Of a stretch of 64,000 bases of DNA, positions 1 through 64,000 are shown piece after piece. Source of the stretch: Porticoccus hydrocarbonoclasticus MCTG13d (GTDB lineage Bacteria; Pseudomonadota; Gammaproteobacteria; Pseudomonadales; Porticoccaceae); the NCBI RefSeq assembly GCF_000744735.1, contig NZ_JQMM01000001.1, positions 682,001 to 746,000 of the forward strand. Direction: 5' to 3'. The notes under the pieces are model-generated. The model was given only the letters and a program-made list of their open reading frames with translations, was not told the DNA's origin and searched no databases. The translations under genes and the position numbers were made by a program. Within the stretch, counting starts at the first letter, position 1; every line of letters begins with the position of its first letter.

Positions 1-427
1 CGAAATGCGTGATCTGGAGACGATTCGGCTCGCGTTGACGGCAGCGGAAACCGGCCACCTTGTGTTTGGCACACTCCATACTACCTCGGCAGCAAAAACC
101 ATCGACCGTATTGTGGATGTGTTTCCGGCGGCTGAAAAATCCATGGTGCGGGCCATGCTGTCCGAATCACTGCAGGCGGTCATTTCGCAAACGCTGATGA
201 AAAAGATTGGCGGCGGTCGTATCGCTTCTCACGAAATCATGATTGGCACACCCGCAATCCGCAATCTGATTCGCGAGGAAAAAATTGCCCAGATGTACTC
301 CGCCATACAGACAGGAGCATCACACGGCATGCAAACCATGGATCAGAATCTACACAGGCTGGTAGCCCAGAAAGTAATCACCCGCGAGACAGCCCGCGAA
401 AAAGCCAAAATACCGGATGAGTTCTAG
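1..427 (+). CDS. pilT: Type IV pilus retraction ATPase PilT, C-terminal part
   Basis: Only the C-terminal 140 or so residues are in the window; the gene begins before base 1. The frame opens with Gly-Glu-Met-Arg-Asp-Leu-Glu-Thr, the Walker B end of a PilT-type secretion ATPase, followed by ETGHLVFGTLHT, the histidine box. PilT is the hexameric cytoplasmic motor that depolymerises type IV pili and so powers twitching. The paralogue pilU follows 66 bases downstream on the same strand, the usual pilT-pilU arrangement. The reading frame is intact to its stop. The Walker A part cannot be inspected here. Confidence 0.93.
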   Translation, partial: EMRDLETIRLALTAAETGHLVFGTLHTTSAAKTIDRIVDVFPAAEKSMVRAMLSESLQAVISQTLMKKIGGGRIASHEIMIGTPAIRNLIREEKIAQMYSAIQTGASHGMQTMDQNLHRLVAQKVITRETAREKAKIPDEF

Positions 428-493
428 TTTGATTTGCCGGTGTTAACTGCCTGAGCTGTTGGAAAAGACAGCATTTGAGTTGCGGAGAATATA

Positions 494-1636
494 ATGGATT
501 TTGATGTACTACTTAAGTTGATGGTGGAAAAAGGGGCTTCAGACCTGTTTATTACTGCCGCTGTAGCTCCCAGTATCAAGATCAACGGCACGATTGTACC
601 GGTGGGCAAAACGCCGCTGTCGCCAGAACAGTCTCATCAAGTGGTTGAAAGTATCATGGATGAGAAGCAGCGGCTTGAGTTTCGTGAAAAGAAAGAACTC
701 AATTTTGCCATTGGCCGCCAAGGGGTGGGTCGTTTCAGGGTTAGTGCCTTCTTCCAGCGCAACGAAGCGGGCATGGTGCTCCGTCGGATTGAAACTATTA
801 TCCCCACAGTGGAAGAGCTGTTATTGCCACCAATTTTGAATGATCTGGTGATGACCAAGCGCGGTATCATTATCTTTGTGGGTGCTACCGGTACCGGTAA
901 GTCCACTTCCCTGGCGGCAATGGTTGGCCATCGCAATCGCAATAGTCGTGGTCATATTATTACCGTTGAGGATCCTATCGAGTTCGTACACCGCCATGAA
1001 AGCTGCATTGTTACCCAGCGGGAAGTTGGCATCGATACGGAGTCTTTTGAGGTTGCTTTGCGCAATACCCTTCGCCAGGCACCGGATGTAATTCTGATCG
1101 GCGAGATACGGACCCGTGAGACGATGGAGCATGCGATTACCTTTGCCGAAACCGGTCACCTGGTACTGGCCACCCTGCACGCCAACAATGCCAACCAGGC
1201 ACTGGACAGAATCCTGCACTTTTTTCCTGCTGAGCGTCACGGCCAGTTATGGATGGATTTGTCGCTCAATATGCGGGCTCTGATTGCCCAGCAACTGATC
1301 CCTCTGGCCGATGGTAGTGGCCGCCGCGCCGCCATTGAAATCCTGATTAACACACCGTTGGTGGGTGATCTGATCCGCAAGGGTGAGGTTCACAAGCTGA
1401 AAGAGTTGATGACGCGCTCCACCGAACAGGGAATGCAGACCTTTGATCAGGCGCTTTATGCCCTTTATGACGAAGGTTTGATCACCTATGAGGATGCCAT
1501 GACCTACGCTGATTCGAAGAATGATTTGCGCCTGCTCATTAAACTCCAGTCAGAAACCGATGCCAGTTACCTGTCCAATGCTGCTGACGAGTTGCAGGTA
1601 GAGGAAGATAGCAATGACCATATCAATCGTTTCTGA
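494..1636 (+). CDS. pilU: Type IV pilus retraction ATPase PilU
   Basis: This is the 380-residue PilT paralogue that assists pilus retraction. Walker A (GATGTGKST) is at about residues 130-138, the Walker B region (ILIGEIRT) near residue 200, and the histidine box (ETGHLVLATLHANN) follows. The start ATG has a GGAG Shine-Dalgarno sequence about 8 bases upstream. The C-terminus is longer than that of PilT and acidic, as is usual for PilU. It lies directly after pilT. The next gene, ruvX, converges on it with only about 6 bases between the stop codons. Length and order fit the PilU family well. Confidence 0.95.
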   Translation: MDFDVLLKLMVEKGASDLFITAAVAPSIKINGTIVPVGKTPLSPEQSHQVVESIMDEKQRLEFREKKELNFAIGRQGVGRFRVSAFFQRNEAGMVLRRIETIIPTVEELLLPPILNDLVMTKRGIIIFVGATGTGKSTSLAAMVGHRNRNSRGHIITVEDPIEFVHRHESCIVTQREVGIDTESFEVALRNTLRQAPDVILIGEIRTRETMEHAITFAETGHLVLATLHANNANQALDRILHFFPAERHGQLWMDLSLNMRALIAQQLIPLADGSGRRAAIEILINTPLVGDLIRKGEVHKLKELMTRSTEQGMQTFDQALYALYDEGLITYEDAMTYADSKNDLRLLIKLQSETDASYLSNAADELQVEEDSNDHINRF

Positions 1637-1642
1637 CTTGTA

Positions 1643-2089
1643 TCAGGGTGCCTGTGCCAGTGACGGGTCTGACAACCAGGTATTGAGTATGATCACGGCG
1701 GCCAGATCATCCACGAGTGATTGCTGATAACTGCCCGTGCGTCGTATGGCGTGATTTTTTGACTGTCCCCTAGCTTCAAACGTTGAAAGACGCTCATCTA
1801 CCATGGCGACTTTCAGGCCAAAGCGACCATTGAGCCGCCGGGCAAATTTTCTTGCTCGCTGGCAAAATGCACTCTCTGAACCGTCCATGTTCAGGGGCAG
1901 ACCTACCAGCAACTGATCCGGCTGCCACTCAGCCAGCAGTCCGGCAATCTGCTCCCAGTTGGGAATACCGTCGCGAGCTTTGAGCACCGTCAGTGGGTTG
2001 GCGCTACCGGTTAGACTCTGACCCACCGCAACACCAATCTGGCCGGTACCAAAATCAAACGCTAACAGCGTGACGGGCTTTTCTGACAT
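1643..2089 (-). CDS. ruvX: Putative pre-16S rRNA nuclease RuvX/YqgF
   Basis: A RuvX/YqgF-family protein with an RNase H-like fold, implicated in processing the 5' end of 16S rRNA. The N-terminal LLAFDFGTGQIGVAVGQ is the first acidic strand of the fold. LLVGLPLNMDGS and the later DERLSTFEA and SLVDDLAA segments carry the other conserved acidic residues. I chose the ATG at 2089 (MSEKPVTLL), which begins like family members and lies just past the algH stop. An in-frame ATG at 2116 would add nine residues and overlap algH by 17 bases. It is the last gene of the leftward gshB-tonB-algH-ruvX block. Confidence 0.9.
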   Translation of the reverse strand: MSEKPVTLLAFDFGTGQIGVAVGQSLTGSANPLTVLKARDGIPNWEQIAGLLAEWQPDQLLVGLPLNMDGSESAFCQRARKFARRLNGRFGLKVAMVDERLSTFEARGQSKNHAIRRTGSYQQSLVDDLAAVIILNTWLSDPSLAQAP

Positions 2090-2099
2090 AGCGTTTGAG

Positions 2100-2681
2100 T
2101 CAGGCGTGTCCGGCATCAGTGCTCAGCATGTTCAGGTCAATCCCGATCTTTGCCGCTGCTGCCGAGGCTCGCCGTTCAAAGGGCGTATTAAAGAGTATGT
2201 CGGCATCGCCCGGGACAGTGAGCCAAGCGTTGTGGGCCAGCTCTTCCTCGAGTTGGCCCGGCCCCCAGCCCGCATACCCCAGGGTGATAATCAGTTCGCT
2301 TGGACCTCGTTCGATGGCGATATCCGAGATGATATCCCGTGAAGCGGTAAGGCTGACTTCACCGGAAATAGTTCGGGTAGACTCCCACTGCCTTTCGCCT
2401 GCGCGGTGTAGTACAAAACCTCGTTCAATTTGCACGGGCCCCCCGGACAACAGGGGCTGGGTGCCGATGTGTGGTGAATACCCCAGCTCAAACTGTTCAA
2501 AAATCTGGCTGATCGGTACATCCAGTGGGTTATTGATGACCAGTCCCATGGCGCCGTCGGGACCGTGCTCACAAACGTAAATGACGGCATGAGAGAAATT
2601 GGGGTCGTGAAGGCCCGGCATGGCCACCAGGAAATGGTTGCTCAGGCTTTCGAAATGGTGATTGGAAGATATTGAACCCAT
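2100..2681 (-). CDS. algH: YqgE/AlgH family protein
   Basis: A 193-residue member of the UPF0301 (YqgE/AlgH) family. Recognisable segments are LSNHFLVAMPGLHDPNF near the N-terminus, GAMGLVINNPLD, and LLSGGPVQIERGFVLH. The biochemical function of the family is not settled; AlgH was named for an effect on alginate in Pseudomonas. It stands immediately before ruvX, an order kept across many gammaproteobacteria. No signal peptide or membrane segment is visible. Confidence 0.93.
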   Translation of the reverse strand: MGSISSNHHFESLSNHFLVAMPGLHDPNFSHAVIYVCEHGPDGAMGLVINNPLDVPISQIFEQFELGYSPHIGTQPLLSGGPVQIERGFVLHRAGERQWESTRTISGEVSLTASRDIISDIAIERGPSELIITLGYAGWGPGQLEEELAHNAWLTVPGDADILFNTPFERRASAAAAKIGIDLNMLSTDAGHA

Positions 2682-2746
2682 ATTAGGATTATGGGTGCAC
2701 TGCGACAGAAAACAAGTAAAGGTAGTGCTTTATTGTAATGATAGCG

Positions 2747-3613
2747 TCACTGGGTGTTGAGCCGGTGCCCGGGCTCAAATTGCCAGGTGCGAATAATTTC
2801 CAGTTTGTCCCACTGTTTCATCTCTGGCGGAAAAGGCGCAAACGGGGATGCCATGCGTACGGTTCTTACTGCTGCGAGATCCAGCACTCTCTGTCCTGAA
2901 CTGAGCAGAATTTCAATTTTTTCCACTGTGCCGTCTGGCAATAGTGTTACCGCCAGCCGGAGGTCGCCAAAAATTGCCTTGCGACGGGCTTCTTCCGGGT
3001 AATGGTTATTGCCGATGACTTCGATACGATCAATCCAGTACTGGAGGTAGGCGGCATACTCAGCGGCTTTGGTGCTGGCGGAGGTGACCCGCAAGACATT
3101 GGGCAGCGTGCTGTATTCACGCTTTTTTTCATCCAGCTTTGCCTGCAGGCTGGCAAATTCCGGTGTCATGGCAGGCGGTGATTGCACGGCAGTATCGCCC
3201 TCTTTGGCTTCACGAGCCGTTTCTGTCGGTGCGCTTTCACCACGGGTGGTCGATATCAGGGTGACCGCGTCCCGAGGTGTCTGTTGCCGCTGTTGTTCGG
3301 GTGGAGATGCCGGGGACTGCTGTTGTTGGGCGCTGAGCTCCGGGCGCTGATCCGTAGTAAGTATGTCCATCTCCTGCTCTTTGCCGCTGCCCTGTTGCTG
3401 TTGTTGGGCGAGGAAGTCCGGCGTTTCGTCGATAATTTCATGGTGATGTTGGGCCAGAGTTACTTCCAGAGTGGGGGCCGGTGATTGTTGTTGCTGGAGT
3501 TTAAAGCCGATACCAAAAATAATCATGGCGTGGATGGCCACAGCCAGGAAGATAGAAAACCCCAACCGATCGGATTGGTGCTCTGGTTGAATTTCCGGTA
3601 TGGCGACAGGCAT
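2747..3613 (-). CDS. tonB: Energy transducer TonB (TonB3-like)
   Basis: A 288-residue TonB-family protein. One membrane helix lies near residues 18-37 (IFLAVAIHAMIIFGIGF). A long low-complexity periplasmic linker rich in Gln, Pro and Ser follows. The C-terminal TonB fold ends with IIRTWQFEPG and contains YPEEARRKAIFGDLRLAVTLLPDG split over two strands. TonB couples the proton gradient to outer-membrane transport. In the equivalent P. aeruginosa position (between algH and gshB) sits tonB3, linked to twitching motility, so a pilus role rather than iron uptake is possible. The ATG overlaps the gshB stop by one base, so the two are co-translated. Gln runs in the linker may vary in length between strains. 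Confidence 0.88.
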   Translation of the reverse strand: MPVAIPEIQPEHQSDRLGFSIFLAVAIHAMIIFGIGFKLQQQQSPAPTLEVTLAQHHHEIIDETPDFLAQQQQQGSGKEQEMDILTTDQRPELSAQQQQSPASPPEQQRQQTPRDAVTLISTTRGESAPTETAREAKEGDTAVQSPPAMTPEFASLQAKLDEKKREYSTLPNVLRVTSASTKAAEYAAYLQYWIDRIEVIGNNHYPEEARRKAIFGDLRLAVTLLPDGTVEKIEILLSSGQRVLDLAAVRTVRMASPFAPFPPEMKQWDKLEIIRTWQFEPGHRLNTQ

Positions 3614-4560
3614 CAGACCAGTCTTGCCTCAATCGCATCCATCAGTTTGCCGCCAATATCTGTAGATTCAGCCCGGTCAATTTCTCGTGCACAGGTGGGG
3701 CTGGTGACATTGATTTCCGTCAGATAATCGCCGATCACATCCAGACCGGCAAACAAAATGGCTCTCTCCCGCAGCACGGGACCAACCTGTGCTGCAATCC
3801 ACTGATCTCTTTCGGTGAGCGGTTGCACAACGCCCCTGCCGCCCACTGCCAGGTTGCCTCTGATGTCTCCTTCAGGTGGGATTCTGGCAAGGGAAAAGGG
3901 TATCGGCACACCATCCACCATCAGGATGCGCTTGTCACCCTGGCGGATCTCGGGAATGAATTTCTGTGCCATGATGGTGCGATTGCCATTCATGGTCAGT
4001 GTCTCGATGATGACGTTGATATTCGGGTCATCGGCACGAACCTGAAATACGGCGGTGCCGCCCATGCCGTCCAGGGGTTTATACACCACATTGTTGTGAG
4101 TCTTGTGAAATTGCTTGAGCATCACTGCATCGCGGCTGACCAGCAGAGGGGGCGCACATTGAGGAAACAGCGTGGCAAATACTTTTTCGTTGCAGTCTCT
4201 CAACCCCTGGGGTTTATTGACGACCAGTACGCCGCGCTTTTCCGCCGCTTCCAGCAGGTAAGTGGAGTAGATGTACTCGCTGTCGAATGGCGGGTCCTTG
4301 CGCATCAATATCACATTCAGTTCTGACAGGGGCCGCCGTTGGGGCTCACCCAGCGAGAACCAGTCCAACAGATCATCTCTGACCCTGAGGGGGGTCATTC
4401 TTGCACTGGGCTCACCGTTTTCCAGCGCAAGGTCAGACTGCTCCATCAGCATGAGCTGCCAGCCACGCTTCTGGGCCGCGAGCAATAGCACCAGTGTGGT
4501 ATCTTTTTTCGGGTTGATGCTATCGATGGCATCCATGACCACGCCGAGTGTCCTCGTCAT
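3613..4560 (-). CDS. gshB: Glutathione synthetase
   Basis: GshB joins gamma-glutamylcysteine and glycine using ATP, the last step of glutathione synthesis in the cytosol. The protein begins TRTLGVVMDAIDSINPKKD, the typical N-terminal domain. The ATP-grasp domain includes VVYKPLDGMGGTAVF and LAVGGRGVVQPLT, and ends with GDYLTEINVTSPT. The ATG at 4560 gives a protein of about 315 residues, the family length; a further in-frame start 18 bases upstream is less likely. It is the first gene of the leftward gshB-tonB-algH-ruvX run and is divergent from pilG, with about 236 bases between them. Confidence 0.95.
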   Translation of the reverse strand: MTRTLGVVMDAIDSINPKKDTTLVLLLAAQKRGWQLMLMEQSDLALENGEPSARMTPLRVRDDLLDWFSLGEPQRRPLSELNVILMRKDPPFDSEYIYSTYLLEAAEKRGVLVVNKPQGLRDCNEKVFATLFPQCAPPLLVSRDAVMLKQFHKTHNNVVYKPLDGMGGTAVFQVRADDPNINVIIETLTMNGNRTIMAQKFIPEIRQGDKRILMVDGVPIPFSLARIPPEGDIRGNLAVGGRGVVQPLTERDQWIAAQVGPVLRERAILFAGLDVIGDYLTEINVTSPTCAREIDRAESTDIGGKLMDAIEARLV

Positions 4561-4796
4561 AATTGTTACCTGTGTCACGCTATCAGGGTGGGCATGTTCT
4601 TTATGATAGCCATGCGGGTTTGCGATTCATGGCAGTAACTTAAGGCCAGTGCCATGTCAGCGCAATACCTGATGTTAAAAATGGTGCCCGGTGGCCAATC
4701 CCAACAGGCGGTTATAGATAAAACCTCATGATTGTGTTACATAAGTCCATCCAGGTGGCACGGACTTGTGGGAATCAAAAATTGGGACAAAGAACA

Positions 4797-5258
4797 ATGG
4801 AAGAGCAATTAAACGGCCTTAAAGTGATGGTCATTGATGATAGCAATACCATCCGCCGTACAGCGGAAACGCTGCTCAGCAAAGCTGGGTGCGAGGTGAT
4901 TACAGCTATTGACGGTTTTGACTCGCTTTCCAAAATTGCCGATACCAAGCCTGATATCATTTTTGTCGATATCATGATGCCGCGACTGGATGGCTATCAG
5001 ACCTGTGCCCTGATCAAAAATAACAGCCACTTTAAATTTACACCCGTCATTATGCTGTCGAGCAAGGATGGCTTGTTTGACAAGGCAAAAGGGCGGATTG
5101 TGGGGGCTGATGATTACCTCACCAAGCCATTCAGCAAAGCTGAGCTATTTGAGGCGCTGGAGAGATTTGCTCCCCGAGCAACTGCCCCGGATTCAACAGC
5201 GGAACAAACTACCGATATCCCGGATGGGGGCGCGTATGGCGAGAGTACTGATCATTGA
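4797..5258 (+). CDS. pilG: Twitching motility response regulator PilG
   Basis: A single-domain CheY-like receiver. The acidic pocket is in VMVIDDSNTIRR, the phosphoacceptor aspartate in IIFVDIMMPRLDGY, and the conserved lysine in DDYLTKPFSK. In the Pil-Chp system PilG is phosphorylated by ChpA and promotes pilus extension and cAMP synthesis. I chose the ATG at 4797 (MEEQLNGLKV), the normal family start, giving 153 residues. The roughly 25 residues after the receiver are polar and acidic, a longer tail than the 135-residue Pseudomonas protein. pilH starts inside its last 23 bases. Confidence 0.93.
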   Translation: MEEQLNGLKVMVIDDSNTIRRTAETLLSKAGCEVITAIDGFDSLSKIADTKPDIIFVDIMMPRLDGYQTCALIKNNSHFKFTPVIMLSSKDGLFDKAKGRIVGADDYLTKPFSKAELFEALERFAPRATAPDSTAEQTTDIPDGGAYGESTDH

Positions 5259-5598
5259 TGATTCGCCCACTGAGACACATCGACTCACTGGCATGCTGGA
5301 AAAAAATGGCTATGAGGTGCTGGCGGCCGATAGTGGCGAAGCCGGTTATAGCATGGCCCTGAGAGAGCAACCGGATGCTGTTTTGATGGATATTGTGTTG
5401 CCCGGAGTCAATGGTTTTCAGGCGACCCGCCAGTTGAGCAAGGCCAGCGAGACGGAGCATATTCCCGTGATCATTGTTACCACCAAGGACCAGGAAACCG
5501 ATAAGGTCTGGGGTATGCGCCAGGGTGCCAAGGCGTATCTCACCAAACCAGTCAATGAAAAAGATCTCATCAGCATTCTGAAGGAAGTAATCAGTTGA
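5236..5598 (+). CDS. pilH: Twitching motility response regulator PilH
   Basis: A second CheY-like receiver of 120 residues: VLIIDDSPTETHR, phosphoacceptor Asp in VLMDIVLPGVNGF, Lys in AYLTKPVNEKDL. In P. aeruginosa PilH opposes or buffers PilG, acting on pilus retraction. The start (MARVLIIDD, 5236) overlaps the end of pilG by 23 bases in another frame, indicating tight translational coupling. pilI begins about 20 bases after its stop. Confidence 0.93.
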   Translation: MARVLIIDDSPTETHRLTGMLEKNGYEVLAADSGEAGYSMALREQPDAVLMDIVLPGVNGFQATRQLSKASETEHIPVIIVTTKDQETDKVWGMRQGAKAYLTKPVNEKDLISILKEVIS

Positions 5599-5618
5599 AT
5601 ACTGGTCGCTAGAGAGCC

Positions 5619-6152
5619 ATGGTCAGTTCACCGTTCAATACGCTCCTATCCCTGTCGCAGCGGTTTAATAGTGCGAAACGCGGATTGCCAGCGCAGCAGG
5701 ATATCGTTCCCGCCTGCAAGGTGGTGTGCTTTTCCATTCTCGGCATTAACCTGGTGGTTGCATTGGAAGAACTCACCGAAATTGTTGAATTGCCGCAATA
5801 CACCCGACTGCCCAGGGTGAAACGCTGGGTATTGGGGATAGCAAACCTGCGGGGAAGATTGTTGCCTATCGTCAAGCTGTCGGCGTTCCTGGGTGACAAA
5901 TTATCTGGTTCGGCAAAGCAGCAGCGGGTAATGGTGATTGATATGATGGGCATGTTTGTTGGTCTGACAGTTGACCGTGTTTATGGCATGCGTCATTTCA
6001 AGATAGATACATATACCAGAAACCTGAATGATATCCCCGACAGGCTCGCGCCCTACGCAGACGGGGGTTTTGTCCAGCCGGATGGCACCTGGATTTTGCT
6101 GCGTCCCAGCCAGTTGCTGGCAGACCGGCGTTTTACCGAAGTGGCGGCCTAG
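5619..6152 (+). CDS. pilI: CheW-like adaptor PilI
   Basis: A 177-residue protein made mainly of one CheW domain ([45 protein letters not shown]). It links the receptor PilJ to the histidine kinase ChpA at the inner-membrane pole. Length and position between pilH and pilJ match the conserved Pil-Chp order. There is no sign of a second domain. Confidence 0.92.
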
Positions 6153-6222
6153 CTGGTCGCCCAGAAAAATTTGTGCGGGTCTGCCAAGGGTAGCCGCAAC
6201 ACAGGCTTGGAGTGATATTCAA

Positions 6223-8733
6223 ATGAAAACGGCGGTCAACAAATCCAAAAATAAGTCTCTGATCACCTTTTTGTCGGTGTTGTTGGTGGTGGTCGTTTTT
6301 CTCGGCTTCAACCTGTTGATGGTCTTCAATCAAAATGCCAGGGATCAGGAAAGTTTGCAGCTAACGTCAGAGTTGCGGGCGCTGTCCTACCGGCTCGTCA
6401 GTTTGTCCCGGGAGTCAACTGCGGGCAACGAGGGAGCATTTGATGAGCTGCAGGGTTTGGTTGATCGCATGCAGGAGAGCTGGGGTAAACTGCATGGCAA
6501 CCTGGTGGATGAGGTGGCTGCTCCTCCACTGGATGCGCTTTCGGAAGTGTGGATAACTGCCCAGCAAAATGCCCGTACGATTATCGACAATCAGGATACC
6601 GTCATCTTCCTCAACAAGGTCGCTGCGACCCTGAATCAAAGCCTGCCGCAGCTCCAACAGGAGCATATGGACGTGGTGGATATTCTGCTGGCCGGCAGAG
6701 CGCCCTCCGAACAGGTGGCACTTGCACAGGCGCAAATCTGGCGCGCAGAGAGAATTGGCCGTAATGTGGACAAAATGCTGGCCGGTAGTGCCGATGCAAA
6801 AACTGCCGCTGACCAGTTCTCCCGCGATGTGAAAATGTTTGGGCAAGTGCTGGCGGGTATGAAGAATGGTGATGCCGAACTGGGTATCAGCCCTGTTACT
6901 GTCCCTCGTGCAAGGGAGAACCTGGACAGCAGTACAGAACATTTTGCGTTTGTCAGCAGTTCCATCCAGGAAATTTTTGATGCTACCCCGGCGTTCTTCA
7001 GCGCCAGCCAGGCAAGCAAGAGCATCCTTGACGAGTCACCTCTCCTGCAGGAGCGAATCAACAATATCTCCGATGCGATCGCCGCACTGCCGCAGAGCCG
7101 TAGTTTTACGTATCAAACAGCACTGTACGCCGGTGTCATCGGTGTGATTATCATGGCGTTAATGGGTGTACTGATCTCGGCGGAAACCCGCCGCCGGCTT
7201 CAGGAAACGGCGATGGACAACAAGCAGAATCAGCAGGCAATTCTGCGTCTGCTGGATGAGATCGCCGGCCTTGGTGAGGGCGACCTTACCAGTCATGCCA
7301 CAGTCACCGAGGATTTTACCGGTGCGATTGCAGACTCGATCAACTATGCCATCGACCAGCTGAGGATCCTGGTGGCTCAGATACAGGATACCTCTGAAAA
7401 CGTCTCGGCCGCGGCCAATGAAACCCGGGCTACGGCGCTGCAGCTGGCTGACGCTTCCGAACATCAGGCGCAGGAAATTGCCGGAGCCTCGGCAGCCATC
7501 AACGAAATGGCCGTCACTATTGATCAGGTTTCGGCAAACTCTGCCGAATCTGCCTTGGTGGCGGAAAAATCGGTTTCGATTGCCAAGAAAGGTGCCGAAG
7601 TCGTACAGAATACCATCGGTGGCATGGATACGATTCGTGAGCAAATCCAGGATACGTCCAAGCGCATCAAGCGACTGGGGGAGAGCTCACAGGAAATTGG
7701 TGACATCGTGTCACTAATTAATGACATTGCCGACCAGACCAATATTCTCGCACTAAACGCTGCTATACAGGCCTCGATGGCTGGTGATGCGGGACGCGGC
7801 TTCGCAGTGGTTGCCGACGAAGTCCAGCGTCTTGCCGAACGTTCTGCAGGGGCAACCAAGCAGATCGCCTCGCTGGTGAAAACCATTCAGACCGACACCA
7901 ATGAAGCTGTCAGTTCCATGGAGCAAACGACCTCCGAGGTGGTAAGGGGGGCGGAGCGGGCCCATGCTGCGGAGGGTGCCCTGGAGGAAATCGAAACCGT
8001 CTCGGCCGATCTTGCGGAGCTCATTCAGGATATCTCCACGGCGGCCAAGCATCAGGCCACGACTGCCGGGCACATTTCCAGAACGATGAATGTGATCCAG
8101 GATATTACCTCTCAGACCCTTTCCGGTACCAATAATACGGCCCAGTCCATTGGTGAATTGGCGGAACTGGCCGTTGACCTGAGAAATTCGGTCTCCGGAT
8201 TCAAATTGCCTGCCTCCATGGAACGCCATCATCCCCACCAGGAACCAAAGCAGGTCGGGGATTTTAATGAATATGCTTTCGGCGATGATGTCCTTTTCGA
8301 GGATGTTGCTGAAGATGAGTTTCTCGATCATATCGGCGAAGATGAGCCCGCTGATGGGGTTGGCGACCCCGAGGACAGTGCTGCAGACAAAGCGTCTGCC
8401 CCGGTCCGCCAGCCCATGCGTGCTTCGAGCTTAAGTGAGGATGAAGCCGATGAAATAGAAAAGGCGATGTATAAAGATCAAACGTCCTCGCCTGCAACGA
8501 CCCGACCAGTAGATGACAGTGAGCGCTTATCAAGCGCCGACGATAATGGCAGCTATGATGAAGAGGAAATTCTAAAGTCACTGCAGTCAGATGATGGTGA
8601 TATGGACTTCGACCACCTGGCCAGGGAACTGGATGAAGATGAAGATTTCTCTGCAGAATGGGAAGAGCATACCGGTGATCAGGCGGGCAGCAAGGAGAAG
8701 GAAAAGCCATATTCTCCGGATAGTCAGGTCTGA
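6223..8733 (+). CDS. pilJ: Methyl-accepting chemotaxis receptor PilJ with an acidic C-terminal tail
   Basis: PilJ is the membrane receptor of the Pil-Chp system. I start it at 6223 ([13 protein letters not shown]). A first membrane helix spans residues 13-35, a periplasmic PilJ-type sensor follows, and a second helix lies near 303-325. A HAMP-like linker and the MCP signalling hairpin come next (tip region [20 protein letters not shown], then [18 protein letters not shown]). The receptor core ends near residue 665. About 170 further residues, rich in Asp and Glu (for example [17 protein letters not shown]) and low in hydrophobics, are added. The P. aeruginosa protein is about 682 residues; this one is 836. 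The tail looks disordered and has no domain I recognise. The frame runs unbroken through it. Confidence 0.92.
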
Positions 8734-8752
8734 GTGATGGCGGAATTTTCCG

Positions 8753-9586
8753 ATGGACCCCGCCATGGAATTGACTGAGCGAAAATTCAGACATTGGTGC
8801 CGTTTGGTTGAATCACACAGCGGTATAGCAGTCAGTGATTGCTGGGCGGACTTTGCCCGTCGCCGAATGGTTGAACACCAGTCTTTTTCCCGGCAGCCCG
8901 AGGATAGCGGGGAGAGCCTGCAAGCTCTGGTGGATCGCCTGTTGATCAAGGAAACACGGTTTTTTCGTCATCCTCCTTCATTTAATTATGTGGCAAGTGT
9001 GCTATCGGGTGGTTCAGATGTTCCCGAGTCTGGTCCTCAATCGGAACCGCCGTCCGGGTTTAGTCTGTGGAGCGTCGGTTGTGCCAGTGGTGAGGAGGCT
9101 TATTCGCTGGCAATGCTTTCAGAGCAACTCTGTCAGGCAGGTAAATTATCTTCCCCGTTTCGCTTGTTGGCCACGGACCTGTCTCGGTCGGTTCTGGATA
9201 TCGCCAGGCGCGGCGAATACCCGCGGAGCCGCCTGAGGCATCTCAATGCCATGCAGCACGCCTGGTTCGAATCAGCGGGTGATAAATTCCTGCGCGTCAG
9301 GGCGACCCTCAAAAAGCACATTGTTTTCGCCCGGCATAATCTGCTCGATTCTCTACCAGGCAAAACCTTCGATGTCATTTTCTGTCAGAACCTGCTGGTA
9401 TATGTCGCACCAACACGCAGAAAAATGTTACTGGAGAAATTGGCGGGCGCCCTCAAACCGGCTGGTCGTCTGATTCTTGCTCCCGGTGAGTTTTTTGGCA
9501 CGCCACCGAAAATGCTGCTACGGGACCGTTTTGATCCCGCTGTGCTCGCCTATCGGCGCTCTCCCAACCCGGCGCGGGGGCATTAA
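8753..9586 (+). CDS. pilK: CheR-type receptor methyltransferase PilK
   Basis: A 277-residue CheR-family SAM-dependent glutamate methyltransferase. The SAM-binding segment WSVGCASGEEAYSLAM is near residue 106, and VIFCQNLLVYV and GRLILAPGEF lie in the C-terminal half. It is expected to methylate PilJ. The ATG at 8753 is followed by a second ATG four codons on; either could be used. The stop is directly followed by the chpA ATG with no spacer. No matching methylesterase (chpB) is found in the cluster. Confidence 0.9.
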   Translation: MDPAMELTERKFRHWCRLVESHSGIAVSDCWADFARRRMVEHQSFSRQPEDSGESLQALVDRLLIKETRFFRHPPSFNYVASVLSGGSDVPESGPQSEPPSGFSLWSVGCASGEEAYSLAMLSEQLCQAGKLSSPFRLLATDLSRSVLDIARRGEYPRSRLRHLNAMQHAWFESAGDKFLRVRATLKKHIVFARHNLLDSLPGKTFDVIFCQNLLVYVAPTRRKMLLEKLAGALKPAGRLILAPGEFFGTPPKMLLRDRFDPAVLAYRRSPNPARGH

Positions 9587-15379
<5,793 letters not shown>

Positions 15380-15464
15380 TTGTGCTGTTTTCTATCCGGA
15401 TAATAGGCGTGCCTACGGGAGTATTTGCCCCAGAAAAAGCTATAACTGTTGAGGAGGGCAAGCG

Positions 15465-15944
15465 GTGAGCAAACCGGTTGTCGATAACCCGTTGTTGGCC
15501 GATGAGGTGGATAGCCTGCTTGTGTCGCTCAGCGGTCACCGCCTGCTGCTTCCCATGGCGGCGGTTGCCGAGATCGTGCAGCAGGTTGACTGTCAACGGG
15601 ACGACCAACAACCCCCCTGGTTGCAGGGCTGGATAAGCTGGCGAACAGAACGTATTCCACTGATTTCCTTTGAATCACTGGTTGGGGGCGAGCGGGCGAT
15701 GTTGGGTGACCGGGCGATGGCGCTGGTGTTATACCGCATACTGCCGGACGGTCTGAGCCAATTTTATGCCCTGCAAATCCAGAATTTTCCGCACTTGATC
15801 AGGTTAGCAGACGATGGCCTGCTGCAGCAGGCTTCCCTGCCGGAGCTGCCACCCTGTGTTCTGATGATGGTTAATGTCAGAGAGCAGCAGGCATTGATCC
15901 CCGATCTGGATAAAATTGAACTGCTGCTCACAAAAGTGCTTTAG
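15465..15944 (+). CDS. chpC: CheW-like adaptor ChpC
   Basis: A 159-residue CheW-domain protein (LLVSLSGHRLLLPMAAVAEIV; GWISWRTERIPLISFESLVG). In P. aeruginosa ChpC is a second adaptor joining other receptors to ChpA. The GTG start has a strong GAGGAGGGC ribosome-binding site. It follows chpA after 85 bases with chpB absent, so it closes the Pil-Chp cluster here. No chpD or chpE follows. Confidence 0.85.
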   Translation: MSKPVVDNPLLADEVDSLLVSLSGHRLLLPMAAVAEIVQQVDCQRDDQQPPWLQGWISWRTERIPLISFESLVGGERAMLGDRAMALVLYRILPDGLSQFYALQIQNFPHLIRLADDGLLQQASLPELPPCVLMMVNVREQQALIPDLDKIELLLTKVL

Positions 15945-16137
15945 CAGCAGGCGGGGTATTGTGTCCCGTTTTCAGGTGTTTTAGTTCTGACCGTCACGCA
16001 GCATCGGGCCCTGTCCGCGCCCTTTGCCCCGGGCAGATGAGCAAATCCTTACTATGCGTACCTCTGGTGCTGGTGGTAGAGTAGATAAATTCGGTGTTCC
16101 CTCCCTGCCTCCAAGTGACTTTTTCGAGGGTCCAATA

Positions 16138-17838
16138 GTGTCCAAAGAGCGTAAAAGAACGGTTGCCGAAAAGCACGAGGAGCTTCTGGCCAAAGCAATT
16201 GAGATGACAGTATCACTCAATCCGCTGGTTGGCGTCAGTACGGAGGACCTCAAGACGGCCGTCAAGAAAACAGTTAAGCAAACGGCGGCACAGCCTTCCA
16301 AGGTGTTGCGCTACAGCAAGCGGTTCGCCGGCAAGGTGACAGATATTCTCAAAGGCACGGACAAGTACGAAGGTCACAAGAATGACCGGCGTTTTGCTGA
16401 TCCTTCCTGGGATGAAAACAAGCTTTATCACAAGCTCAAGCAGGCCTATTTTGCCTGGGAGGAGTCATTGGATGAACTGGTGGATGACCTTGGCCTGGAG
16501 GGAATGGAAGAGCGACGGGCCCGTTTCGTCAAAGAGATGCTGATCACGTCCATGGCTCCCACCAACTTCCTGTTGGGTAATCCAAAAGCACTCAGAAAAG
16601 CGATTGAAACCCGCGGCAGCAGTTTGCTGAAAGGGCTGAAGAACTATGCTCACGACCTGAAAGACAACAACGGTATGCCTGCCCAGGTGGATAAAAGCCA
16701 ATTTCGGGTGGGTGGTAATCTGGCGACGACAGAGGGTGTTGTCGTTTTTCGCAATGAGATACTGGAGCTGATCCAATACAAGCCGCGTACTGCCCGGGTG
16801 TTTCGCAGGCCGCTACTGATCATCCCTCCCCAGATCAACAAGTTTTACATCTACGATCTGAATGAGGAAAAAAGCTTTTTTCGCTTTTGCCTCGACCAGG
16901 GATTTCAGGTATTTGCGATCAGCTGGAGAAACCCTTCGGAGGAACAGGCACACTGGGGGATGCCTGAATACATAGAGGCAGCCATCGAAGCTGTCGATGC
17001 CATCCTCGCAATCACCCGGAGTCAATCTCTCAACGTGGTCGGGGCTTGTGCTGGCGGTATCACGGCTTCAATTCTGTCCTCCTACCTCAAGCAGTCTGGC
17101 CGCGATCTGGTGCATTCCCTGAGTCTGTCTGTCTGTATGCTCAGCATGAACTCCCGGGAAATGGAGCTGGGGGTCTTCACTACGCCGGCATCCCTACAGG
17201 CTGCGCGGCTCAAATCGCGGGAAAGGGGGATTCTGGAGGGTGCTGAACTCGGCCGGGTGTTCAGCTGGATGCGCCCCAATGATCTGGTCTGGAATTATCA
17301 CATCAACAACTATTTGATGGGTGAGGCGCCGCCGGCCTTTGATATCCTTTTCTGGAACAGCGATTCAACCAATTTGCCTGCAGAGCTCCACTGTGACTTC
17401 CTGGATATTTATGAGCACAATACCTTGGAAGCCGGAGAGATGAAAATCAATGGCGTGACCATTGATTTGGCCGCGCTGGATTGCGACAAGTATGTAACTG
17501 CCGGGTTATCCGACCATATTACGCCCTGGAAAGTCTGCTACAAGACCACCCGGATTGTTGGGGGAAATATCAAGTTTGTGCTCAGTTCCAGTGGTCATAT
17601 TCAGAGTCTGGTCAATCCCCCCACCAATATCAGAGCGCGTTACTTCAGTAATGAAAGCCTGCCAGATAATGCCGATGAGTGGCTCGAGGGGGCTGAACAG
17701 TTTGCGGGTTCCTGGTGGACCGACTGGTCCGACTGGCTTCGGGCCCGCTCCGGGGTGCGAAAAGCTGCACCGAAGGTGTTGGGCAGCAGGCACTTCAAAC
17801 CCATGGAGGATGCCCCCGGCACTTATGTCTTCGGCTGA
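16138..17838 (+). CDS. phaC: Class II-type poly(3-hydroxyalkanoate) synthase PhaC
   Basis: PHA synthase polymerises (R)-3-hydroxyacyl-CoA at the granule surface. I chose the GTG at 16138 (MSKERKRTVAEKHEE) because GAGGG lies 7 bases upstream and the 566-residue product matches class II synthases. In-frame TTG and ATG codons at 16024 and 16054 lack good ribosome sites. The lipase-like box is GACAGG with nucleophile Cys304. Asp459 (LSDHITPW) and His487 (SSSGHIQS) complete the triad, close to the Cys296/Asp452/His480 I recall for the Pseudomonas enzyme. phaZ follows after 19 bases. A single phaC is present, and no phaC2, phaD or phasin gene is nearby. Confidence 0.93.
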   Translation: MSKERKRTVAEKHEELLAKAIEMTVSLNPLVGVSTEDLKTAVKKTVKQTAAQPSKVLRYSKRFAGKVTDILKGTDKYEGHKNDRRFADPSWDENKLYHKLKQAYFAWEESLDELVDDLGLEGMEERRARFVKEMLITSMAPTNFLLGNPKALRKAIETRGSSLLKGLKNYAHDLKDNNGMPAQVDKSQFRVGGNLATTEGVVVFRNEILELIQYKPRTARVFRRPLLIIPPQINKFYIYDLNEEKSFFRFCLDQGFQVFAISWRNPSEEQAHWGMPEYIEAAIEAVDAILAITRSQSLNVVGACAGGITASILSSYLKQSGRDLVHSLSLSVCMLSMNSREMELGVFTTPASLQAARLKSRERGILEGAELGRVFSWMRPNDLVWNYHINNYLMGEAPPAFDILFWNSDSTNLPAELHCDFLDIYEHNTLEAGEMKINGVTIDLAALDCDKYVTAGLSDHITPWKVCYKTTRIVGGNIKFVLSSSGHIQSLVNPPTNIRARYFSNESLPDNADEWLEGAEQFAGSWWTDWSDWLRARSGVRKAAPKVLGSRHFKPMEDAPGTYVFG

Positions 17839-17857
17839 AAACATTGAGGAACATCTG

Positions 17858-18673
17858 GTGAGCGTGAAAACCAGCGGGTTACAGATCTACTGGTTGACGG
17901 TCATGGGGTTGAATGTCCGTGTTGCTATCAGGCGGGGCAGTGATGTTCGGAGTAAACCCCTGTTGTTACTGAACGGCATCGGTGCCAGTCTGGAGGTTCT
18001 GGAAGGTTTCATTGCGGCCATGCCGGGCTGTGAGGTGATTATTTTTGATGTTCCGGGGGCGGGGAAATCGGAGGCCCCCGTGTTGCCCTGGCGGTTGCAT
18101 ACCTATGCAAAGCTGACCGTAAAAATTCTCGATCAGTTGGGATATCGGCTGGTGGACGTGCTGGGGCTCTCCTGGGGTGGCACACTGGCCCAGCAATTTG
18201 CCCGCCAGTATCCCGAACGCTGCAGAAAGCTGGTGCTCTGTGCGACGAGTTGCGGTTCAGCAATGTTTCCGGGGCATCCATCCATCCTGGCAAAAATGAT
18301 CAGTCCACGCCGCTATCTGGACAAAAAATACATGTCCCGTATCGCCGGTGATCTCTATGGCGGTAAAATGCGCACTGATCCGGCCCAGGTGGAAAAGCAT
18401 GCTTCCCGGGTGCAGACTACCAGTTCGCGCGGTTACTATTATCAGTTGCTGGCGCTGGCGATATGGTCGAGCCTGCACTGGCTACACAAAATCACCATGC
18501 CAACCCTGATTGTTCATGGTGCCGATGACCCGATCATTCCACCGGTTAACGCGAAGGTTCTCGCCAGCCGCATCCCCAACGCCGAGCTGTGGCTGATGAA
18601 CTGTGGCCATTTGTTCATGCTCACCATGCCGGATACGGTTGCCCCGGCGATCCGGGAATTTCTCGACCGATAG
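17858..18673 (+). CDS. phaZ: Intracellular PHA depolymerase PhaZ
   Basis: An alpha/beta hydrolase of the Pseudomonas intracellular mcl-PHA depolymerase type, which frees 3-hydroxyacids from stored polymer. LLLLNGIGASLEVLEGF forms the oxyanion region, the nucleophile Ser is in VLGLSWGGTLAQQF (about residue 105), the Asp is in VHGADDPIIP and the His in NCGHLFML. The GTG at 17858 has GAGGA seven bases upstream and gives 271 residues; an ATG at 17825 inside the phaC end would add 11 residues. It is coupled to phaC. The C-terminus is somewhat shorter than in Pseudomonas. Confidence 0.9.
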   Translation: MSVKTSGLQIYWLTVMGLNVRVAIRRGSDVRSKPLLLLNGIGASLEVLEGFIAAMPGCEVIIFDVPGAGKSEAPVLPWRLHTYAKLTVKILDQLGYRLVDVLGLSWGGTLAQQFARQYPERCRKLVLCATSCGSAMFPGHPSILAKMISPRRYLDKKYMSRIAGDLYGGKMRTDPAQVEKHASRVQTTSSRGYYYQLLALAIWSSLHWLHKITMPTLIVHGADDPIIPPVNAKVLASRIPNAELWLMNCGHLFMLTMPDTVAPAIREFLDR

Positions 18674-18707
18674 CACCGTCATTCCCCACTCTCACTGGAA
18701 TGTTTTC

Positions 18708-19124
18708 ATGATACAACCCATCAGTGGCCAGTCTGACTGGTTTGAAATTACCCAGGCCCAGATCAACCAGTTTGCCGATGCGACCCACGACCATCAGTAC
18801 CTGCACGTGGATCAGCAGCGAGCCGCAGAAGGACCGTTTGGTAAAACCATTGCCCATGGCTTTCTCTACCTCTCCATGGTGCCCCATATGATGCTGGACG
18901 ACCTGCTGGCCATTATTGGCGACGCGACAGTGATCAACTATGGGGTCAATGACCTGCGTTTTATTTCGCCGGTTCCGGTCGGCAGTCGCATTCGTCTCAA
19001 CTGGCAGGTTTTATCCGACGAGCCAAAGGGCAAAAATCGGCTGTTGACCGTGGAGATTGGCATTGAAATCCAGGGAGTTGAAAAGCCTGCCATGGCTGCT
19101 GAGTGGTTGCTCTATATTCTATGA
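18708..19124 (+). CDS. MaoC-like hot-dog dehydratase
   Basis: A 138-residue MaoC-family protein. QFADATHDHQYLHVDQQRA carries the conserved Asp and His of (R)-specific enoyl-CoA hydratases, and FGKTIAHGFLYLS matches the next conserved block. (R)-hydratases of this fold (PhaJ) turn enoyl-CoA from beta-oxidation into (R)-3-hydroxyacyl-CoA, the substrate of PhaC, so placement after phaC-phaZ fits a supply role. That role is inferred from context; the sequence is as close to the general MaoC/NodN group as to PhaJ. The start (MIQPISGQ) lies 34 bases after phaZ. Confidence 0.8.
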   Translation: MIQPISGQSDWFEITQAQINQFADATHDHQYLHVDQQRAAEGPFGKTIAHGFLYLSMVPHMMLDDLLAIIGDATVINYGVNDLRFISPVPVGSRIRLNWQVLSDEPKGKNRLLTVEIGIEIQGVEKPAMAAEWLLYIL

Positions 19125-19163
19125 TGTCAATCTGAGCCCGGCCGGGGCAGTGGTACTCCTCAG

Positions 19164-20183
19164 TCAATGCGCGGTAAACAGTTTGCCCCGAACGGTCTCG
19201 CGGTATTTCATCGGTGATGTGCCAAATTGACGATGAAATATTTTACTGAATGCCGCAGCATCCTGGTAACCGGAGTGGGCGGCCACTTCGGCTACAGACA
19301 GATTGGATTTCTGCAGTAACTCCCTGGCATTGTTGAGTCTGGTACGCTGCAGGTACTTCAGGGGCGTCTGGCCCAGTGCATTTTTGAAGCGGCGGTCAAA
19401 CGTGCGCATACTGAAACCGAACTGTTTTGCTACGTCGCCAATCCTGATGGGCTTGCTGAAATTATCCTCAAACCAGATTTGTGCCTGTACCACCTGTTCA
19501 TCGGGGTGGTGTTCCACATTGTCAGAGAAATAGCTGGTGGGCTCAAAGGAGCTGCGAATTTCGTGAAAGAAGTTGCGCTCCACCTGTGTGGCCGCCTGGC
19601 GACCGTACAATCTGGCCACCAGATGTACCATCAGCTCTGCCATGGCGTTGACGCTGGCTGCGCAGTAAAGATTGCCGGCCTGGGTTATGAAGTACTGTCT
19701 CTTCAGTGCTACCAGTGGGTAGTCGCGCTGAAACTGATCAAAATAATGCCAGTGGGTGGTGGCCGGTTGCTGATCCAGCAGGCCCGCCTCTGCCAGAAAG
19801 CACACGCCTGTGCCCACTGCGATGACGGTGGCGCCCTCCTTTACCTGATGTTGTAACCAGGGGATATAGTTGCTGTATTTTTTCAGGGCAGGCCGTGGGT
19901 TCCGCCACAGTGCGGGCAGGCTGATTATGTCGCAGTGGTCTATCTCGTCAATCGTCGCCGAGGGGCTAATGGCGAAGCCCGAGGGCGAGGTGATCGGCTG
20001 ATCATCAATGGACAGGGTGGTCGCTACAATGCTGCGGGTGTTGTTGGGGTTAGCTGCCCGGTCTGCTGCCTCGGCAGTGCGCAGCATTTCCACCGGCAAG
20101 GTGGCGCTGGTAGTCAGCAAATTGTTGTAAAGCAGGGTGCAAACCCGCAGTGGTGGTGGTGGATTAATCGTTTCTTTGGCCAT
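19164..20183 (-). CDS. GlxA-type AraC-family transcriptional regulator
   Basis: A regulator with an N-terminal DJ-1/PfpI (glutamine amidotransferase-like) domain and a C-terminal AraC helix-turn-helix pair. The nucleophile-elbow segment GTGVCFLAEAGLL is in the first domain. The DNA-binding half contains IGDVAKQFGFSMRTFDRRFK and a second helix-turn-helix ending in FSKIFHRQFGTSPMKYRE. I start at MAKETINPP (20183), 10 residues inside the longest frame. It is divergent from fabY with 89 bases between the starts, so fabY is a likely target. The ligand is unknown. Confidence 0.85.
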   Translation of the reverse strand: MAKETINPPPPLRVCTLLYNNLLTTSATLPVEMLRTAEAADRAANPNNTRSIVATTLSIDDQPITSPSGFAISPSATIDEIDHCDIISLPALWRNPRPALKKYSNYIPWLQHQVKEGATVIAVGTGVCFLAEAGLLDQQPATTHWHYFDQFQRDYPLVALKRQYFITQAGNLYCAASVNAMAELMVHLVARLYGRQAATQVERNFFHEIRSSFEPTSYFSDNVEHHPDEQVVQAQIWFEDNFSKPIRIGDVAKQFGFSMRTFDRRFKNALGQTPLKYLQRTRLNNARELLQKSNLSVAEVAAHSGYQDAAAFSKIFHRQFGTSPMKYRETVRGKLFTAH

Positions 20184-20272
20184 AATGGAAAAATATATGG
20201 CTATAACAGACAAAAATCAACCCGAAATGCCTGATAGACTGCATCTATAAATTCAACTGGATGTAGCTCAAC

Positions 20273-22174
20273 ATGCAAGCTTTACCTGTTATTGTCGGTT
20301 TTGGTGGCTACAACGCCGCTGGGCGAAGCTCTTCACACCAGGGTTTCCGCCGAACGGTAGTTGAGTCCCTGTCCCCCGTTGAGCGCAATAAGACACTGGT
20401 GGGTCTGGCCTGTCTTATGGGGTTGGTGAGATGGGATGGTAGTTCGTACCGTGACCAGTCCGGACAATCCTATGATGCGGCTGCCGTGGCCTCGACCTTT
20501 GCTGATCAGGTCATGGCTGGAACTCTGATCCGCCGCCTGGAAAACGCAATCTACAATCCAGAAGAAATCACTGGCCATAAACGTGTAAAAATGCAGCAAC
20601 ACGATGAAGGCGGTGTAAGGTTTACCCTGAGCCGCCGGGATATGCCGGCACAGATTCCCGGGCACTGGAACGTACGTCCTCTCGAAGACGGCAGTTTTGA
20701 AATACACTCTCGTGATACCGGAGAATTTCTGGTGCCGGTGCAGACCGAGCAACTGGCCAAGGCGGCCGGCCAGTTACCCTCCGGTTTTGATCCCGCAGCC
20801 CAGTACAGTTCGAGATTTCATCCGCGAGGGTTGCAACTGGCATTGCTGGGCGCCAGCGATGCGATTCACTCCGTCGGTGTCCCCTGGGAGCAGATAGTCG
20901 CCGCTGTTCACCCGGACGAAATTGGTGTCTATGGCTCCAGTGTGTTTGGACAGCTGGCCCCGGAGGGTTTTGGCGGATTATTGCAAAGTCGTTTGCGCAG
21001 TGAGCGCACCTCCTCCAAGCAGCTGGCTCTGGGACTCAATACCATGCCGGCAGATTTTATAAATGCCTATGTGCTGGGCAGTGTGGGGCATACCGAGGCG
21101 ATTACGGGAGCCTGTGCCTCCTTTCTCTATGTGCTACAGGCGGCTGTGCGGGATATACGCAGTGGTCGGCGTCGTGTTGCGGTGGTGGGCAATGCCGAAG
21201 CCAGTCTGACACCTGAGATATTTGAAGGTTTTACCAATATGGGTGCGCTGGGCACCGACGAAGGGCTTTGCAAGCTCGACGGTTCCAGCCTGCCCGATTG
21301 GCGGCGAGCCAGTCGACCTTTCGGCGAAAACTGTGGTTTCACTCTGGCGGAGGGAGCGCAGTTTGTGGTGTTGATGGACGACGCGCTGGCTGTGGAGCTG
21401 GGTGCTGACATTCACGGAGCCGTGCCCGAGGTCTTTATCAATGCCGATGGCCTGAAAAAATCCATTTCCGCACCCGGTGCCGGCAATTATGTATCGTTTG
21501 CCAAGGCCGTTGCATCGGCAGTGGCAATCCTCGGTGAAGACACGGTTAAGCACAACAGCTTCATTCATGCCCACGGTTCCAGCACCCCTGCCAATCGCAT
21601 TACTGAATCAGAAATTTTCAATCGGGTCGCTGCCGCTTTCGGGATCAGTGACTGGCCGGTGGCAGCGGTCAAGGCCTATGTTGGTCATACGATCGCTTCA
21701 GCCAGTGGCGATCAGTTGATGTCGGCGTTGGGCACGTTCAAATATCAGTTGATTCCGGGCATCAAAACAATTGACCGCGTTGCCGCCGACGTTTGCCAAA
21801 CCCATACTTCGTTCCCTTTGCAGGACAGGGATGTCAAGGAGCGGGGCATGGATCTGGCGCTGATTAACTCCAAGGGTTTTGGTGGCAATAATGCAACGGC
21901 TGTGGTCATATCCCCCCGCAAGGTCGAGGATATGTTGAGCCGTCGTTATGGTGCGGCAATGACTGATTACCGTTCGCGCCTTGAGCAGACCCGCCAGCGG
22001 GCAACGGACTATGAGTTGCGGGCAGATCGGGCAGAGCTTGATGTGATTTACCGGTTTGGTGAACAAGTCATTGATGACAGCGCCATTCAGTTCAGCCGTG
22101 ATGGGCTGACCATGCCGGGTTTTGCCAACGCAGTGATATTCGACAAGTCAAACCCCTGGGCAGACATGAGCTAG
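20273..22174 (+). CDS. fabY: Beta-ketoacyl-ACP synthase FabY
   Basis: A 633-residue ketoacyl synthase that matches FabY, the acetyl-CoA:malonyl-ACP condensing enzyme that starts fatty acid synthesis in P. aeruginosa. It opens with LPVIVGFGGYNAAGRSS, as FabY does. The active-site Cys281 is in ITGACASFLY; His434 (HAHGSSTPAN) and His472 (YVGHTIAS) complete the Cys-His-His triad. Most KAS enzymes have about 410 residues; the extra N-terminal region is characteristic of FabY. It stands alone, divergent from the AraC-type gene. Confidence 0.9.
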   Translation: MQALPVIVGFGGYNAAGRSSSHQGFRRTVVESLSPVERNKTLVGLACLMGLVRWDGSSYRDQSGQSYDAAAVASTFADQVMAGTLIRRLENAIYNPEEITGHKRVKMQQHDEGGVRFTLSRRDMPAQIPGHWNVRPLEDGSFEIHSRDTGEFLVPVQTEQLAKAAGQLPSGFDPAAQYSSRFHPRGLQLALLGASDAIHSVGVPWEQIVAAVHPDEIGVYGSSVFGQLAPEGFGGLLQSRLRSERTSSKQLALGLNTMPADFINAYVLGSVGHTEAITGACASFLYVLQAAVRDIRSGRRRVAVVGNAEASLTPEIFEGFTNMGALGTDEGLCKLDGSSLPDWRRASRPFGENCGFTLAEGAQFVVLMDDALAVELGADIHGAVPEVFINADGLKKSISAPGAGNYVSFAKAVASAVAILGEDTVKHNSFIHAHGSSTPANRITESEIFNRVAAAFGISDWPVAAVKAYVGHTIASASGDQLMSALGTFKYQLIPGIKTIDRVAADVCQTHTSFPLQDRDVKERGMDLALINSKGFGGNNATAVVISPRKVEDMLSRRYGAAMTDYRSRLEQTRQRATDYELRADRAELDVIYRFGEQVIDDSAIQFSRDGLTMPGFANAVIFDKSNPWADMS

Positions 22175-22325
22175 GGCCTGCATCACTATTTGCGATGCCC
22201 GATGGATAACGTGCTCATGACCGCGCTTAAAAGTTCATTCGGAATTTAAAGTCGTCTCCTTTAGAATGGCCTTCTCTCACGGTGCTTTTTGGTGAAAGTG
22301 GCGCTAGCCAGCCCGGCTGATCGTG

Positions 22326-22360
22326 ATGGCGCGTTTACCTGGCGGACCCGCCAGCGCCAT
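22326..22360 (+). promoter_or_regulatory. Stem-loop in the untranslated region before speA
   Basis: ATGGCGC (22326-22332) pairs with GCGCCAT (22354-22360), and inside it TGGCG (22340-22344) pairs with CGCCA (22349-22353), giving a two-part GC-rich hairpin about 110 bases before the speA start. No T-run follows, so it is not a simple terminator of fabY. It could be a leader structure in the speA transcript. The rest of the 22175-22467 gap shows nothing else I can name. Confidence 0.4.
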
Positions 22361-22467
22361 TGATACCGTGCTTCAATGTTCTGTCAGAGGGTAGCTGGAA
22401 TGATATTGACATATTCTGGTTATGTTCGGCGGTTATACAGAATTATAACTATGTCGGAGTGGTTATC

Positions 22468-24387
22468 TTGAATGATCATCAAGGCCATAGCTGGTCCATT
22501 GTGGATTCGGCGAGTCTCTATGGCGTCAACGACTGGGGTGCCGGGTACTTTGGTCTCTCAGAAAAGGGTGAAATAACGGTTATTGCTCCTCACAACGGGC
22601 GCTCTCACCAAATTTCCCTGCTAGATATTGTCGCGGGTCTGGAACAGCGCGGCCATGCCATGCCGGTGTTGTTGCGGATTGAAAATCTGCTCGACCAGCG
22701 GATCACATATCTCAACGAAAGTTTTGCCGAAGCCATCCGCCAAATGAATTACCAGGGCGAGTACCGCGGTGTCTTTCCCATCAAGGTCAATCAGCAGTGC
22801 CATGTGGTGGAAGAGATTGCCAAGTTTGGCAGTCAGTATCATCACGGCCTTGAGGCCGGTAGCAAGGCGGAACTGATTATCGCCATGTCACATCTGCAGG
22901 ATCGTGAGGCCTGTATCATTTGTAATGGGTACAAGGATGCAGAATTTATCCAGCTTGGCCTGCACGCCAGAAAGCTGGGCCTGAAATGTTTCTTTGTGAT
23001 CGAGACTCCCTCTGAGCTGGGAATTATTCTCGAACAGAGCAAACGCCTCGGTATCGAGCCTTTGATTGGTGTACGTCTGAAGCTGGCTGCCAAGGTTGAG
23101 GGTCACTGGTTTGAAGACAGCGGTGACCGCTCACTGTTTGGCCTCACTGTGACGCAGCTGGTTGATGTGCTGGATCGGTTGCGCGAAGCAGAGATGCTGC
23201 ACTGCCTGCAACTGATGCATTATCACATTGGCTCCCAGATCCCGAATATTCGCAATATTCGCGACGGTGTCCAGGAAGCCTGTCGCTACTATGTGGATCT
23301 GGTGAAGGAAGGTGCCCCACTGGGCCATCTCGACCTCGGTGGCGGTCTGGCGGTAGATTACACCGGTGCTCGCACCAACGAAACCCACAGCAAAAACTAC
23401 TCTCTGGAGGAGTACTGTGTCGATATCGTGGAAACCATCACCGAGGCACTCAACAACAGCGATATTCCGCACCCCACTCTGATTACCGAATCGGGACGGG
23501 CCACGGTGGCCTACTCCTCAGTACTGCTGTTCAATATTCTCGATGTGAGTTACTTCAAGTCCAACGGTATTCCCGACCAGCTGCCAGAGGACTGTACTGA
23601 ATCGCTCGATAATCTCTGGGCAACCCTGCAGTCGCTGAACGACACTAATCTTCAGGAGTGTTGTAATGACGCGGCCCACTACCGGGAGGATATGCGTCGC
23701 ATGTTTCGTCAGGGTCAGGTGCAACTGCGCGAACTCGCCCTGGCGGAAAACCTGTATTTGGAAGTGTTACAGCGCACTCGCCTGTTGTTGCCATCGCTGC
23801 GCCGCATTCCGCCAGAGCTGGCTAATCTGGATGAGGCGCTCGCTGACATTTATTACGGGAATTTCAGTCTGTTTCAGTCGCTGCCGGATTCCTGGGCAAT
23901 CGACCAGATTTTCCCGGTGATGCCGATACATCGGTTGACCGAAGCGCCTACCAACAAGGCGATTATTGCTGACCTGACCTGTGATTCCGACGGCAAACTC
24001 GATTTGTTTGCCAATGCTGACGGTGAAACGCGTACCCTGCCACTGCACGACCTCAAAGAGGGCGAAGAATATTACCTCGGTGTGTTTCTGGTGGGTGCCT
24101 ACCAGGAAACCCTGGGAGATCTGCACAATCTGTTCGGTGATACCCATGTGGTGAGTGTTCGCATTGATGGCGAGGGACAGTTTGAATTTGTTGAGGAAAT
24201 TCAGGGCGATACCATCGGCGATGTGCTCAGTTACGTGGAATATAACCCCAAGGAGTTGTATGAGAAATTTCGTATCTGTGCGGAGACCGCTGTGCGTTCT
24301 GGCAGTATCAGTGTGGCCGAGCGCCAGCGGATGTTAAAGACTTTCAGTAACAGCTTGAATGGCTATACCTATTTTGAGCGGGACTGA
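22468..24387 (+). CDS. speA: Biosynthetic arginine decarboxylase SpeA
   Basis: SpeA decarboxylates arginine to agmatine, the first step of the agmatine route to putrescine; it uses pyridoxal phosphate in a fold III barrel. FPIKVNQQ holds the PLP lysine, HYHIGSQIPNI the His-Ile-Gly-Ser motif and LDLGGGLAVDY the phosphate loop. The frame is open from a TTG at 22360. I prefer the TTG at 22468, which has GGAG about 8 bases upstream and yields 639 residues, the length of Pseudomonas SpeA. The dehydrogenase that follows after 124 bases uses diamines, so the two act in one pathway. Confidence 0.93.
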   Translation: MNDHQGHSWSIVDSASLYGVNDWGAGYFGLSEKGEITVIAPHNGRSHQISLLDIVAGLEQRGHAMPVLLRIENLLDQRITYLNESFAEAIRQMNYQGEYRGVFPIKVNQQCHVVEEIAKFGSQYHHGLEAGSKAELIIAMSHLQDREACIICNGYKDAEFIQLGLHARKLGLKCFFVIETPSELGIILEQSKRLGIEPLIGVRLKLAAKVEGHWFEDSGDRSLFGLTVTQLVDVLDRLREAEMLHCLQLMHYHIGSQIPNIRNIRDGVQEACRYYVDLVKEGAPLGHLDLGGGLAVDYTGARTNETHSKNYSLEEYCVDIVETITEALNNSDIPHPTLITESGRATVAYSSVLLFNILDVSYFKSNGIPDQLPEDCTESLDNLWATLQSLNDTNLQECCNDAAHYREDMRRMFRQGQVQLRELALAENLYLEVLQRTRLLLPSLRRIPPELANLDEALADIYYGNFSLFQSLPDSWAIDQIFPVMPIHRLTEAPTNKAIIADLTCDSDGKLDLFANADGETRTLPLHDLKEGEEYYLGVFLVGAYQETLGDLHNLFGDTHVVSVRIDGEGQFEFVEEIQGDTIGDVLSYVEYNPKELYEKFRICAETAVRSGSISVAERQRMLKTFSNSLNGYTYFERD

Positions 24388-24511
24388 TAAGGTCGGAATT
24401 GTTTTAAGCCCGACTGATCGTGGCGTGACGCCACTCCGTTTTCACAAATAGCGTTGGTTCTGAGAAAGATAATCTGTTTGCCTACTGGCAAAAAAGGTTG
24501 AGGAGTTAAGC

Positions 24512-25699
24512 ATGGCAAAAGTACTCATTATCGGTGCCGGTGGGGTCGGTGGCGTTGTGACCCACAAGTGCGCCCAGTTGCCGGATGTCTTTGAGGAGAT
24601 AGTCCTCGCCAGTCGCACCGAAGCGAAATGTCGGCACATTGCCTCGCAGCTTGATCGCTCCATTGAGACCGCACAGGTAGATGCGGACAATGTGCCGGAG
24701 CTGGTGGCGCTGATCAATCGCGTCAAACCGGATCTGGTGATCAACGTGGCGCTACCCTACCAGGACCTGACTATCATGGACGCCTGTCTGGAAGCGGGGG
24801 TCAATTACCTGGATACAGCCAACTACGAGCCGCTGGATACCGCCAGGTTCGAGTACAGCTGGCAGTGGGCCTATCAGGACAAATTTAAACAGGCGGGGCT
24901 GATGGCGCTGCTTGGTTCCGGGTTCGATCCCGGCGCCACCAACGTGTTTACCGCCTACATCGCCAAGCACTACTTCGATGAAATTCACACCCTGGACATT
25001 ATCGACGTCAACGGTGGCGATCACGGCTATCCGTTTGCCACCAACTTCAACCCGGAGATCAACATCCGCGAAGTGACCGCCGAGTGTCGCCACTGGGAAA
25101 ACGGCGAGTTCGTCACCACTCCGGCGATGTCCACTAGGCAGTCCTTCACCTGTCCGGACGGCGTGGGTACTTACAATATCTATCGCATGTACCACGAAGA
25201 GCTGGAATCGCTGGTGAAAAATTTCCCCAGCCTGAAGCGTGCGCAGTTCTGGATGAGCTTTGGCGAGAGCTACCTGAAGCATCTGGAGGTGCTCGGTAAC
25301 GTGGGTATGACCGGCATCGAGCCGGTGGACTTCAACGGCCAGCAGATCGTGCCGATCCAGTTTCTCAAGCGCCTGCTGCCCGATCCGGCCAGCCTCGGCC
25401 CGCGCACCAAAGGCAAGACATGCATCGGGTGCGTGGTCACAGGTGTCAAGGACGGCGAGTCGAAAACCGTTTATCTCTATAACATCTGCGATCATCAGGA
25501 ATGTTATGCCGAGGTTCAATCCCAGGCGATCTCCTACACCACCGGGGTACCGGCGATGATCGGTGCCAAGATGATGCTGGAGGGTAAATGGTTGCAGCCG
25601 GGGGTATGGAATCTGGAGCAGCTGGATCCCGACCCCTTTATGGCGGACATGAATAGATACGGGTTGCCGTGGACCGTGATTGAGGACTACCAGTCCTGA
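24512..25699 (+). CDS. Carboxynorspermidine / carboxyspermidine dehydrogenase
   Basis: A 395-residue saccharopine-dehydrogenase-like protein. It starts with a Rossmann motif, VLIIGAGGVGGVVTHKCAQ. NVALPYQDLTIMDACLEAGV and ALLGSGFDPGATNVFTAYI are family signatures. This enzyme condenses aspartate semialdehyde with diaminopropane or putrescine to give carboxynorspermidine or carboxyspermidine, using NADPH. The matching decarboxylase (nspC) lies 6 kb downstream and speA directly upstream, which supports the assignment over lysine metabolism. Which diamine is preferred cannot be read from sequence. It converges on the GGDEF-EAL gene with 33 bases between stops. Confidence 0.88.
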   Translation: MAKVLIIGAGGVGGVVTHKCAQLPDVFEEIVLASRTEAKCRHIASQLDRSIETAQVDADNVPELVALINRVKPDLVINVALPYQDLTIMDACLEAGVNYLDTANYEPLDTARFEYSWQWAYQDKFKQAGLMALLGSGFDPGATNVFTAYIAKHYFDEIHTLDIIDVNGGDHGYPFATNFNPEINIREVTAECRHWENGEFVTTPAMSTRQSFTCPDGVGTYNIYRMYHEELESLVKNFPSLKRAQFWMSFGESYLKHLEVLGNVGMTGIEPVDFNGQQIVPIQFLKRLLPDPASLGPRTKGKTCIGCVVTGVKDGESKTVYLYNICDHQECYAEVQSQAISYTTGVPAMIGAKMMLEGKWLQPGVWNLEQLDPDPFMADMNRYGLPWTVIEDYQS

Positions 25700-25732
25700 T
25701 TGCAGTGTTGGAGCTACTTTCCTTCCGGGGTT

Positions 25733-28700
25733 TCAGGGCAACTGCTTTGTTGCGGGTGATGTTTGCGCCGCCAGCAAATGGGCCTTAAAGGAATCCCCGG
25801 CCATGGGTTTGGCAAACAGGTAGCCCTGGGCATAGTCACAACCGGCGGCTGTCAGCAGGTCCCGCTGTTCGCCGGTTTCCACCCCCTCGGCAATGACTTC
25901 TATGCCCAGCTTGTGGGCCATCACAATAATGGCCTCGCACAGGGCCAGGTCTTCACTGCCGAGCTGCAGATTGCTGACAAAGCTCTTGTCAATTTTCAGG
26001 TAATCAATATCAAATTTTTTCAAATAGGACAGTGACGAGTAGCCGGTGCCAAAATCATCCAGGGCTACCTGAATACCGGCATCCCGGAAGGCCAGCAGCT
26101 GCTCGGTAACAATGGTGCGCTGCTCAAGCAGTAAACCCTCGGTAATTTCCAGCACCACTGCCTGTCCCGGCAGACCCAGATCAAACATCGATTCACGCCA
26201 AAGTTGAAACACGTTTTTACTGCGGTTATTCAGTTGTACGGGTGAGACATTCATACTGATCTGGAATTCCGGATGGAAATTCTCGCGCAGGGATTGAGAC
26301 ATCACCGCGACATCTTCGAACAGGCGATGGCCAATCAGATGAATCAGGCCGGTTTCCTCGGCTATCGGGATAAAGGTATCAGGGCCGATTAATCCCTCAA
26401 TGGGATGTTGCCAGCGCATCAGAGCTTCGGCCTTGTGAATGTCGCCGGTTCGCAAATTGATGATCGGCTGATAGGCGACCCATAATTCGAGCTTTTCCAG
26501 CCCCATCCTGAGGTCGTTGACGATACGCATCCGCTTGAGGGCGGATTCCTGCATGGACTGGGTAAAGTATTGGTAGCCGTTGCGCCCTTCTTTTTTGGCT
26601 GCGTACATGGCCTGGTCAGCGTTTTTCAGTAGCCCCTCAATATCGGTAGCATCCTCGGGATAAAGAGTAACACCGATACTGGCGCTGACAAACGCGACAT
26701 CACTGTCAAGTTGATAGGGCTCGGAAAGGCGTGTGAGCAAGCCGGTCAATACCCGTTCAATGGTTGAGCGCTCTTTCAGTTCGCTGAGAATGATAATGAA
26801 CTCATCACCACCGAGCCTGGCCACGGTATCGGTCTCGCGTATACAGTGACCAATTCTGCTGGCGGCTTCAACCAGTAGCTGATCGCCTTTTTCGTGGCCC
26901 AGGGTATCGTTGACCTCCTTGAAATGATCAAGATCGATAAACAGCACGGCCATCGACAATGCCGAGCGGTGAGCTTTTTTGATTTCCTGTCCCAGGCGAT
27001 CGTAAAACATCCGGCGGTTGGGCAACTCGGTTAATGGGTCAAAGTTGGCCTGTTCCCAAATGAGTTGTTCATTGGCTTTCTTTTCCGTGATGTCGGAGAA
27101 CTGTGCGACCCAGCGATGAACCGATCCGTCGGGGTTATAGACAGCGTTGATGGAAAGCCATTCGGCAAAAATTTCGCCACTTTTTCGTTTGTTCCACAAC
27201 TCCCCTTCCCAGTGCCCAGTGGTTTCCAGGGACTTCCACATACGCGCATAAAAACTCGTTGGATGCTTGCCGGAGCGCAAAATACTGGGGTTTTGGCCAA
27301 CAACATTCTGGAGGGAATAGCCGGTCATGGTGGTGAAGGTCTGGTTAACATCAATAATGGTGCCGACCGGGTCGGTGACCATCATGGCTTCATTACTGTT
27401 CTGGTAGACCAGACCTGCCAGCTTCAGGGCTTCCTCGTTTTCCTTGCGGCTATGGATATCAGTGATGATCCCGTGCCAGAGTGTACTGCCGTCGCTGAGC
27501 CTCTCCGGAATGGCATCGCATAGCCGCCACTCGGTTATCTGTTCCGGCAACAGGACCCGGAATTCCGTATGCAGTGGGCAGAGCTCTTCGGCTGAAATAC
27601 GTATCTGGGTTCGCAGACGGGTGACATCATCGGGATCAATGCGATCGAACGCTGCCGAAGCATCATCTGCCACGTCGGCGGCTTCAAGCCCTAGAATGTT
27701 ACTGATAGCCGGGCTGCACCACGGAATCGCACTGGTGCCGTCGGGAAACAGTTGAAACTGGAAGATCATGCCGGGTACCTGGGCGGCCAGCTTCATCAGC
27801 AGGTTATAGCTCTGCTGTTGCTTTTCGATGGCCAGCTTCCGCTGGGTAATATCCTGTACAGTACCCCTCAGCCGGGTGACACGATGCAGCTTGTTCCGGG
27901 CGGCCTTGGCGACAAATCGCAGCCAGATAACCTGCCTGTCCCTGAGGATGGAAAGCTCGAGATCGATGGGTTTTCCCTCGTTGAGGCACCCTTCCAGCGA
28001 CTCCTTCAGGGTGTTACGATCGGCGGTCTCAAGCAGCGAAAAGATCAACGAAAAGCTGGGAGCGATATTGTTTGCAACGCCGAAATTTTCACAGGTTTGC
28101 TCCGTCCATTGCATAATTTCTGAATCGCAATCGTATTCCCAGCCACCTACCAGGGCGATACGGCTGACTTCATTGAGCGCCCTTTCGCTCTCCCTCAGTG
28201 CCCGTTCGGCAGCCTTATGATCCTCCAGTACTCCCAGCAATGCCAGTCGTGCCTGGGTTGACTCATGGAGCAGGCGGGTCGTCTCCCGATGGGCAGTCTC
28301 AAGGCCCTGTTCAAACTCCTTCCTCGGATTGATATTGGTGAGGGTGGCCAGCATGCGGGATGGGACTCCTCTATCATCCCATGCCACCAGCTTGCTGAGT
28401 GACGCGACCCAGATCCAGTTTTCGGCATTATCCCGGATGCGAAATTCCTGATAGAGCTCGCCGGGTTGTTTGCGCGCACTGTTATTCAGGTAGTGCCGAA
28501 AGGTATCCAGAGTGTGTTGTCTGTCATCGGGGTGGATACAGGCAAGGGCACCGCTGAGTGTTTCATGGGATTGGTCTAGACTGCGTCCCAGAATCCGGTT
28601 GTAACCCTCGTTGACAACCAGTCCGCCGCTTTGTAAATCAATGTCTACCAGCCCCAGCCCCGCCGCAGACAATGCCAGTCGGAGCCGTTCTTCATTCTCT

Positions 28701-29296
28701 TCCAGGCGGCTGGCGCTCTGCTCCTGTCGCAGCCGCTTTGCCATCAGCAGGCCCAGCAGTACGGTCGCAATCGGATAAATCAGTATTACGGGAAGGGTGA
28801 TAATCGCCAGTACTGCACTTGCCTGATCACCGGGCAGGGTCAGCATCAACGCCAACATGAGGACATGCGCCACAATGCCAAGACTGTACAGCTCTGCCCA
28901 GCCCAGCGTGGTCTGTGAGCTGGCCCTTAAGTGTCGCCACAGCAGGCCCAGTGTGCCGGAGGCGAGAATCACCGCGACGCCAGTCCAGGCACCGGCCCCG
29001 CCCTGATAAAGCCGGAAGAGCGAGGCGATTGTCACAGTAACGATGGTCGGCAGGGCACCAAAAAAAAGGCCTGTCAGCAAGATCAGCACTGAACGTGTGT
29101 CAAACTGGATACCCGGTGCAAAGGTGAAGGGCGACAGCATCAGGGCAGCAGCGATGGTGCCCATGATCAGGCCAACCACAATATGGTTGAGGGATGGCCT
29201 GATGGGTGGATGCAGTGATCGGCTCATGTCATAAAGCAGCACCACCGCGAGTAACAGGGTTGTATTTTGCAGGAGTGGCAGAAAGGCCTCACTCAT
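25733..29296 (-). CDS. Membrane sensor with PAS repeats, GGDEF and EAL domains
   Basis: An 1187-residue c-di-GMP enzyme. The first 190 residues hold about six membrane helices resembling a 5TM LytS-type sensor (GLFFGALPTIVTVTIASLFR). Four PAS-like modules follow. The GGDEF domain is complete (ARLGGDEFIIIL) with an RxxD inhibitory site (RETD) five residues before it. The EAL domain keeps EAL (KAEALMRWQHP), DDFGTGYSSL, KIDKSF, EGVE and QGY, so both synthesis and hydrolysis are possible. Its ATG overlaps the end of the upstream sensor gene by four bases, so the two form an operon. It sits on the opposite strand between polyamine genes. Confidence 0.9.
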   Translation of the reverse strand: MSEAFLPLLQNTTLLLAVVLLYDMSRSLHPPIRPSLNHIVVGLIMGTIAAALMLSPFTFAPGIQFDTRSVLILLTGLFFGALPTIVTVTIASLFRLYQGGAGAWTGVAVILASGTLGLLWRHLRASSQTTLGWAELYSLGIVAHVLMLALMLTLPGDQASAVLAIITLPVILIYPIATVLLGLLMAKRLRQEQSASRLEENEERLRLALSAAGLGLVDIDLQSGGLVVNEGYNRILGRSLDQSHETLSGALACIHPDDRQHTLDTFRHYLNNSARKQPGELYQEFRIRDNAENWIWVASLSKLVAWDDRGVPSRMLATLTNINPRKEFEQGLETAHRETTRLLHESTQARLALLGVLEDHKAAERALRESERALNEVSRIALVGGWEYDCDSEIMQWTEQTCENFGVANNIAPSFSLIFSLLETADRNTLKESLEGCLNEGKPIDLELSILRDRQVIWLRFVAKAARNKLHRVTRLRGTVQDITQRKLAIEKQQQSYNLLMKLAAQVPGMIFQFQLFPDGTSAIPWCSPAISNILGLEAADVADDASAAFDRIDPDDVTRLRTQIRISAEELCPLHTEFRVLLPEQITEWRLCDAIPERLSDGSTLWHGIITDIHSRKENEEALKLAGLVYQNSNEAMMVTDPVGTIIDVNQTFTTMTGYSLQNVVGQNPSILRSGKHPTSFYARMWKSLETTGHWEGELWNKRKSGEIFAEWLSINAVYNPDGSVHRWVAQFSDITEKKANEQLIWEQANFDPLTELPNRRMFYDRLGQEIKKAHRSALSMAVLFIDLDHFKEVNDTLGHEKGDQLLVEAASRIGHCIRETDTVARLGGDEFIIILSELKERSTIERVLTGLLTRLSEPYQLDSDVAFVSASIGVTLYPEDATDIEGLLKNADQAMYAAKKEGRNGYQYFTQSMQESALKRMRIVNDLRMGLEKLELWVAYQPIINLRTGDIHKAEALMRWQHPIEGLIGPDTFIPIAEETGLIHLIGHRLFEDVAVMSQSLRENFHPEFQISMNVSPVQLNNRSKNVFQLWRESMFDLGLPGQAVVLEITEGLLLEQRTIVTEQLLAFRDAGIQVALDDFGTGYSSLSYLKKFDIDYLKIDKSFVSNLQLGSEDLALCEAIIVMAHKLGIEVIAEGVETGEQRDLLTAAGCDYAQGYLFAKPMAGDSFKAHLLAAQTSPATKQLP

Positions 29297-31473
29297 GGTG
29301 TTTCGTCCCGGTCATCGTAGCGGGGTGCTTTGCCCATACGTAAAAGCAGTTGATTAACCTCGCGCTTTAGTTCGAGTGTGCGGGACTCTCTGCCAAGTGT
29401 GGCTTTTTGCCAGCGGCGCAACTCATCGAGTCGTCGCTTGAGGCCGGCCTCAAGTTCCCGCTGTGATGTAACGTCCCGGGCAATTCGGGTGGCACCGATG
29501 ATGATGCCATCGGTGCTGAATATGGGGTTATAGCTTACTTCAAACACTCTCACCTGACCGGCCAGAGTGACTTTTTTGCTGGTCTTGACGGACGTCCCCG
29601 CCAGGGCTTTCTTGATATTACTGCGAATATCACTGGCATACTCCATGTCGACACCGACTTTGGGTTGAACACTATCGATAAGCTGGCCTACCTCTGGTGT
29701 TATCTCAAACACTTGCTGAACGAATTCGGCATACGCTGGGTTGAATGCGGTGAGTTTGAATTCGGTATCCACCGCGACGACCTGATCACCGGCACTTTCA
29801 ATAATTGCATTCAGCAGTTCTCTGTTGTTATGCATGGCCTGGTGATGTTGATAATTCACCAGCTGATAGGCTCTGCTACTGAGTACAGCGAAAGAAACCA
29901 GCAATCCTGCCACCAGGGAGAAACCGATAAAACTCCAGCGCACTGCATGGCTGATGGCATCTTTCCCCACCGCCATTTCCAGTTGCCATATCTGGTCAGC
30001 CACGCGGATACTGTGGCTCCATCCTGGGGGGGTGTCGGTGGGCAAAGCCCCGGCTATTAGAGTTTTGCTGCCGCTGTTCGAAAAGCCGGTAACCTGATAA
30101 TGCAATTGATTTGCCCGGACAGCGAGATCCAGTGGCAGAAACAGCTGTCTGAAATCAATGATGCCGATCACAAAGCCCATTACCGAACCTTTCCGGTTGG
30201 ACAGTGCCTCGGCCGCTGGCTCAAACACAGGGATAAACAAAACCAGAACGCCGGTGAGAGAGGGGTGCAGATCGACGATCCGGGCGGTTGCCTCCCCTGA
30301 GCGAATGGCGGTGTTGATCGCCCGACGGCGATCATCAAACTGACCATGGTCGAGCCCTAATGGGTTGAAAGCAGCACCTTCTGGCAGGGCGCTAAATTTG
30401 ACTGGGTAATAGTCATCCCCTGCCGGCGCGCTGATTTTTTGCCAATCCTTATCTACGGTGCTGATGGCAAATTCAGTGTGCTGCTTGCGCATTCCGGTTT
30501 CAAATACCTGTCGTTGATTGGCAGCAACCCTTGGCGCCCAGTCTACCCGAACAAAATGTGGCTGATTTGAGATATGGCTGCTGAATCGAAGAAACTCTTC
30601 TTCGGTTACCTGTTCACTCGCCGAGAAAAAAGATTCTATGGCATGCAGCGGTAAAATTTTTTCGTTCAGAGTGCGGAAGCTCAGATCTGTGAGTGTTTTG
30701 ACCTGCCGGGAAAGGTTCGCCTCGGCCTCTGCCAGTTCTAGGCGCGACAGCGTGAGGCTGCCGCTCACTAATAGTATCGTGGTCATTAGCAGTGGCAACA
30801 GAAACCGGTAACGTGGTCTGGCTCCGGGTTGACTGTTTGGCCAGAGCAGCAGCACCAAGGGGGCAAACAGCACTACCCCGATGGAGTCCCCTGCCCACCA
30901 CACCAGCCATTGCTGGGCCACATTTTCGGCGGGCAGCATGCCCAGCAGGTAGCGGGATGAGGCGCCAATAGTCGGTGATATAAGGCAGGCCAAGGGGCCT
31001 GCCGAGAACAGAAAATGCCACTCGCGACCGGGTATAACCGATAGCGCCTGGCGATCAAGGTAAGCTCTTGCCAGGGTTGCGCCTAGCAGTGCCTGTACCG
31101 TTACGCCTGCAGCATAGCCGCTGGCGGCAATGGCTCCTGCGGCAGTTGGTGTCAGCATCGGGTCTGACAGAAAAGCGCCCAGAAATACACCGGGCCACAG
31201 GCGCCGCCCGCCGATTAATAATGCGGCAACAGTGAGGCCGGCGGGAAGCCAGATGGGAGAGGCGGGCCCTGCGGACAGATAAATGAGCAGTGATGCTTTG
31301 GCCGTGATGAAGTAGAGCAACGCCACTGCGGCGTTGAAGCCGACCCATTGAAGTGACTGGATTGGTGTCGGCAGAGGGTGGTTTAGGGAGGACTCCCTGC
31401 CTTGGTTACCCATTTGAGGCTTAGTTGCATCCATAGCGAAATATCTTGTCAATGGGCGATAATCCGTAAACAT
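29293..31473 (-). CDS. MASE1-CHASE-PAS membrane sensor without an output domain
   Basis: A 726-residue integral membrane sensor. The N-terminal eight-helix region looks like MASE1 (ASPIWLPAGLTVAALLIGGR; FLGAFLSD). A periplasmic CHASE-like domain lies at about 265-455 (HISNQPHFVRVDWAPRV), a helix near 515-540 and one PAS domain near 560-680. The last 45 residues are a charged helix. There is no GGDEF, EAL, kinase or HTH domain. Such sensors normally end in an output domain, so this one probably acts through the overlapping GGDEF-EAL gene. The start is uncertain: ATGs at 31473, 31434 and 31413 all lack a clear ribosome site. Confidence 0.85.
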   Translation of the reverse strand: MFTDYRPLTRYFAMDATKPQMGNQGRESSLNHPLPTPIQSLQWVGFNAAVALLYFITAKASLLIYLSAGPASPIWLPAGLTVAALLIGGRRLWPGVFLGAFLSDPMLTPTAAGAIAASGYAAGVTVQALLGATLARAYLDRQALSVIPGREWHFLFSAGPLACLISPTIGASSRYLLGMLPAENVAQQWLVWWAGDSIGVVLFAPLVLLLWPNSQPGARPRYRFLLPLLMTTILLVSGSLTLSRLELAEAEANLSRQVKTLTDLSFRTLNEKILPLHAIESFFSASEQVTEEEFLRFSSHISNQPHFVRVDWAPRVAANQRQVFETGMRKQHTEFAISTVDKDWQKISAPAGDDYYPVKFSALPEGAAFNPLGLDHGQFDDRRRAINTAIRSGEATARIVDLHPSLTGVLVLFIPVFEPAAEALSNRKGSVMGFVIGIIDFRQLFLPLDLAVRANQLHYQVTGFSNSGSKTLIAGALPTDTPPGWSHSIRVADQIWQLEMAVGKDAISHAVRWSFIGFSLVAGLLVSFAVLSSRAYQLVNYQHHQAMHNNRELLNAIIESAGDQVVAVDTEFKLTAFNPAYAEFVQQVFEITPEVGQLIDSVQPKVGVDMEYASDIRSNIKKALAGTSVKTSKKVTLAGQVRVFEVSYNPIFSTDGIIIGATRIARDVTSQRELEAGLKRRLDELRRWQKATLGRESRTLELKREVNQLLLRMGKAPRYDDRDETP

Positions 31474-31669
31474 GCGAAGTATAAGCCAGCGTCAGCAGGC
31501 TGTATCTTCACTAGGACACAGTTTAGCAGTACCAGTGTGGTTATATAGAATCCATTTATGGCTCTGCGGACATGGTTGTAGCACCGGCGGTAAGCTGGCC
31601 GTAGTTCAAAGATTGGGTGGACGATGGCTGTTGTGTTTGTCGTAGGCGGTTTCCCGGTTTTGAAAGACG

Positions 31670-31697
31670 TATAATGACCCCCCCCATGGGGTGGTCC
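31670..31697 (+). promoter_or_regulatory. Candidate nspC promoter and leader hairpin
   Basis: A perfect -10 element TATAAT is at 31670-31675. The -35 region 16-18 bases upstream is weak. A run of eight C then ATGGGG makes a GC palindrome (CCCCATGGGG) flanked by GACC and GGTC, spanning 31676-31697 where transcription would start. Nothing else identifiable is seen in the 31474-31762 gap. Confidence 0.4.
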
Positions 31698-31762
31698 CAG
31701 TGTGATGCTGCCTGGTGGTGAAAGCCGGACGACAGTTTGCGTCGAACACAGGAGTTTGATTT

Positions 31763-32956
31763 TTGACAGGTAATAACGCAATAACGGTAGTTGCACAAAA
31801 CGCGCTGGAAACATTTGACCCCGATAGGGTGCCTTCGCCCTGTTTCGTGGTGGATGAATTGGCGGTGGAGCGAAATCTTAAAATTCTGCATCGGGTACAG
31901 GAAGAAAGTGGCGCCAAAGTGCTGGCGGCGTTGAAAGCCTTTTCACTTTGGCGATTGGCGCCGCTGGTAGCCAAATACCTGTCTGGCACCTGTGCCAGTG
32001 GCTTGCATGAGGCAAGACTCGGCCGCGAGGAGTACGGCGGCGAGGTACATGTGTTTTCTGCGGCCTATACGGAACGGGATCTGCGGGAAATTCTCAAGCT
32101 GGCCGACCATGTGGTGTTCAATTCGTTCGGCCAATGGCAGCGTTTTCAACCGCTGATACAGGAAGCCAGAATAGCCCGTCCCCATTTGCGCTTTGGTCTG
32201 CGTATCAACCCACAGCACTCCGAGGGCGATGTGCCCATCTATGATCCCTGTGCCCCCTGTTCCCGACTGGGTATTCCCCTGTCACAGTTTGAAGGGCAAT
32301 CTCTGGAGGGTATTACCGGGCTGCATTTTCATACCCTCTGTGAACAGGATGTGGAACCCCTGAAGCGGACTCTGGTGGCGGTAGAGGAGAAATTCGGACA
32401 CCTGCTACCGCAGATGGAGTGGGTGAACTTTGGTGGCGGCCACCACATTACCGAGCCGGGTTATCAGGTGGATGAGTTGATCGAGCTGATCAGGGATTTC
32501 AGCGCCCGCTACCAGGTGCAGGTATTTCTCGAGCCCGGCGAAGCGGTCGCGATCCACACCGGGGTGCTGGTCACCGAGGTGCTGGATCTGGCCTGGAACG
32601 ACATGGCCCAGGCAATCCTCGATACCTCTGCCACCTGCCACATGCCGGATATTCTGGAGATGCCCTACCGTCCAACCGTCATCGGTGCCGGGTTGCCCGG
32701 TGAATTGGCCCACAATTATCGGCTTGGTGGCATGACCTGTCTGGCGGGGGATGTGATTGGCGATTACAGCTTTGCGTCACCTCTCGAAGTGGGGCGGCGA
32801 CTGGTCTTTGATGATATGAGCCATTACACCATGGTCAAAACGACGACCTTCAATGGCATCAATTTGCCCTCGATTGCCCTGTGGAACCCGGAAACCGACC
32901 AGTTGCGGGTGATTCGTCAATTTGGTTATGAGGATTTCAGACAACGCCTGAGCTGA
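31763..32956 (+). CDS. nspC: Carboxynorspermidine / carboxyspermidine decarboxylase
   Basis: A 397-residue fold III PLP decarboxylase that removes the carboxyl group from carboxy(nor)spermidine to make norspermidine or spermidine. PSPCFVVDELAVERNL opens the protein, VLAALKAFSLW carries the PLP lysine, GLHFHTLCEQD and VNFGGGHHI contribute to PLP binding, and CLAGDVIGDYSF holds the second-subunit catalytic motif. The TTG start has AGGAG eight bases upstream, and no ATG in the region fits better. It is divergent from the MASE1 sensor gene and is separated from its partner dehydrogenase by the c-di-GMP operon. Confidence 0.92.
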   Translation: MTGNNAITVVAQNALETFDPDRVPSPCFVVDELAVERNLKILHRVQEESGAKVLAALKAFSLWRLAPLVAKYLSGTCASGLHEARLGREEYGGEVHVFSAAYTERDLREILKLADHVVFNSFGQWQRFQPLIQEARIARPHLRFGLRINPQHSEGDVPIYDPCAPCSRLGIPLSQFEGQSLEGITGLHFHTLCEQDVEPLKRTLVAVEEKFGHLLPQMEWVNFGGGHHITEPGYQVDELIELIRDFSARYQVQVFLEPGEAVAIHTGVLVTEVLDLAWNDMAQAILDTSATCHMPDILEMPYRPTVIGAGLPGELAHNYRLGGMTCLAGDVIGDYSFASPLEVGRRLVFDDMSHYTMVKTTTFNGINLPSIALWNPETDQLRVIRQFGYEDFRQRLS

Positions 32957-33009
32957 TCGGGGGTATTATGGGGGGCAGGGCTGTGCTTGCCGAAAATCGG
33001 CCCCTCCAT

Positions 33010-33038
33010 TTGATTTAGCCGCTGGCAGTCGCTAGATT
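33010..33038 (+). promoter_or_regulatory. Candidate sigma-70 promoter of the EncFtn-like gene
   Basis: TTGATT (33010-33015) and TAGATT (33033-33038) are spaced by exactly 17 bases, each matching four of six consensus positions, and lie about 65 bases before the start codon. I see no clear Fur-box palindrome next to it. Confidence 0.4.
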
Positions 33039-33102
33039 GATTGTCGGCCACACAGATTAATCACAGACATCATTGAATCAGACCCACACAGGAGATGCCA
33101 AT

Positions 33103-33390
33103 ATGGCCAATGAAGGTTACCACGAACCCATTAACGAATTGACCGATAAAACAAGGGATATGCACCGTGCCATCACCTCATTGATGGAGGAACTGGAGGC
33201 TGTTGACTGGTACAACCAGCGAGTGGATGCCTGTAAGGACCCCGAGCTGCAAGCCATTCTGGCTCACAATCGCGATGAGGAGAAAGAGCACGCCGCGATG
33301 GTGCTGGAATGGATTCGCCGTCAGGATCCGACCTTTGATCACGAACTGAAAGATTACCTGTTTACTGAAAAACCCATTGCCCACAAGTAA
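33103..33390 (+). CDS. Encapsulated-ferritin (EncFtn)-like ferroxidase lacking a cargo peptide
   Basis: A 95-residue two-helix ferritin-like protein. From memory it closely matches Rhodospirillum rubrum EncFtn, an iron oxidase that forms an open decamer inside encapsulin shells. The ferroxidase ligands of that protein (Glu32, Glu62, His65) correspond to Glu30, Glu60 and His63 here (MEELEAVDWY; DEEKEHAAM). The ATG at 33103 has an AGGAG-like site before it. The protein stops at LFTEKPIAHK, where encapsulated members continue into a tail with the shell-targeting peptide. No encapsulin gene is adjacent or elsewhere in the window. It is monocistronic, between nspC and convergent ubiD. Confidence 0.88.
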   Translation: MANEGYHEPINELTDKTRDMHRAITSLMEELEAVDWYNQRVDACKDPELQAILAHNRDEEKEHAAMVLEWIRRQDPTFDHELKDYLFTEKPIAHK

Positions 33391-33408
33391 ATGAGAAAAG
33401 GTGAGTGA

Positions 33409-33447
33409 GTGTCGGAAGAGGTGCGCTGCGGCCATCTGTTCCGACAC
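33409..33447. terminator. Hairpin between convergent EncFtn-like gene and ubiD
   Basis: GTGTCGGAA (33409-33417) and TTCCGACAC (33439-33447) form a perfect nine-base stem with a 21-base GC-rich loop between two convergent stop codons. Neither side has a U-run, so it may stabilise both transcript ends rather than act as a classic intrinsic terminator. Confidence 0.4.
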
Positions 33448-33458
33448 CCGTGACAGGA

Positions 33459-34931
33459 TTAATTTCCCTCAATTCCCAAAGAGTCCCAGATCTCGTCGAT
33501 TCTGTTCTTGACGGCGGGCTCCATGGTGATGGGCCGACCCCATTCGCGATGGGTTTCGCCAGGAAATTTGTTGGTGGCATCGAAACCGATTTTTGAGCCA
33601 AGTCCTGAGACCGGCGATGCAAAATCCAGGTAATCGATAGGGGTGTTGTCGATAATCACCGTATCCCGTCGCGGATCCATCCGGGTCGTCATGGCCCAGA
33701 TCACATCCTGCCAGTCCCTCGCATTGATATCATCATCGGTGACCACCACGAATTTGGTGTACATGAACTGCCGCAAAAATGACCATACTCCCATCATCAC
33801 GCGCTTGGCATGCCCCGGATACTGTTTTTTCATGGTGACCACGGCCATCCGGTAGGAGCAACCCTCCGGTGGCAGATAAAAGTCGACAATTTCCGGAAAC
33901 TGTTTTTTCAGAATGGGCACGAACACCTCGTTCAGTGCCACGCCGAGAATGGCCGGCTCATCCGGTGGTCTGCCGGTGTAAGTGCTGTGATAGATGGGGT
34001 CGCGGCGATGGGTGATGCGCTCCACGGTGAACACCGGAAACCGGTCCACTTCATTGTAGTAACCGGTGTGGTCACCAAAGGGCCCCTCGTCGGCCATTTC
34101 ATCGGGATAGAGATAACCCTCGAGAATGAATTCCGCGCTGGCGGGGACCTGAAGGTTGCTGCCCAGGCACTTGACCACGCGGGTTTTCTCACCGCGCAGC
34201 AGTCCGGCAAACGCGTATTCGGACAGGGTATCCGGCACCGGGGTGACAGCGCCCAGAATGGTCGCCGGGTCCGCGCCCAGGGCGACGGCTACCGGGAAGG
34301 GTTCCCCCGGATGCGCCAGTTGCCAGTCGCGGAAGTCCAGCGCGCCGCCGCGGTGGGACAGCCAGCGCATGATCAACTTGTTTTTGCCGATTACCTGCTG
34401 CCGGTAGATGCCGAGATTCTGGCGCTCTTTTTCCGGTCCTCTGGTAATGACCAGGGGCCAGGTGATCAGTGGGCCTGCATCCCCGGGCCAGCAGGTCTGG
34501 ATGGGCAGTTTGCCAAGATCCACCTCGGCGTCCTCAATAATGACTTCCTGGCAGGGTGCATTTTTCACCACCTTGGCGGGCATATTGAGGATGGGTTTGA
34601 ATTTATGGCGTTTCTCCCAGAGATCCCTAACGCCTTTTGGCGGTTCCGGTTCCCGCAGAAAGGCCAGCAGTTCGCCGACCTCGCGCAGGGCGGCGACATT
34701 CTCCTGGCCCATACCCATGGCGACCCGTTCCGGTGTGCCAAACAGGTTGCCCAGCACCGGGATGTCAAAGCCCCTGGGATTTTCGAATAACAGGGCGGGG
34801 CCGCCAGCCCGCAGGGTTCGGTCACAGATTTCGGTCATTTCCAGATAGGGATCGATTTCTGCGGAGATGCGCTTAAGCTCACCGCGTTGTTCCAGAAACT
34901 GAATGAATTCTCGCAGGTCGGTATATTTCAT
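33459..34931 (-). CDS. ubiD: 4-hydroxy-3-polyprenylbenzoate decarboxylase UbiD
   Basis: UbiD removes the carboxyl group from the prenylated ring in ubiquinone synthesis and needs prenylated FMN. The protein begins [20 protein letters not shown], the usual start, giving 490 residues; the longer open frame to 34991 is not needed. Conserved blocks include [17 protein letters not shown] and [13 protein letters not shown] (with the catalytic Glu region). coq7, another ubiquinone gene, is also in the window but 22 kb away. The gene appears to be alone. Confidence 0.95.
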
Positions 34932-35054
34932 AAGTGTGCCTGAACAATAACTCCGGCAAGTGTTACGACAACGGTTGGCGAATGCAATCACTGTAATGCC
35001 ATGCGGCCCCTCGGGGTAGATGCAATACCCGGTTGTTGGCGTTACATTAACGCT

Positions 35055-35414
35055 ATGGCCTACTTTTTTCTGATTTTAATTGTGGCACTGGTGCATTTCG
35101 GTTTCGTACTGTTTGTGATCGCCGGTGGTTTGCTGGCTTTCCAGTGGCCCACCATACTCTGGTGGCACCTGGCCGGGGCGCTGTATGGCATTGCGATTAT
35201 GCTGGTAGGTTGGCGTTGTCCTCTCACCAGACTGGAGGCTTGGCTGCGTGAGCGTCGCGGTGAGCGACTGGTAACCCAGTGGGAGTTTCTGCGCCACTAT
35301 GTCTGGTCCCATATCGGCCTGCGTGGCAACGAGTGGTTTATTACAGTGGTATTGATGATGGCAATGGTGCTGTTCAACTACCGGGCATATCGGTTTGTCA
35401 TCGTGGGGAGTTAG
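35055..35414 (+). CDS. DUF2784 family small membrane protein
   Basis: A 119-residue hydrophobic protein that I recognise as DUF2784: [49 protein letters not shown]. It has three membrane helices, near residues 4-26, 33-53 and 96-113. Function is unknown. The ATG at 35055 gives the natural start at the first helix. The K+ channel gene starts five bases after its stop, so they are likely co-transcribed. Confidence 0.75.
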
Positions 35415-35419
35415 GGTTG

Positions 35420-35863
35420 ATGGAACTTGTCGGGGTTTTTGGATTCAACTCGATCGTGGTCGCCCTGGCCGTCCTTATCCACTATGAGGTTTTATCGCGT
35501 CTGGCGACCGTTTTGCCAATGTTGGATATTCGGCCACGGTTGCGGGTCCTGGTGGCAATCTTTGCGGCCTTTATTGCCCATGTGGCGGAAATATGGACCT
35601 TTGCTCTGGCGTTTTATCTGCTGCTGCAAGTGGGGGGCAGTGCTTTGGTCGGCAACTTTGACGGTTCCCTGCTGGACTGTATTTATTTCTCTTTCAGTAA
35701 CTATACATCGCTCGGCTATGGCGACATCGAGCCATTTGGCCATATCCGCTTCCTGGCGGTGCTGGAAGCCCTGATCGGTCTGATCATGATCGGCTGGACG
35801 GCCTCTTTCATGTATATCGAAATGCAGAAATTCTGGATGTCGGGCAAAAATGGTCGCCGATGA
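35420..35863 (+). CDS. Two-pore-helix type potassium channel protein
   Basis: A 147-residue ion-channel family protein. The pore region reads YFSFSNYTSLGYGDIEP, with the GYGD selectivity filter of K+ channels, and a final membrane helix (LEALIGLIMIGWTASFMY) follows. Two helices precede the pore. There is no RCK or cyclic-nucleotide domain, so it is a bare pore. The start at 35420 is five bases after the DUF2784 stop. Ion selectivity is inferred from the filter only. Confidence 0.8.
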   Translation: MELVGVFGFNSIVVALAVLIHYEVLSRLATVLPMLDIRPRLRVLVAIFAAFIAHVAEIWTFALAFYLLLQVGGSALVGNFDGSLLDCIYFSFSNYTSLGYGDIEPFGHIRFLAVLEALIGLIMIGWTASFMYIEMQKFWMSGKNGRR

Positions 35864-35874
35864 TGCAGACGGCG

Positions 35875-36732
35875 CTATTCAAAAACGATGGTTTTGTTGC
35901 CGTGCAATAGCACGCGATCCTCAAGGTGATAGCGCAGGCCTTTGGCCAGCACATTTTTTTCCACATCCTTGCCCTTGCGCACCAGGTCTGGAACGCTGTC
36001 GTGATGGCTGATGCGGACCACATCCTGCTCGATAATCGGGCCGGCATCCAGGTCGCTAGTCACATAGTGACAGGTGGCACCGATCAGCTTCACACCTCTT
36101 TCCGCCGCCTGGTGATAGGGTTTTGCCCCGACAAAAGCTGGCAGAAAACTGTGGTGGATATTGATGATCTGTCCCGGGTAGGTGGCGCACAGTTCCGGCG
36201 GCAGGATTTGCATGTAGCGGGCCAGCACGATCACATCCGCCCTGCTCTGGGCAATTTGCGTTGCCACGTCTGCAAAGTGCGCTGTCTTGTCACTCTGACT
36301 CACCGGTATATGGTGATAGGGAATATTATGCCAGTTCACATAACTGCGCAGTTCATCATGGTTCGAAATCACACAGGGGATATCAAACTGCATTTCACCG
36401 CTGCGCCAGCGGTATAAAAGATCAGACAGACAGTGGGCCTGGGTGCTGGCCATTAACACTACCCGTTTTGGCTTGCTGGTATCTGTCAGCCGCCATTGCA
36501 TGTCGTATTGCTCTGCCAGTGGCGCGAAGCGGGCAGTGAGCTCCTCCGGGCCGTAGGGCAGCGAATCGGCTGCAATTACCTGGCGCATAAAAAACCAGTT
36601 GGTGTCGGGGTCTCGGTAGTAGTTTGCCTCGGTCAACAGGCCACCCTCGTTGGCGAGGAATGAGCTCACGGCGGCCACCAGACCAACGCGGTCCGGACAG
36701 GATACGATCAGACGAAAACTGTGCGTGTTCAT
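35875..36732 (-). CDS. purU: Formyltetrahydrofolate deformylase PurU
   Basis: PurU hydrolyses 10-formyl-THF to formate and THF. This balances one-carbon units and supplies formate to PurT. The 285-residue protein has an N-terminal ACT domain (LIVSCPDRVGLVAAVSSFLANEGG) and a formyl-transferase domain with catalytic NIHHSFLPAFVGAKPYHQA and a later GATCHYVTSDLDAGPII. The length is typical. It converges on the K+ channel gene with 11 bases between stops. Confidence 0.95.
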   Translation of the reverse strand: MNTHSFRLIVSCPDRVGLVAAVSSFLANEGGLLTEANYYRDPDTNWFFMRQVIAADSLPYGPEELTARFAPLAEQYDMQWRLTDTSKPKRVVLMASTQAHCLSDLLYRWRSGEMQFDIPCVISNHDELRSYVNWHNIPYHHIPVSQSDKTAHFADVATQIAQSRADVIVLARYMQILPPELCATYPGQIINIHHSFLPAFVGAKPYHQAAERGVKLIGATCHYVTSDLDAGPIIEQDVVRISHHDSVPDLVRKGKDVEKNVLAKGLRYHLEDRVLLHGNKTIVFE

Positions 36733-36852
36733 GGGGTGTTCAGACTGGCCTTAAGGAAACGGAACTGTCTCATATTTACGGGTGAATTTCACCCGCCATG
36801 CCAAAAAGGCTCTGTGTCCAGAAGTTGCTGTTCCTCGGCCGGTTTCCTCCGA

Positions 36853-37389
36853 TTATTTCAGCGGTTGCAACAGGTCGCGAAACCGGGGGTGTTCTGCGCT
36901 ACCCAGCCATTCAAAGATCACCATTTCGGTGGTGACGATTTCTGTGTGGTGGTGAGTCAGTCTGGCAATGGCCGCCTCGCGATCATGCGGTTTTCGGGAG
37001 CCGGTAGCATCGCTCACCAGATAGACTTTCTTGCCCGCCGCCTTGAGCCCGAGTACGGTTTGCAGGACACAGACATGGCTTTCACAGCCACCGATCACCC
37101 ATTGCCGGCGGTCCCCGGCCAGTGCCAGCAGTTGCCCGGTTTTAACCGCATTAAAGGTCATTTTTTCCAGTACCACTTCCCCATCGCAGGCCGCCAATGC
37201 CGGTGTTGTGGCACCAAGGCCCCGGGGATACTGTTCGGTGTAAACGATGGGTATACCGAGAGTTCTGGCCGATTGGATGAGTCGTTCGAGGTTGCGGACG
37301 ATCTGTTCGCCTTGATGGATGGCGGGTAACAGCCGGTTCTGCATGTCAATGACCAGCAGCAGGGATTGCGTCGGGTCAATTGTCAGCAT
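36853..37389 (-). CDS. Isochorismatase-family cysteine hydrolase
   Basis: A 178-residue hydrolase of the isochorismatase-like superfamily. LLLVIDMQNRLLPAIH carries the catalytic Asp and VIGGCESHVCVLQTVLGL the catalytic Cys. The substrate is unknown; the closest general type is the YcaC-like group. Its start overlaps the end of the TetR gene by seven bases in the same direction, so the regulator and enzyme share a transcript. Confidence 0.85.
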   Translation of the reverse strand: MLTIDPTQSLLLVIDMQNRLLPAIHQGEQIVRNLERLIQSARTLGIPIVYTEQYPRGLGATTPALAACDGEVVLEKMTFNAVKTGQLLALAGDRRQWVIGGCESHVCVLQTVLGLKAAGKKVYLVSDATGSRKPHDREAAIARLTHHHTEIVTTEMVIFEWLGSAEHPRFRDLLQPLK

Positions 37390-38054
37390 GGTATTTCTCC
37401 CTCGATCCGGGTGGTCAGTGTGTCGGAAAAACTGGCCATCATCTGCTCGGCGTTGGCATTGAAAATCCTGATGCGACCGGTATGCGCCAGCAGCAAAAGA
37501 CCCGTGGCGTAGGCAAAGACGCTGGCCGTTATCTCGCTGGCGCGGACTGCACTGACGCCCATGGCCAGGGCGGCATCCGTGATAGGTTGCAGGCTGGATT
37601 GTAACTGTCGATTGAGTTCGGAATCCCTCACCCGGCCGAGTCCCTTGGGCTTCATGCCGCCACGGAACAGATAAAAGCCCAGATCGAGATCACCGGGGTT
37701 GTTTCGATAGTAATTAAAAAACGCCATGGCGGAGGCCTTGAGTCGCTGAACGGGCGTGTCGATCTGGTGGATGGCGGTTGCAATGTCGGCATTCAGCGTC
37801 GCTAGGGATTGGCCCAGCAGTTCCGCATAGACCGCCTCTTTCGAGTCGAAGTAAAAATAAAGCGCAGCGGGGGTGTATCCGGACTCTTTGGCGATAGCGC
37901 GCAAACTTGCTCCTTCTAGGCCCTCTGTCTCGAAAACCCGTCGAGCCGCCCGCAGAATGATGTCCCGTTTCAGCGCGCTGCTGGCCGAGGGGCGTTTGCC
38001 TTTGGCAATTTTGTGAGGCTCAGTGGCGGGTTGTTTGGTCGACGAGGTCGGCAT
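37383..38054 (-). CDS. TetR-family transcriptional regulator
   Basis: A TetR regulator of about 223 residues. The helix-turn-helix is GASLRAIAKESGYTPAALYFY, preceded by RDIILRAARRVFETEGLE. I start at MPTSSTKQ (38054); the longer frame runs into the divergent promoter. A lysine- and serine-rich arm precedes the HTH. It is divergent from the HpaB/AbfD-like flavoenzyme and overlaps the isochorismatase gene, so it probably controls both directions. A perfect 5-1-5 inverted repeat lies in the shared promoter. Confidence 0.88.
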   Translation of the reverse strand: MPTSSTKQPATEPHKIAKGKRPSASSALKRDIILRAARRVFETEGLEGASLRAIAKESGYTPAALYFYFDSKEAVYAELLGQSLATLNADIATAIHQIDTPVQRLKASAMAFFNYYRNNPGDLDLGFYLFRGGMKPKGLGRVRDSELNRQLQSSLQPITDAALAMGVSAVRASEITASVFAYATGLLLLAHTGRIRIFNANAEQMMASFSDTLTTRIEGEIPC

Positions 38055-38075
38055 GAAAGATGGGTCCGGCTTGGT

Positions 38076-38105
38076 TTGACAGAAAAATTTTAACAGTGTT
38101 AGATT
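38076..38105 (+). promoter_or_regulatory. Promoter with embedded TetR-type operator
   Basis: A consensus -35 TTGACA (38076-38081) is followed 18 bases later by TAGATT (38100-38105). Between and overlapping them is the inverted repeat TAACA-G-TGTTA (38091-38101). A repressor bound there would block RNA polymerase, the usual design for a TetR gene divergent from its target. Confidence 0.5.
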
Positions 38106-38137
38106 GTGTCCGCAAAGAAACACTTGAGGGTTTTCCC

Positions 38138-39658
38138 ATGCTGATGACGGCAGCTGAGTATCGTGAGTCCCTGCGGCGCTATCAACCCAGGGTGTTTATC
38201 AATGGCAGACAGGTGGACAGTGTGGTGGATGAACCGCTCCTGGCCCCCGGCATCGCGGCTGTAGGGGTAACCTATGACTTTGCCTGCAATCCCCGCCACG
38301 CGGCATTGCTGACGGCAACCCAGGGCACTACCGGAAAGCAGGTCAACCGGATGTTGCATATCAACGAAAGTGCCACTGACCTGCTGCATAAGCTGGAAGC
38401 CGTCAGGTTGGTGTGCGCCGAATCCGGTTGCGCCCAGCGCTACCTGTCCCAGGATGGTCTGAATGCGCTGTTTCAATCGACCCAATTGACGGATGCCAAT
38501 CACGGGACCGACTACCATCCGCGTTTTCTCGACTATCTGCACGACGTTCAGGCGCGCGACCTCACCCTGGGCGTTGCCATGACCGATGCCAAGGGCGACC
38601 GGTCCAAGCGGCCCGGCCAGCAGGAAAACCCGGATACCTATGTGCATATTGTGGAGCGCCGGTCAGACGGGATTGTGATCAGTGGCACCAAGGCAATTGT
38701 CACCGGTGCCCCTTACATGCATGAGTTTCTGGTCATGCCCTGCCGTACCCATACACCGGAAGATGCCGACTTTGCTGTGGCCTGTGCCGTGCCCGTGGAT
38801 GCGCCGGGGATCACCATTGTGGCCCGGCCTGCCGGCCGGCCCGGTGAGAGCGCTGCAAAATTTTCGGCCAAATATGGCCAGTCGACCGGTGTGGTTGTTT
38901 TTGACAAGGTTTTTGTGCCCCACGAGCGGGTATTTCTCGCGGGTGAATACGAGGAGGGCGGTTTCCTGACCACCAGCTATGCCACCCACCACCGCCACTC
39001 CTGTATCGGTGCCCGGGCGGGGTTTGGCAATTTGTTGATCGGTGCCGGTGCGCTGATTACCGAGGCCAATGGTCTGGATCCGGATCGCCACAGTCATATT
39101 CGCGACGCCATGGTGGAGCTAATCACCATCACGGAAAGTTTTTTTGCCTGTGGCGTGGCTGCTTCGGTTTACTGCGTGCAGGATCCCGCAGGGGTGGCGA
39201 TGCCGGACCCGGTCTTTTCCAATATCGGCAAGCTGCTGCTCGCCACCAAGATTTATGACATGCACAAGCTGGCGCACTATGTGTCCGGTGGCTTGATTGT
39301 CTCCCTGCCTGGCCCCGATGAGGATCACAATCCAGAAACCGCCGCATCACTGGCCGCCGTCCTCGGTGGACGACCGGATATTCCCGCCGCACAGCGTCTC
39401 GAAGTGGCCCGGTTTATCGAGGACCTGACGGCCTCCCATCAGGGCGGTTGGTACTCGGTCATCTCGCTGCACGGCGGCGGTTCGCCGGAGGCGATGAAGC
39501 GCGAAATCTGGCGCAACTATCCCGTCTATGAAAAGCAGGACCTGGTGGAGCGGCTGCTGGATCGCGGCGTACTCGATGAGGGGAAACGCGTCTCGAGACA
39601 GCCCGGTCGCTGCTGCGTCAGGGGCTGCGAAGTGCCCGAGCCGCCGAAGGAGAAATAG
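38138..39658 (+). CDS. HpaB / 4-hydroxybutyryl-CoA dehydratase (AbfD) family flavoprotein
   Basis: A 506-residue FAD protein of the 4-hydroxyphenylacetate 3-hydroxylase family, in the branch that includes 4-hydroxybutyryl-CoA dehydratase. GVAMTDAKGDRSKRPGQQEN and HIVERRSDGIVISGTKAIVTGAPYMHE are family signatures. AbfD binds a [4Fe-4S] cluster through three Cys and one His. By my alignment from memory, Cys98 and His285 are kept, but the other two positions are Tyr102 and Ala292. The C-terminus is Cys-rich (GRCCVRGCEVPEP). So it may be a flavin-only isomerase or monooxygenase. Start ATG 38138 has GAGGG upstream. It is probably regulated by the divergent TetR protein. Confidence 0.8.
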   Translation: MLMTAAEYRESLRRYQPRVFINGRQVDSVVDEPLLAPGIAAVGVTYDFACNPRHAALLTATQGTTGKQVNRMLHINESATDLLHKLEAVRLVCAESGCAQRYLSQDGLNALFQSTQLTDANHGTDYHPRFLDYLHDVQARDLTLGVAMTDAKGDRSKRPGQQENPDTYVHIVERRSDGIVISGTKAIVTGAPYMHEFLVMPCRTHTPEDADFAVACAVPVDAPGITIVARPAGRPGESAAKFSAKYGQSTGVVVFDKVFVPHERVFLAGEYEEGGFLTTSYATHHRHSCIGARAGFGNLLIGAGALITEANGLDPDRHSHIRDAMVELITITESFFACGVAASVYCVQDPAGVAMPDPVFSNIGKLLLATKIYDMHKLAHYVSGGLIVSLPGPDEDHNPETAASLAAVLGGRPDIPAAQRLEVARFIEDLTASHQGGWYSVISLHGGGSPEAMKREIWRNYPVYEKQDLVERLLDRGVLDEGKRVSRQPGRCCVRGCEVPEPPKEK

Positions 39659-39783
39659 CCCACTCTTGCCGCGACAGAATCTTCCCGGGTCGCTGTGTAT
39701 CGGATTGCGACGCCTGCTGTTCTGCGGCATAGTAACTCGCCATTGAATAGTAACCCGCCATTGATCAGTACACAGGCCTTACC

Positions 39784-40446
39784 ATGACAGACTATCTGAT
39801 AGCGCCCTCCATTCTCTCGGCAGATTTTGCCCGACTGGGGGAGGAGGTGGACGCGGTTCTCGAAGCGGGTGCCGATGTTGTCCATTTTGACGTGATGGAC
39901 AACCATTATGTGCCGAATCTGACCATTGGCCCCATGGTTTGCAGGGCATTGCGCCGCTACGGTATCCGTGCCCCGATTGATGTGCACCTGATGGTGGAAC
40001 CGGTGGATCAGCTGATCGGTGACTTCGCCGAGGCCGGCGCCAGTTGGATCACCTTTCATCCAGAGGCGTCAAAACATGTGGATCGCTCGCTGCAGTTGAT
40101 TCGCGATGCCGGTTGCAAGGCCGGGTTGGTGCTGAACCCGGCTACCAGTCTGGAGCCGGTGAAGTATGTGCTCGACAAGGTGGATATGCTGTTGCTGATG
40201 TCGGTCAATCCGGGCTTTGGTGGCCAGAAATTTATTCCCGCGACACTGGGTAAATTGCGTGAGGCGCGCGCGCTGATTGAAGCCAGTGGTCGTGATATCC
40301 GGCTGGAAGTTGACGGTGGGGTGACGGTCGACAATATCCGGGCGGTTGCCGATGCCGGTGCCGATACCTTTGTCGCCGGTTCGGCTATCTACGGTGCAGG
40401 GGATTATGCTGCGGCCATCGCCGCCATGCGGTCTGCATTGCGCTGA
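39784..40446 (+). CDS. rpe: Ribulose-phosphate 3-epimerase
   Basis: Rpe interconverts ribulose 5-phosphate and xylulose 5-phosphate. The 220-residue TIM barrel begins [17 protein letters not shown] and contains [17 protein letters not shown] (metal-binding His and Asp), [15 protein letters not shown] and [11 protein letters not shown]. All key residues are present. In relatives gph (phosphoglycolate phosphatase) often lies between rpe and trpE; here there are only 218 bases between the two genes and gph is absent. Confidence 0.96.
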
Positions 40447-40522
40447 AACGCCGACGGCTTTGATGACTTTGCAGGTTCTGGTGAATCCATTAGAATGCGT
40501 CGTCTGACTGTTGGAGGGATCC

Positions 40523-40588
40523 GTGGCATCCGGTAAAGGCCAATCCTGTAGTTCTGCTTACCTCAGCTGGCGATGGCGCAGTTGCTGA
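40523..40588 (+). CDS. trpL: Probable trp leader peptide with two Trp codons
   Basis: A 21-codon frame begins at GTG 40523, with a strong ribosome site (GGAGGGA, 40513-40519) four bases upstream, and ends at TGA 40586. It encodes MASGKGQSCSSAYLSWRWRSC. Two Trp codons (40568 and 40574) flank an Arg near the end, as in transcription attenuators. It lies 77 bases before trpE, and paired RNA segments overlap its stop. Trp is rare, so two within three codons in this position is unlikely by chance. Confidence 0.72.
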   Translation: MASGKGQSCSSAYLSWRWRSC

Positions 40589-40611
40589 ACCCCGCTGCCT
40601 GAAAAGCAGCA
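40583..40611 (+). promoter_or_regulatory. Mutually exclusive hairpins of a trpE attenuator
   Basis: GCTGC (40594-40598) pairs with GCAGC (40606-40610) across a seven-base loop. Alternatively TGCTG (40583-40587), at the end of the leader peptide, pairs with CAGCA (40607-40611). The two foldings exclude each other, and a ribosome held at the Trp codons would decide between them. No strong U-run follows, so termination is less obvious than in enteric trp leaders; control of trpE translation is possible. Confidence 0.45.
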
Positions 40612-40664
40612 TCCTATGCCCTATTGTCTGACATATCTGCGTCCAATGACGCAAGGGAATGACC

Positions 40665-42131
40665 ATGACCCCGACAGAATTTGCCGCGCTGGCTGAGCAG
40701 AATTACAACCGTATTCCAGTAACCCGCGAGGTTCTGGCCGACCTCGAAACCCCCCTGTCCTGTTACCTTAAGCTGGCCAGAGGCGCCTATTCCTACCTGT
40801 TTGAATCCGTTCAGGGCGGCGAGAAATGGGGGCGCTATTCGCTGATCGGCATGCCAGCCACCACCATTCTTAAAGTTTACGGCGATCAACTGACCATCGA
40901 GCGTGATGGTGAGCAGCTGGTCTCGCGAAACACGGATGACCCCCTTCGGGAAATCGAGGAATTCCAGAGTAGTTACCGGATGCCCGAACTGCCGCAACTG
41001 CCCCGTTTTACCGGCGGGCTGGTGGGCTATTTCGGCTATGACACCGTTCGTTATATAGAGCCAAGGCTGAAGAAATCCGTACCACCGGATGCGCTGGGCA
41101 CGCCGGATATCTTGCTGATGGTGTCCGACGAAGTGGTGATCTTCGACAACCTGCTGGGGAAGTTGATCCTGGTGGTGCATGAAGACGCCTCGGAGCCGAA
41201 CGCCTGGAATCTCGCCCAGACCCGTCTGGATGAGCTCGAGGCCAAACTGGCAAACCCCCTGCCGGATTTACCCCCTCTTAAAATGCAGGGCAGCGGTCTG
41301 CAGGAATCGGCATTTGTATCGAGTTTTGGCGAGCAGAACTTCAAACAGGCGGTCAACAAAATCAAGGACTATGTGCTGGCCGGTGATGTGATGCAGGTGG
41401 TTCCTTCCCAGCGTCTCTCCATGGATTTTGAGGCGGAACCACTCAATCTGTACCGCGCATTGCGCTGCCTGAATCCCTCGCCCTATCTCTATTATCTGGA
41501 TATGGATGACTTCCAGATTGCCGGTTCATCGCCGGAAATTCTGGCGCGACTCGAGGATGGCGAGGTGACCGTGAGACCGATTGCCGGCACCCGCCGTCGC
41601 GGTCACACCCCGGAGGAGGACCGCGCGCTGGAAGCGGACATGCTCGCTGACCCCAAGGAAATTGCCGAGCACCTGATGCTGATCGACCTGGGCCGTAATG
41701 ACGTCGGTCGTGTGGCGCAGACGGGCACGGTCAAACTGACCGAAAAAATGTCGGTGGAACGTTACTCCCATGTCATGCACATCATCTCCAATGTCACCGC
41801 ACAGGTCATTCCGGGTACCACGGCTATTGATGTGCTTCGGGCTACGCTACCTGCGGGAACCCTGAGCGGTGCACCGAAAATTCGAGCCATGGAAATCATC
41901 GACGAACTGGAACCGGTCAAGCGCGGTGTTTACGGTGGCGCGGTGGGTTATATCGGTTGGAACGGCAATATGGATACCGCCATTGCCATTCGCACGGCGG
42001 TGATCAAGGACGGCAAGCTGTACGTGCAGGCCGGTGCCGGCATCGTGGCGGACTCGGTGCCGGAACTGGAGTGGAAGGAAACCATGAACAAGGCCCGGGC
42101 CATTTTCCGCGCTGCGGATCTGGTGATATGA
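40665..42131 (+). CDS. trpE: Anthranilate synthase component I
   Basis: TrpE makes anthranilate from chorismate with ammonia supplied by TrpG. The 488-residue protein has the N-terminal regulatory domain ([20 protein letters not shown], the Trp-feedback region) and the chorismate-binding domain ([51 protein letters not shown]). An ATG at 40659 is also in frame, but the AAGGGA ribosome site is better spaced for 40665. trpG is not downstream: the next rightward gene is 9.2 kb away, past the arsenic locus. An apparent Trp-codon leader precedes it. Confidence 0.96.
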
Positions 42132-42185
42132 GGAGCTCGCTCATCCTACCGGTGGGCGACAACCATACAGGATTGTCTGGGGCAA

Positions 42186-43253
42186 TCACCCGGCCAAATC
42201 CTCCAGATACCGAACCAGCTTTGGTGTAATTTCCTTGGCGCTGCGGGCCGCACCAATCAGCGTAGCGGAGCCGGGGCTTGCCCAGTCACCATAGCCAAAC
42301 AGCCACAACCGGGGCTCTTTGTCCGCCTGGCTTGCTGTCACCTGAACCTGCCCGTTTTCTTCAATGACACCCAGCGGTTCAAGGTGATCGAGCGCTGGCC
42401 GAAAACCGGTGCACCAGATGATGGCATCAATTGACTCTGCCGAGCCATCAGGCCATTTAACGCCCGATTCGGTGAAAGTGGCAAACGGCCTTTGGCTGTG
42501 CAGAATGCCCCTGTCCCGGGCCGCCTTCACGGGAGGCACCATGACAATGTCACCGATGCCACCCACGGCCGCACCCTCAGCATCTCCCTTGAGCCTGGCT
42601 GTGGCACGTTCAAACAGAACGCGCCCATCCACTTCATCGGGCAGAAATACCGGTTCTGACTGGGTTACCCAGGTGGCGTCCGCCACCTCTGCCACTTCGG
42701 CAAAAATCTGTGCGCCGGAATTGCCGCTGCCGACTACCAGTACACGCTGATCCCGGAAGTCATCGGGCGTTCGATAGTCTGCGGAGTGAAGCTGTTTGCC
42801 CCGGTATTTTTCTTGCTCGGGATAGTCGGGAACATAAGGGTGACTCCAGGTGCCGGTGGCGCTGGCCACGGTGCGTGCACGCCACTGGTACTTGCCACCG
42901 GACACCCGCAAGCAGTTATTGTCCTCCTCTCGGGTTACGCTGCTGACCTGGTGGGGACGATACACCGGTAGTGCGTAGTGCTGTTCATACCTGGCCAGAT
43001 AAGCCAGCACGTTGTCACGATGGGGATAACCTTTCGTGTCGTCGTCCTGCTGCATCATGATACCCGGTAGTGAACTGTAGGCTGCCGGTGAGAAAAGGCG
43101 CAATGAATCCCAGGTATGTTGCCAGGCACCTCCGGGCCTGCCTTGATTGTCGAGAATAATGAAATCCAGTTTGGCTCTTTTCAGAAAGTAGCCAACGGCG
43201 AGCGCCGCCTGACCGCCGCCAATGATCACAACGTCGAATACTTTTGTGCTCAT
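42186..43253 (-). CDS. arsO: ArsO-like flavin-dependent monooxygenase
   Basis: A 355-residue FAD/NADPH monooxygenase. The FAD motif is VVIIGGGQAALAVGYFLKRA and the NADPH motif VLVVGSGNSGAQIFAE. PGGAWQHTWDSLRLFSPA is the signature of the group found in arsenic operons and named ArsO. Its role in resistance is not firmly established; oxidation of arsenicals has been proposed. The ATG has AAAAGGAG upstream. It is the last gene of the leftward arsenic locus and is separated from cbpM by about 350 bases, so it may have its own promoter. It converges on trpE. Confidence 0.78.
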   Translation of the reverse strand: MSTKVFDVVIIGGGQAALAVGYFLKRAKLDFIILDNQGRPGGAWQHTWDSLRLFSPAAYSSLPGIMMQQDDDTKGYPHRDNVLAYLARYEQHYALPVYRPHQVSSVTREEDNNCLRVSGGKYQWRARTVASATGTWSHPYVPDYPEQEKYRGKQLHSADYRTPDDFRDQRVLVVGSGNSGAQIFAEVAEVADATWVTQSEPVFLPDEVDGRVLFERATARLKGDAEGAAVGGIGDIVMVPPVKAARDRGILHSQRPFATFTESGVKWPDGSAESIDAIIWCTGFRPALDHLEPLGVIEENGQVQVTASQADKEPRLWLFGYGDWASPGSATLIGAARSAKEITPKLVRYLEDLAG

Positions 43254-43602
43254 TTATACTCCTTTTGGTTGGTGGCGCTCATCCCGCTCCCTATTTCCCG
43301 GACAGTGTTCGGCAAGGCGGACGACTCATACTGCAAGGTAATATGCTGGATACCGAAATGTCGACTGATCACATCAGCGGCCATTGGCCATCAGGTAGGG
43401 TGCGAGGCGCATGTTTTTCCGGCCGCCGGCTATAATGCAGTGAGTGAAACCGACAGCGACCTCCTGAAACGCGCTGACAATAGCCGCTAGGTTTCAATCC
43501 GGATCTCTTCATATCAGCACTTCTCACAATAAAACCCCAGGCAGCGCAACAGGTCTCCCGTCAGCAAGATAAACAATGCCAGGCATACTCGGCTCCGGGA
43601 AC
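43254..43602. other. Non-coding gap before arsO
   Basis: No convincing gene. It must hold the arsO promoter if arsO is transcribed separately. The only ordered elements I see are an inverted repeat CTGAT-CAC-ATCAG at 43365-43377 and a GGCTCC/GGAGCC pairing at 43591-43621 that straddles the cbpM stop. Neither has a T-run. Confidence 0.5.
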
Positions 43603-43956
43603 CTATGAATCTCTGGGAGCCTGACGGACGCCCAGTTGCCGCTGCAGGGAGTCCACCTGTTGGCGCAGTTCCCGCAGCTGGGCCATTAAGTCCATGGCAA
43701 CCGCAACGCCTTGCCAGTCGAGCTCAAGCTCACGTCTCAGGCGCAGGGCCTGATGCAGCGCCGGCACCGCCGTTGTTTGAAACCGCCACTGGTCCGATGC
43801 CACGACCGAGGGTGTTATCAGCCCGATATCCACCAGTTCAATCAACAGTGGCGGCTCCAAACCGCAGCGCTCACAGAGCTCGTTCAGACTCAGCCAGGCC
43901 TCCGTCTCAGACAGTTGATGTTCCTCGATAACGATGGTGGTAATGTCAGCACTCAT
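43603..43956 (-). CDS. cbpM: Chaperone modulator CbpM
   Basis: A 117-residue MerR-type winged-helix protein matching CbpM, which binds the J domain of CbpA and blocks its action. EAWLSLNELCERCGLEPPLLIELVDIGLI is divided over the first helices, and the C-terminus is a coiled helix (MAQLRELRQQVDSLQRQLG). Its ATG overlaps the cbpA stop in an ATGA, so the pair is translationally coupled, as in E. coli. The position inside an arsenic locus is unusual. Confidence 0.85.
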   Translation of the reverse strand: MSADITTIVIEEHQLSETEAWLSLNELCERCGLEPPLLIELVDIGLITPSVVASDQWRFQTTAVPALHQALRLRRELELDWQGVAVAMDLMAQLRELRQQVDSLQRQLGVRQAPRDS

Positions 43957-44912
43957 AACCATTTCTCCAGCGATTTCCTCGGATTGAATGAAGCTTCCTC
44001 TTCGGCCAATTCCCGGTACAGCGTTTCAGCTTTGGACGAATGCCGGGATGGCAATGTTATCTGTACATTGACGATCAGGTCTCCGGCCGGGTTTCGGCCC
44101 AACCCTCGCCCCTTGAGCCGGAGCTTTTTACCGCTGACCGAGTCTTTAGGAATGGTCAGCCTGACCGCACCTGTCGTGGTCGGCACTTCCACCTTGGCAC
44201 CCAGTGCGGCCTCCCAGGGGGCAACCGGCAAGGTCAGTAAAATATCCCGGCCGTCAACGGCAAATAGTGGGTGCGGCACCAACTCGATTTCCAGGAACAG
44301 ATCACCGGCCGCCCCCTCCCCGTAACCGGGGGCACCCTGGCCGGCCAGGCGAATATGCTGCCCGGAAACCACACCGGCAGGAATCTTTACATTGAGGGTT
44401 TTGGTTTTAGCGTGCAGATGACCCTGGGCGTCGACGGTCGGCACCTCCAGCGTGAGGGTTCGCTGCACACCCTGAACCGCCTCTTCCAGAAACAAGGCTA
44501 ACCGGTAATGCAGGTCCTGGCCCCGGTGGCTGAAAGAGGAGGCCCGGTCGTGAGCTCCGCTCGGCCGGTATCCGTCAGCCCCGGCCCCGCCAGTGCCAAA
44601 AACAGATTCAAAAAAGTCACTGAATCGGCGGCTGGCTTCCTCTTGGCTCATATCTGCGCCAGCCTCTGCCCCTCCCCGCTGCCTGCCCCCGGCGGCGCGC
44701 AGGGCTCTGATCTGATCGTACTCGGCGCGTTTTTCGGCATCGCTGAGCACCGCATAGGCCTCTCCGATGTCTTTAAACTGCGCCTCAGCATCCGGTTCTT
44801 TGCTGACATCGGGATGAAACTTTCGAGCCAGTTTGCGATAGGTCTGTTTTATCTCGGTCGGTGAGGCCTGTTCGTCCACGCCCATCACCTTGTAATAGTC
44901 TTTGAAATCCAT
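43953..44912 (-). CDS. cbpA: Curved DNA-binding protein / DnaJ-class co-chaperone CbpA
   Basis: A 319-residue class II J protein. The N-terminal J domain contains HPD (ARKFHPDVSKEPD) near residue 34. A Gly-rich linker and two beta-sandwich substrate domains follow (VKIPAGVVSGQHIRLAGQG; IPKDSVSGKKLRLKGRG). There is no zinc-finger domain. CbpA stimulates DnaK and binds curved DNA. It is coupled to cbpM and points the same way as the arsenic genes; about 310 bases separate it from acr3. Confidence 0.92.
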   Translation of the reverse strand: MDFKDYYKVMGVDEQASPTEIKQTYRKLARKFHPDVSKEPDAEAQFKDIGEAYAVLSDAEKRAEYDQIRALRAAGGRQRGGAEAGADMSQEEASRRFSDFFESVFGTGGAGADGYRPSGAHDRASSFSHRGQDLHYRLALFLEEAVQGVQRTLTLEVPTVDAQGHLHAKTKTLNVKIPAGVVSGQHIRLAGQGAPGYGEGAAGDLFLEIELVPHPLFAVDGRDILLTLPVAPWEAALGAKVEVPTTTGAVRLTIPKDSVSGKKLRLKGRGLGRNPAGDLIVNVQITLPSRHSSKAETLYRELAEEEASFNPRKSLEKWL

Positions 44913-45196
44913 AAAGACAGCTGTCTCCCTTGAATAATCGAACCTGCCGTGCCTCCTACCGAGCCAAGGAACAAGCGGATCAGTTTCTGCCCGGTTCCAC
45001 CGTGGCTACCCGTGCGACAAACCGTGCCGTATTGCTTCACGTTTCCGTCCAGTAGTTCAAGACGGAGCTCAGCCTCGTCGCTGTCCACCAGCGTTTCATG
45101 GTCAAGGGGCTCCATCTTTGGCGGTTCAGCCTCATGAACCAGACCCGGTACTTCATTAGAATAGCACTCAAAAAAGTGCAGTGCGGGCGATTCCAT
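44885..45196 (-). CDS. Hypothetical protein, doubtful
   Basis: A possible 103-residue protein in the gap between acr3 and cbpA, ending 28 bases inside cbpA in another frame. The composition is protein-like and acidic in its first half (AEPPKMEPLDHETLVDSDEA) and basic later. No ribosome site or known domain is visible. It may be a decayed gene or a chance frame; otherwise the 44913-45222 gap holds only the cbpA upstream region. Confidence 0.28.
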   Translation of the reverse strand: MESPALHFFECYSNEVPGLVHEAEPPKMEPLDHETLVDSDEAELRLELLDGNVKQYGTVCRTGSHGGTGQKLIRLFLGSVGGTAGSIIQGRQLSLWISKTITR

Positions 45197-45222
45197 CGAA
45201 TCAGTGATGTCCCGGGTTGACG

Positions 45223-46320
45223 CTATGGCCCTGGATAGGTGTTCGCTTTGGTCGTGGGAAACCAGCTACTGGTCCGGTTGGCGAAGGCTACCAGCGAGAG
45301 CATTACCGGCACTTCCACCAGCACACCGACCACGGTCACCAGCGCTGCGCCGGAGTTGAGTCCGAACAGGCCGATGGCAACTGCTACTGCCAGCTCAAAG
45401 AAGTTGGAGGTACCGATCAGGGCGCAGGGCGCGGCAACATTGAACGGTACTCGCCAGAAATAGGCCGCTGCGTAAGCGATGGCAAAAATACCGTAGGACT
45501 GGATCAGCAGAGGTACGGCAATCAGCGCAATCAGCAGGGGTTGATCAAGAATAATCTGCCCCTGAAAACCGAACAGCAGTACTACGGTTGCCAGCAGCCC
45601 CAACACCGATAGTGGCTTAATGCGTGAGGTAAAGCGTGAGACCTGGGCTTCACCTTCAACCCCGGGACTGGAGTTGCGGATCAGGTGCATCCTGGTGAGG
45701 GTGCCTGCCACCAGGGGAATGACCACATACAGCACTACCGACAATAGCAGCGTCTCCCAGGGTACGCTGATGTCGGTAACGCCCAATAGCAGGGCGACGA
45801 TCGGTGCGAAGGCAAAAATCATGATGACGTCGTTGAGAGACACCTGCACCAGAGTATAGGTGGCATCCCCCCGGGTCAGTTGTGACCAGATAAATACCAT
45901 CGCCGTGCAGGGGGCGGCGCCCAGCAAAATCATGCCGGCGATGTACTGGCTGGCGTTGGCGGGGTCGATCAGGTCGGCGAAGACAAACTCAAAGAACAAG
46001 ACGCCCAATGCGGCCATGGTGAAGGGTTTGAGCAGCCAGTTGACCACCAGGGTGATCACCATGCCCTTGGGCCGTTCGTGGATGCGCTTGAGACTGGTGA
46101 AATCCACCGATACCATCATCGGGTAAACCATGAACCAGATCAGCACCGCCACGATAAAATTGACCGAGCCGTACTCCAGCCCGGCGAGTTGCTGGAAGGT
46201 GTCCGGCAGCAGGGTTCCCAACGTCAGCCCGGCAATAATGCAGAGCAGTACCCACAGTGACAGGTAGCGCTCAAACAGGCTGAGTGGAGACGCGGGTTTG
46301 CTGGACGAAGCTTCTGTCAT
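45223..46320 (-). CDS. acr3: Arsenite efflux permease ACR3
   Basis: A 365-residue membrane protein with ten predicted helices of the ACR3 family, which exports arsenite using the proton gradient. [19 protein letters not shown] carries the conserved cysteine of the fourth helix, and [19 protein letters not shown] the other conserved half-helix. It is distinct from ArsB. The small thioredoxin-like gene lies 66 bases upstream in the same direction. This is the arsenite arm of the locus. Confidence 0.93.
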
Positions 46321-46386
46321 CGAGGGTACTCTTTAGCTGGAAAATTAGTTGGAAAATGTTGTGGCGCTCAACCGGTCAATGGCACT

Positions 46387-46617
46387 TCAGCCCAGTAGCG
46401 CCCTGACCTCATCGGCAGACGACACCTTACCTTCAACAACAATATTGCCGTCGATGGCCAGTGCCGGGGTGCGCATGATACCGGCATCGATAATGGCGTT
46501 GGTGTCAGTGATTTTCTCCACCTCATAGGTCAGATTCAGAGAAGTCGCGGCAGCTTCGGCATTGGCTGCGAGCTGTTTGCACTTGGCGCAGCCTGAGCCA
46601 TAAATGGTAAATTTCAT
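46387..46617 (-). CDS. Small thioredoxin-fold redox protein
   Basis: A 76-residue thioredoxin-like protein with the active site GCAKCK (Cys10 and Cys13) and a cis-proline segment (MRTPALAIDG). This family of short redox-active disulfide proteins often accompanies ArsP-type permeases. It might reduce arsenicals or keep the permease cysteines reduced; that is inference from context. It follows the permease gene after about 56 bases. Confidence 0.85.
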   Translation of the reverse strand: MKFTIYGSGCAKCKQLAANAEAAATSLNLTYEVEKITDTNAIIDAGIMRTPALAIDGNIVVEGKVSSADEVRALLG

Positions 46618-46673
46618 GGGTTGTTGCTCCTGTCTTGTGGTTGAGAAATGTCGTCGAAAATGGTTTCGGCGCC

Positions 46674-47990
46674 TTACCAGAAGTGGCCGTAGATGACGCC
46701 CGTGGTTGTTGCCATGACCACCACCAGGCCACAGTACACCAGCGTTTTCTGTGTGCCGAGCACTGTGCGGATCACCAGCATGTTGGGTAGCGACAGGGCC
46801 GGTCCGGCCAGCAGCAGCGCCAGGGCGGGTCCCTTGCCCATACCGGCACCCATCAGAGCATCGACAATTGGCACTTCGGTGAGTGTTGAAAAGTACATCA
46901 GTGCGCCTAGGACGGAGGCAATTATCGTTGATGTCAGGGAGTTGTCACCGACGGCTGCGGCTACCCATGCAGAGGGAATAATGCCCTCGTGGCCAGGCCG
47001 CCCGAGGGCAAAGCCGGCCACAAACACCCCGGCCAGCAGCAGCGGCAGTATCTGCTTGGCAAAATCCCAGCTTTGCGCAGCCCATTCGCGGTCGCTGTCA
47101 CGCAGTGCCGAGATCAGCATCAGTCCGGCAATGCCGAGCGCGAATGGCAATTCCGGTGCACCGGGTACTGCCAGGGCGGAAACCACAACGACCGCCGCCA
47201 GCATTAGTAATTGTGATACGGGCCATTGCCAGCGCCAGACCAGCAGGGCGCCAAGCGCCAGGGACAAAAGCGCGGTTATCTGCCATTTCCACTGATAGAT
47301 CTGCATCCAGACAGCGCTGTCGGTAGCGGCCCAGTTGGCAAATACCAGAATACCGACCATCAACATGAAGAAGGTGACGATGACACCGGTGGGTTTATCC
47401 GCGTTGTCGCCACCAAAGCCGCGGCCGTTAGTGCTGGCTCGCTGGGCTTCCTCCCTGCGGTAGATCAGGTGCATGATGGTGCCAATCACGATGGAAAAAA
47501 CAATGGCCCCAACGGCCCGGGCAATGCCGATCTCGGCGCCGAGTACCTTGGCCGTGACGACAATGGCCATGACATTGATGGCCGGGCCCGAGTAGAGAAA
47601 TGCAATCGCTGCACCCAGGCCGGCGCCGCGTTTGTAAATGCCACCGAACAGGGGCAGCACGGTGCAGGAGCATACCGCCAAGAGGGTGCCCGACACCGAT
47701 GCCACACCAAAAGCCACCGGTTTGGAGGCCTGCGGCCCCAGGTGGCGCATCACCGCGCCCTGACTGATATAAGCGGCCATCGCACCGGCAATCAGGAAAG
47801 CTGGTAGCAAACACAGGATAACGTGCTCACGGGCATACCAGTTGGTCAGGTAAATGGCTTCCAGCACGGCATTGTCAAAGCGTTCGGTGCCTGCCGGGAT
47901 GAAATAGATTGCCAAAAACACTGCCAGCATGAACGCCAGCAGATATGTCTGGCGGGGGTTGTTGCGGTAGAGCTCAAGCAAGCGGGTCAT
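46674..47990 (-). CDS. arsP: ArsP-type (DUF318) permease
   Basis: A membrane protein of about 438 residues of the ArsP_1 permease family. AVCSCTVLPLFGGIYKRGAG holds the Cys-Ser-Cys motif and AIAFLYSGPAINVMAIV the following conserved block. A second copy of the domain lies in the C-terminal half (GPALALLLAGPALSLPNMLV). Characterised ArsP proteins export trivalent methyl- and aromatic arsenicals. The start at 47990 (MTRLLELYRNN) overlaps the arsJ stop in an ATGA, so the longer frame is rejected. The exact substrate here is unproven. Confidence 0.82.
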   Translation of the reverse strand: MTRLLELYRNNPRQTYLLAFMLAVFLAIYFIPAGTERFDNAVLEAIYLTNWYAREHVILCLLPAFLIAGAMAAYISQGAVMRHLGPQASKPVAFGVASVSGTLLAVCSCTVLPLFGGIYKRGAGLGAAIAFLYSGPAINVMAIVVTAKVLGAEIGIARAVGAIVFSIVIGTIMHLIYRREEAQRASTNGRGFGGDNADKPTGVIVTFFMLMVGILVFANWAATDSAVWMQIYQWKWQITALLSLALGALLVWRWQWPVSQLLMLAAVVVVSALAVPGAPELPFALGIAGLMLISALRDSDREWAAQSWDFAKQILPLLLAGVFVAGFALGRPGHEGIIPSAWVAAAVGDNSLTSTIIASVLGALMYFSTLTEVPIVDALMGAGMGKGPALALLLAGPALSLPNMLVIRTVLGTQKTLVYCGLVVVMATTTGVIYGHFW

Positions 47991-49255
47991 TGCGGTGTTT
48001 TTTCCTGATGCTCGGGTTCCTGTGGTCCGTGGTGTGCTCTTTTGGGCAGGCCCAGTGAAATGATCACGGTGGCAACCAGCATGCCGCCGGAAATCCACAG
48101 GCAGGCAGCCAGCCCGGTTGCACCCTGGCCAGCCAGCTGAAATACCCAGCCCGAGAGCACTGTGCCGATCAGCCGTCCCATGGCGTTGGCCATGTAGTAG
48201 AAGCCCACATCCAGCGACACGCCGTCACTGCCAGCATAGCTGACGATCAGGTAACTGTGGAGCGAAGAGTTGACCGCGAACAGGACGCCGAACAGCAGCA
48301 GGCCACCAATCAGGATCAGGGCAGGATGCATCTCCGTTACCCCCAGTCCCAGAGCAATCAATACCGGCAAAACAGCCAGACCCGCTGCCCAGAGGGTGGC
48401 CGACCGGCCATCTGGCACTGACTCCCGGTCCCTTCCGGTAATACGCGGTGCGATTGCCTGCACTGCGCCGTAGCCAATGACCCAGAGGGCCAGAAATCCA
48501 CCGGTTTGCATGTGGCTCCAGCCCAGAGTTTGCGACAGAAATACCGGCAGGGCCACCACGAACCAGACATCCCTGGCGCCGAACAGCAGCATGCGTGCAG
48601 TGGAGAGAATGTTGATGGCGCGGCTTTTGGAAAAAATATCGCGAAACCTGGGTTTGCTGCTTGCCTTGCCGAGATCTTTTTTCAGGAAGACCATGCTTGC
48701 CAGCCAGACCAGCGCCAGGACCGCAGCCATGGTCCCGACGGCACCGGTAAAGCCCAGCCACATCAGCAGCACCCCGCCGAGGAAGAACCCCGCGCCCTTG
48801 AGGGCATTTTTTGAACCGGTGAGGATCGCCACCCACTTATAGAGCAGGCCCTGCGCATCGGCGGGCACCAGTAGCTTGATCGAGCTTTTGGCGCTCATCT
48901 TGTTCAGGTCCTTGGCGATGCCGGACATGGCCTGGGCCGCCATCACCCAGGGTACGGTCAGCATTGCCGCCGGTACCAGCAGCATGGCCAGGGCGACAAC
49001 CTGCAGCGCCAGCCCGAAATTCATGGTGCGATTGAGCCCGAGGTGGGCGCCGAGCCAGCCTCCCACCAAGTTGGTGATGACGCCAAAAATTTCGTAAAAC
49101 AGGAACAACAGCGCGATTTCCAGCGGTGAGTACCCCAGCCCATGGAAGTGCAGCACCACCAGCATGCGCAGGGCGCCGTCAGTCAGTGTGAAGGCCCAGT
49201 AGTTGCCGGTTACCACCAGGTACTGACGGATCGCTGGGGAGAGTTGGCTCAGCAT
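47987..49255 (-). CDS. arsJ: Organoarsenical efflux MFS transporter ArsJ
   Basis: A 422-residue major facilitator superfamily protein matching ArsJ. It has 10-12 helices, with NYWAFTLTDGALRMLVVLHF at the N-terminus and QAMSGIAKDLNKMSAKSSIK in the first cytoplasmic region. ArsJ exports 1-arseno-3-phosphoglycerate made by the adjacent GAPDH; the product breaks down outside to arsenate. The partner GAPDH gene ends 64 bases upstream and the permease gene overlaps its stop, so all three are in one operon. Confidence 0.92.
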   Translation of the reverse strand: MLSQLSPAIRQYLVVTGNYWAFTLTDGALRMLVVLHFHGLGYSPLEIALLFLFYEIFGVITNLVGGWLGAHLGLNRTMNFGLALQVVALAMLLVPAAMLTVPWVMAAQAMSGIAKDLNKMSAKSSIKLLVPADAQGLLYKWVAILTGSKNALKGAGFFLGGVLLMWLGFTGAVGTMAAVLALVWLASMVFLKKDLGKASSKPRFRDIFSKSRAINILSTARMLLFGARDVWFVVALPVFLSQTLGWSHMQTGGFLALWVIGYGAVQAIAPRITGRDRESVPDGRSATLWAAGLAVLPVLIALGLGVTEMHPALILIGGLLLFGVLFAVNSSLHSYLIVSYAGSDGVSLDVGFYYMANAMGRLIGTVLSGWVFQLAGQGATGLAACLWISGGMLVATVIISLGLPKRAHHGPQEPEHQEKTPQ

Positions 49256-49319
49256 GGCTATGCGCCTTTTTCCTGGTGGGTTGGTTGATAAGTGGCCCGG
49301 TTTATAAGTGCTTTGGTTT

Positions 49320-50336
49320 CTAGGCGCTTTGGTCCGAGCGCCCTACTTTCAGTGCCAGCTCGGCGGTCCGGTTGGCGTAGCCCCATTCATTGTCATACCA
49401 GGTGTAGATTTTCACCTGAGTGTCGTTGATCACCATGGTGGACAGCGCATCGATGATGCTGGAGCGCGGATCGGTCTTGTAGTCGATGGACACCAGCGGC
49501 CGTTCCTCGTAGCCCATAATGTCTTTCAGAGGACCTGACTCGGCGGCCGCCTTGAGCAACTGATTGACGGCCTCGGCCGTGGTCGGTGTCTCCACTTCGA
49601 ACACACAGTCGGTCAACGAGGCATTGGCCAGGGGAACCCGAACCGCGTGACCGTTAAGCCGCCCCTTCAGCTCGGGGAAAATCTCGGTGATGGCTGTCGC
49701 CGAGCCGGTGGTGGTGGGGATCAGGCTCATACCGCAGGCCCGAGCCCGGCGCAGATCCTTGTGGGGGGCGTCGAGAATGGTCTGGGTGTTGGTCAGGTCA
49801 TGGATAGTGGTCATGCTGCCGTGGCGAATACCCAGATGTTCGTGGATGACCTTGACCACCGGGGCAAGACAGTTGGTGGTGCAGGAGGCCGCCGTGACGA
49901 TCCGGTGCCGGTCCGGGTCGTAGAGGTGATCGTTCACGCCCATCACCACATTCAGCGCCTCCGGAGCTTTTACCGGTGCGGTAACCACCACCCGTTTGAC
50001 ACCCTGAGTCAGGTAAGTATTGAGGGCTTCGATTTTTTTCATTTTGCCACTGGCTTCGATGATCAGGTCACAGCCCGACCAGTCGGTGTCTTCGATACGG
50101 GTGTTGCGGCTGGTGGCCACGCGCTGTCCGTCCACCACAATGGCGTTGTCCTCAGCGCTGGCCTCGTGATACCAGCGGCCGTGAACAGAATCGAACGTCA
50201 GCAGATGCGCCAGAGTTGCCGCATCGCCGGCGGGGTCGTTGATCTGGACAAATTCGAGCTCGGGCCAGTCCCAAGCTGCGCGTAATAACAGACGGCCCAT
50301 GCGGCCAAAACCATTGATACCAATTTTGATACTCAT
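49320..50336 (-). CDS. gapdh: ArsJ-associated glyceraldehyde-3-phosphate dehydrogenase
   Basis: A 338-residue type I GAPDH: NAD motif [16 protein letters not shown], catalytic Cys in [12 protein letters not shown], conserved [20 protein letters not shown], and NAD-binding Asn near the end ([11 protein letters not shown]). In arsenic operons this enzyme uses arsenate in place of phosphate to make 1-arseno-3-phosphoglycerate, which ArsJ exports. The position between arsR and arsJ makes this role far more likely than central glycolysis. Confidence 0.92.
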
Positions 50337-50435
50337 AGTCGACTCCGGAAATTTTTGATAACAGTGAACGGTAGCTATAGGCCTCAGTCGCTGGCACCTG
50401 GCTGCGGCCGATCAGTAACTGTTAGCGGTTAACTC

Positions 50436-50777
50436 TCAGCAACAGCCTCTGTTCTGTCGCTCAATGGCCTGAAGGCGGGACAGGTCCTCTCCATAGGGGG
50501 CTTCTGTCCCGAGTCCTTCTTGTGTAGTGGCCAGCACCTCCCGCTGCCACGATTCCAGTCCAGCATGCAGTCTGTAGTAGACCCACTGCCCTTTCCGGTG
50601 GTCGCTCACCAGGTTACAGGTGCGCAACTGGGCCAGATGGCGCGAGGTCATGGGTTGTGAGGCGTCTAGGGCATCCGCAATGTCACAGACACAGAGCTCA
50701 TCCCTGGCTAGCAGTAACATTAAGCAGCGCAACCGGGTCTCGTTTGCCAGGCATTTGTAAAATTGGTCAGCTTTCAT
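50436..50777 (-). CDS. arsR: Arsenic-responsive repressor ArsR
   Basis: A 113-residue ArsR/SmtB winged-helix repressor. The As(III) site is ELCVCDIADAL with Cys29 and Cys31, and the recognition helix is QPMTSRHLAQLR. Two further Cys close the protein. I start at MKADQFYK (50777); a longer frame to 50822 adds 15 residues. It heads the leftward operon arsR-GAPDH-arsJ-arsP. A palindrome typical of ArsR operators lies about 75 bases upstream. Confidence 0.92.
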   Translation of the reverse strand: MKADQFYKCLANETRLRCLMLLLARDELCVCDIADALDASQPMTSRHLAQLRTCNLVSDHRKGQWVYYRLHAGLESWQREVLATTQEGLGTEAPYGEDLSRLQAIERQNRGCC

Positions 50778-50850
50778 GAGGCATATCCCTTCAGGCTCTG
50801 CTAATTTTTTATTTCTTGTCATGGTTTGACCTGATAAGCACCCTTATATA

Positions 50851-50864
50851 TTTGTATATACGAA
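50851..50864. promoter_or_regulatory. Probable ArsR operator
   Basis: TTTGTAT-ATACGAA is a 14-base palindrome with one mismatch, set in a strongly AT-rich stretch (50844-50878) before arsR. Read on the minus strand it is TTCGTATATACAAA, similar to ArsR/SmtB family operators. The arsR promoter probably overlaps it. Confidence 0.55.
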
Positions 50865-51058
50865 TAATCATATATTATGGTTGCCTCTGTCAGCGGTCAA
50901 TCCGTTTTCATTATTTACTTTTATGTTATGTGCTTTGAGGTTATGTGGGTGGCTCTTACCCAGCCACCACAATATCTACGACCAAACGCGTATTCTCATT
51001 GGGGTGACGTTGTGCTGCAGGGGGGAACGTCCGTAGACGGTCAAGAGCCTCGCCGTGC

Positions 51059-51064
51059 TATAAT
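51059..51064 (+). promoter_or_regulatory. Candidate trpG -10 element with long leader
   Basis: A perfect TATAAT lies 260 bases before trpG. The best -35 candidate, TAGACG, is at a loose spacing of 19 bases. The region between holds no Trp-rich leader frame that I can find. An imperfect AT-rich dyad, AAAATGT (51273-51279) with ACATTTT (51294-51300), lies 25 bases before the trpG start; its role is unknown. The rest of 50878-51324 shows no gene. Confidence 0.35.
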
Positions 51065-51324
51065 CGCGGTCGTTTTGCGAGGCCGATTACAAGGGTGTCT
51101 TCTCCCAGTTGTCTGATTAATCCGATTCAGGTCTGTACTCCACCCGTGTCGATCAGCTATGCATTGTGGTGGCGCTCTCGGTAGGGCGTAGTAAAAGAGG
51201 TGGCCGTGGACTCTGATCGCACCCTGCCACTGATCCAAACAGCCGCGCAGTGATCGGCTGAAAACGATAAATAAAATGTGTTAAATGGACTTAACATTTT
51301 GAAAATAAAGAGATATTTGTCTCC

Positions 51325-51903
51325 ATGATACTCATGATCGATAATTACGACTCCTTTACCTACAACGTGGTTCAGTACCTCGGTGAGCTGAAGGCGGAGG
51401 TGCAGGTATTTCGCAACGATGAAATCACCATTGCCGAGGTGGAAGCCCTGGCACCGGAAAAAATCGTGATCTCTCCCGGCCCCTGTACCCCCAGTGAAGC
51501 GGGTATTTCTGTGGCGCTGGTGAAAACCTTTGCCGGTAAAATTCCAATTTTGGGCATCTGTCTGGGCCATCAGAGTATCGGCCAGGCTTTTGGTGCCAGA
51601 GTAGTGCGTGCGCGACAGGTGATGCACGGTAAAACCTCGTCTATCTATCATGCAGATACCGGGGTATTCCGAGGCCTGTCCAATCCTCTCGAGGCGACAC
51701 GCTACCACTCGTTGGTGGTGGAGCGAGAGACACTGCCGGATTGCTTCGAGATTACTGCGTGGACACGGACCGAAGATGGGCAGGAGGATGAAATCATGGG
51801 CCTGCGACACCGCGACTATGCACTGGAAGGGGTGCAGTTCCATCCGGAATCCATTCTCACCGAGCATGGTCACGACCTGCTGCAAAACTTTCTCCGGGGC
51901 TGA
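51325..51903 (+). CDS. trpG: Anthranilate synthase component II (glutamine amidotransferase)
   Basis: TrpG releases ammonia from glutamine for TrpE. The 192-residue protein begins [20 protein letters not shown]. The nucleophile Cys is in [14 protein letters not shown] and the His-Glu pair in [14 protein letters not shown]. It is followed by trpD after six bases and trpC beyond, a tight trpGDC operon. It is separated from trpE by the arsenic locus. The start codon has only a weak ribosome site (AAAGAGA). Confidence 0.95.
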
Positions 51904-51909
51904 TAGAAG

Positions 51910-52941
51910 ATGGATATACAGCAAGCGATAGCCAGTATCCTTGAGCGTCGGGATCTCGATAGCGGCGAGATGCGAGCGGTGATGCAACAGATTATGACCG
52001 GTGGAGCCACGGCCGCTCAAATCGGCGGTTTTCTGGTGGGATTGCGCATGAAAGGGGAATCGGTTGCAGAAATAGCTGGCGCTGCGCAGGTGATGCGTGA
52101 GCTGGCAACGCCAGTCGCCATAACCGGTGATCATCTTGTCGATATTGTCGGCACCGGCGGCGACAGTGCCGGAATCTTCAATGTTTCCACTGCCAGCAGT
52201 TTTGTGGCGGCGGCGGCCGGTGCACGGGTGGCCAAGCATGGCAATCGCTCGGTGAGCAGCAAAAGCGGCAGCGCCGATCTGCTGGAGTGTGCGGGGGTGC
52301 AGCTTGACCTTTCGCCTGAGCAGGTGGCGCTCTGTGTGGACGAGGTCGGCATTGGTTTTATGTTTGCGGTGAACCACCACAGTGCCATGAAGCATGCCAT
52401 TGGTCCCAGGCGTGAGCTGGGTGTGAGGACGGTATTCAATCTGCTCGGACCCCTGACCAATCCGGCCAGAGTGCCGAATATGTTGCTGGGTGTCTATGAC
52501 AGCCATTGGCTGAAACCGGTGGCCGAGGTGATGCATGAGCTGGGTGCCAGGCATGTACTGGTGGTCCATGCTGAAGACGGTCTCGATGAAATCAGTATTG
52601 CCGCCGATACCCTGGTGGCGGAGTTGAAGGATGGAGAGATTGTCGAATACACAATTGGCCCGGAGACATTCGGTTTGCGACGGGGATCGCTGGCCAGTTT
52701 GCAAGTCAACGATGCCAGAGAGAGCCTGGAAATGGTCAAATCTGCGCTATCCAAAAAAGGTGGGGTCGCCTCCGATATGGTGGTCCTGAACGCGGGCGCT
52801 GCACTATATGTGGCGGGAGTTGCCGCAGATCTGGCAGAAGGTGTCAGCCTGGCGCAGGATGCCCTGGGAAGCGGCCTGGCAAGAGCAAAGATGGATGATC
52901 TGGCAGCGTTCACCCGCTGTCTCAAGGAGCTGGATAGATGA
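51910..52941 (+). CDS. trpD: Anthranilate phosphoribosyltransferase
   Basis: TrpD joins anthranilate to PRPP. The 343-residue protein has an N-terminal helical domain ([21 protein letters not shown]) and the PRPP-binding loop [20 protein letters not shown], then [20 protein letters not shown] and [17 protein letters not shown]. The length is typical. trpC starts within its stop codon (ATGATGA), so translation is coupled. Confidence 0.96.
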
Positions 52942-53747
52942 TGAGCCCTGCTGCCAATACACCGACGGTGTTGAAAAAAATCCTCGATCACAAGATCGAG
53001 TCAGTTGCGCTTCGCAAGGCGAAGATTTCAATCGCTGAGCTCAGAGAGCAGTGCCGGGAGCCGCGTGAAATTCGCGGTTTTTCCGCTGCGCTGCGACACA
53101 AGCTTGACCAGGAACTTGCAGCGGTGATTGCCGAGGTAAAGAAAGCCTCTCCCAGTAAGGGGCTTATCAGGGAGGATTTTGATCCGGTGAGCATTGCGCG
53201 AAGTTATGAAAAAGGTGGGGCTGCCTGCCTCTCGGTGCTAACGGAGGAGGCCTTCTTTCTCGGCGCCGACGAGTATCTCAAAATGGCCCGGGAGGCTACC
53301 CGCTTGCCCGTGCTGCGCAAGGACTTCATTGTTGACCCCTATCAAGTCTACGAATCCTATGTGCTGGGTGCAGATTGTATTCTGCTGATCGTCGCCGCGC
53401 TTGAACAGCCCTTGATGGAAGAGCTGCACGACATCGCTGTGGAATTGGGTATGGATGTGTTGGTTGAGGTGCACAATGAAGCGGAGCTCGATCGAGGGCT
53501 ATTGATTGAGAACCCCATGATTGGTATCAATAACCGCGATCTGAAAACGTTTGAGACAAGCCTCGAGACCACTTTTCAGTTACTGGAAAAAATTCCCGAC
53601 GACCGTATTGTGATTACGGAAAGCGGAATTGTTTCCATTGATGATGTAGCTGCCATGCGGGGGCATAACGTCAATGCCTTTCTGATAGGCGAGACGTTTA
53701 TGCGCGCTGGTGAGCCGGGCCTGAAATTGCTGGAAATGTTTAATTAA
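52938..53747 (+). CDS. trpC: Indole-3-glycerol phosphate synthase
   Basis: TrpC closes the indole ring. The 269-residue barrel contains [15 protein letters not shown] (catalytic Lys), [43 protein letters not shown] and ITESGIVS. It is the single-function form without a fused TrpF. The start overlaps the trpD stop by four bases. It closes the trpGDC operon and converges on the GFA-family gene with 12 bases between stops. Confidence 0.96.
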
Positions 53748-53759
53748 AGTCCAGTGCTG

Positions 53760-54185
53760 TCACCAGGGTTGTTTCTGGTGTTGTTCGACACCTTCCGGAA
53801 TCTGGTACCAGTCCTGTTTTTCACTTGTCCAGACATGCATAACGGGATGGATTATGCGGGTGTCGGACAGGGTTGACGGTTTCAGCTTGATGATATCCGG
53901 TTGCGCCGGATTGAAATGATAGATGCGGTTGCCACAATTCGGGCAAAAAATCGCGCAATTTCGATTGCCGTTTTCCGCCAACCGCTCCCAGGCTTGCATC
54001 TCCCCATTAATCCTCAAATCGTCCCGGTTCACCATCGCCGTGATACTGAACGCACTGGTGGAAAGCTTCTGGCATTCCCGGCAATGACAAATGATCACCG
54101 TGATGGGCGCCGCCAGTAGTTCATAGGTCACTTTTCCGCACTGGCATGAGCCGGGAACTGGATAGTGGATTTCAGTACTTTCCAT
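53760..54185 (-). CDS. GFA / CENP-V family zinc protein
   Basis: A 141-residue protein of the glutathione-dependent formaldehyde-activating (GFA/CENP-V) fold. The zinc cysteines are GSCQCGKVTYE, CHCRECQKLSTSAF and CPNCGNRIY. Members are often named from the formaldehyde-activating enzyme, but most have no proven activity. I start at MESTEIHY (54185); the longer frame to 54308 looks non-coding. No functional link with neighbours is evident. Confidence 0.85.
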   Translation of the reverse strand: MESTEIHYPVPGSCQCGKVTYELLAAPITVIICHCRECQKLSTSAFSITAMVNRDDLRINGEMQAWERLAENGNRNCAIFCPNCGNRIYHFNPAQPDIIKLKPSTLSDTRIIHPVMHVWTSEKQDWYQIPEGVEQHQKQPW

Positions 54186-54322
54186 GGGCTTTCCTTGTAT
54201 CTGCCGGTGAGAGTCTAAGGGAGGCTGAGGCGTCAGGGCAAAGAGATAACAAGCAGGGGGTAATACCGGGGTAACGCAGGTGGGCCTCCGGTAAATTTTT
54301 TCATACAACCAGTTAGCCGGTA

Positions 54323-55042
54323 TTAGCGGGTACCAAACACGACCATGGTTTTACCTTTCACTGACACCAACCCCTGATCTTCAAGGGTTTTCAGCACCCT
54401 GCCAACCATTTCCCGGGAGCAGCCGACAATTCTTCCGATTTCCTGGCGAGTGATCTTGATCTGCATGCCATTGGGATGGGTCATGGCATCGGGCTCCTTG
54501 CACAGGTCCAGCAGTGTCCGTGCCACGCGACCGGTAACGTCCAGAAAGGCGAGATCGCCCACTTTACGAGTGGTATCGCGCAGGCGCTTGGCCAGTTGTA
54601 CGCCGATGGCAAACAGAAATTCCGGGTGCTGTCTGGACAGCTCCTGAAACTTGCCGTAACTGATTTCACCGACTTCACACTCTGTCTTCGCGCGAATCCA
54701 GGCGCTTCGATCCGGCTGTTTGAACAGTCCCATTTCACCAAAAAAGTCGCCTTCATTGAGGTAGGCCACAATCATCTCGCGACCATCGTCGTCTTCAATC
54801 AGGACAGTGACAGAACCCTTGACGATGTAGGAGAGGGTGTCGCCCTCATCGCCAGCGTAAATGATGGTACTTTTGGCTGGATATTTTCTGCGGTGGCAGT
54901 GAGCAAGGAACGCTTCCGCGTTTGGCATGTGGGGTGTGATGGGTGCAGGAGCCAACTTGGTTTCCTCCTCATGGCGAGGTTTTTCGAACAGAGCACCCAT
55001 TATGGGCACAAACGCCTCGCTGTCCAAGTTAGATTTTACCAT
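54323..55042 (-). CDS. vfr: cAMP-dependent global regulator Vfr / CRP
   Basis: A 239-residue CRP-family regulator very close to P. aeruginosa Vfr. [18 protein letters not shown] and [20 protein letters not shown] open the cAMP domain, with [10 protein letters not shown] and [13 protein letters not shown] forming the phosphate-binding cassette. The HTH ([20 protein letters not shown]) is nearly invariant. About 25 residues precede the Vfr-like core, a longer N-terminus than Vfr (214 residues). ATG 55042 and GTG 55045 are both possible. Vfr controls twitching and virulence genes in Pseudomonas. It is divergent from the osmC gene, as crp is from yhfA in other gammas. Confidence 0.92.
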
Positions 55043-55152
55043 CACCTGTTGCTCCCTATTGCAATACGCATGTGCGTCAAGTCAGTTGATTCTAGGAGTA
55101 AAGGCACATCAATTATGTTAGCCTTTCGGCACTTTTTGGATTGAGTGCCGTC

Positions 55153-55572
55153 ATGAAAGCAAAAGTCATCTGGGGTGGTGATGTAAAATTCACCGCAGAA
55201 ACAGAATCTGGTCATCAAATCGTGATGGATGGTCCTCCGGATCATGGCGGCACGAATCAGGGTGCCCGCCCGATGGAGATGGTTCTCTGTGGTATGGGGG
55301 GGTGTTCATCGTTTGATGTGGTGCATATTCTCAAGAAGAGCCGTCAGGATGTGACGGGTTGTGTGGCAGAAATTGATGCGCAGCGCGCGGATGACGTCCC
55401 CGCCGTTTTCACCAGCATACACATCCACTTCGTGGTCACCGGCCGGGACCTGAAAGAGAACCTGGTGAGTAATGCGGTAAAACTGTCCGCAGAGAAATAC
55501 TGTTCCGCGTCTATCATGTTGACCAGAGGCGGTGTCGAAATTACTCACAGCTACGAAATCCATTCTGCCTGA
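55153..55572 (+). CDS. OsmC family protein (YhfA-like)
   Basis: A 139-residue OsmC-fold protein. MEMVLCGMGGCSSFDVVHILKK carries one conserved cysteine, and KYCSASIMLTRGGVEITHSYEI the second near the C-terminus. The fold is that of thiol peroxidases, though the YhfA branch has no well-defined role. The ATG at 55153 gives MKAKVIWGGDVKF, the usual start; an upstream TTG is less likely. It is divergent from vfr with 110 bases between starts, so both may share a regulatory region. Confidence 0.88.
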   Translation: MKAKVIWGGDVKFTAETESGHQIVMDGPPDHGGTNQGARPMEMVLCGMGGCSSFDVVHILKKSRQDVTGCVAEIDAQRADDVPAVFTSIHIHFVVTGRDLKENLVSNAVKLSAEKYCSASIMLTRGGVEITHSYEIHSA

Positions 55573-55638
55573 CAGTCGCCAAACACTTCCCACCAGTTGA
55601 ATGAGCTCCCCAGGTCCACCGGGCGCTGTCCTGTGCAC

Positions 55639-55663
55639 AAAAAAAAGGGCAGCGAAGCTGCCC
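55639..55663 (-). terminator. Intrinsic terminator of small RNA 1
   Basis: A seven-base GC-rich perfect stem (55647-55653 with 55657-55663) and a three-base loop, followed on the minus strand by eight T. On the plus strand no T-run follows, so it does not serve the osmC gene. Confidence 0.75.
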
Positions 55664-55737
55664 AAGGGATTTTAAATAGGAGGGAGATAAAAGTATCAAT
55701 GGATTGTTTGAGAAGCCAGTGTGTCTGAACAAACAAT
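55639..55737 (-). ncRNA. Candidate small RNA 1
   Basis: On the minus strand a TATAGT -10 (55744-55749) would start an RNA near 55737. Its first bases form a perfect eight-base stem, ATTGTTTG (55737-55730) with CAAACAAT (55710-55703). An unpaired stretch with CUCCCUCC (55686-55679) follows, then an intrinsic terminator: GGGCAGC/GCTGCCC stem (55663-55647) and eight U. Total about 99 bases. This is the layout of a trans-acting, Hfq-type RNA with an anti-Shine-Dalgarno seed. The -35 is weak (TTCAAT). No minus-strand gene exists upstream that needs this terminator. Confidence 0.55.
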
Positions 55738-55824
55738 GGGCTAACTATAGATCGAGCCTTATCATGATTGAAATGTATTAAATTTATCTAACTCATTCCC
55801 TGTATTTATTTCTGATGTGCATGC

Positions 55825-55851
55825 AAAAAAACAGGCAACTTGCGTTGCCTG
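55825..55851 (-). terminator. Intrinsic terminator of small RNA 2
   Basis: A perfect eight-base stem (55832-55839 with 55844-55851) and four-base loop, followed on the minus strand by seven T. It has no T-run on the plus strand. Confidence 0.75.
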
Positions 55852-56019
55852 AAAAAGATATAGAGGGAGTAAGAGAACTACACTCGAATGACCTGATAAT
55901 TCAATACTGGGAGTATTTCACTCATCCGGCACATTCACGGGACTTTGGGTTCAGCGACACCAAGTAACCGGTGAGAGGGTGTCGCTTGGTGGAAACCATG
56001 CCTTGGCCCCGCTTGGTAC
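55825..56019 (-). ncRNA. Candidate small RNA 2
   Basis: A minus-strand promoter TTGAGT (56054-56049), 17-base spacer, TATATT (56031-56026) predicts a start near 56019. The RNA would contain a nine-base stem AGCGACACC/GGTGTCGCT (55986-55978 with 55961-55953), a small hairpin with a CCC loop (AATACT-CCC-AGTATT, near 55910), a CUCCCUC motif (55869-55863), and a terminator (stem CAGGCAAC/GTTGCCTG, 55851-55832, then seven U). Length about 195 bases. It shares the motif order C-rich seed then terminator with small RNA 1 just downstream. It is divergent from the LysR gene. Confidence 0.55.
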
Positions 56020-56025
56020 AGTGTC

Positions 56026-56063
56026 AATATAGTCATTGACTAACCATGACTCAAATGTATTAA
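56026..56063. promoter_or_regulatory. Overlapping divergent promoters of lysR and small RNA 2
   Basis: Plus strand: TTGACT (56036-56041), 16 bases, TATTAA (56058-56063) for lysR. Minus strand: TTGAGT (56054-56049), 17 bases, TATATT (56031-56026) for the small RNA. The two promoters interleave, so occupancy of one would affect the other. Confidence 0.5.
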
Positions 56064-56066
56064 GAT

Positions 56067-56097
56067 AATATCATTCATAATCTATAGGAATGATATT
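56067..56097 (+). promoter_or_regulatory. Perfect 10-base inverted repeat covering the lysR ribosome site
   Basis: AATATCATTC (56067-56076) and GAATGATATT (56088-56097) are perfectly inverted with an 11-base centre, and the second arm ends directly before the GTG start. The AGGAA ribosome site (56086-56090) overlaps the second arm. As DNA it is a plausible LysR autoregulatory site (it has the spaced T...A dyad form); as RNA it would mask the ribosome site. Confidence 0.6.
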
Positions 56098-57069
56098 GTG
56101 GATACTAAAATTCTGTCCCGTGTTGACTTGAACTTGTTGGTGGCTCTTCAGGTGTTGCTGGAAGAGCGCAGTGTGACGAGGGCTGCGGAACGACTGTTCA
56201 TTACTCAGCCAGCCATGAGTAAAACCCTTCAGCGTCTCAGGGATCTATTCGATGATCCCCTGTTTATCCGCAGTGGGCGAGGGCTGATTCCAACACCCAG
56301 AACCAATGAGTTGGCTGTCCACCTGCCGACACTGTTGGCTGGTGTATCGGATTTGGTGGCCAGTGGCAAATTTGATCCACTTACCTATGAGGGAGAAATT
56401 TGCATCATGACGGCAGAGTTCATCGCGGTGCAGGTGGTGCCCACCCTCACCCAGAGAATAATCAGGGAGGCGCCGAGAATGTCACTGACGCTGACCAGCG
56501 AGGCGGAGGAGGAAGGTCGTGCGCTGGAGGATGGTGATCTGGATTTTGCCATCGAAATTTCTCGCCCCTACGGAAGTGAATATCATGTGACTCCACTGGG
56601 CAGTTTCACGCCAGCTGTGTGGATGCGTGCCGAGCATCCGCTTGCCAAGAAAGACAAGTTGACCCTGGTGGAAATGCTTGAATACCCTTTTATTCAGTAT
56701 TACCTGCTGTTGACGGGCCCGATCTCGGCCAATGCAGAGAGCCGGTTTGACCGGGAGTTGGCAAAACATGGTCTCAAGCGGCAGAAAACCCTGGTCACCA
56801 CACAGTTGATGACAGCCATGGATGCCCTGTGGCATACCGATTGCCTGATGATGGCCACCATGCACGACCTTAAAATCGAGAGTGAGTCATACGGTATTGT
56901 GCGTAAACCCTACCCGGAAGAACTGGAGTTTGATAATACCGTTCCGGTGGTATTGGTGCAGCATGTCAGGACCATCAAGTCGCCGGCTCACCAATGGGTC
57001 AAAGATCAGATTATTGGCATTGTTCAGGACATCAAGGAGCAGGCTCGACAGGCAGTCCGCGCCCGTTGA
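56098..57069 (+). CDS. LysR-family transcriptional regulator
   Basis: A 323-residue LysR regulator. The N-terminal HTH is RVDLNLLVALQVLLEERSVT followed by RAAERLFITQPAMSKTLQRL, and a two-lobe ligand-binding domain follows. The N-terminal DLNLLVAL type resembles the NodD/LeuO-like group more than GcvA or CysB. The ligand is unknown. The GTG start (MDTKILSRVD) has AGGAA seven bases upstream. It is divergent from small RNA 2 and converges on coq7 with six bases between stops, so its targets are most likely itself and the divergent RNA. Confidence 0.9.
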   Translation: MDTKILSRVDLNLLVALQVLLEERSVTRAAERLFITQPAMSKTLQRLRDLFDDPLFIRSGRGLIPTPRTNELAVHLPTLLAGVSDLVASGKFDPLTYEGEICIMTAEFIAVQVVPTLTQRIIREAPRMSLTLTSEAEEEGRALEDGDLDFAIEISRPYGSEYHVTPLGSFTPAVWMRAEHPLAKKDKLTLVEMLEYPFIQYYLLLTGPISANAESRFDRELAKHGLKRQKTLVTTQLMTAMDALWHTDCLMMATMHDLKIESESYGIVRKPYPEELEFDNTVPVVLVQHVRTIKSPAHQWVKDQIIGIVQDIKEQARQAVRAR

Positions 57070-57075
57070 CAGGCC

Positions 57076-57720
57076 CTAAATATGGTAGCTGGTTTTGGTC
57101 ATGGCGCCGGAGATCAGCGTCATCAAACCCTTCACTGGTGAGGGAAATTCCAGGCCACCAGCTTCCTTTGCCACTGTCGCATGTTTGCCCTCATCTTCCA
57201 GCATTTTCTGCACAATGGCGCGGCTTTTGGTGTCGTTTTCCGGCAGTATTTCGAGATGATTTTCGAGGTGCTGACAGACCTGCTGTTCGGTGGCGGACAC
57301 AAAGCCGAGGCTGAGTTTGTCACTGATCAGCCCGGTAGTGGCCCCGATGCCAAAAGACAGGCCGTACCAAAGTGGATTCAACAGGCTGGTGTGTCCACCC
57401 AACTGCTTGAGCCGGTCCTGGCACCAGGCCAGGTGATCAATTTCCTCATCGGCTGCCTGCTCCATCTCATTGCGAACCGAAGTGAGTTTTGCTGTCAGTG
57501 CTTGTCCCTGGTAAAGCGCCTGGGCACAGACCTCTCCTGTGTGGTTGACTCGCATCAGACCTATCGCGTGCCGTTTTTCACGCTCATCCAGCGTGTGCTC
57601 CTCAGCGGTTTTTCCCGGTGACAGGCGGGCCGGTGCCGGAGGCTCGGCTGCCAGGGTCCGCAGGGCACGGTCTACCTGAAGTAGAAGTCCATCGAGCTTG
57701 GTAAGCTGCCTTGTGTGCAC
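57076..57720 (-). CDS. coq7: Demethoxyubiquinone hydroxylase Coq7
   Basis: Coq7 adds the last ring hydroxyl in ubiquinone synthesis with a di-iron centre. The 214-residue protein keeps the ligands: the first Glu in [26 protein letters not shown], and [14 protein letters not shown] for the second Glu-x-x-His. Its two-helix hydrophobic segment ([19 protein letters not shown]) binds the membrane. This is the Pseudomonas-type replacement for UbiF. It appears monocistronic and converges on lysR. Confidence 0.93.
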
Positions 57721-57790
57721 GGTTTTGCCCTAAACTGTTGGTGGTGACAAGATTGTAGCAAAATCATCCGTCAACACACGAGGGTAATAG

Positions 57791-58741
57791 ATGATAGGCC
57801 ATCCACAGCAATTTCTTGGTTACGGCATTTACTGTATCGACGCACAATATGTGAGGCAGGGCCAGGCCTGTTGTTATCTGCTAGTGGACGACGGTGAGGT
57901 GGCGATTATTGAAACCGGTACCAGTCACACCGTGAATGCTATCAGTGAGGCACTGGATTCATTGGGTCTGACGGCAGACGCCGTTCGCTACGTGATTCCC
58001 ACCCATGTGCACCTCGACCACGCCGGTGGCGCCGGATTGCTAATGCAGCGTTACCCGGATGCCCAGCTGGTTGTTCATCCCCGCGGCGCCCGCCATCTGG
58101 CGGATCCCACAAAACTGATAGCGGGTGTTATCGCCGTCTACGGGGAGTCGACCTATCGGTCACTGTATGGTGAGCTTGTGGCTGTGCCTGAAGATCGCAT
58201 CATCAGTGCCGAGGACGGGTTGCTACTGAATCTGGGTGGGCGGACACTGGAGTTTCGCCATACGCCGGGACACGCCGAGCACCATTGTTGTATTTGGGAT
58301 AAGGTTAGTGGCGGTTGGTTTACCGGAGATACTTTTGGTCTCGCTTATCTGACGCCGGCGCTGGGGGGTGGCCGGTTTATTATGCCCACCACGACACCAG
58401 TGCAATTTGCCCCTGAGCGCCTGCTCAGTTCGTTGGATTTGCTGATGAGTTATCGGCCCCGGCGGGTTTATCTCACCCATTACAGCCTGCTGGATGAACC
58501 TGAAAATTACGTGATGTCGTTGCGCGAGCAAATAAATGTCTGGTGTGACATGGCGCTGTCTCTGGAGGCTGGACCAGAGCGGGAGAGCACGATTTACAAA
58601 CGGATAACAACTCTCACGCTGGCACGAATAAAGGCTCATTGGCCGGATGCCGATATGGTGCTGATTGAGCAGGATCTTGAAATGGATCTTGAACTGAATG
58701 CTCAGGGCCTTGAGGTCTGGTTGCAGCGTCAGCAGCAGTAG
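57791..58741 (+). CDS. Metallo-beta-lactamase-fold hydrolase
   Basis: A 316-residue MBL-fold protein with the metal motif THVHLDHAGGAG, a second His in HTPGHAEHHCC, an Asp in FTGDTFGLAY and a final His in YLTHYSLLDEP. The substrate cannot be told; the larger family includes glyoxalase II and lactonases. The C-terminal 80 residues are helical and acidic. Its stop (58739-58741) directly abuts the purD stop on the other strand, leaving no room for a terminator. Confidence 0.85.
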   Translation: MIGHPQQFLGYGIYCIDAQYVRQGQACCYLLVDDGEVAIIETGTSHTVNAISEALDSLGLTADAVRYVIPTHVHLDHAGGAGLLMQRYPDAQLVVHPRGARHLADPTKLIAGVIAVYGESTYRSLYGELVAVPEDRIISAEDGLLLNLGGRTLEFRHTPGHAEHHCCIWDKVSGGWFTGDTFGLAYLTPALGGGRFIMPTTTPVQFAPERLLSSLDLLMSYRPRRVYLTHYSLLDEPENYVMSLREQINVWCDMALSLEAGPERESTIYKRITTLTLARIKAHWPDADMVLIEQDLEMDLELNAQGLEVWLQRQQQ

Positions 58742-60028
58742 CTAGGCCTGTTCCCGTGCGATCGCCCGATAGCCAATATCATGGCGAAAATAGACATCAT
58801 TCCAACAAATCTGTGCTGCCAGCTGGTAGGCTCGCTGCTGGGCCTGAAAGACCGTGTTGCCCAGCCCGACCGCGCAGAGCACTCGCCCGCCGTTGGTAAC
58901 AACCTGTCCATCAACCTCTCTGGTCCCCGCGTGAAACACCTTGCTGTCTTCTGTGCTGGAAGCGGGAAGACCTGAGATGATATCACCCTTGCGGTAGTCA
59001 TTTGGGTAGCCTCCCGCCGCCAAAACGACACCCAGTGCGGCTCGCCGGTCCCAATCAACCGTGCAGTGGTGAAGTGTCTTGTCCAGTGCCGCAGTACAGA
59101 GTGCGACCAAGTCAGATTTTAACCGCATCATGATCGGCTGGGTTTCCGGATCACCGAAGCGGCAGTTGTACTCGATCACCTTGGGGGTGCCGTCGGGCAT
59201 GATCATCAGCCCGGCATACAGGAAACCGGTGTAACGGTTGCCCTCTGCGGCCATCCCCTGCACGGTGGGCTGAATTACCTCAGCCATGACACGCTCGTGA
59301 ATTTCCGGGGTTACCACCGGCGCGGGGGAGTAAGCCCCCATGCCACCGGTGTTCGGCCCCCTGTCGCCGTCATCCCGAGCCTTGTGATCCTGCGATGTCG
59401 CCATTGGCAGGATGTGCTCTCCGTCCACCATGACAATAAAGCTGGCTTCCTCGCCAGCCAGAAACTCTTCGATAACCACCCGATGGCCGGCGTGGCCGAA
59501 GGCGTTGCCCGCCAGCATATCGTGCACAGCGTTTTCGGCTTCCTTCAGGGTTTTGGCGACAATGACCCCTTTACCTGCGGCCAGACCATCGGCCTTGATG
59601 ACAATGGGGGCCCCCTTCTCGCGTAGGTAGGCAAGTGCCGGTTCGATCTCAGTGAAATTCTGGTATTGCGCAGTGGGAATGTTGTGTCGTGCCAGGAAGT
59701 CCTTGGTAAACGCCTTGGAACCTTCCAGTTGTGCTGCCCCTTTAGACGGACCGAAGGCCCGCAGGCTGCGGTCGGCGAAAAAATCCACAATGCCATCCAC
59801 CAGTGGCTGTTCCGGGCCGACGATGGTCAGGGCGACGTTGTTCTGCTGGGCAAAATCTGCCAGTGTTGCAAAGTCGTTGACATCAATGGCGACATTCCGG
59901 ACACCCGGTTCCAGCGCTGTGCCCGCATTGCCCGGTGCCACAAAAACCATTTCCACGCCCTGGCCCTGTGCTGCTTTCCACGCCAGTGCGTGTTCCCGTC
60001 CGCCGGAGCCGATCACCAGAATATTCAT
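58742..60028 (-). CDS. purD: Phosphoribosylamine-glycine ligase
   Basis: PurD makes glycinamide ribonucleotide in purine synthesis. The 428-residue ATP-grasp enzyme starts MNILVIGSGGREHALAWKA and contains IVIKADGLAAGKGVIVAKT, GPNTGGMGAYSPAPV and EYNCRFGDPETQ. It follows purH after 96 bases, the standard dusB-fis-purH-purD order. Confidence 0.96.
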   Translation of the reverse strand: MNILVIGSGGREHALAWKAAQGQGVEMVFVAPGNAGTALEPGVRNVAIDVNDFATLADFAQQNNVALTIVGPEQPLVDGIVDFFADRSLRAFGPSKGAAQLEGSKAFTKDFLARHNIPTAQYQNFTEIEPALAYLREKGAPIVIKADGLAAGKGVIVAKTLKEAENAVHDMLAGNAFGHAGHRVVIEEFLAGEEASFIVMVDGEHILPMATSQDHKARDDGDRGPNTGGMGAYSPAPVVTPEIHERVMAEVIQPTVQGMAAEGNRYTGFLYAGLMIMPDGTPKVIEYNCRFGDPETQPIMMRLKSDLVALCTAALDKTLHHCTVDWDRRAALGVVLAAGGYPNDYRKGDIISGLPASSTEDSKVFHAGTREVDGQVVTNGGRVLCAVGLGNTVFQAQQRAYQLAAQICWNDVYFRHDIGYRAIAREQA

Positions 60029-60056
60029 GCGTAACTCTCTTGCCTTAAATGACAGC

Positions 60057-60085
60057 GGCGGTTGTGTTGGCAGGGCGCAACCGCC
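60057..60085. promoter_or_regulatory. Hairpin between purH and purD
   Basis: GGCGGTTG (60057-60064) and CAACCGCC (60078-60085) form a perfect eight-base stem with a 13-base loop in the purH-purD gap. No T-run follows on the minus strand. It may set relative purH and purD levels by stabilising the processed ends; I see no known riboswitch pattern. Confidence 0.4.
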
Positions 60086-60124
60086 ACAAAATCAGCGTGA
60101 TAGGGTTAACGTTGTCCTGCATTA

Positions 60125-61714
60125 TCAGTGACGAAAGTGCCGCATACCCGTAAACACCATGGCCATGCCGTGTTCGTTGGCGGCGGCGATTACTTCCTCG
60201 TCGCGGATCGAGCCACCTGGCTGGATTACGCAGCTGATGCCCACTGTGGCGGCGTTATCGATGCCATCCCGGAACGGGAAGAAGGCGTCGGAGGCCATGA
60301 CGGCGCCCTTAACTTCCAGTCCCGCGTGCTCCGCCTTGATGGCGGCGATACGGGCGGAGTTGATGCGGCTCATCTGGCCCGCCCCCACACCGATAGTCCG
60401 GTTGTTTTTTGCGTAGACGATGGCGTTGGATTTCACCATTTTGGCTACCTTCCAGGCGAACAGTAGGTCTGCCAGCTCATCATCCGTGGGTTTCCGGTCG
60501 GTGAACACTTTCAGATCGGCGGCGGAGACCATGCCGTTATCTCGATCCTGTACCAGAAGGCCACCGTTAACCCGTTTGAAGTCAAAATTCTGTGGGCGGG
60601 TTTTGCCCCATTGGCCACACGCGAGCAGGCGCACGTTTTTCTTGCTGCTGACTGCGGTCACTGCCGCGTCAGAGACACTGGGAGCGATGATTACTTCCAC
60701 AAACTGTTTTTCGCAGATGGCTTGGGCGGTGGCCGCATCCAGCTCGCGGTTGAAGGCGATAATGCCACCGAAGGCGGATTCCGGGTCAGTGGCAAAGGCC
60801 AGGTCATAGGCGGTCCCGATATCCGCTGCCACGGCCACGCCGCAGGGATTGGCGTGTTTGACGATCACGCAGGCGGGCTGGTCGAATTGCTTGACGCATT
60901 CCAGGGCTGCGTCAGTGTCGGCGATATTGTTGTAGGACAACTCCTTGCCTTGCAATTGACGGGCGGTGGCGACGCTGGCCTCCGCCGGACTGGCCTCCAC
61001 GTAGAAGGCTGCCTTCTGGTGTGGATTCTCGCCGTAGCGCATTTCCTGAATTTTCAGAAACTGGGTGTTAAAGGTGTCGGGGAAGTCGCGTTTCTCGTTG
61101 GTGCCCGGCTCAAAATTGAAAGGGCGGGCACCGAAGTGGTTGGCGATCATGCCATCGTAGGCGGCAGTGTGCTCAAAGGCTTTGACCATCAGGCTGTAGC
61201 GCGTGTCATAACTGAGTTGGCCGCCGTTGGCCTGCATTTCATCCAGCACTGCACTGTAGTCGCCGGCATTGACCACAATGGCGACATCCTTGTGGTTTTT
61301 AGCCGCGGAGCGAACCATGGTAGGGCCGCCGATATCAATATTTTCAATGGCGGTTGGCAAATCGCAGGCGGGATCGGCCACGGTGGTGGCGAAGGGGTAG
61401 AGGTTTACCACCACCATGTCGATGGGCAATATGCCATGTTCATTCATGATGCTGTCATCGGTGCCACGGCGACCGAGGATGCCTCCATGCACTTTGGGAT
61501 GAAGGGTTTTGACCCTGCCGTCCATCATTTCCGGGAATCCAGTGTAATCCGAGACTTCCCTGACACTGATGCCATTCTCGTTGAGTAGGCGGTAGGTGCC
61601 GCCTGTAGAGAGGACCTCGACTCCCTGACTGCACAATGCCCTAGCGAATTCAACAATGCCTGTCTTGTCCGAGACGCTGATCAGGGCGCGGGAAACTTTA
61701 CGCAAGTCGCTCAT
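60125..61714 (-). CDS. purH: Bifunctional AICAR formyltransferase / IMP cyclohydrolase
   Basis: PurH does the last two steps to IMP. The 529-residue protein has the MGS-like IMP cyclohydrolase domain first ([38 protein letters not shown]) and the formyltransferase domain second ([62 protein letters not shown]). Both are intact. It follows fis after about 21 bases. Confidence 0.97.
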
Positions 61715-61735
61715 ATGGTCCTCAGTGTTGGTATT

Positions 61736-62032
61736 TTATAGTAGATTGTATTGTTTGAGTTTTTTTCGCAGTGTGCCACGGTTCAGGCCAAGCATTTCTG
61801 CCGCCTTGCTCTGGTTGTTGCGGGTATAGCTGAGCACCGCCTCAAGCAGGGGTTCCTCCACCTCTGTAAGTACCAGCTGGTACAAATCATTGGTCGGCTG
61901 TCCGTCCAGATGCAGGAAGTATTGTTGCAGTGCGGTTTCCACACAGAGGCGCAGGGATTTGTGATGGTGCGTGGTATCCGATGGCTCGGCACTTACCTCG
62001 GCCTGGATAGTGAATGTATCAATGGCGCTCAT
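61736..62032 (-). CDS. fis: DNA-binding protein Fis
   Basis: A 98-residue nucleoid protein, the same length as E. coli Fis. The C-terminal helix-turn-helix NQSKAAEMLGLNRGTLRKKL is nearly invariant. The N-terminal beta-hairpin arm is the variable part. The ATG at 62032 (MSAIDTF) overlaps the dusB stop in an ATGA, the usual dusB-fis coupling. Fis affects DNA topology and growth-phase gene control. Confidence 0.95.
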   Translation of the reverse strand: MSAIDTFTIQAEVSAEPSDTTHHHKSLRLCVETALQQYFLHLDGQPTNDLYQLVLTEVEEPLLEAVLSYTRNNQSKAAEMLGLNRGTLRKKLKQYNLL

Positions 62033-63030
62033 GCGGCTTGGTCCCAATTGTTCTGTCCTGCCAAGTAGGTGTGCAGGTGGTCTATTTGTTCGTTATGGTT
62101 GTCCAGCTGGTTGAAAGACCGGCGAAAGGTTTCACCGCCGGGCAGGCGTTCAACGTACCAGCCCACATGCTTGCGGGCAATCCGGATACCTGAATATTCC
62201 CCGTAGTGCCTGTGTATGGCGCGAATATGGTCAACCACCTGGGCAGCGAATTCCTGCCCGGAGAGGGATTCCGGTAGCGAGCCGTGTTCCAGGTAGTGAT
62301 TGATCTCACGAAAGAGCCATGGATTGCCCTGGGCAGCGCGGCCAATCATCACGGCGGTGGCACCGGTGTGGTCAAGCACTGCTTTGGCATCCTTCGCAGA
62401 ACGGATATCACCGTTGGCGAATACCGGGATATCGACTGATTGAACCACGCTCGCAATTGTGTCGTATTCAGCTTGGCCGTTGAAGCGACAGGCGCGGGTG
62501 CGTCCGTGGACAGCAAGCGCCTGGATGCCGCAGTCTTCGGCAATCCGGGCAATGTTGAGCGCGTTTCGATTTTGAGTGTCCCACCCGGTGCGAATTTTCA
62601 GCGTGACGGGGATGTCGACGGCCCTGACCACGGCGGAAAGAATAGCTGCTACCAACTTCTCATCCTGGAGCAATGACGACCCGGCTGCCCGTTTGCAAAC
62701 TTTTTTGGCGGGGCAACCCATATTGATATCAATGATCTCGGCACCGAGCTCCCTGTTTTGTCGGGCGGCATCTGCCATGAGAGAGGGGATGCTGCCGGCA
62801 ATCTGTACAGATCTAGGCGAGAGCTCATCCTTGTGGATCAGCCGCTGTTGGCTCTTCCGGGTGTGCCACAGGCGGGTATCGGAGGTGATCATCTCCGATA
62901 CGGCCATGCCAGCACCCTGTGCTCGACAGAGTTGGCGAAATGGCAAATCTGTCACGCCGGCCATGGGTGCCAGTATGGTTCGTGATGCCAGCGCATGTTG
63001 ACCAATCTTCACCAAGTTGGGTTGCCTCAA
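62029..63030 (-). CDS. dusB: tRNA-dihydrouridine synthase B
   Basis: DusB reduces uridine in the tRNA D-loop with FMN. The 333-residue protein has TILAPMAGVTDLPFRQLCR, DINMGCPAKKVCKRAAGS (the catalytic Cys is in the KVC turn), VTLKIRTGWD, ALAVHGRTRACRFNG and VFANGDIRSAKDA. It is translated together with fis. In relatives prmA and a DUF3426 gene lie upstream; the DUF3426 gene is indeed next. Confidence 0.95.
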   Translation of the reverse strand: MRQPNLVKIGQHALASRTILAPMAGVTDLPFRQLCRAQGAGMAVSEMITSDTRLWHTRKSQQRLIHKDELSPRSVQIAGSIPSLMADAARQNRELGAEIIDINMGCPAKKVCKRAAGSSLLQDEKLVAAILSAVVRAVDIPVTLKIRTGWDTQNRNALNIARIAEDCGIQALAVHGRTRACRFNGQAEYDTIASVVQSVDIPVFANGDIRSAKDAKAVLDHTGATAVMIGRAAQGNPWLFREINHYLEHGSLPESLSGQEFAAQVVDHIRAIHRHYGEYSGIRIARKHVGWYVERLPGGETFRRSFNQLDNHNEQIDHLHTYLAGQNNWDQAA

Positions 63031-63089
63031 TCTAAGCTCGGAAAAAACGGGGTGTTGATGATACCCGCTCTTGGCCGACGGAATAAAGA

Positions 63090-64000
<911 letters not shown>

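Follow-up and report, generated by a model that had tools for sequence, protein, structure and literature searches.

Organization of the osmC-lysR gap

The window analysed here is a stretch of 64,000 nucleotides from Porticoccus hydrocarbonoclasticus MCTG13d, in which osmC (ending at 55572) and lysR (starting at 56098) are separated by a gap of 525 bp. The lysR gene (56098..57069, plus strand) encodes a protein of 323 aa, the presumed regulator of the two RNAs described below and of itself, and coq7 lies behind it on the minus strand (57076-57720). As read from the sequence, the gap comprises two minus-strand units, each formed by a promoter, a C-rich motif and an intrinsic terminator. The initial annotation had placed two minus-strand terminators here, each preceded by a C-rich motif, and both pairs of elements were recovered by direct reading.

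The first unit corresponds to predicted small RNA A (55639..55737, minus strand, about 99 nt), which is distal from lysR, adjoins osmC and is delimited by its promoter, the start of a stem and its terminator. The terminator (55639..55663, minus strand) has its stem at 55663-55647 (GGGCAGC-TTC-GCTGCCC) followed by U8. The C-rich motif of this RNA, CTCCCTCC / CUCCCUCC, occupies 55679..55686 on the minus strand and is kept in relatives. Its -10 box is TATAGT (55744..55749, minus strand), with the same spacing in relatives, and an operator-like box of the T-N11-A type, AATACATTTCAATCATG, is located at 55763..55779 on the same strand. RNA A had been proposed to begin at an 8-bp stem; this stem starts at 55737, approximately where the -10 box predicts the first nucleotide.

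The second unit corresponds to predicted small RNA B (55825..56020, minus strand, about 195 nt), which adjoins lysR and is defined by its promoter, its terminator and its conservation in the genus. The terminator (55825..55851, minus strand) is formed by the stem at 55851-55832 (CAGGCAAC-GCAA-GTTGCCTG) and U7, and the C-rich motif, CUCCCUC (DNA CTCCCTC), lies at 55863..55869 on the minus strand within the conserved stretch CUCUUACUCCCUCUAUAUC. The annotated promoter, TTGAGT-17-TATATT, was found at 56026..56054 (minus strand), and its -35 is overlapped by an operator-like box of the T-N11-A type, AATACATTTGAGTCATG (56045..56061, minus strand). The -35 of unit A is weaker than that of unit B. 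RNA B also contains a frame of 25 codons, which is not kept, since its first codon is GTA in two of five near relatives.

Against shuffles, the folding z was -3.36 for the span of RNA A (55740-55639) and -3.65 for that of RNA B (56020-55825). Terminator-like sites amounted to 4 in 2.6 kb, compared with 2.4 (sd 1.8) in shuffles. This is the level of chance, so the case for the units rests on comparison: what raises them above chance is their conservation together with a direct repeat formed by both promoters. This repeat (39 nt, 74%) was the only one reported in the gap by the repeat finder, with copies at 55758..55796 and 56040..56078 (minus strand), the latter in the lysR promoter region.

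The shared operator-like box and its presumed regulator

Both promoters contain AAT-N11-ATG, a LysR-type T-N11-A box, which in each case starts 30 nt from the -10. A pattern, AATRCATTTBDRTYATG, was drawn up after viewing these and related promoters. In the organism's own genome (2.47 Mb, one contig) its two exact matches are the two unit promoters only, and with up to two mismatches 13 matches were obtained versus 10 for the reversed control. A third match, with one mismatch at 433024, was discarded because it reads like protein-coding sequence. The 17 genomes of the genus gave 15 exact matches, all at the lysR locus, and 35 with up to one mismatch (23 at the lysR locus), compared with 3 for the reversed control.

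The lysR product contains the domains HTH_1 (66.1 bits) and LysR_substrate (66.5 bits), both above the Pfam cut-offs. In enterics, GcvA-GcvB and OxyR-OxyS are systems in which a LysR-type gene is divergent from the small RNA that it activates, but those are single small RNAs and a tandem pair is found here. The regulator also differs. As the initial annotation had held, it is not GcvA-like: it reaches 41.8 bits where the GcvA cut-off is 288 and shares 28% over 109 residues with a GcvA sequence, and GcvA identity was rejected. The RNAs matched no Rfam model, that of GcvB included. The arrangement suggests that one promoter-operator, present in two copies, drives two sibling trans-acting RNAs, A and B. 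LysR, encoded next to them, would bind the T-N11-A box overlapping each -35 and activate both. Such a LysR circuit would be devoted to these RNAs, with lysR itself probably also within it.

Conservation across Porticoccaceae

The Porticoccaceae set comprises 63 loci (L031-L093), taken from the best 80 of 96 relatives in a LysR protein scan; in L031-L035 the LysR is 98-99% identical to that of the window. The LysR tree, midpoint-rooted and with long-branch warnings, grouped the window with L031-L044 (15 rows, 100/100), with further Porticoccaceae and SAR92 rows as neighbours. Minus-strand terminator units were identified in 55 of the 63 loci, 101 units in total, and 45 of these 55 loci contain two or more. 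The unit is present in all 51 loci with osmC next door. A C-rich stretch lies no more than 48 nt before the stem in 100 of the 101 units, and a T-N11-A-type box precedes 81, the other 20 being without a box by the pattern used. Eight loci gave no terminator unit: L056, L076, L079, L082, L084, L087, L088 and L090. In all of these except L056, trpC and not osmC lies beside lysR; this SAR92 branch has osmC and crp gone from the lysR side. Within the window's clade, 7 of 14 loci have one unit only, the distal unit having been lost there.

The annotation's main proposal, tandem C-rich small-RNA genes divergent from lysR, is thus supported by conservation in relatives. Its suggestion that the pair arose by duplication of an ancestral unit gains from the operator repeat common to both, from the equal spacing to the -10 and from relatives with two, three and four units.

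Eleven sequences of the genus were aligned (two of the five near-identical relatives, the window and L036-L043). The CTCTTACTCCCT columns and the operator core of RNA B are invariant and the terminator is invariant or nearly so; the lysR-side stretch of the promoter region is also kept across the genus. The 5' half diverges in sequence and varies in length from about 75 to 160 nt, so that of the annotated 5' stem-loops the presence is verified, and neither sequence nor length is conserved. An alignment of 12 modules has 93.7% of its terminator-stem cells paired, and two-sided changes occur in 8 cells compared with 3.1 in shuffles (0 of 500 shuffles as high). The comparison of this gap among relatives, proposed earlier as a check, yields terminator stems that change and still pair, with the C-rich motif kept. 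The covarying stem being the terminator, it is evidence of termination on that strand and not in itself of a function of the RNA. Chance hairpins in an AT-rich gap, compatible with the number of terminator-like sites given above, are refuted as a full explanation by this family-wide conservation with compensating changes, and their probability is practically nil.

A different origin for the terminators would be a long coq7 transcript running antisense through lysR and ending at them, as the position of coq7 on the minus strand behind lysR might allow. This is very improbable: each unit has its own promoter, a single terminator would suffice, and the units persist in L046, L049 and L052, where coq7 lies at least 1.5 kb beyond lysR.

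A covariance model of the 3' module (R1) was built from 12 sequences, the window (including RNA A) among them. It matched at full length in 15 of the 17 genomes of the genus, with best E values between 1.1e-17 and 1.4e-10, and lysR and osmC are adjacent in all 15 loci retrieved. RNA A is itself matched in full. The exceptions are G014, with weak matches only, and G011, with none. In the own genome at least two full matches and at least three to the terminator part only were counted, with 150 of 740 first-look candidates scored. Of the covariance searches recommended in the annotation, this model recovers two full matches in the own genome, and Rfam, at gathering score, gave no family match in the window or in 17 relative loci. 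Sub-threshold Rfam matches to sbrA (19.9 of 45 bits) and suhB/mmgR (18.6 of 41) cover the terminator and C-rich stretch only and were rejected.

Variants of the unit were observed at larger distances. SAR92 units, such as those of L047, L057 and L160, present a second small hairpin between the C-rich stretch and the terminator, AAUCC...GGAUU, which in L160 is UAUCC...GGAUA. The outer loci (L094-L109), mostly Halieaceae, have an AACCC.../...GGGTT terminator divergent from lysR in 15 of 17; in many a UCCAGGUCC stretch is conserved, with no C-rich motif.

A microprotein in relatives and the probable loss of its frame

A feature outside the initial annotation is that in 34 of the 63 loci a unit also encodes a hydrophobic membrane microprotein of 34-53 residues, preceded by a good ribosome site; MTLVYILIGFTGLAGAAIAKDDFANVKAPK in HTCC2207 is an example. 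For the MTLVY type, represented by 29 sequences of which 27 are distinct, pN/pS is 0.207 in this frame versus 1.08 and 2.85 in the shifted frames, and 11, 3 and 25 of 28 columns vary at the first, second and third codon positions. The microprotein stays below the cut-off of every Pfam and NCBIfam family. A shorter peptide (24-28 residues) that ends similarly, in IAWDD or IAWED, occurs in 6 of the 17 outer loci; its homology is less sure, as these peptides were added to the profile by hand.

With a profile of the microprotein, matches at E 0.001 or better were obtained in 13 of 20 genomes from elsewhere in the family. The 17 genomes of the window's genus gave none at E 0.1, and in an even sample of the order it was present in 15 of 390 genomes and 4 of 142 genera. 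A conserved short frame with a ribosome site, the mark of a dual-function RNA, is thus found in relatives and not in the window. Given its absence from all 17 genomes and the RNA units retained there, the window's genus would have retained the RNA after losing the frame. Only noncoding units are likewise found in a seven-row SAR92 subclade (100/100 in the LysR tree). Since the sister rows L045, L046, L058, L092 and L093 have the frame, as do most SAR92 rows, two losses would fit better than separate gains of GLxGxAIAxDD, as judged on one gene tree, that of LysR.

The units of the window could be leftovers of microprotein genes, with an operator and terminator persisting only for the sake of the lysR promoter and to insulate neighbouring genes, and with no role of the C-rich stretch in pairing. 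The lack of the frame throughout the genus, the loss of the distal unit in half of the clade loci and the free divergence of the 5' part would all be expected of such leftovers. The invariance of the C-rich stretch would not, since the surrounding sequence does vary, and neither would terminator stems that change on both sides and still pair or a distal copy with its -10 and spacing intact. Moreover, some relatives have noncoding distal units bearing the C-rich stretch beside coding units. These observations make the leftover origin unlikely. The explanation that is probably correct is that A and B are LysR-controlled sibling small RNAs with a C-rich anti-Shine-Dalgarno stretch, derived from dual-function units after loss of the frame. 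The ancestral units would have been dual-function RNAs also coding for a one-helix membrane microprotein, and in the window's genus the frame would be gone and the RNA half retained.

The C-rich stretch and candidate targets

Each RNA was taken to start 7 nt downstream of the -10. On this basis the C-rich core is less often paired than the body of the RNA in 73 of 80 units (mean unpaired 0.78 vs 0.49) and no more open than the rest in the other 7. The genome contains an Hfq gene (105.9 bits). Anti-Shine-Dalgarno pairing would be the natural reading of an open C-rich core: each RNA would present this stretch unpaired just before its terminator, and the stretch would pair, probably with Hfq, with purine-rich Shine-Dalgarno regions, so that translation is blocked.

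Complements of 12 nt to the seed gave for RNA B one match (itself) versus 4 in the control, and for RNA A five (itself and four others) versus 2. GAGGGAG before ATG occurs in 32 places compared with 19 in the reversed control, mildly above it; 30 of the 32 became loci, in which frames of at least 50 codons were listed. With so few 12-nt complements and so mild an excess of GAGGGAG, the targets stay candidates. The one followed into the genus is acs (acetyl-CoA synthetase), with the start region GAGAGGGAGGATTTCATG. Its orthologs were read in 16 of 20 loci, the other four being set aside for a match that starts only beyond residue 6, and they contain GGGAG in 15 of 16 and AGGGAG in 13 of 16, six of them being near-identical strains. 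Among the window genes, by a rough choice of start, GGGAG was counted in 2 of 51 and AGGGAG in 1 of 51. The acs gene may be one target of the RNAs; it is a lead only, as a Shine-Dalgarno sequence is conserved anyway and the wider target searches gave little.

Real, LysR-controlled RNAs may carry this stretch for another purpose, as a protein-binding or sponge site or for action in cis on the microprotein message. Extended complementarity to gene starts is indeed scarce, and in relatives the stretch falls in the 3' UTR of the coding unit. It is nevertheless kept where no frame is left to control, and like-looking C-rich anti-Shine-Dalgarno seeds are proven in AbcR1/2 and VcdR, according to the sources cited below. 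A function of this other kind is improbable, and pairing with translation starts is retained as the preferred role.

Comparison with known systems

The system nearest in design is LsrB/VtlR-AbcR and the nearest in the anatomy of the unit is VcdRP. AbcR1 and AbcR2 (alpha-r15) of Rhizobiales are tandem sibling small RNAs beside the LysR-type gene LsrB/VtlR, with C-rich anti-Shine-Dalgarno motifs (CUCCUCCC, UUCCCCUC) and T-N11-A in their promoters, and VtlR also activates a small-protein gene (PMC8844928, PMC7486931). All of these elements have their like here: the LysR regulator, the tandem siblings beside it, the motifs and the promoters. The differences are that those organisms are Alphaproteobacteria, that the window has no Rfam match at gathering score, that here one identical operator stands on both units and the small RNAs are divergent from lysR, and that the relatives encode their small protein within the sRNA-like unit.

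VcdRP of Vibrio cholerae comprises a frame of 29 aa, a C-run seed and a terminator on one transcript, and it pairs with translation starts through a four-cytosine seed (PMC8672173). The relatives' units have the same order of short frame, C-rich stretch and terminator; VcdRP differs in its CRP control and single copy, and the microprotein described here is hydrophobic and absent from the window's genus. NmsRA and NmsRB of Neisseria are tandem siblings, 70% identical, with anti-Shine-Dalgarno motifs, which repress central metabolism (PMC5362039). They resemble A and B as tandem siblings with such motifs and differ by their control through the stringent response (PMC5362039). In the dual RNA SgrS/SgrT the pairing part is more widely conserved than the frame (PMC8672173), and the likeness would be that of a pairing RNA outlasting its frame; regulator and seed are others, the sequence comparison having been made through Rfam only. 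The best reading by analogy is that the window RNAs would work like LsrB/VtlR-AbcR, NmsR and VcdRP, and they were filed under none of AbcR, VcdRP and NmsR because no Rfam model matches.

A search of one literature library, judged by title, gave no account of this circuit under LysR dual-function RNAs, small RNAs of Porticoccus, SAR92 and HTCC2207, or small proteins of Porticoccaceae. If the interpretation is right, the Porticoccaceae, an abundant marine family that includes the SAR92 clade, own a dedicated regulator-sRNA circuit unknown to Rfam and a microprotein family that neither Pfam nor NCBIfam covers. The LysR plus tandem anti-Shine-Dalgarno design of LsrB/VtlR-AbcR would also recur in Gammaproteobacteria, which raises the question of multiple origins. 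The larger finding would be a coding-to-noncoding series of a dual-function RNA: as coding, mixed and noncoding versions occupy one syntenic place, the loss of the frame can be traced and tested stepwise.

Tandem and dispersed copies

The largest number of microprotein units was seen in genome G036, with four in tandem beside lysR with the operator (L154) and six further copies elsewhere (L155-L159), ten in all. The dispersed copies have a different common promoter, CACCACCCTACTTAACATTG ... CATAAT in most, and most of the copies in this genome are followed by UUUACCUACCC and a terminator. A broader reading, with a somewhat better than even chance of being right, is that of a LysR-dedicated dual-function family, combining a conserved one-helix microprotein and a C-rich pairing RNA, multiplied in tandem (up to four) and dispersed under a second type of promoter. 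Its protein half would have been lost in two or more lineages, including the window's genus, in which the mRNAs would have become pure sibling small RNAs.

Two other loci contain microprotein units. L160 (G034:C28) has several in tandem in about 3 kb, partly N-masked and one with a degraded start, and no lysR, osmC, crp or coq7 match was identified in its 5-kb stretch. In L167 (G018:C1, minus strand), a microprotein unit has the exact operator AATACATTTCAATCATG, and its 2.5-kb stretch contains no lysR, which would suit a regulator acting in trans.
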